This document shows positions 1 to 36,818 of a DNA stretch of 36,818 bases, one piece after another (position 1 is the stretch's first letter; every line of letters starts with the position of its first letter). Origin of the DNA: Oehlia diaphana. Taxonomy: Eukaryota; Glomeromycota; Glomeromycetes; Glomerales; Glomeraceae. The notes beneath the pieces were generated by a model. The model was given only the letters and a program-made list of their open reading frames with translations, was not told the origin of the DNA and did no database searches. The stretch lies in the NCBI GenBank assembly GCA_003833135.1, contig QZLH01000151.1, forward strand, positions 8,642-45,459, read 5' to 3'. Both the position numbers and the translations under genes were made by a program.

Positions 1-29
1 ATAATTTCGGCTGTATTACATCACGAATT

Positions 30-236
30 GAATACAAAACTTGTATATAATTTGTACAAATTCATTACAAAATTTGGACAAAATGTGGTTATATTCTGTA
101 CAAATTTAATATAATTCGGAATTTGTACAAGTATGGAATATTTCATAATTTGGCACATATTCAGTACATTTTCAGTCACTAATTGTACGGAATTTGTACA
201 GAATTCGTACAATATTATTTTCTGTACAAATTCCGG
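30..236. repeat. Cluster of TTGTACAA-type palindromic motifs
   Basis: This stretch carries at least seven variants of the short palindrome TTGTACAA (usually as AATTTGTACA or TGTACAAATT), in both orientations. It borders the transposase relic that follows. It may be the subterminal repeat region of that element or of another one. No unit of constant length is visible, so it is a motif cluster rather than a clean tandem repeat. Confidence 0.5.
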
Positions 237-244
237 ATTTTCAA

Positions 245-1214
245 TTTTTTACTGGGTTAATGCAGTTAATAATTACAATGTTTTCAATATTATCCCATTC
301 TTCTCTAATTAAATTTAAAAAAATATCTTTTGAGATTTTTTTCTTTTGCGCCACCATACTCTTAACCTTTTTCTCAACATTTTTCTTTAAAATAGCCCAA
401 ACATTCTCAATAGGATTGAGGTTAGGGCTATAGAAAGGCCAAGCAAGGACTTAACCTGGAAGGTGAGTTTCCAAGTCACCTTAAACATCATAGGAGGTAT
501 GTTTTGGGTTATTATCTTGCTGAAAGACTTATCGGTTACCATGCATTGCACTTGCATTATCATATAAATGTTCATTCAAAATTTGACGGTATAAATAATG
601 ATCCAAATTTTCAGTGAACATGTGCATGCCAATTTTTTCTTTAACGCTTATTGCATCCCAAACATGAACTTTAAATAGATGTTTTACCATTGGAGCAATG
701 GGTTTTCTGTCACGTGACTATGCAGAAAGGGTATTACAAAACATTTGAAGTGTAGTTTCATTAGAAAATACCACTTTTTTCCAATTATAATTCATGTGAT
801 CACGGGCCCAAGACAATCGTTTTTCTTTTACTTTCTCTGTCAAAAGAGGAATCTTTCTTAGACGAACAGATGCAAAACCAAGATTTTTTAGCTCACAACA
901 AATGACCCGTTCACTAACCTCAAGTTCTGGATTTTTTTCTTCAAGCTGTGCCTTCATTTTACTTGCTGTAGTGAAATGATTGTACTTAACGATCCTTCCA
1001 ATTTGGCGGCATTTTTTAGGAGTCAATTTTCATGGTTGATCAGACTGATGACCTATGGTAATTTTTCTGGTTTTTTTTAATGAACTAACATAACGTTCAC
1101 AGGAGTGCAAGGGAACACCTGTTCTTTGTGAAATTTCTCTTGCATTTCAGATTTTTTGCTGCCAAAGAAGGTTAACAGCATTTCAGTTTTTTTTGAGGGT
1201 AGTTAACGCCATTT
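245..1214 (-). pseudogene. Tc1/mariner-family transposase relic
   Basis: Read on the minus strand, this is a Tc1-like DDE transposase broken by stops and at least one frameshift. Visible in order are an N-terminal helix-turn-helix stretch containing AREISQRTGVP (about 1120-1150), a second helical DNA-binding part (TPKKCRQIGRIV, about 985-1026), the first catalytic block VVFSNETT (about 755-777), the second block QQDNNPKHTSYDV (about 484-523), and the third block SPNLNPIENVW (about 388-420). Stop codons interrupt the reading at 1147-1149, 1030-1032, 718-720, 529-531, 481-483 and 451-453. The first catalytic aspartate of the family (FSDE) is Asn here (codon at 760-762), so the copy would be inactive even if read through. 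The longest surviving open piece is 718-1026. Family assignment is firm; element ends and terminal inverted repeats were not found. Confidence 0.85.
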
Positions 1215-1548
1215 TGAACAGAAAAATATGAGAATGTTTATTATTTTCTAGAACTTTTTTTTGTTTGTTTTTTAAATATTAATCCTAAAGAACAATTTGG
1301 AAAAAATAGAAAGTTCTAGATTAGAAAATGAGCGCATCACAGCCTAAAAAAGAAACAGTACTCGCACTGCCATTACTTTCGCTGGTGACTGTATTATCTT
1401 ATATAAATTATTAAATAACAAAAATAGTAATGATAATTAACCGATACATGCAATAAAATTATTGAACTCTCCACTCTCCATTTTTTTAATATCAAAATAA
1501 CTTTTCTAACATTAAACTTTAGCTATTTACAATTTTTTTTTTTTAAAT

Positions 1549-3993
1549 ATGAGTAATAATCAAGGTGAAAATATTGATCTGAATAAAAAAAAATGTGGCT
1601 GTCTAAAAACTGATGTTTGGGAATATTTTAAAGAAGGACCAAAAAATAGAGGTCACTGTTCAGCAGAGTGCAATTTTTGTGGTTGGAAACAACAAATAGG
1701 TCAACTTATTGAAATGCAAGGACATATAGCTATTAATTGTTTAAAAGCACCATACAAAATTAAAACAATTTTTTTAGAAAAAGTAAAAAATAATGGACAT
1801 CTTGAATATAAAAATAAAAATATTAAAGTTGATCTTAATCAGTCAAAAATAAATGAAAAATTTGAATCAACTAAAATTGATCAAGCTAAAGTTGAGATGG
1901 TGAATCGTGCTATTGTAAAATTTTTTGCCTGCTGCGGCATTTCCTTTTACATCATTGAAAATCCATTTTTTGTTATCTTCTTCATACTTTATGTCCTGGA
2001 TATATTCCGCCATGTAGATAAACACTTTCAAATGATATGCTTAATGTAAAGATTTCCCATGTAATTACTGAAATAAATCTTAAATTAAGTAATGAGAAAT
2101 ACTTTACATTGGGTATATATTAAATAATTATATTATATATTTATAATAAATTAACAATTTAATAATTTATATTAATTTATTTTTTTAATCAAGGAGTGGA
2201 TGGTTGGACAAATGCTTGTGGACAGTCTCTTTATGCATTTATTCTCATTACTAAAGAAAGAAAGGAATATGTTCATTCAGTTCAAAACCTGTCAAATTAT
2301 TCATACATTGGACGTTTTTTGGCAGATAAAATGATTGAAATAATTGAGAATGTTGGTTATACCAAATTTTGTAGAATAGTATCAGATAATGCATCAGCAA
2401 TAGTTTTGGCAAAAAAACTAATTAATGATCGATATGAATTTATAATGCCAATTCGATGCATTGCACATCATATTAATTTGCTAACTAATGATATTTGTAA
2501 ATTAGAATTCGCTCAATCAATATTAAAAAAATGTATGAAATTAGTTTATTTTTTCAAAGCATCTCACCAGGCAAATGCAACATAATAATAGAAAATATGG
2601 TTAAAGGAGGAGAGCTGAAGGAATATTGTCAAACGAGATGGATGACTGCTTTCGATTGTATTTCTTCAGTTTTAAAGTGTGAAGATGCTTTAAAAAATGT
2701 CAGTTTCAATTATTTTATTATTTAAATTTTTAATTGAAATTTATCTAATAATTTATTTTTTAATTTTAGATCGTAATTAATAATCCAGATTATCTAAAAA
2801 AAATATTAAAGATATTATTACAAGATGTTATTTTATGAAAGTTGAAGAATTACAATTTGTTCTTAAACCAATAAAGAAGGCTGTTAAATATTTAGAAATG
2901 AAAAATGCAACATTGGCAGATTGTTTTTTTCAATTAATAAAGTTATCATATTCAATTAAAAACTTATCAGAATCACACACTATTTTTCAACAACAATGTA
3001 TTGAAGCATTTAATAAAAGATGGAAACAGTTTGATTTCAGATTATACATGTTAGCTTATTTACTTCATTCGTTGTATCGTGATATGTATGTAATTATATA
3101 TTTACATATTAATTTTTAAAATCCTAATAATTTAATTAATATTGTAGGTAAAGGATTTAGAAATCAAGTTTGCCGTAAAGTAGTATATTGGGCAATTGAT
3201 AATATATGGACAAAAATGGGCAGTGGAGAAAATTTTAGTTCAAAATTGATTGGACAAATTACATCCTTTCGTAATAAGCTCCCTCCTTATGATGATGAAT
3301 TTATTCCTATAAAATATTATACAGTCGAACGTTGGTGGAGTTATGTAGAACAAGATGAAGGAGAAGAAAATTTTATCCAACAATTTGCGTTAAAAATATT
3401 TTCAATAATCCTGCATAATGCAGGATGTGAAAGAATATTTTCTGTAATGGGGTGGTATATGAACAAAAGAAGAATCAGGTAATAATTGTTTTTTATTAAT
3501 TAATTTTTATTTAGATCATAACTTAAATTTTCTTTAATATTAATTGTTAGATTAAGTGTAGATCGCTTACAAAATCTTACGAAACTTCACACATATTACG
3601 TTTCAAATGCAAAAATGAATTAAAATTTACTGCTAAAGATTTGAATGTTACAAATGATGAAAAGTTTTATCAATTAGTACAAAACGGTATATATTAAAAT
3701 ATTAATGATGAAATTGAAGAGGAAGAGTTGGAAATTGAAGATGACGATAATGATAGTGATCTTGTTGATATAGAAGAGTACGAAAGATTTAATTCTGGAA
3801 ATGATAATGTTTTACAAAGTGAAAATTATTTCAATTTTGTATCAAAAGAATTGGTATCATAGAATTACTAAAACTTCAAGAACCGCAAGTAATTATTGAA
3901 GACATAAATATTGATAATGTCATTGATCATGGCAATAAGAATTTTGATTTGGATAAACTATTAGACGAACAGTTTAATGCAGAAAATGAATAA
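1549..3993 (+). pseudogene. hAT-family transposase relic with spliceosomal introns
   Basis: This is a hAT transposase reading through several exons. The N-terminus has a BED-type zinc finger (DVWEYFK, then CNFC and a distal H-x4-C pattern, about 1612-1740). The RNase-H-like core follows with KFFACCGISF and ENPFF (about 1918-1970), the first catalytic Asp in VDGWTN (from 2196), the second in IVSDNAS (about 2377-2397) and CIAHHINLL. The C-terminal dimerisation block contains WWSYVEQ and AGCERIFS (3331-3447). In-frame GT-AG introns are placed at 2113-2193, 2699-2769 and 3479-3550; a fourth near 3086-3147 has no clean phase. Damage includes a frameshift near 1975, a stop at 2019-2021, a frameshift near 2578, frameshifts in A-runs near 2796 and 3616, and another near 3855. 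The acidic tail ends near 3993. Terminal inverted repeats and 8-bp target duplications were not found. Confidence 0.88.
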
Positions 3994-4204
3994 TAATTGT
4001 AAAGACTAAAGACAAAATGATATAGTAATTATAATAAAGAAAATTTATAAATTTTAATTGCATAATTATATTATAATTTTAATATTGATTATTTTCTACA
4101 TCTTAGTCTAATAAACATTTTTTTTTATTTTACATTAAAAATTAAAAAAAAAGAACCATTTCTTTAAATAAATACCAACATCTCCTATTGCAATATATCC
4201 AAAG

Positions 4205-4760
4205 TCTTCAAGTAAATGTTGCCTTTAATTTCAGATTCGCTCTTTTTATAGTTTAAGCCTTCAAGGAGTTCGGGTAGACTCAGTAGAGTTGCTTAAAGTT
4301 AAAAAAACAAAAGAAATATCAGTAAAGGCTCAGTCACTAATGTTTCTTAACGCTCAATTCCCAATACCTACCTTCCATTTTGAAGTTCCGTCAAGGTTAA
4401 ATAAAATTTACGTCTAGTCATTTAGTTAGACGCCTACAAAAAAAAGATAAAAAAAGTGTTAGCAAAATTTCACTAATACTTCTTGACTCCTAAGTGACTC
4501 CCAAGTCCTAATTTTCAACACCTACCTTTAACCTTTCATTTTGAAGATTCAAGGTCAAAATCTACGTTCAGGCATTCAGATAAATGCTTACAAATAAAAA
4601 AAAGATAAAGAAACGTTAGTAAAATTTTATTAACGTTCTCTAACTCTCAATTTCAAAAACTTGCCTTTAATTCTGAAGTCCAAAGCTTTAGACGCTCAAA
4701 AAACCAAGAGGAATATTAGTAAAATTTACTAGTATTCCCTAAATCCTGCTCCTTATCGTT
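4205..4760. repeat. Diverged tandem repeat array with internal palindromes
   Basis: About four diverged copies of a unit of roughly 110-150 bp follow each other. Each begins near CCTACCTTTAA / TTGCCTTTAATT, continues through a TTTTGAAG...TCAAGG segment and an AGACGCCTACAAA / GATAAATGCTTACAAA segment, and ends with an A-rich stretch and a short palindrome such as TTAGTAAAATTTTATTAA (about 4617-4634) or TTAGTAAAATTTACTAG (about 4714-4730). The array lies directly downstream of the hAT relic and could be a satellite-like remnant of a larger element. No coding potential is visible. Confidence 0.6.
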
Positions 4761-4974
4761 GCTTGTCACTAGTTTGTACTTTGTAATATTTTTAAAGAAA
4801 ATCGTTAAAAAAAAGATTATCGATCTCTTAAAAATAAAGGTATCATGTGATTGCAATAATAACCAATAATATTTACAATAATTTCGTTTAACGTAATTAT
4901 TTACGTTATATATAAATAATTTTGTAATTAATTACGAATTATGTATTTTCAAATTACGAATTACATTTTTGGCC

Positions 4975-5190
4975 ATGAATTTACCAGGCCATGTACAGTA
5001 TATTCTGGTTGAACCAGTTTTTGTTAAGTCAAAAAAAAAAAATTTTTATACTATTATTATACCAGATGAGAATTTTTTAAAAATTGAAAAAAATTTCACA
5101 TATAAAATTTTTGAAAAAAAATTAAAAGCTGGGTTAATGAAATCATTATATTATGAAAACCATTTTACCACTTTGTATCACCTTATGTAA
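4975..5190 (+). CDS. Short lysine-rich open frame, unrecognised
   Basis: A 71-residue frame starts at the ATG at 4975 with the residues MNLPGHVQYILVEPVF and ends in a lysine- and phenylalanine-rich region. It matches no family I recognise. It sits between repeats, in very AT-rich DNA. It may be a fragment of a transposon protein or a chance frame; I see no intron signals extending it convincingly. Confidence 0.15.
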   Translation: MNLPGHVQYILVEPVFVKSKKKNFYTIIIPDENFLKIEKNFTYKIFEKKLKAGLMKSLYYENHFTTLYHLM

Positions 5191-6508
5191 AAAAAAATAT
5201 AATTTTAAAAAAAATATATAATATATATATTTTTTATTTGTATTTCATAAGATATATTTATTATTGCATTTTAGCAAGTAGAGTATTTTTTGATTGTTTA
5301 GGTTTTTTTAGAGATTTGTCTCCCTTTGTATTATTAATAATGTTTTTCTTTAAGTACAGTATAATAAAAAAAATATATGTATATTTTTATTTATTTTGCA
5401 AGTTTATTTAAAGTATTAAATTGGATTTAAATATCAATTTTATTTATTTAACAAATTCTTTCTTTTTTATTTTGTTAAATTTAATTCTAAATAATTAATA
5501 TAAAAAATTTACTTTTTTGAAAATCTGTATTTACTAAATATTTATGTATAAATAGAATTTGTTAATTAAAAAATAATTATATTTCTAATATAATATATAT
5601 TTTTTATGTTTTTTAAATATATATTATTATATTTATAATTTATTCAACCAAATTTTATTAAAATATAAAACCACTTTTTTTTATTTTTTTTATAAAGTAA
5701 AGCTATTTTACTTTTTTACTTCTTTAATTATACTTTTCAAATTAAACTTTTCAAATTAAACTATATATTTATTATACAAATACAAATACTAATGGAATTA
5801 ATAAATACTTTTTATTTGGCTAATTATTTTTATTATTTTAAATATTAATTAGCTAATAATAAAAGAATAATAAATATTATATTGGATTTGTTATAATATT
5901 TAAATATATCTAATATCTTATAAAATCATAATACCAATTATTTTACTTATATTCAATATTATATTAAATATTGCCATTATTTAATAAATTATAAAAAAAA
6001 AAATATTTTGTGTGAATATAAACTTTTTCAAGATATATATGCTAATGATATGTATATAACAATCAGGGAGAAAAAAGCATTAGTTAAATGTAATAATTCT
6101 TGAAAATAGGGTTTAAATCCATTATCCATTTTAAAATTATAATTTACAGTTACAAATAAATGGTTGAAATTCAGTTTAAATCTAAATTGAATATTGATAA
6201 CCAAACTAACAAGTTTAGATAATTTATTTTTCACAATTAATTCCTTTTTAACCTTAAAATAAATTGTCTAAGTATTACTTCAAGTTTTAGATAAACTTAT
6301 AAAACAAAAACCCTCACTTTAAATTTGCAAGTATATAAAACCAATAAAACTTACTTAACTACAAGCTTTTCAGCACCCAATTTATTGTTATATGTTATTG
6401 AGATTAAAATCTCATAGACTTTAACAACTTTCAAAATTTTTTAAATACACTTATTAAATTGTAAAATTCGAGTGTACTATTATAAAAATTAATGTTTTGA
6501 TAGATGAC
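5191..6508. other. AT-rich intergenic region without recognisable genes
   Basis: About 1.3 kb of very AT-rich DNA lies between the hAT/repeat block and the 3' end of the TAF10 gene. It consists largely of A/T runs and TTTAAAT-type words. I see no conserved coding segment, tRNA or structured repeat in it. The last 200-300 bases presumably hold the 3' untranslated region of TAF10. Confidence 0.6.
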
Positions 6509-7269
6509 TTAAGCACGGTAATAATCAGGCTTCTTGACATTTATACCATATTCTGAAAGTGCAGCAGCAAGATCCTCTAGGTTGAGGACTGTCTTGTTAC
6601 GTTGCTATAAAATTCAAAGCAATTTATTTTTAAATTCCTTTTGAATAAACTTAAAAATTCTATATCAAATACCTTTCCAAGATTCTTTTTACTTTGTTGT
6701 CGAATTTTACAATATTGGAAGGCATCGGTTGCAATGTCAGCAACAAATTTTTGGGCGGCTAAGGACATGAGACGCATTCTTTGAAATAATTTTTAATGCA
6801 GAGATTAAATTAAAAAAAAAAGAAAAAAAAAATTCTTATATAAAAAAAAAGATAATATAATTTATAGATTTATAACAAAATAGACTAACACTCGAATATC
6901 ATCACAGGAGGCTCCAGATCTGGAGAGATAGTATTCTGATACATGGTCAGGAATCTTTTAATATAAATAAAAAAATTGAGATTAAAGAGACTCCAGAAGC
7001 TCTAAACTAGACAATTTCCTTACGAGAGGTTCAAAGCCGTCTAATATTCGAAGAAAATCTAGTAAAGAACGATCTTTTCGTATAAACTCTTCTTCTCTCC
7101 TAGAAGGTGATATGACCGTCGATTCTTCTTCTTCACTAGATTCTGTGTCTTCAACAGATTCGGGTAAATTGTTTTCCTCTTCTACAGGTTCTGGCGTTTC
7201 GACTTCTTTTCCTTTTCCTTTATCAATGTTGTAAATATGTTGTTCGTCGGAATCATTATCGAAATCCAT
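6509..7269 (-). CDS. TAF10: TFIID/SAGA subunit TAF10
   Basis: This encodes a histone-fold subunit shared by the general transcription factor TFIID and the SAGA coactivator. The model has four exons (minus strand): 7269-7024, 6954-6890, 6778-6673 and 6604-6509, giving 170 residues. Residues 1-70 are acidic and low-complexity, rich in E, S and D. The TAF10 signature follows: SLLDFLRILDGFEPLIPD, then SEYYLSRSGASCDDIRVM, then RLMSLAAQKFVADIATDA, and the C-terminal NLEDLAAALSEYGINVKKP. The order and spacing match the family. Splice sites are GT-AG; the donor of intron 2 is GTTAGT, chosen because it gives the DDIRVMRLMSLAAQ junction in phase. It is transcribed divergently from UTP23, with 141 bp between start codons. 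Confidence 0.93.
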
Positions 7270-7410
7270 CGAAGACAAACTTATAAATCGGTATTTGACT
7301 ATTTGTCTATCTCAGTTTACATTACCATATTTGTTGATGTTTGTGTACCCATAAATTTTTTACCATTCTTGCAAGTCGTAGATTTCAAAATTTTATAATT
7401 TATAATCAAA
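7270..7410. promoter_or_regulatory. Shared divergent promoter region, TAF10/UTP23
   Basis: Only 141 bp separate the start codons of the two divergent genes, so both promoters must lie here or overlap the coding starts. No clear TATA box or known binding site stands out. The assignment rests on position alone. Confidence 0.5.
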
Positions 7411-8616
7411 ATGCGACAGAAAAGAACGAAACAATATAAACGACTTATGGCACTTTATTCTATATCTTTTGGTTTTAGAGAACCTTATCAAATACTAGGT
7501 TGGGATAATTATAAAATTTTAATATAATATTCAATTTTATTGATAACGATACTTTGTGTTAAAGTGGACAGCAATTTTATGCGAACTGCCTTACGATATA
7601 AGATGGATATTTCTAAGCAACTCTGTACAGTAATGTTAGGCAATACAAAGCAATGTATGCTTTTAATTTGTGTTAAATTGTTAATCGATTTTATTTAAAT
7701 AAACTTATTATCGTAATGTTCTTTTATGATCATAGTATATACTTCTTGTACATTAGCTGAAGTGAAAGATCAAAGTAAAGATGAATTTGGCACGGAAAAC
7801 GCATTAAAAAGATTCGAGCTACGAGGATGTATACATAGACACAAACCAGTCTCAAGTTCTGAATGTATATTGTCAATTATAGGTAAAATTCAATTTAACA
7901 TGATACTAAATAGACACTAAATTATAAATAATAATATTTAAAAAATTTATAAGGGCCCGATAATCCTCATAATTATTGCGTAGCCACGCAAAGTGAATCG
8001 CTTCGTAAACGATTTCGCGCTATTCCTGGCATTCCACTATTATACATAAATCGAACTGTATTAATCCTTGAACCTCCTTCCTATGCCACATTGCAAAAAT
8101 CAAAACAGGTATTTCTAATGATACAAAAATCAATGTTCGTAATTTTAATTGAAAATTGTGCATTTTGATTAGATCGAAAATGTGAAAACCCATGCATCAG
8201 TTGAGGAATTATCTTTTTTAGCGAAAGCTAATTCTGATATTCAAGTAGGTACTGAAAAACCAAAAAAGAAACGTAAAAGACCGAAAGAACCTAATCCGTT
8301 GAGTTGTAAGAAAAAAAAAATGAAGGTTTTACCTCAAAATAAAAAGAATGGTGAAATGGGAAAGATCAGTCTAACAAATGTACGTTTAATTTAACTTTTT
8401 TTCTTGGATTGTTTATAATTCTTAATTAATAATTGAGATATGAATCAGGAACCGACAAGTAAAAAGCGAAAATACGATGATTATGAAAATAACGATGATT
8501 CTCGGAGTCAACCACAAGAGAATAATAATGAAAAATCTTCAATAGATAATAATAATCAGCTAAACAAGAAAAAGAGGAAAAGGAAAAGGAAGAAATCAAA
8601 TAAGTTAAAAAATTAG
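7411..8616 (+). CDS. UTP23: rRNA-processing protein UTP23
   Basis: UTP23 is a nucleolar PIN-domain-like protein of the small-subunit processome needed for 18S rRNA maturation, linked to release of the snR30/U17 snoRNA. Six exons: 7411-7498, 7565-7654, 7736-7882, 7954-8108, 8173-8379 and 8449-8616, giving 284 residues. The start MRQKRTKQYKRLMALYSISF and FGFREPYQIL are diagnostic. The zinc-finger region keeps the spaced Cys/His set (YTSC...RGCIHRH...SSECILSI, residues about 63-107). VATQSESLRKRFRAIPGIPL is the conserved late PIN segment. NPLSCKKKK near residue 205 is the family's basic C-terminal motif, and the tail is lysine/arginine-rich. All junctions are GT-AG and in phase. The metal-binding acidic residues of active PIN nucleases are known to be poorly conserved in this family, so a structural role is likely. 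Confidence 0.93.
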
Positions 8617-8811
8617 AAAACATGTGCAAATAAGAAATATGAAAGTAATTCTGTGAAAGTAATAAATTAATGTATATATTGTGATATTATAATCTATTAG
8701 AAAATTTTTTTAGAAAGTAAAAACGCGCGAATTTACGCGATTCTTATATCTACTTACATATATTCTATATATCTAATGTCTAATAATTTTTATAATTAGT
8801 TATTCTATTTA

Positions 8812-9805
<994 letters not shown>

Positions 9806-10001
9806 TTTTTTGTTAAGAAAATTTTACTATCCCACGCTAGTAAAAGTCGACTAAATTTAAAAAAATGTTTTGCATTATGCACAAAAACGCAAATACACAA
9901 ACCAACCTTAATTTTTAATTTAGATCCAGCAAGTCGGAACCGACTTCCCTATTTTGTAACGTGAATAAAAATTTCTTTTGACTAAAATTTACAAAACCAA
10001 A
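9806..10001. promoter_or_regulatory. Divergent promoter region, CFIm25/REP
   Basis: This is a 196-bp gap between two start codons pointing away from each other. It must hold both promoters, unless 5' untranslated exons lie elsewhere. No specific element could be named. Confidence 0.45.
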
Positions 10002-12391
10002 ATGCCTCAGCAATTGGAAGTAACAGAATATGATGTTATTATACTTGGTACTGGTTTTGTCGAATCAATCCTTGCAGGGTATGAATTTCCTTGACTATTA
10101 TAGTATTTTGTAGCGACTTAACGTGAAATTAAATAAACGTGACAGGGCTTTAGCGAGAATCGGTAAATCTGTGTTGCATATGGATACAAATGAATATTAT
10201 GGAGGCAGCTGGACTTCGTTTAATTTCCAAGAATTGTTAGATTGGGCTCAGCTTTTACAAGGTTTCCCATATTATTTAGTGACAATTTGTAAGAGACTTT
10301 TATATGTAAATTTTTTGTTAATAATTTGAGAAATTGGTTCTAATATATAGGTCATGTAGAGGAATCGAGCGGAAACAGCCAAGAAAGTAAAATTAATTTT
10401 AAACTTCATATCCTTTAAATTGAATCAAGAATAAATTATAAGAATATCATTATTATCAACAGATTTCGAAGGAAAAAAAGCTTTACCAATCAATTTTTCC
10501 AAGGCTCGCCGTCAAGCCTATTCAACAATTGAATATGAGATATACGGTATTTTAAAGCAGACAAATAGTACCGAAGAAAATGAAGAATATCTTCATAAAG
10601 ATGAACAAGATACATCAGAAGAAACAATACGTCATGTTTCTACAAGTCTGTCTAATTTCGAAAGAGAAACTCTGGCAAAATTACTCAAAGAATCAAAGCA
10701 ATATAATTTGGATATAGCGCCAAAAATAATGCCTTGTCGTGGTGAATTAATCGAATTATTAATAAGTTCCGGTGTGGGTAGATATTTGGAATTTAAAGCT
10801 TTGGATAAGACTTACATATATTCTGATCAAGATACTTTTGACAAGGTCTACTAACATTAATTTAAATTTACAAACTCAACTGATATCATAAAGTATTTAC
10901 CTATTTTTTTATCAATTATAGGTCCCATGTTCAAAGGAAGATGTATTTACAAGTCAAACAGTAACTTTGATTGACAAAAGAAAATTGATGAGATTTTTAA
11001 CATTTGCTTTAGATTTTACTAATTCTCCAGAAACGTTTGAAGGTATTATAATTATTCTTTCAAATCTTTATTATGTCGATGAGTAAGTTTTGATAATTAC
11101 AATTATCAATAGGTTATGAAGAAAAACCTTATGAAAAATTTCTCAAAGAAAAATTCCAAATTGATGGCAAATTGTTGTCAGCAGTTTTATACGCGATCAC
11201 TTTAATTCAAACAAAAGCAAATGATGGTTTGTATTTAAATTAGTTTATACCTCATAAACTATTACATAAGATTTTTATATCATTGTATTTCTATAATATA
11301 AAGTAAATACTATACAAGGCTTGACATATACACAAAGATATTTAAAATCTCTTGGCCGTTATGGTAATGCTGCTTTTTTGGTAGCCTTATATGGTGCTGG
11401 GAGTGAAATTTCCCAAGGCTTCTGTAGGTATGCAATGTTATTAATTTACATATGTTTTTTTATTACGACTTGAATTTTTGGACAATGTTTAAATTCTTCT
11501 ATAATATGTAGGATTTCAGCTGTATTTGGTGGTATATATATGTTAAATCATTCCATAAAGCATCTCTTAATTGACAAGAGTTCAAATAATTTCACTGGAC
11601 TTATTGATGTGAATGGCCAACAACTTTCATCCACATACTTAATTACATCTATTGATTACATACCTGAAAAGTTATTACAGGAAAATGAAGAATGGTGCGT
11701 CACAAATATATAAATTTTCATATTTAATCAATTTTAAAGGATTAATCAATAAACAAACATACTAGTGAGCAAATTTCTCGTGCGATTGTGATCATAGATC
11801 GATATATTCACGAGGAAGGTGATGCTTCTCTCACCATATTTCCACCAGATTTCGTGGGTAATGAATATCCGATAAGAGTTCTCCAGTTTTCAGAGGGGAC
11901 ACGATCTTGTCCCGAAGATAAATGTTAGTTAATGCAACTATAAGGTATTTAATATTTATTTGACACTACGAGGTTATTAATCATCTTATATTTCTTTCAT
12001 TTTATAGATGTTTTGTACATGTCCACAAAAGCTTCTCGCAAAAGTGCCAAAGAAGATTTGTACAAGGCATTAGAGAAATTAGTTAATATTTCAAATGATG
12101 GTAAGTTAATTATTCAAGCTTCAAAATCCTAGTTATTGTATTGACTTGGTATTTCATATCTCTTCAGATGCTTCATTATCATCTCCTTTGTTTGCTTTAT
12201 TTTACCGGCATAAATTTCGTGATGCTACGCTTTCTTCCTTACTACCCGATAATATAATTGTTACTAACGATTCTGATTCATCGTTGGATTTCGAAACGGC
12301 AACAATTCAAGCAAAGCAACTTTTTGAAAAGATGTGTCCAAATGAGGAATTTTTACCTGCCGTGCCGGACCCTGATGATGATGAATTATAA
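10002..12391 (+). CDS. MRS6: Rab escort protein (REP/Mrs6), Rab geranylgeranyl transferase component A
   Basis: REP presents newly made Rab GTPases to geranylgeranyl transferase II and delivers the prenylated Rab to membranes. Eleven exons: 10002-10078, 10146-10288, 10351-10386, 10463-10845, 10922-11042, 11113-11226, 11304-11427, 11512-11694, 11766-11923, 12008-12100 and 12168-12391, giving 551 residues. The GDI-fold dinucleotide-binding start is YDVIILGTGFVESILAGALA, followed by HMDTNEYYGGSWTSFNF. The NW/SW-S-F pattern after YYGG is typical of REP rather than GDI, as is the acidic insert of about residues 95-150. Later blocks include LTYTQRYLKSLGRYGN, AVFGGIYMLNH and the C-terminal CPNEEFLPAVPDP seen in REPs. 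All introns are short GT-AG introns with consistent phase. Confidence 0.93.
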
Positions 12392-12690
12392 TTTCAAATT
12401 ATCCATTATTTTGTTACATACAATCGCATCAGTGGTATCAATAAACTTTATTATTGAATATTACATATCTGCTTAAATTTATAATTCTGAATCGTTCAAA
12501 AACTTAATATTTGTTTTATTTGGGAAATGTCTATCATATGTTTTAATATTTAAGATAACTATACAATTTAAGTATAAATTACAAAAAATTATGTAAAATA
12601 AATACAAAGTAGTGACAAGCGGAGTCTTTCCAAAGTTTATATATATTACAATAACGTTCATATTAATCTTATTTCCAAGATCCATGATGT
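12392..12690. other. Convergent 3' intergenic region
   Basis: This 299-bp AT-rich gap separates the convergent stop codons of the Rab escort protein and PEX14 genes. It probably holds both 3' untranslated regions, which may overlap. No gene or repeat was seen. Confidence 0.55.
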
Positions 12691-14126
12691 TTATTCTACA
12701 TCTTCATTTAATGTATCTACCTGTTGCTGAGGTTGTTGAGACCGAGATGAATATTGTTGCGATTGAGCTGAATACGATGGGACGGGAGGAATTTTTGGAA
12801 AATTTCTACGGTTAATTAACAATCCCTTCAAACTACGAATTTCACTTCGAACTTGTGAAACAGAAGAATCACGATCATTTGAAGATGACCAAGAAGAAAA
12901 TGAATAAATACTCGACGAAAGATACGTTGCTAAAGATGTCAAAGAAAGTTGTAGATCTGGCATTGTATCATATTTTGTTAAATTTTGTTGATGTATACTT
13001 AATTTTTCAGTTAATTCAGATAGATCAGTGGCAAGAGGAGCAAGTAAAGTAGGTGGAGTAGAAATTTCATCTATTTCATATGGTGTGGGCGATTCGTCAT
13101 CTTCATTAACGTTATTTCTCTCAAGAGGTTTACTAGGTGAAGTTGATTTACGTAAAGACAAAATTGTCGAAAGACTTTCGTTAAACATTCTGAAAAGATT
13201 AAGTTGATGGGAAAATAATTGTTGCTTGGCAAAAATAATGGCCGTAACTGCAGGACCAAGGAATTTCTAAATTAAGAATAAAATTAGCATATAAGTATAA
13301 TATAATGAAAGCACAATTTTCCCTTTACCTTGATTACCGCGATCATCGCGGCACTAAAAGCGCCTGTAATCAGTAAGACTACTATCAGTTGTCTCCATAA
13401 TGGAGTTCTTGTCGCCGTCATTTGATACGTGCGTGGTGGAACAGGTGGCGGGTCAGCTGGGTCAGTTGGCGGTTGTGTTATTGTTACAGAATCCATCATC
13501 CTTGGGTTGACAACTGGAGGAGTTACCGATTGCTGATATTTTTTTTAAAAAAGTTCCGTTTTGCAAATAAAAATTATTTGAAGATGAATTCCTCTTATAA
13601 AATCGCCAAAATGGCCCTTCGCAAAAAAAGGTATAATATGTAATACCTCTTTATCTACTCTATTTTTAGCAATATCAATTTCTGCTTGCGTTAAGCCTTT
13701 ACTTAACAAGAATTTAACTTTTTTGTCTTCATTCGCATTACGGACTTGCGGGCTAGATAAAAATTTTATTGCTGGAAGTATTAAGTTCTCCCTTGGCTGT
13801 GTAGGCTGAATAGCATTAGTAGCATTAGTATCTGCAACATTAGTATTTTCCCCATTTAACTGTACTTCTTCAGTTCGCCCAGCTCGTTGACGAGCTTCCT
13901 TTTGTTTTTCAATTAATTCTTTCTTTTTTCTCTCCCTTTCTTCCGGTGTCATTCTTTGACCTAATAGTTCGCGAACTTTATCTACTTTATCACTATTTGT
14001 TATATTTGTATCATTGTTAGTCGCAATTCCTACGTCTAATGCAGTTTGACGGCTATTCTCTTTTTCACCAGCAGCAGGCGAATTGTTTGCTAAAGTAGCA
14101 TCCTGAAATTTATCACTTTCTTTCAT
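12691..14126 (-). CDS. PEX14: Peroxisomal membrane docking protein PEX14
   Basis: PEX14 is the docking/translocation-pore component for the PTS1 receptor PEX5 at the peroxisomal membrane. Three exons (minus strand): 14126-13647, 13532-13329 and 13266-12691, giving 419 residues. The conserved N-domain that binds WxxxF/Y motifs is clear: PRENLILPAIKFLSSPQV, then KFLLSKGLTQAEIDIA (about residues 112-155). A proline-rich linker follows (TDPADPPPVPPRTYQ), then a hydrophobic segment LWRQLIVVLLITGAFSAAMI as membrane anchor, then coiled-coil-prone sequence and a Q/S-rich tail. Unusually, about 110 residues precede the PEX14 domain, including a highly charged helical stretch beginning RMTPEERERKKKELIEKQ. 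The long N-terminal extension is in the same exon as the domain, so it is not a gene-model join. Confidence 0.93.
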
Positions 14127-14542
14127 TATATATTTTATATTTAAATAACTGAGAAATATAAACTACTTGCTGTGAAAATTTAAGATAGCATTTATCAATT
14201 TGGCGTTTTCCCACCATATAAGAATTTCACATCACGTGATAATCAATCCATCTTACTTGCTGTGATTGGTGTGATATCTATTAGTATTTATGTTATAAAA
14301 ATCGTGTCACGTGGTGAAAACAAATTAAAATCAAAAGTTTATATCGTTTTAACTGGAGTATGCCGATTAAATTTACTTTTACTTAATTTATTTGCTAATT
14401 GAGTTATTTAAAGTTGATTGGTTTAAATTTATTCTTGTTTAAATGACAACTGTATCTCTGAGATATAATATATTTTATAATATGATATTACTTATTCTCA
14501 TTTTTAGCATCCGTTATAAATATTTTTTTTCTTTTTTACTTA
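14127..14542. promoter_or_regulatory. PEX14 upstream region with two CACGTG boxes
   Basis: This is the gap between the PEX14 start codon and the 3' end of uL23 (both genes on the minus strand). It contains CACGTG at 14233-14238 (within TCACGTGA) and again at 14308-14313 (TCACGTGG). CACGTG is the E-box core bound by bHLH factors in fungi. Its use as a PEX14 promoter element is inferred from position only. Confidence 0.35.
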
Positions 14543-15285
14543 TCAAATGAATCCAATCTGCAAAATTATTATAAGTTAGTACACAAATGATAAATAAAGA
14601 AAATATAATTTTGATAAATGAGGTGAACCTTATTTGCGACTTCCAATGCATCAACATCACTTGTAAGGCGAACATATGCCTTCTTGGTTCCGTTTGGCCT
14701 AAGTAGACATTTTACCTTTAATTATATTAATATTTATTTATTTGAATACAAAGGGCCCATTAATACCTTATCAATGTATTGATCTTTTGAGCGTCAACGT
14801 CATACAGTTTTTTCACTGCATCCTTGATTTGGCGTTTATTAGCCTGAGTATCAACAATGAAAACGAGCGTGTTTGTATCCTCAATTTTTTTCATTGCAGA
14901 TTCGGTGTTTAGCGGATTTTTTATAATTTTGTATTGATCAAGGCGAGGTGTATGAGAAAGGGATTTGCGAGGATATTTGGGGTTTCGCGGTAAACGCAAA
15001 GTCTTTGGACGATGGAAAGTTGTAGAAGTGCGTGGCTTCTTTTTGATTTTTCCATGAACTCCTTTTAAAACAGCTTTCTTGGCTGATAACGCCTTGGATT
15101 TTTCCTTAGAAACGGATTTGTCGGCTAATGTAAAATTTTTTAGTTATTTCGGCACAACATTAATTAAAAGTATATTGCGAAGTAAATTTTACTGTGCTTT
15201 AATAATCATCCTTTTCTCTCAGATTCATATTTAATAATATTTAAATTTTCAATTAATGATTCTTACCTGATTTCTTAGGAGGCAT
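14543..15285 (-). CDS. RPL25: 60S ribosomal protein uL23
   Basis: uL23 (yeast Rpl25, animal RPL23A) sits at the exit of the large-subunit peptide tunnel and is the docking site for SRP and NAC. Four exons (minus strand): 15285-15267, 15124-14767, 14698-14629 and 14557-14543, giving 153 residues. The protein starts [17 protein letters not shown], has a lysine-rich eukaryotic extension, then [73 protein letters not shown] and ends IGFI. The last exon is only 15 nt (IGFI plus stop); it was placed because the family ends in ANxIGxI and because a TTTGCAG acceptor precedes it. It is divergent from DPH2 with 72 bp between start codons. Confidence 0.93.
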
Positions 15286-15357
15286 TGTAAACAATGAATG
15301 TCGAGAAGGAGGCTTTGATCTTATTTCAAAAGCTATAGTTATATCAATGATTATCCA
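15286..15357. promoter_or_regulatory. Very short divergent promoter region, uL23/DPH2
   Basis: Just 72 bp separate the start codons of uL23 and DPH2. The leaders of the two genes very probably overlap or are extremely short, and expression may be coupled through one nucleosome-free region. The segment also contains a four-codon upstream frame for DPH2 (15347-15361). Confidence 0.45.
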
Positions 15358-15361
15358 ATGA
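15347..15361 (+). promoter_or_regulatory. Four-codon upstream open frame overlapping the DPH2 start
   Basis: ATG at 15347 opens a four-codon frame (MIIQ) whose TGA overlaps the DPH2 ATG in the tetranucleotide ATGA (15358-15361). If the transcript start lies upstream of it, translation of DPH2 would need leaky scanning or reinitiation. Whether it is transcribed is unknown, given the very short intergenic distance. Confidence 0.35.
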
Positions 15362-18118
15362 AATTGGTTTGTGGTGGTTACACTGATACTGATAAAAAGT
15401 TAATCGTCGAATATGAATTCACCAGCATGGCCTCTCTTCAAGAAAAGAACGGGTTTGTTGACGACGGAAGCGCTGTTATAGAGCGTGTTCTTAAGGTGAA
15501 AAGTGAGAAGTTGGCTGCTTCCGTTAAACAATTAGAAGACATTTATGAAATTGATAGAACCGTTAAAGTTTTACTGGACAACGGGTTTGAAAAGGTGGAC
15601 TTCTAACTTTTTTGAACATACTTTTTATTTTTCAATAAACTCTGAAGTATTTCTCTGTGTAGGTTGCTTTACAGTTTCCTGACGAATTATTAGCAGACTC
15701 CACTGAAGTTGCCACAGCTCTAAAAGAAAGAACCAAGAAAAAAATTTTTGTTCTAGCAGATACTTCATATGGAAGGTAATGAGTAATAATTGTTTTTTCA
15801 TTTGCTGAAAGGCCACAAATTAATTAGCTTTCTTCTTTTTAACCATAGCTGTTGTGTGGATGAGGTAGCAGCAAAACACGTTGACGCAGAATGCATTATT
15901 CATTATGGTCGTTCATGTTTAAGCCCGTAATAATTAAATTTATTATTCTTTTTTCGTACTTTATCCGTTATTAACTATAGAATTTACGCTTAATAGCTGT
16001 TCGCAGCTTCCCGTATTATATGTGTTTGGAAAACAACCTATCGATCTAGCTCATTGTTTAGAATCATTTGATCAATTTTTTAAGCAAGACAAGAATCAGC
16101 CATTGCTCATTATGTATGATGTTGTTTACTCATATTGCATAGGTAAGAATTTTTTTTAATTATAACACTTTTGAGTTATTTTTTTTATTTACTGGTACTT
16201 TTCATAGACGACTTTGTTCTTAGACTACGGAACGAAAGGAATTTCAAAAATATCATTCAATCTTTCGTTAAATCAGAATTTAATTTTACAAATAACTTAA
16301 AGGGTGAGTCGTTTTAGTAGTGACTCCTCTTGACTATGTTGGCGAGTTTACTTTCTTCAAAGGTTATTTTGTTAGCTATTTATTTACTTTATCGTTAGAT
16401 ATTTCAGCTCCAAAAAATTCAGGGAGACATTATATATTACCCGAAAATATTACAATTGAAAATTGTACAATATTTTATATTGGTTATGAGAGTTTAACTT
16501 TAACAAACATAATTATGACATATAATAAATGCAAAGTAAGCATTAATTGAAATAATTAATTTATTAATAAATGAGAAATAAATCAAATTCATTTTTAATT
16601 TTCAAGGTTTTCTCATATAACCCGGAAATACGGATAGGAAGACTAGAGACTATACAAGTGAATAGAGCTTTGATGAAACGGTACTACTCATAAACGATAT
16701 TTTACAATTTAAAATAATTTATTTGAACGTTTATTAATTTAGGTATTATATGATTCAAAAAGCAAAGGATGCAGATGTTATCGGGATAGTTGTGGGAACT
16801 TTAGGAATTGGTAATTTTATGTTGTACCAGTCAATTATTTAAAGTTAAATGATAAATATATTAATTTTCAAATTTTTAAATTTAGCATCTTATTTAACTG
16901 TAATATCACATCTCAAAAAATTAATCATCCATGCTGGCAAAAAGCCATATACATTTGTCATGGGCAAGCTTAATGTTGCAAAGATGGCAAATTTTATGGA
17001 AATCGAATGTTTTGTACTTGTAGCTTGTCCCGAAAATAGCTTGATTGATTCAAAGGTAAGTATATAATAAATATTTTTATTAGAATATTTTATATTCTTG
17101 ATGACTTTTGTGATTTGATTAGGAATTTTATCGTCCAATTGTGACACCTTTTGAGTTAGAAATCGCTTTGAATCCGTAAGTTCTATCAAAAAATTTTTTT
17201 TTTAATTTTATAAGTTCGTCACCACAAATAGATCCTAATCTTTTTTTAATATATGTATTTTATATATATAGATCAAGACAATGGACAGGAGAATATATTA
17301 CTGATTTTCAGCTCTTATTATCTTGTAAGTATATATAATTGTCATTCCAAAAGAATATTTAACACAATTTATTTTGCTAGGTAACCATTCAAACATTGAA
17401 GAAGTAGGAAAGGTATTTTATTTATGTATAGATATGACAAAATTTAATATTATAGCATTTTTAACAATATTACTTGATAATAAACCGTATTTCGCAAGGA
17501 TGACGATGAACCTCATTTCTCTTTAGTTACAGGAAAATATAAGCAAAGTCGAAAATATGGCATTAAAGGCGTATCGGGTATTTGTGATTTAATTAAATTT
17601 TCTTTATCTGTCATTGTGAATTTATAATTCTTTATTTTTCAGAAAATATTGCAGATAACATGAAAGATTTAACATTACGTAATCAAAACACATCAGTATC
17701 CACTTTAATAAACAGTGCTGCAGGTGAGAATTTACACGATTTGACTATTATTTTCTAGCACTGCATAAAGCACCCCGGGTCTTTTACAATTTATCCGATT
17801 TAAAAATTGAATGATACCCGTGGGTAATTTGTGAGATACCGGGTATTATATGAAGGGATACATTGTAATTTTGACCATAACTAAGCTTAAATTACCAGAA
17901 TTGGGGTATTTAACCAGGATAAAATTTTTGTATCTAGTAAATATCTGGGTTGCTTAAAAAGAGCTGATTATATTCAATCCATTGATATTATAGGAGAATA
18001 TTTTAATTCAAGAACTTTTCAAGGACTTGAACAAATTAAAGGAACGGAAGTACAATTGGCTGAAGAAGGTCGATCAGGCATTGCTAAAGGCTATACAGAT
18101 GAAGTTGATCATTTATAA
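15358..18118 (+). CDS. DPH2: Diphthamide biosynthesis protein 2 (DPH2)
   Basis: DPH2 forms the radical-SAM-like Dph1-Dph2 complex that transfers the aminocarboxypropyl group to a histidine of elongation factor 2, the first step of diphthamide synthesis. Fifteen exons: 15358-15594, 15663-15775, 15849-15926, 15997-16142, 16208-16303, 16408-16535, 16607-16680, 16743-16810, 16886-17055, 17123-17175, 17272-17324, 17381-17412, 17499-17577, 17643-17723 and 17994-18118, giving 510 residues. Diagnostic blocks are [89 protein letters not shown] and the C-terminal [10 protein letters not shown] with [11 protein letters not shown]. The donor of intron 1 (GTGGAC) is non-optimal. The final intron (17724-17993, 270 nt) is the longest in the gene and contains repeats of an ACCCGTGGGTA/ACCGGGTA type. 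Confidence 0.93.
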
Positions 18119-18146
18119 TATAATGGTCTCAAGTAAATTAATAATA

Positions 18147-18301
18147 CAGTCTAACCTCGATATACCGATATTCGATATACCGATAAAATTTTATTTTCCC
18201 ACTATATGTGAGGACATATAAATATCGGTATAACTTTGATATAACGATATTTTCTAAAAATTTTATATGTCTCGACATATCGTTATATAAAGGTTTGACT
18301 G
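18147..18301. mobile_element. MITE-like element, pogo/Tigger-type ends, TA target duplication
   Basis: A 155-bp non-coding element has imperfect terminal inverted repeats: left CAGTCTAACCTCGATATA, and right end whose reverse complement is CAGTCAAACCTTTATATA. TA dinucleotides flank it at 18145-18146 and 18302-18303, the target duplication expected of Tc1/mariner/pogo elements. The CAGTC-AACCTC-GATATAACGA style of terminus resembles pogo/Tigger-like elements. Internally it repeats CGATATA/CCGATA words. It lies 28 bp past the DPH2 stop codon, so it is probably transcribed in the DPH2 3' untranslated region. Confidence 0.75.
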
Positions 18302-18303
18302 TA

Positions 18304-20323
18304 AATATTTGTTATATATTGTTCTTTTAGTATATTTATAAAAATAATAGACTTATATTACAATTTACAAAATATAATTTTTCATTATTTGTAAATATTA
18401 TTCTTTATTTTATAAAACAAATATTGACTAAAACATTAATTTATAATAGTCATATATGTTTTTACCAATTTCATTTGAATTCCTTATTAAAGTAAAAGTA
18501 TATGCCAATATTTAAATTTTTTCTTTTATTTTCAAATCATTTAGTATGATAAATAATCTATTATTGTATAATACAGTATAAAATATAAAGAAAATCTATA
18601 TAATAGAAAAAGCTGTATAGTTTCAGACAATTATAAAATATTAAAAATTATTATTTTAATTTTTTTTAATTTTTTTTTTTTTTTTTATGAATTTATTTAA
18701 ATAATACAAAATACATAAAGTGGAAATTCTTTCCAGAAATTATTGATACCAATATTTATGTCAAACAAATACCTAAGAGTATACAACAAAGAGGCATAAT
18801 TATTTTTTATTTCTTTCCAATACTAACACTTGCTTTATTCTATTATATAATTCATATAAATGAACTTTACTAACTACCAATATAATAAATATCAACAAGT
18901 TTTCTTTTATTTTTAATAATTCTTTATTTATTTCTTAATAGTAGTTTTTTAGACAAAGAAAAATAAATTTACACTAGCTAAAATAATAAGCCTACACATA
19001 TTTTACTATCTAAAAAAGTTGTTTTAATATATAGTAAGGTTAAACTACTTATATTTTAAATTTTTATAGCAGTTGAAATAATATTATTGAATACAAGTAT
19101 TTTTTATTTAATATTAACTATTAAATTTAGATATTTTAATTAAATGAAATCATTTTTTTATACTTAAGTAAGTTGTTCAGCAAGGTCAAAACTACTTATA
19201 TATTTTTTTTTTTATAAGAATTGGGTTAATAATTTTCAGAATACAAGTAATTTTTGCACTTTTAATTTTTTTTTTATTTTTATGATTAGTGATTTTAAAG
19301 CACTTTAGTCAAATGAAATCACTTTTTTATGCTTAAGCAAAGTTATTCAGCAAGGTCAAAATATTTAAATAAATATTTTTATAGTAGTAGTTAGAATAAT
19401 ACTTAAAGTAAATAAATAATCACGATTTTAAAATAAAGTTAAAGATGTATGATTTTAAAATTTATTTATAGTATTTTGTAATTCAAAGTAATTTTTTTAC
19501 TAATAAAAATTATTTATTTTTAAAGAATAAAAATAAACTTAGTAAAAATAAAAAATTTTTAAAACTTTTATTGTAATTATTGTAAAATATTTTTCTTTAA
19601 AAATCCAAAATAAAATTTAATATAATTTTAAAAAGTCATTATATATATATATATATATTAAAATTATGAGATAAGAAAGATTACTAATAAATCTGAAATT
19701 ATATTAAAACTATTACTAGAAGTAATGAGTTTTAAATGTATACTTATCATAATATTTCATATGAATTAAACTTTTTCTTTACAAAAAATATTATCTTACA
19801 ATTTAGTAATCTGATTTTATTGATTTTTATTACTTTAATTAAAATAAAAAAAAATTATCAAAATTGAACTGCTAGATTGAAAGTTATTTATAATAAATGT
19901 TTTTACTTTTTAGATTCAATTAGAATTATACTATGTTATGAATTAATTTGTGCAGAACACTAATTTTTTTTTTTAAAAAGGCTAACTTAAAAAAAAAGAT
20001 AAATCTTTAACTAAGATCTAATTTTATTTATTCTAATTCTAATAATTGTAATATATTATCACAACATATTACTAAATTATATCACTATTGCTGAAATTAA
20101 AATAATAATACTATTATAAATAATGATGTAATGCAAAATATTAATGACTTTTTAGTATTAAAGTATAATAAATTTCAAATATATAATCTATAACAATCAC
20201 AACTTTTGTTCTTAAGTTAATCTTTATAATACAATTAAATGTAAATAAGTTATAATCTATGCTAAATACTTTAATATAATAAAAATTAATAAAATTAATA
20301 TTATAGAATATAAAGTTAAATTT
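18304..20323. other. AT-rich gene desert
   Basis: About 2 kb of extremely AT-rich DNA. I found no conserved coding segment on either strand. It contains A/T homopolymer runs, a (TA)n run near 19642-19661, and the diverged tandem repeat listed separately. Confidence 0.6.
19011..19420. repeat. Diverged tandem repeat, about 150-170 bp unit
   Basis: Three related segments start near 19017, 19171 and 19341 with AGTTGTTTTAATAT / AGTTGTTCAGCAAGGTCAAA / AGTTATTCAGCAAGGTCAAA. Each is followed by an ACTTATATTTT-like run; between units 2 and 3 the words AATGAAATCA, TTTTTTAT and CTTAAG recur. The spacing is 154 and 170 bp. It looks like an old local duplication in non-coding DNA. Confidence 0.55.
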
Positions 20324-20610
20324 CACTAGTAAAAAAATGGTCTATCCTACACATATCCTACACATATCATACACATATTGGGTACTCAAAATGTAGAAAA
20401 TCATACACAAATAATACACATATTATATACATATCGGGTATTAATATATATATTATACATATTTCAGGTACTGTACCTGATAGGGTTACAATATATATAA
20501 GTACCCAATATGTATATGATATATGTATTATATATGTATAAATTTTGAATACCTGATATATGTAAGATATGTGTAAAATATATGTAGGATAAGCCATTTT
20601 TTTACCAGTG
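20324..20610. mobile_element. Fold-back MITE with about 31-bp inverted ends
   Basis: A 287-bp element begins CACTAGTAAAAAAATGG followed by TCTATCCTACA; the right end read in reverse complement begins CACTGGTAAAAAAATGG followed by CTTATCCTACA. The inner arms also pair: ACACATATTGGGTACT on the left faces AGTACCCAATATGTAT on the right, so most of the element can fold into one long hairpin. Near the left end CCTACACATAT is repeated. No target duplication is obvious. CACT ends suggest CACTA-type mobilisation, but this is not proven. A 76-residue open frame across it is an artefact of the repeat. Confidence 0.75.
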
Positions 20611-23199
20611 ATTAAAATACAAATAGATGTATATATTAGAATGGCATATATATAAAATAACTATTATTAATTTGTGATTCATCTTCAAATCAGTGAAAAC
20701 TACTAAATTTTAAAGAACTGGTTTTACAAATTAATTATCTCTTAAATGGCTTTTAAGTTGATTGTCCAGAATTTTTTTTAAGTATTATATAATAATGTTC
20801 TGAATATATGTATATTAAGTATATTGAATAATAAATTTGCATCATCAAATATTAATATCACAAGTTTGATCAATATATATTTGCTATTTAAGGTTATATT
20901 ATTATACAAATTGGCAATATTGCCTAAAAAGTAACCAGCTAAATTTGGATTACAACCTGGCTGAAAAATAGTATAACTAATTGCTTAAAATTGAGGAAAT
21001 CAAGATTCATCAAAAATTTTTCATTGAATGATTAGTTAAAAATTTTTTCTTTAATAACGCTGGATTTTGGCCTTTAAAAATGTCATAATTATTCAATACA
21101 AGAAGTGGAACAATCACAAAATTGATATTTTTTATTAATTATTTATATGCTGGTAAATAATTTATTTAAAGGTTATAAATAAGAAAAAATAAAAAAATAT
21201 TAAAATCATTTATAAACACAAATTGTCTAACTTATCATACTATTTTTGCTTATATTGAGCTGTGTATTCAGTAATTTTAAATAGTTAATACTTTTGAAAT
21301 GTCAGTTCTTCTAAACTACTTTTCTCTACTTATTTATAAATTCATTTTACATTTCCTGCATACTATATCTATTGCTTTTATCTGAATTTTCCACTAAATT
21401 AATTTGCAAAATAATTTTCCAAAATGTATTAGTAGATTTTACTGGTTTGGAGACAGATCACAAATTAAATTTTAAATATACTAAAATTTGAAAATTTGAA
21501 TAAAAAGAAATTTAGAAAATATAATTTACTTATAAAAATTAAATTTTATATTTTTTGTTTTTTTTAATATAAGAAATTTCATTTTTCTTATAATTTATAT
21601 ATAATAAATTGAAATAATGTATTGTATTTTAATTAATTTTAAAAATTTTAAACTTAAAATTTATTGAAAAGTTTATAAAAATTAATTGTTATATATTAGA
21701 TACAGCTAATAAAAAAAGTATTGATAAAGTAAGAAATCTAATTATTTATATAAAAAAGTTAGTAATTAATTGTTTATTATATCCTGCTAATATTATCATC
21801 TTTATACTTAGTTTATGAGGTTTATATAAAATTAAATTTTGGGTATAAATTTATATGTAGTTAATTACCTATTGGTAAAAGTATCACTGAGTTTAAAAGT
21901 GCAGATTATATAATATGTAAAGTTGCCTTTCTAAACTAACGAGTTTAGGATTATTCTAAATCAAAACTATTCAAAACTTTCTAAACTAAAAGATAAAAAT
22001 TAATTTTTTATTATAATTGAACTATAATTAACATTTTGTTCATTCTATGTCTAATAGCGGTATTTATATATAGCTTTATTTTGCAAAGAAAATAAATTTA
22101 GATTAAAAACAAAACTAAATTATCTTTTAATAAAGTGGCAAAAATTAAAAACAATAATTGGAAAATATGAAACACTTTGTATGATTCCAATTTGGTAGTA
22201 ATATGCTAAATTTTTGAAAATTGTCTCGACAAGTTACCGTCAATAAGAACTTGTTATGGAGGTTGATCCTATCCATAAGAGGGCAGCTCTTTTATATGCT
22301 TCTTACCTTCTATCTTGTATACCGTACTTTTACTTTTGTAAGTATAATAGTATTTGATTATGCAAATTGGTAATTAGTAAGAACTTACAAAATATGGATA
22401 AAAATTTTATGTTAATAATATTAAATTTTATTCAGATTTTAATTATTTTATAGTCGTTTAATATATAATCGGTAATTTATAAAATCCGATATTTATTCCG
22501 CTGGTATTTTTTTTATACTACCTGTTGTGTGAAGGTGAAGAATTTCAAACAAATTTAATAAACTATTCCAATTATGGCAAATAAAATATGATTGGTTCGG
22601 TATAGCACATGCATTTGTAGGACAAAGATGTTTCGATAAGCTACACAAGAGTGATACACAATACTCCACAAATTAACCCCAACAATGTTTGTTTGAATCC
22701 CCTCAAAGTCTCAAACTGATCATTAAACATTTCGGTTATTGTAACCCTAATGAATAAGTGAAAAAAAAATTTTAAATTAGCACAAATTAGCACAAACGCC
22801 CCACGCCTCCACGATCTACCCCCTTTTTTACTTTGACTTCGGCATTTGACCCTACTTTTTTATAATTTTATAATTGTGCAATAGGGGTCTACTATGATTT
22901 GTGTTCCTGCGGAGATTTTGAAATGCCACATTACTCATGCCACAACGGATGCCACCAACATTTAGTACCCTAGATCAGTTTTTGCATCACCGTATAGCAG
23001 GTAGCACACTCACATTACTCAAGAGCCTAATTGCAAGGCGACTTTTTTTTTCGTATCTGGTCAAACGGTACATTGCTCCGGCCTCTAAGTGTTCCCGTTC
23101 TACCATCGCCGCATCTGCTAGCTTTGCCTAAAACCTATTCTTCCCAAAACTAAAGAGAACTCCTTTGCTCCCTACTACCAACACACAACCTAATAAAAG
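20611..23199. other. AT-rich intergenic region up to the 14-3-3 gene
   Basis: About 2.6 kb with no recognisable coding sequence. The segment 22220-22325 is less AT-rich than its surroundings and carries the insertion-like piece listed separately. The last 450 bases are richer in C and pyrimidine tracts (for example CCCCACGCCTCC near 22800 and CTACCCCC near 22817) and probably contain the 14-3-3 promoter and 5' leader. Confidence 0.5.
22244..22386. mobile_element. Possible small insertion flanked by TAAGAACTT direct repeats
   Basis: The nonamer TAAGAACTT occurs at 22244-22252 and 22378-22386, bounding 125 bp that start GTTATGGAGGTTGATCC. A target-site duplication of 8-9 bp would fit a hAT-like or other insertion. 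No terminal inverted repeats are visible, so this is a weak call. Confidence 0.25.
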
Positions 23200-24764
23200 A
23201 TGTCTCACGTAAGTTTTGAATCTTACACTTTACTGCGCGTTTCTTGAATTTCGTAAGAGTTAGTGATCGTTTTTTGGATGGGTTGCTATTTAGTTGTGTC
23301 TTTAAAAAAGTTAGATAATATAAACATAACCTCCCATATATACTATGCATTTGTTTTCTTGATATTATATCATTACACTTTCTAAACACGGTCATTCTTC
23401 ATATTTTTTCTTTAGGAACGCGAGAACCAGGTATTTGACCGCGTAGAGCTTTAATTTTAATTATTACTATTATTATTTGTTTGTATAATTATTTCAAGGA
23501 AAATGTGACAAAAAATTGTTTGATTTTTACTTGTTGTTGACCTCCAACAAAAAGGTTTATATGGCTAAGCTCGCTGAGCAAGCCGAACGTTATGATGGTA
23601 ATATTTTATTTTTATTTTTGAATTTGAATATTTTTTACTTTTTTAATTTAAATTTATCCTAAAACCTACGCTTGCACAATTGAATCCGATTGATCAGAAA
23701 TGGTATCTTATATGAAGGTATTTATCCAAGAAATATATTATTTTTAATTTATTTATTTTTTTTTTTTTTAAAAAAAAAAAAATTCATTTGACTAAATATT
23801 ATTCAATGCTTGCTTAAACTATAGGATGTTGCAAAGGTATTTTTCAAATTTTACAGAACAATACATAATTATTTTTTTATCATTACTTATTATTATTCGA
23901 ATCATAATTTATGAATTATTGTACAAATTGTCATCGATGATATATTATTACTAGCTTGGAGTAGAACTTACTGTAGAAGAACGCAATCTCCTCTCAGTCG
24001 CTTATAAGAATGTAATTGGTGCCCGTCGAGCGTCTTGGAGAATTATTTCATCTATCGAACAAAAGGAAGAAAATAAGGGTAATGAAACCCAAGTTCAGAA
24101 GATCAAAGCTTATCGTCAAAAAGTTGAAACCGAACTTTCAGAAGTATGCTCGGATATCCTTGCCGTATTGGACGAGCATTTGATTCCATCTGCTGAAGCC
24201 GGTGAATCTAAAGTCTTTTATTATAAAATGTAAGTGAATTTATAACAATTTATAAAAAATTAATTTTGTTGTTTTAATCTAATGTTGTATTACAGGAAAG
24301 GTGATTATCACCGATATCTCGCTGAATTTGCTTCGGGTGAAAGACGAAAAGAAGCCGCCACCCAGGCTCACGAAGCTTATAAACACGCAACAGATATCGC
24401 CCAAACTGACCTTGCTCCAACTCATCCTATTCGTCTTGGACTTGCATTAAACTTTTCAGTTTTCTACTACGAGATTCTCAATTCACCTGATCGCGCTTGT
24501 CATCTTGCAAAACAGGCATTTGATGATGCTATTGCTGAACTCGATACTTTAAGTGAAGAATCGTATAAAGATAGCACATTAATTATGCAACTACTTAGAG
24601 ACAACTTGACCCTTTGGACTTCAGACTTGCAAGATGGTGAGTTTGTTTTTATAAATAATAAATGTGAAAAACTGTGTAGTCTAAATATTTTTTTCGAATT
24701 TACAGCAGAGGGTGAAAAACCGGAAGAAGCTAAACAAGAAGTTGAAGCTGAAGAATCTAAGTAG
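23200..24764 (+). CDS. BMH1: 14-3-3 protein
   Basis: 14-3-3 proteins are cytosolic dimers that bind phosphoserine/phosphothreonine motifs in many signalling partners. Eight exons: 23200-23208, 23416-23430, 23555-23597, 23698-23717, 23825-23836, 23955-24229, 24296-24636 and 24706-24764, giving 257 residues. The first five exons are tiny (9, 15, 43, 20 and 12 nt) and together encode [34 protein letters not shown]-type sequence, exactly the family start. [38 protein letters not shown] and [20 protein letters not shown] are diagnostic, with the phosphopeptide-binding Lys/Arg/Tyr residues in place. [13 protein letters not shown] ends the conserved core and an acidic tail follows. The last intron (24637-24705) is 69 nt and has no in-frame stop. 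Confidence 0.96.
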
Positions 24765-25488
24765 CAATAGTTAGTTAATTTTATTAAAAAATATATATTT
24801 CACACTTCATATATATAAAAATCAGTTTTCCCTCATATTTACATTAAGCGTGACCAAGTTTTTTTTATTTTTTTTTTTTTTGTTTGTTTATTGCAAGTTC
24901 GTTTTCTATGTGTTTGGTTCTTTTGATGGTTTTTATGGTCTGTGTTTGGGAATTCCATTTCGGGCGGTCTGTTTGTTACAGGGGTGTGGTGGTAGTGTGT
25001 TGCTTTCAAGGAGTCCTTTTTTTGGTGAATTTTATTCTGTTTCATCTTTCCCTCTACCCTCCCTATTTTATTATATAATACAATATTACCTTTTTATTAA
25101 ATACAAGAAAGCCTAAAAAAACGGAATAACAATACAAAGAAAAACTTTATTTATCAATTAAAATGTTCTTCGATGTATATTGGGTGCGATGGAAAATGAT
25201 AAAGAAAATAGTATATGGAACGAGATGATGCTTTTGTTATGTAAACTGTATTTATAAATCAAAGGATAAAAACATGTGGAATAAAAAATTTGTTTATAAC
25301 ATTTTTTATTAGTTCGAGCGAAAAACTTTTATTAATTAAATGAACTAAAAAATATAATGAAATTCGTCCACGTTTCAGGTTTCGATTTAACGATCGTGTG
25401 ACATATCCGAGGCTTATTGTAATACTAAATGGATATATAAGTACTACCTATAAAATTACTTCAACGAATAACTGACTTTACTTTTATA
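24765..25488. other. 14-3-3 3' region and first TVP23 promoter region
   Basis: The first part is T- and G/T-rich on the plus strand (24850-25070) and likely belongs to the 14-3-3 3' untranslated region. The last 80 bases, including AAGTACTACCTATAAA near 25440, are shared with the region upstream of the second TVP23 copy and probably form a duplicated promoter. No other gene was seen. Confidence 0.5.
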
Positions 25489-26438
25489 ATGGTACGTGTT
25501 TACTTCGAGATTATATAAAAGCGCGTCAGATTTTATCATGTTGTAACAGCTTTTATTACGTTTGAAGGAATCACGAGCTGGTTTATTGTCAGGAGCCGCT
25601 CCATTTGCTGGTACTGAAACTTTAGAACCAGATATAGAAGCTACTCAAACAAATGCAAGGGGTAGCAGAACACCTCAAAACACACAAAGCATTTGGGAAC
25701 AATCCAGGTAAAGTTTACATTATACAAATGATTAATAGATTATTATATACATATTTTATAGCTTAGCATTTAAACCTTAAATTGGTTAAGCGAAATAATA
25801 TAAGTGTAAATTTATTAATTCTTTACTTATATCTGTTTCAATATTTAGTCATCCAGTAGCCTTAGTATTCCATTTATTATTTCGTACGGGGGCTATAGCT
25901 ATATACCTTTTTGGTAAATTGTTTACCGAACGTAACACATTCATCTTCATCATTTGTGTTTTGTTATTGTCATTTGATTTTTGGACTGTTAAAAATGTGA
26001 CTGGAAGGTTGCTGGTAGGATTAAGATGGTGGAATGATATTCAACCTGATGGAACAAATGCCTGGGTATTTGAAAGTAGAGACGTGAGTTTCCTTTTATA
26101 ATCCCAATATTTAAGTATATCACAATATTGAACTAACTTCATGTTCTTTTTAGCCTTCAAGACCTGTAAACCCCATGGATTCACGTATATTTTGGATTTC
26201 ACTTTATGCTACATTAGTAATTTGGCTATTTTTAGCATTTTTTACGATATTTGAACCAACATGGCTTATAATTGTAGCTATTGCTATAACCTTAAATATG
26301 GCTAATGTTGTCGGCTACACCCAGTGCGATAAAGATGCTAAAAAGAAATGGGCTACGGGCTTTGCAGCTAGAGCAGCTACAAATCCAAATATGTTTGGAA
26401 GGTTGTTTTCAGCCGGAATTGGAAGATTTTTTGGTTAA
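25489..26438 (+). CDS. TVP23: TVP23-family Golgi membrane protein, copy 1
   Basis: TVP23 (animal TVP23A/B/C, FAM18) is a late-Golgi/endosome multi-pass membrane protein linked to vesicle trafficking. Four exons: 25489-25491, 25568-25707, 25849-26083 and 26154-26438, giving 220 residues. Exon 1 consists of the ATG alone, followed at once by donor GTACGTG; the same layout is seen in copy 2. The first 48 residues are polar; then come four hydrophobic segments: [55 protein letters not shown] and LIIVAIAITLNMANVVGY. Family signatures are [34 protein letters not shown] and YTQCDKDAKKKW. It is a tandem paralogue of the gene starting at 27359. Confidence 0.92.
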
Positions 26439-26697
26439 TTAGTTATTAATTTTGGAATAATAATTTTGAGTGATTTTTGTTATATTGAGGCGGAGACGTT
26501 AAAAAAGGTAAAACGTATTATATAATTTATAATTAAAACACACATTAAAAGAGAATTTGTATTTTACGCATCCTGCAAAAATGCACCTCTCGAACTGCGA
26601 AGTTACAGAGTTTAGGGTTGTTAGGTTAGGACACATACTGCATTTTGGTGGGTGAGTAAAAAATAAAAATCCAATTTAAATATTGCTGTGCTTGCAG

Positions 26698-26826
26698 CCA
26701 GAAATAATTTGAATATCTCGAAAGTTGGCACTTCAATTCGCTATAGATTTTGATGATTTTGCCAGTACTGTAATTGGTTTATCAAATCCAAGTGAAGTTG
26801 ATGAGGCTTTGAAAATAGATAAATGA
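26698..26826 (+). pseudogene. Aldo-keto reductase C-terminal fragment
   Basis: After a CTTGCAG acceptor-like site the sequence reads RNNLNISK, then with one extra base (G near 26734) LALQFAIDFDDFASTVIGLS followed by NPSEVDEALKIDK and a stop at 26824-26826. This matches the end of aldo-keto reductases of the L-galactose/D-arabinose dehydrogenase type, where an LALQF helix precedes STVVG-x-SS-PEEV. Only this last part is visible and the frame is broken, so it is a relic. It lies between a TVP23 copy and the uL14 relic. Confidence 0.55.
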
Positions 26827-26980
26827 ATATATTTTTAAAATCTTTAAATTATTCCTTCTGTTTTATATCTTTATTTTTATTAAAAGCGAAATTTGAAAAC
26901 ATAATTCAACAATTATGGATTAAAGAACCAGGTATTGACTAAAGTTTCACACATTGATGATCAATAATGAAGACAAATAC

Positions 26981-27035
26981 TTTTTCCTTAATTCTGGTTT
27001 GGTTTGTGGCCATCACCATATCACCGACATTTAAT
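26981..27035 (-). pseudogene. Relic of ribosomal protein uL14
   Basis: On the plus strand TTCTGGTTTGG...GCCATCACCATATCACC aligns with the intact uL14 exon at about 29020-29075 (TCTGGTTTGCC...GCCATAACCATGTCACC) after a deletion of about 9 bases. On the minus strand this corresponds to the [18 protein letters not shown] part of uL14. The flanking 26868-26935 also resembles the 3' flank of the intact gene (shared AATTATGGATTAA). The fragment is therefore the remains of a duplicated uL14 gene. Confidence 0.65.
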
Positions 27036-27358
27036 CAGATGATTAGAATTGTAATAATTTAGTGATAGTGAAAAATTCCCCCTCGGAAAAATTTTTAAGA
27101 TAATTTATCTTATCTGTCAATCAATATTGATTTTCGAGGATCTGCTTGAGATCACGTGATCTAATTCGTGTTATATTTAACAACCTGCCAGATGGCCATC
27201 TTAGCAGAAGTGATTTTCATAGCCTAACTTTGATATAACGAGGCGAAATTTCGAAACCTAAAATTGTGCATGTTGTGATACCTAAATAATATAAAAGTAC
27301 TACCTATAAATGACTTTTAATGGAAAAGTAGAATTCTGATAGCCAACTTTTCTTTATA

Positions 27359-28365
<1,007 letters not shown>

Positions 28366-28642
28366 ATAGTTGTTAAATTTGGAAATAATAATTTCAAGCA
28401 TGAGCTGTATTATAAAACTAAAAGAAGGCTCTATATATAATTTATAATTTGTAGTAATTTTTGAAATTTAAACATTATAATATCAAAATTTTAATTGAAA
28501 ATAGAAAAAACCCGAATATATTTCATATTATATTGTAAAATTTTTAATTAGAATCATTATTATAAAAAGTTTTATTGATTTTATACCTTTATTAAAAGAA
28601 AAAGTTGAATATACAAGTCAATAGATAATATATAATTATGGA
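28366..28642. other. Convergent 3' intergenic region, TVP23 copy 2 / uL14
   Basis: An AT-rich 277-bp gap between convergent stop codons. Its right half resembles the segment 26868-26935 between the TVP23 copies, which supports the segmental duplication. If uL14 has an extra terminal exon, that exon would lie here. Confidence 0.5.
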
Positions 28643-29451
28643 TTAAGTTAAAAAACCTGATATAATATTTACCACAGTTCCCGAAGAAGAAGCAATACGT
28701 GGCCAAAGATCTGCACATTCTTTTCCTACCGGTCCAGTGATAGCAGAACCCTTCATTTCTCCTTTGGGGTTCACAATGACTCCAGCGTTATCTAAAAATT
28801 TGATTTATTAATTATATAGAGAAAAAAAAAAATTCATAAAATTAATTTATATACCTTCGAAATAAAGGAAGACGCCGTCTTTCCTACGCCAAGGTTTCCT
28901 TTGACGAATCACTACAGCGGGCATAACTGTAGATAATGTACAATTAGTTAATTTAATTAAGCCTCACAATAAAAATGATTTTAATGAGGAATATACTAAA
29001 AATTTTAAAAATTAACCTTTCTTCCTCAAATCTGGTTTGCCTTTCTTAACAGTTGCCATAACCATGTCACCAACACCAGCTGCAGGTAGTCTGTTTAATC
29101 GACCATGGATACCCTTGACTGAGATAATGTACAGATTTTTGGCTCCGGAGTTATCAGCACAATTCATGACTGCACCAACCGGAAGACCCAAAGTCATTCG
29201 AAACTTATTACCAGAAGCTATATGAAAGAAACATTTAAATAAACTTAAAGGAAAATATTTTTTAAAAACATAAAATCAATACTTACCTCCACCACGTCCT
29301 ATAAAAATTAATTATCGTAGTGATAAAAAAAAAAGTTTAAATAATATTAATTTCTCAAAGTAATAAGAATTTTCAAACTGTCTAAGAAATGAACAGTTGA
29401 ATGATCAAAACTTTTAAAGCATAAAAAAATTGTTTCACCTCTCTTAGACAT
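28643..29451 (-). CDS. RPL23: 60S ribosomal protein uL14
   Basis: uL14 lies on the intersubunit face of the 60S subunit, where it contacts 18S rRNA and the anti-association factor eIF6. Five exons (minus strand): 29451-29439, 29298-29287 (12 nt), 29217-29017, 28926-28855 and 28791-28643, giving 148 residues. The protein starts [20 protein letters not shown] and continues [67 protein letters not shown] and [14 protein letters not shown]. The family normally ends about there; eight further residues (NIISGFLT) precede the stop as read. Alternatively a donor GTAAAT right after GTG splices to AAAG/GTATAA near 28594-28599, giving the usual GTVV end. I cannot decide between the two. Confidence 0.94.
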
Positions 29452-29914
29452 TTTGACTTATTCAAAAGGTATTGGTTGGGTAAAAGAGGAAGTCTCATCC
29501 AATGCCAAAAAAATAGTTTCTTAAAATGCCGCAAAGATTTCACGTGAAAAGATCTACAAGCATATCGACATATACGATATTATATAACTATTCGTTACTT
29601 TTTTTGAATTAAAAGATTTCTTGAAAAAAAAAAATTTTTATTATTCGCGCGATTTTCAAGCTTCTATAGTTTATGTCCTAATCGATTATCGATTGACGGG
29701 CAAATTATAACAATATTACAATAGATCCAAAAACGCGATCTATTTTTTTTTTTAATTATGATGGTAATTATAGCATATCAAATTATTCTCCAAATAGAAT
29801 TTTGCAAACCATTTTTCGAATTAATTTTTTGTCAAAGTAGTCACACCTTCCGTCATTTCGACCTCGTCCAATTGGAATACCTCGCAGATTTTACCTACCA
29901 CTCTTTTTCCTCAG
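29452..29914. promoter_or_regulatory. Divergent region between uL14 and the glycosyltransferase gene
   Basis: This segment holds the uL14 promoter and probably the start of the divergent glycosyltransferase transcript. It contains TCACGTGA at 29540-29547, 89 bp from the uL14 start codon, inside the longer palindrome TTTCACGTGAAA. A poly-T/poly-A stretch and a GATC-flanked run near 29735-29755 are also present. The first coding exon of the glycosyltransferase was not located. Confidence 0.4.
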
Positions 29915-30050
29915 AGGCCTTAGTATAGTACCTGCCACCTATAGTTTTTTTTCATGTATTTCATATGCGAATTATGTTAATGAACGTGACGCAGATGGCT
30001 TTTTGGAATTGAGAAGCACCGAGTTGGATTACTGGTTAGGTTCCATATGG
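29915..30050 (+). other. Probable upstream coding exon of the glycosyltransferase
   Basis: A polypyrimidine tract ending CTCTTTTTCCTCAG (to 29914) precedes an open frame that ends at a strong donor (GGGTAAGT) at 30050/30051. Only one frame is open through the 3' half, reading YANYVNERDADGFLELRST and ELDYWLGSIW. It joins in phase to the large exon at 30528 (intron 30051-30527, 477 nt). No ATG exists in this frame, so the initiation codon must be in a further upstream exon or the left boundary is wrong. Confidence 0.5.
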
Positions 30051-30527
30051 GTAAGTAGTCTAATACTACATAAGTATTTTATATTTTATGGTTGATTCTG
30101 ATGAGAATTGCATGTATCAGTTTAAATCTAATAAAACAAGTTTTCGAAATCTTTTATTCTTCAAATTTTGAGATCATTATCAAGTGTATTTTTAGCAAGA
30201 TGGGTAATTGTGGAGTAGATGCATTTCAATTAATTTATATATATATTAATTAATTTAATAATGTATTAATATAAGATTTCATATTGTGTTTATTATTTGA
30301 GATTATTTCAAGGTTTATGAAATAAATCAGATTTAATCGATTGGTCTCTCAGTTATAATGGATCTTCATCGGATATTACAAAATAACTGAAATTTGCAAT
30401 TAATCTGCTAAGATTGTTGGGTGATTTATTGAATTACCAATAAAAATCTTGTTGTATACCCCTAAGAACATTATATATTTGACCGATTTAATATTTCGGT
30501 TCCTTTTTTTTACGCTAACATTTTTAG

Positions 30528-33398
30528 TGTCTTTTGGCCGGTCTTTGGAGTTATTGGCTTGCGGATGGTCTCATGCGCCGATGGCTCTTTTATTATGAAG
30601 TCAGCAGCGCGATAATCCGTTTAATTTCATTACAAGCTATTAATTGGGTCATTACAGCTTTTGTAATAACACATTATGGTCCAGATGAGCCAATTTGGGC
30701 TTGGATGATTTGTAGCGTTGTTTTAGCCGTATGCAACACAATTCAATGGCTCTTTACTTCAACCACGAAATATCAGAAAGCTGATGAACCTGAAAAAATA
30801 AGACAATTGATAGTGAGAGAAATATTTCGTTATATAGTTATACCTCTTGCAATATTTACATTTATTACGATGATTTTTCTTCTTGAGCAGCAATCAAGAA
30901 TCCGTTATAATTCCAATCTTGGACTTACAACTTACAAATTGAACACTAATTTGAATCTTAATGATATTCGTTCAGATTCAAACGTCAAAGTAATAATGAT
31001 CGTATTATCATCATGGACGGAAAGTGGATATAAGAAAAGACAAACATTCCGTGATACTTCTGCAACATTATTTCCTCAAAATTCAAAGAAAATTTCAATA
31101 GCTTATCGGTTTATTCTAGGAGATGCTCCATCATCTAAAGCACAAATGAACATGGGACAAAAACTTCTCGATGAATCAAAAAGATATGGTGACATAATTA
31201 TTGTACCTACGTCTGATTCACAAGATAATTTAAGTCGTAAGGTTTATAAGGGATTTGAGTGGTCCAATAAATATGCCTTTGATTATATTGTGAAAGCAAA
31301 CGATGATATATTCGTACGTATGGACATTTTATCTCACGAATTGGAAGAATTAGGTCCTGATAAAAAATATTATTGGAAAGGTCTTAGTTATTGGTATGTG
31401 TTATCAACTCTTTTTTATTGTTTAACCGATCGAAATTATCTATGTTCCAAGAATGTATTATTTATTTACTTACTTAGGAATATTCCGACTCGTAACGCAG
31501 AAATTAAAAATACAGCTGTTGGTTACAAACTTCCTATATTTCCACCATTTACAGCAGGAGCATTTTATATATTATCACGTGATATAATCTCTCTGCTTGT
31601 AACTGATACACCCCGTCTTTTTATAAAGAATGATGACCAAAATTTAGGTATATGGCTTTTTCCTTACAATATTAAGCCAATTCATGATCGACGTATTCAA
31701 CAAACTGATGTTTGCGAAGATGATATGATTGCCAAACGTTTTGGTGAAGATTTTGAAGGTGGTCAAATTATGAAAGATATGTATGAGAATGTTATAAATC
31801 ACAGAAGGATGTGTGAAGGATTTAAACAACGTTTTTGTGCATTGTGTTATCCCTGTTGGGGACGAGAAAATCACTGGAAAGATTTGAACTTTGATTGCGA
31901 TGATGTAAAAGGCATAACTTTACTTAATCAGACAACTTTGATCATTGATAATCCTAAATACCCCGTTGCCGTATTTGATGATCCCATGAATGTCACAATG
32001 GGAAGTGAGGAAGATAGGTGGATCATCCCAGGTCTTCTTTCACAGCATTCTTCAGTATATTCTCGGACAAATCAGTGGTATTTATTACATTGGGTATGTT
32101 GGACAACAGATCCATCTACTTTCCAAGAACGTCATTACAAAGCTATAGAGCTTATTTGGGTTCATACTCCTAAAGCTATTGTTTTCGTCTTAACAACAAC
32201 TTTACCACAAGATTTTTTCTCGGAATATCAAAATCAAGGTTATATAATTTATGTGATTAAATTTAATAAGGAATTGATGTTAGAACGACAATGGTTTCTT
32301 GGTCAAAATTCCAAAAACTGGCTTAATGATTGGAATAAGTTGGAAAATAATCAGTTCTTTTCTTATCATTTAACTGATTATATGCGATATTTGTTATTAT
32401 ATAAATACGGTGGTGTTTATATGGATATTGATGCTCTTTGGGTACGAGCTCCACCAGATACAAATATTGAATTCATTGGGTCGGATTCTTCGAGTATTTC
32501 TTCAGATTTTGAATGGACGTTAGATAAAGATGGCACATATCTTGTACCCGGAGTTATGAGGTTTAAAAAAGGTTGGTCTATGTTTAGAGAGATAATGGAA
32601 CAAGCTTTATCTCCTAGTTATTCTCCATCGTGTTTCAACTGTATTGGTTCTCGAGCAATAACAGTTTATGTTAAAGAATATCGAGAAGTTCTTGAAAGAC
32701 ATGGACTCATAATTTTACCTAATCATATTCTTTGCCCACGAAATTATATTCATATTGACAAACTTTTGAGATCTGACCCAATTGCTCAAAAAGAATTTCA
32801 AAAAATAGGAGAATCATCCTGGAATATACATTTGTTCGGAAGATCGACTAACTATCAATTTATTGAAAATGGAAGTGTAATTAGTCTATTATTAAAGACA
32901 TTTTCTTTAGATGTTCCTCACGCATCGGCTCCATTAATAGCAGGCGGGAAACCAAATTTTAGTAATCCATCATATCCATTCGTCTTGGAAGGACCAAAGA
33001 AATATCGATTTGTGTCCTCAGCTACAGTAAAAGAAGCGGATCAATATACAGGATCTTTAAATGGGCAATTTCAAGGTTTAAATTTAATATTTATACGTGG
33101 TGGACCTCCAATAGTAAATCAAACAACGATAAAAGCGAAGGCCTTAAATGGAAAATTATCTTTTAATTTACATGGTGGAGATTGGAGTGAAAGTTCTCTT
33201 ACAATTAATAATTCAACGAAAAAGGACGTTAATGCTTTACTAAATACTCTTACATATCGTCCAAATGATCACTTACGGAGAACGGAAGAAAAAGATGATA
33301 TCAGTTTAGAAGTTACATATGGTGGCCACCAAGCTAAATTAATAATTGAAATTGAAATTCCTATTTGGCGAGATAACGTTGAACCCTCTTTAAAATAA
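30528..33398 (+). CDS. Dual glycosyltransferase: GT31-like + GT32/A4GALT-like + cadherin-like module
   Basis: A single exon encodes more than 950 residues (numbered here from 30534). Residues 1-115 hold about three membrane segments, for example LISLQAINWVITAFVIT and FRYIVIPLAIFTFITMIF. Residues about 140-410 resemble GT31 beta-1,3-galactosyl/GlcNAc transferases: KVIMIVLSSW, YRFILGDA, KVYKGFEWSNKYAFDYIVKA and a DD metal-site motif in NDDIFVRMD (residues 257-258), with an FPPFTAGAFYILSRD block. Residues about 510-800 resemble the GT32/A4GALT (Gly_transf_sug) fold: YHLTDYMRYLLLYKYGGVYM with DxD at residues 631 and 633 (DIDALW), and a Gb3-synthase-like end (LPNHILCPRNYIH, IHLFGRST). Residues about 805-950 look like a cadherin/VCBS-like beta-sandwich ending NALLNTLTYRPN...ISLEVTYGG. 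The protein probably sits in Golgi or ER membranes with both catalytic domains luminal. Substrates are unknown. The start codon is upstream and unresolved. Confidence 0.85.
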   Translation, partial: CLLAGLWSYWLADGLMRRWLFYYEVSSAIIRLISLQAINWVITAFVITHYGPDEPIWAWMICSVVLAVCNTIQWLFTSTTKYQKADEPEKIRQLIVREIFRYIVIPLAIFTFITMIFLLEQQSRIRYNSNLGLTTYKLNTNLNLNDIRSDSNVKVIMIVLSSWTESGYKKRQTFRDTSATLFPQNSKKISIAYRFILGDAPSSKAQMNMGQKLLDESKRYGDIIIVPTSDSQDNLSRKVYKGFEWSNKYAFDYIVKANDDIFVRMDILSHELEELGPDKKYYWKGLSYWYVLSTLFYCLTDRNYLCSKNVLFIYLLRNIPTRNAEIKNTAVGYKLPIFPPFTAGAFYILSRDIISLLVTDTPRLFIKNDDQNLGIWLFPYNIKPIHDRRIQQTDVCEDDMIAKRFGEDFEGGQIMKDMYENVINHRRMCEGFKQRFCALCYPCWGRENHWKDLNFDCDDVKGITLLNQTTLIIDNPKYPVAVFDDPMNVTMGSEEDRWIIPGLLSQHSSVYSRTNQWYLLHWVCWTTDPSTFQERHYKAIELIWVHTPKAIVFVLTTTLPQDFFSEYQNQGYIIYVIKFNKELMLERQWFLGQNSKNWLNDWNKLENNQFFSYHLTDYMRYLLLYKYGGVYMDIDALWVRAPPDTNIEFIGSDSSSISSDFEWTLDKDGTYLVPGVMRFKKGWSMFREIMEQALSPSYSPSCFNCIGSRAITVYVKEYREVLERHGLIILPNHILCPRNYIHIDKLLRSDPIAQKEFQKIGESSWNIHLFGRSTNYQFIENGSVISLLLKTFSLDVPHASAPLIAGGKPNFSNPSYPFVLEGPKKYRFVSSATVKEADQYTGSLNGQFQGLNLIFIRGGPPIVNQTTIKAKALNGKLSFNLHGGDWSESSLTINNSTKKDVNALLNTLTYRPNDHLRRTEEKDDISLEVTYGGHQAKLIIEIEIPIWRDNVEPSLK

Positions 33399-33749
33399 GA
33401 TGGATAAATTTTTATAAATTTTTAAGTACAATCAAGACAATTTTTTTTTTATTGTAGTTTTATGAAAATTTTTTGTTCTACAAAGACTATTATTATAAAA
33501 TTTTTATCAGAAAAAAAAAGCGCGTAAATTTGTCGCGCGTTTTGGTTGAATCACGTGATGTACATATTCTCTTTAATAATAAAAGGATGAATCTTTTTAT
33601 CATGAACAGATATTTAATTCTTATGAAATTTAGTAATGTAAATATATTTTTTTTATATATTTAATAATAATATCACTGTTTCTTTATTTAACAAATTGCA
33701 CCTTCTTAAAAATACAAACCACACTATTCGATAATTAATTAATAAAGAT
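33399..33749. other. Convergent 3' intergenic region
   Basis: This 351-bp AT-rich gap lies between the glycosyltransferase stop and the prefoldin stop. It contains TCACGTGA at 33551-33558 and GCGCG-type words near 33520-33540, unusual for the local composition. The short open frame inside it has no recognisable content. Confidence 0.5.
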
Positions 33750-34615
33750 TTATTTAGTTTGAGAACTTGAAGCTCCTTGAGCTCCTTGAGAAATCTTATA
33801 TTGCATAATATCAATTGTTGCTAAAAATAGGAAAGGTATGAATAAATATAATACACATAAAAAGTTGAATATTAATGATGATGATCTTACATCTTAAATT
33901 GCTTTGTTTAGTTAAAATTGTTTGTCGTAAAGTTTCAACATTCTTTTTTACATACTCGACTTTATCAGAATAAAAATTTATAGCATCGGCCGAATTCTTT
34001 TTAAAGTAATAATATAGTTAATATGTTATTATAAATTAAATTAAGTTAAATCTAACAATAGAGATGAAGACAACATAATAACCTTTTCAACATAATAGCC
34101 TGTTCCAACATCTACCATTACTTTATCAGTATCAACCAATTCTCCTGGTACATAAAGGTATTTGTTTCGTTAAAGAGAAAATAAATATTTTATCAAACGA
34201 AAAAAAAAATGAAATTTTTTAATTATAAAAATAAAAAGGATATCGATTGTGTTAATGGAACAAGAAGAATATCTTTTCCTATAAAATAAAAGAAAAATTC
34301 GAAGATTGATAATGAAATTGATTTTGAAAAAATATTCATTAAATTGTCTTACCTTCTTTAATAGTTTTTACACTATCTATACAATCTTGAAAACGAGTTT
34401 GAGCTTGTTTAAGTTTTTCATACGAAGCTGTCAAATGAGCTACTTCCTAGCAAAAGCATTAAATTAAAACGCTAAAATACGAAACCAAAAAAAACAATTA
34501 GAATTATATGATCTTCTGTTACCTCTTCTAATTGTTTCTTAATTTCAACTAATTGAGTTATATCTAAGTCACTTAACTCTATAGTTGGTTGTTTAGCTGA
34601 AGTTGAGGCCGACAT
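33750..34615 (-). CDS. PFDN5: Prefoldin subunit 5
   Basis: Prefoldin 5 (yeast Gim5) is an alpha-type subunit of the hexameric co-chaperone that passes nascent actin and tubulin to CCT. Six exons (minus strand): 34615-34523, 34446-34353, 34278-34244, 34157-34083, 33996-33891 and 33820-33750. From the ATG at 34615 this gives 157 residues, the usual size; an in-frame ATG at 34675 would add 20 basic residues (MGKFRPDKKPFKFSTIEENN) not expected in the family. Conserved parts are [15 protein letters not shown], coiled coil [56 protein letters not shown] and a second coiled coil. The junction TQS|LYVPGEL is interrupted by an AT-AC intron with U12-type signals (34158-34243); all other introns are GT-AG. 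Confidence 0.95.
34158..34243 (-). other. AT-AC intron with U12-type (minor spliceosome) signals
   Basis: On the minus strand the intron starts ATATCCTTTTT directly after the TCG codon (34246-34244) and ends ACAAATAC directly before CTTTATGTACC. The 5' end is an exact match to the U12-type consensus RTATCCTTT. CTCTTTAAC near the 3' end fits the U12 branch site TTCCTTRAC at seven of nine positions, and its A lies 12 nt before the 3' splice site, inside the narrow U12 range. The intron is 86 nt and in phase 0. No GT-AG alternative keeps the conserved LTQS-LYVPGEL junction, because the reading frame hits TAA inside the intron and no GT follows TCG. Confidence 0.85.
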
Positions 34616-34675
34616 ATTATTTTCTTCTATAGTTGAGAACTTGAACGGTTTTTTATCAGGTCTGAATTTTCCCAT

Positions 34676-35191
34676 TTTTTTATTAGGAATTCTATTGATC
34701 TGTGTAGTACAAGACCTTTTGTTACACTATCGATTTTTAGTGACACAACTTTACGGTGTAGCTTAAAATTTTGTTATGTATAAAAAATATTTCCATGAAC
34801 AACAAACATATAAATTTCTTTTTCTCTTTTTTCAATGTTTTGGGATTTGAAAAAAAATTTTCAATATTTTTTTAATTTTTTTTCTCCGAAAAAGATTTAA
34901 ATCATGTTTCGTCATTAAATTAAATATTATGATACCATTTTTTTTTTTACTGATAGATAATCTGATGAATAAAGTTTTAATTGATTTTTACGAGAGGCCA
35001 ATAAAACTGATAATAGTATGTGATCGGTGACACATGATCTACATTTATAAATAAATACATATATATATATATATGCAGGGAGTATTTCTTTTTTCCAAAA
35101 ATTTTAAATATTTACAGTGTAAATATTTTAAATTTTTTTTTTTATTTTTATTTTTTTATTTTATATTTTTTTTTTAATATAATATATTAAA
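34676..35191. promoter_or_regulatory. Divergent region between prefoldin 5 and the zinc-finger-like gene
   Basis: About 516 bp upstream of both genes. It contains a (TA)n run at about 35059-35074 and long T runs. No specific site is identified. The first 100 bases (34680-34750) are less AT-rich and lie closest to the prefoldin start. Confidence 0.4.
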
Positions 35192-36316
35192 ATGGTAGAT
35201 TGCGATGAAAATGATAAAAATGATGTAATATGTATTTGTACACAATCAATATCGAAGCAAGACTGGCAGGTTAGTAAAAAAAAAAAAAAATTATAAACTG
35301 CATTATAAAAATGTAAATGTAAACGAATTCTTTAATTTTTCTTAGGATCATCAAATTGTATGTCCAAAAAGAAGATACACATGCACTTCATATCTTTCAT
35401 TTATTTGTATTACAGAAAGTAATGAATATTCGTTATCATTGATTGATTCAAATTGTCCTCTCTCTCTAAAAGAAATAGCCAAATTACAAGTACTACAAAG
35501 GTATGATTACGTGAGTAAATTTTAATAAAAAATTGTTTAAATTAAATTTAATGAATTTTATCATCATCATTAGTGAAAAAGGTAATAACTTGGAATGGTT
35601 GGAATCAAATAAAATTCCTTTTAAGCTAATTCATACTTTAAGAAAAGAATGTCCAACTTTTGGGAGCATGCAAGAAATGATGAATCATGTCGAAAACGTG
35701 TGTCCATACTGGAAAGTAAAATGTATGGATTTACCTTTTGTCAATTATTTACCTCGTTGGAGTTATACACCGGCTCATATGTTGATTAGAAATTCTCACA
35801 AAGATGATAAATGTTTAGAAATTTCTCGTCGAGAATTCATTTCTCATTCTACAGAAACGGTAAAATACATTTTTTACTTGATTAATTAAAAAGTTACAAA
35901 TATTAAAAACCTTTTTTTTTTTTTTTTTGTATGACTGTATTGTATTGTAGGCGCTTGATCCGATAAGTCAAAAAATTCGAGCTATTCCAATGATTTTTCC
36001 TTATTATTGTAAAATTTGCAATCAATATCTCCCATCTTCAGGTACTCATATATGTATTAAAGAGATAAATTCTAATGACAAACAAATTTATAATTCAGAA
36101 ATATTATGTCCCGGATGTAAATTAACAATTAGAGTAAAATCTGAAAAAGAAATTGAAAATACATGTGAAAGTTGTCGTAACAATAAAATAGGTGTACTTA
36201 TTATTCCCCCCGAACATCAAGAAAAGGAAATTATCAAATGGAAAAGTGGAATAAAGGAAAGAAGAGTAAAATGGTCAGTAATTAAGACACTGTTCTCTCA
36301 TAATAATACTATATAA
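35192..36316 (+). CDS. Cysteine/histidine-rich protein, TRAF-type zinc-finger-like, function unknown
   Basis: Four exons: 35192-35269, 35346-35500, 35574-35859 and 35951-36316, giving 294 residues; the start ATG follows an AT-rich leader and all introns are GT-AG in phase. Three Cys/His groups are visible. The first (residues 14-38) is CIC...W-x2-H-x3-CP-x4-YTC. The second (about residues 110-135) is ECPTFGSMQEMMNHVENVCP followed by YWKVKC, a spacing (C...H-x4-C...C) like TRAF-type zinc fingers. The third, in exon 4, is YYCKICNQYLPSSGTHIC followed by two CxxC pairs (CPGCK, CESCR), suggesting a zinc ribbon. It is not a family I can name. Ubiquitin-ligase adaptor or nucleic-acid binding are both possible; neither is shown. 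Confidence 0.75.
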
Positions 36317-36739
36317 AGGCTATTAATAAACAATGTAGATCGGTTTATATTTATTTGTTCCAATTAATAATTAATTACATTTCCTATATTGGGAAATAAT
36401 GTTTTATTGTCAGATATTTTTATATAATAATTTTTTTGTATTTTTTTTTTATTTACTTGTGTGTTTAATTTCAAATTTTTAAATATTACACCTAATTATC
36501 GGATTATGTTATTTTTTTCCCGCCAATTAATTTTTAATACATAAAGTATTGAATTTATAAAGTATGAAGAGTGACACGACATCAAAAAAAACACCACTTA
36601 TCAACGCGAGAGTGTAGTCTGATTTTTTTCAAGTTACAAACGTATACAATAATAACAATACACAACCTAAACTTTACTTTTAATTTTATAAAATTCTTTT
36701 TTAATCCCCCTTTTCGTTTCTTTATTACTATTCAAATAT

Positions 36740-36805
<66 letters not shown>

Positions 36806-36818
36806 TTTTTTTTTTTTT
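36317..36818. other. 3' region ending in a long poly-T tract
   Basis: After the zinc-finger-like gene the sequence is AT-rich with no gene seen. From about 36740 to the window end it is almost pure T with one A. This may be an assembly edge, a slippage-prone microsatellite, or the reverse complement of a poly(A) tail belonging to a retroposed sequence just outside the window. Confidence 0.6.

Follow-up and report, generated by a model that had tools for sequence, protein, structure and literature searches.

The PFDN5 gene and its introns

The window analysed here, a stretch of 36,818 nucleotides with a G+C content of 27.6% from the genome assembly of Oehlia diaphana (contig QZLH01000151.1), contains a gene in which one intron appears to begin with AT and to end with AC. 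This raises the question of whether the gene carries a genuine U12-type intron that is removed by the minor spliceosome, or whether another splice pattern, the major spliceosome or a defective gene copy accounts for the unusual ends. According to our gene model, which was derived from the sequence, the gene for prefoldin subunit 5 (PFDN5) occupies the minus strand between 34675 and 33750 and has six exons:

34523..34675, minus strand: exon 1, with the start ATG at 34675 as in the protein P0001 and an alternative ATG at 34615
34353..34446, minus strand: exon 2
34244..34278, minus strand: exon 3, 35 nt, missing from the annotated protein P0003
34083..34157, minus strand: exon 4, beginning with LYVPGEL, where the Prefoldin profile matches
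33891..33996, minus strand: exon 5
33750..33820, minus strand: exon 6 with the stop codon

The product comprises 157 or 177 aa depending on which of the two possible ATGs is used, and the 157-aa form served as query for the Pfam and structure-chain searches. The Pfam family Prefoldin matched the spliced protein with 98.2 bits (cut-off 23.2), and two chains of known structure under the name Prefoldin subunit 5, both of which we take to be human, matched with E-values of 3.9e-28 and 1.1e-25. Among 31 homologous clusters the closest is the R. irregularis protein P0001 (177 aa), which shares 175 of 177 residues (99%) with the spliced product. The source of the window is accordingly taken to be very close to R. 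irregularis, if not that species itself. In this model four introns are of the GT-AG type with a length of 70-86 nt, and the third is the AT-AC intron.

Sequence elements of the AT-AC intron

The following elements were located on the third intron:

34158..34243, minus strand: U12-type AT-AC intron of 86 nt in phase 0
34235..34243, minus strand: 5' splice site ATATCCTTT, which can pair with the 5' end of U11
34169..34177, minus strand: branch site CTCTTTAAC, in which the second A (34170) is the branch A and lies 12 nt before the 3' end
34158..34159, minus strand: 3' terminal AC, exact to the reading frame

Branch sites of U12-type introns are usually found 10-15 nt from the 3' end, and U12-type AT-AC introns lack a polypyrimidine tract immediately upstream of their 3' splice site. 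No such tract is present here, the last 11 nt of the intron reading GAAACAAATAC. At the other end the third intron of PFDN5 starts with ATATCCTT, the 5' site expected of U12-type AT-AC introns. In comparison to the consensus sequences given in PMC10853781, ATATCCTTT matches RTATCCTT, the 5' consensus, in all 8 positions, and for the branch sequence TCTTTAAC the agreement with TCCTTRAY is 7 of 8.

Removal of 34243..34158 forms the junction LTQS/LYVPGEL in phase 0, and exactly this junction is carried by the public R. irregularis protein P0001. Retention of the 86 nt leads to a frameshift and stops. When an interval of 86 nt was slid along the sequence from -6 to +6, the ends AT and AC were obtained at offset 0 alone. 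The original prediction had placed an AT-AC intron with a U12-type 5' site, a 3' AC and a branch A 12 nt upstream at this position, exactly between the codons of LTQS/LYVPGEL; coordinates, elements and phase all proved to be exact.

We also searched the window for similar signals. The composite pattern ATATCCTTT-N(36-66)-CYTTAAC-N(7-14)-AC, which was composed after the intron had been seen, has a single match in the window, and 100 dinucleotide-preserving shuffles contained none. The 5' consensus RTATCCTT is found at three sites on both strands of the window, one of which is the PFDN5 intron. The site at 10408 (plus strand) was rejected because the motif YTTRAY is absent from the next 160 nt. 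A further one at 24154 (plus strand) has YTTRAY motifs 25 and 119 nt downstream and was nevertheless discarded, as it is located inside a coding frame that, recognised by eye, is presumably 14-3-3-like.

Minor spliceosome components in the genome

A genome that retains an intron of this kind should also contain the corresponding snRNAs, and the original prediction had stated that the lineage keeps U11, U12, U4atac and U6atac. We searched the genome (108.8 Mb, 1672 contigs) with the Rfam models and found all four above their gathering cut-offs: U11 with 71.9 bits (cut-off 39), U12 with 69.1 bits (cut-off 53), U6atac with 79.8 bits (cut-off 33) and U4atac with 55.7 bits, just 2.7 bits over its cut-off of 53. 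Each is represented by one match spanning the whole model, to be read as at least one per family, the best 39 to 48 first-look candidates having been scored for each. The Rfam scan of the window itself gave no match.

For the proteins, five Pfam models of minor-spliceosome components were run on the genome and two of them matched. Ubiquitin_4 matches two neighbouring exons, which jointly correspond to the U11/U12 25 kDa protein 8r7n_B (E 9.8e-15). The model zf-U11-48K has one match in the genome and gave a match in Sulfolobus acidocaldarius among the control genomes as well. The joined exons at this match resemble the U11/U12 48 kDa chain 8r7n_F with an E-value of 1.9e-9, the similarity being located mainly outside the zinc finger (32.4 bits vs 15.4 bits for the finger stretch). 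Weaker matches of the 48K candidate comprise Gametocyte-specific factor 1 (E 5.8e-5) and two retroelement protease/reverse-transcriptase chains (E about 0.002). The models PDCD7, CCDC84/CENATAC and zf-SCNM1 had no match in the genome, which does not show absence of these proteins. CENATAC has been reported to promote AT-AN minor introns in human cells (PMC8280824), and it is a side observation that these three models stay silent, with the same reservation, in a genome that carries an AT-AC minor intron.

The four snRNAs are thus kept as genes, as had been expected. A complete lack of minor-spliceosome snRNAs and proteins had been named beforehand as a refutation; instead, four snRNAs as well as U11/U12-48K and -25K were found.

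Predicted pairing of the snRNAs with the intron

The 5' end of U11 from this genome can form 10 consecutive base pairs with the 5' site of the intron, reaching one base past ATATCCTTT, with an energy of -9.5 kcal/mol. At the other four PFDN5 introns the corresponding values are between +0.5 and -1.6 kcal/mol, and 19 of 5000 random 11-mers from the window pair with U11 as well as the intron 5' site does. Likewise the pairing segment of U6atac reaches -7.3 kcal/mol at the AT-AC intron vs -0.8 kcal/mol or weaker at the other PFDN5 introns. The duplex between U12 and the branch site does not set this intron apart by its energy. An equal or better pairing is reached by 3332 of 5000 random 40-mers, and the AT-AC intron is also surpassed in its pairing with U12 by three of the four GT-AG introns of PFDN5. 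The assignment of the branch site therefore rests on its motif and spacing.

Following the established mechanism of minor splicing, from which the roles of the snRNAs are taken, U11 would pair with ATATCCTTT and U12 with the branch site of the PFDN5 intron. U6atac, brought together with U4atac, would then take over at the 5' site in the catalytic step. By this splice LTQS would be joined to LYVPGEL and the conserved core of PFDN5 restored. From the sequence elements and the snRNA genes we infer that the AT-AC intron is spliced in RNA.

PFDN5 annotation in arbuscular fungi and alternative explanations

Exon 3 and the beginning of exon 4 encode a segment, VPLTxSLYVP, that is unevenly represented in public proteins. 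The homologue set consists of 31 clusters, 12 of which carry names of genera that we take to belong to arbuscular fungi; the other 19 include unnamed clusters that might also come from fungi. Eight of the 12 arbuscular-fungus clusters are without the segment (P0003, P0005, P0007, P0008, P0009, P0012, P0013, P0014) and four contain it (P0001, P0002, P0004, P0006). None of the other 19 clusters is without it: 16 fit the strict motif, and P0017, P0028 and P0029 differ by substitutions only. For the shortened protein P0003 a corresponding GT-AG join could be found:

34145..34146, minus strand: AG acceptor 13 nt into exon 4, joined to the GT at 34352, by which exon 3 is skipped

This join results in an in-frame product of 161 aa that equals P0003 but for 3 substitutions. 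Since P0003 is reproduced in this way, a gene finder limited to GT-AG introns would be expected to leave out just this segment. The gap in six other genera suggests, on the strength of the protein sequences, that the intron there is not GT-AG either. The exon 3-skipped form may be an annotation error or a minor isoform, the latter being conceivable because the skip keeps the frame. A pattern search for DNA of orthologues gave no confirmed relatives among 63 matches in viral contigs and 426 matches in genome contigs.

The same join provides the most obvious alternative to minor splicing, namely that the major spliceosome connects the GT at 34352 with the AG at 34145 and the AT-AC intron is not used at all. 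The structure of the clusters P0003 (R. irregularis) and P0005 (R. clarus), the lack of the segment in six further arbuscular-fungus clusters and the open frame of the 161-aa product all agree with it. However, the skip removes a segment that is present in all 19 other homologous clusters and is kept by P0001, P0002, P0004 and P0006, and the complete set of U12 motifs would have to be a coincidence. For both R. irregularis and R. clarus a full model exists beside a skipped one, a pattern in keeping with an annotation error. We therefore regard exclusive skipping of exon 3 as very unlikely.

It is extremely improbable that the AT-AC intron is instead handled by the major spliceosome. U2-type AT-AC introns have a major-type 5' site, which counts against this explanation, as the 5' site found here, ATATCCTTT, is complementary to U11 and is accompanied by a branch motif of the U12 type at a distance of 12 nt from the intron end. 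In its favour, U2-type AT-AC introns are described in the literature (PMC7072748, PMC8280824). For a pseudogene or an assembly artefact no supporting point was found; the reading frame is undisturbed through all six exons and no more than 2 of 177 residues deviate from the public protein of R. irregularis, making this explanation practically negligible. Judged by the sequence evidence as a whole, PFDN5 almost certainly contains a genuine U12-type AT-AC intron that would be removed by the minor spliceosome.

The intron position in vertebrate PFDN5

Human PFDN5 has been reported, at the level of the whole gene, as a minor-intron gene (PMC8034651, PMC10853781), and PFDN5 is named among the RT-PCR primers of a minor-spliceosome study (PMC12332006). 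We compared the intron position with 220 proteins, assembled from the best 120 of 811 matches and the best 120 of 470 matches. The query of the latter set was a hypothetical join of PFDN5 pieces from solved chains, prompted by the 109-aa mammalian PFDN5 isoform, and favours skip forms. P0151, a mouse protein of 109 aa, matches the entire query with 100% and so supports this join. In 10 of the 220 listed proteins QLDQ is joined directly to MYVPG, corresponding to a skip of an exon that ends exactly at LTSS/; given the preference of the query for such forms this number is not a frequency. The vertebrate exon boundary LTSS/MYVPG is accordingly in phase 0 and, on protein evidence, located at the same codon junction as LTQS/ in our window.

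Insertions exactly at the LTSS/ junction are present in 5 of the 220 proteins. Four of them start with V-S-F and the fifth with L-S-S. The V-S-F proteins (P0036, P0043, P0044, P0157) belong to two Oreochromis, one Astatotilapia and one Desmodus; the three fish are closely related, so that these count as two lineages, not four. Of the remaining proteins 167 are uninterrupted and 38 are otherwise altered, among the latter P0195, which by eye is a skip form. Insertions of more than 3 residues were located at the junction in four cases and elsewhere in three (119 proteins). In phase 0 the sequence GTATCCTTY would encode V-S-F, and the 5' site of the vertebrate intron at LTSS/ is therefore probably GTATCCTTY, which would place it in the GT-AG subtype.

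Because the vertebrate exon boundary is found at the same junction and PFDN5 is reported as a minor-intron gene, one ancestral U12-type intron is the simplest reading. We infer homology between the intron described here and the presumed minor intron of vertebrate PFDN5 at this junction. It probably predates the split of animals and fungi, being AT-AC here and probably GT-AG in vertebrates. If there was one ancestral minor intron, ATATCCTT or GTATCCTT is to be expected at the LTxS/xYVPG junction across lineages. A more far-reaching version, in which an intron older than the split changed its subtype and competes in both lineages with an exon skip by the major spliceosome, resulting in a short in-frame PFDN5, appears unlikely to us. 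If it were true, the skipped models of arbuscular fungi would represent real isoforms instead of annotation errors.

Relation to known minor introns

For R. irregularis, Larue and Roy (NAR 2023, PMC10639083) report 205 minor introns and all four minor snRNAs. Their study further describes many minor-spliceosome proteins, naming orthologues of 20K, 65K, 35K and 25K, and a subset of the minor introns at positions common to other fungi, animals and plants. The minor introns of R. irregularis resemble the case presented here in their typical 5' splice site and branch sequences, and the four snRNAs are likewise common to both (PMC10639083). The phase 0 of the PFDN5 intron is the rarest phase among them according to the same report, in whose main text the word prefoldin is absent. 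U12-type introns described for Rhizopus oryzae and Phycomyces (PMC2846911) are likewise minor introns of fungi, with far fewer cases per genome (about 4 and about 20, as given in PMC10639083). The human PFDN5 minor intron lies in the same gene and the vertebrate boundary at the same codon junction; the vertebrate 5' site is probably of the GT-AG subtype, in contrast to AT-AC here. A full-text search of one collection of openly licensed PMC papers retrieved none containing both Glomeromycotina and minor spliceosome.

As minor introns and snRNAs have already been published for R. irregularis, the closest named species, the presence of such an intron in our window comes as little surprise. New are the gap in public PFDN5 annotation across arbuscular fungi and the position that is likely shared with vertebrates. 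The PFDN5 intron thereby offers one clean case in which minor splicing of an arbuscular mycorrhizal fungus can be checked, at a position apparently common to vertebrates. The annotation gap further implies that minor introns of arbuscular fungi may be under-counted in current annotations.

Other features of the window

The longest of the 31 open reading frames listed for the window is a single frame of 956 aa at 30528-33398 (plus strand). It is oriented convergently with PFDN5, the two ends being about 350 bases apart. Two adjoining and very similar pairs of reading frames at 25799-26438 and 27720-28365 (plus strand) have the look of a tandem gene duplication. In addition, reading frames at 718-1029 (minus strand) and 1516-3482 (plus strand) give the impression of being pieces of DNA transposons, judging from the sequence only.
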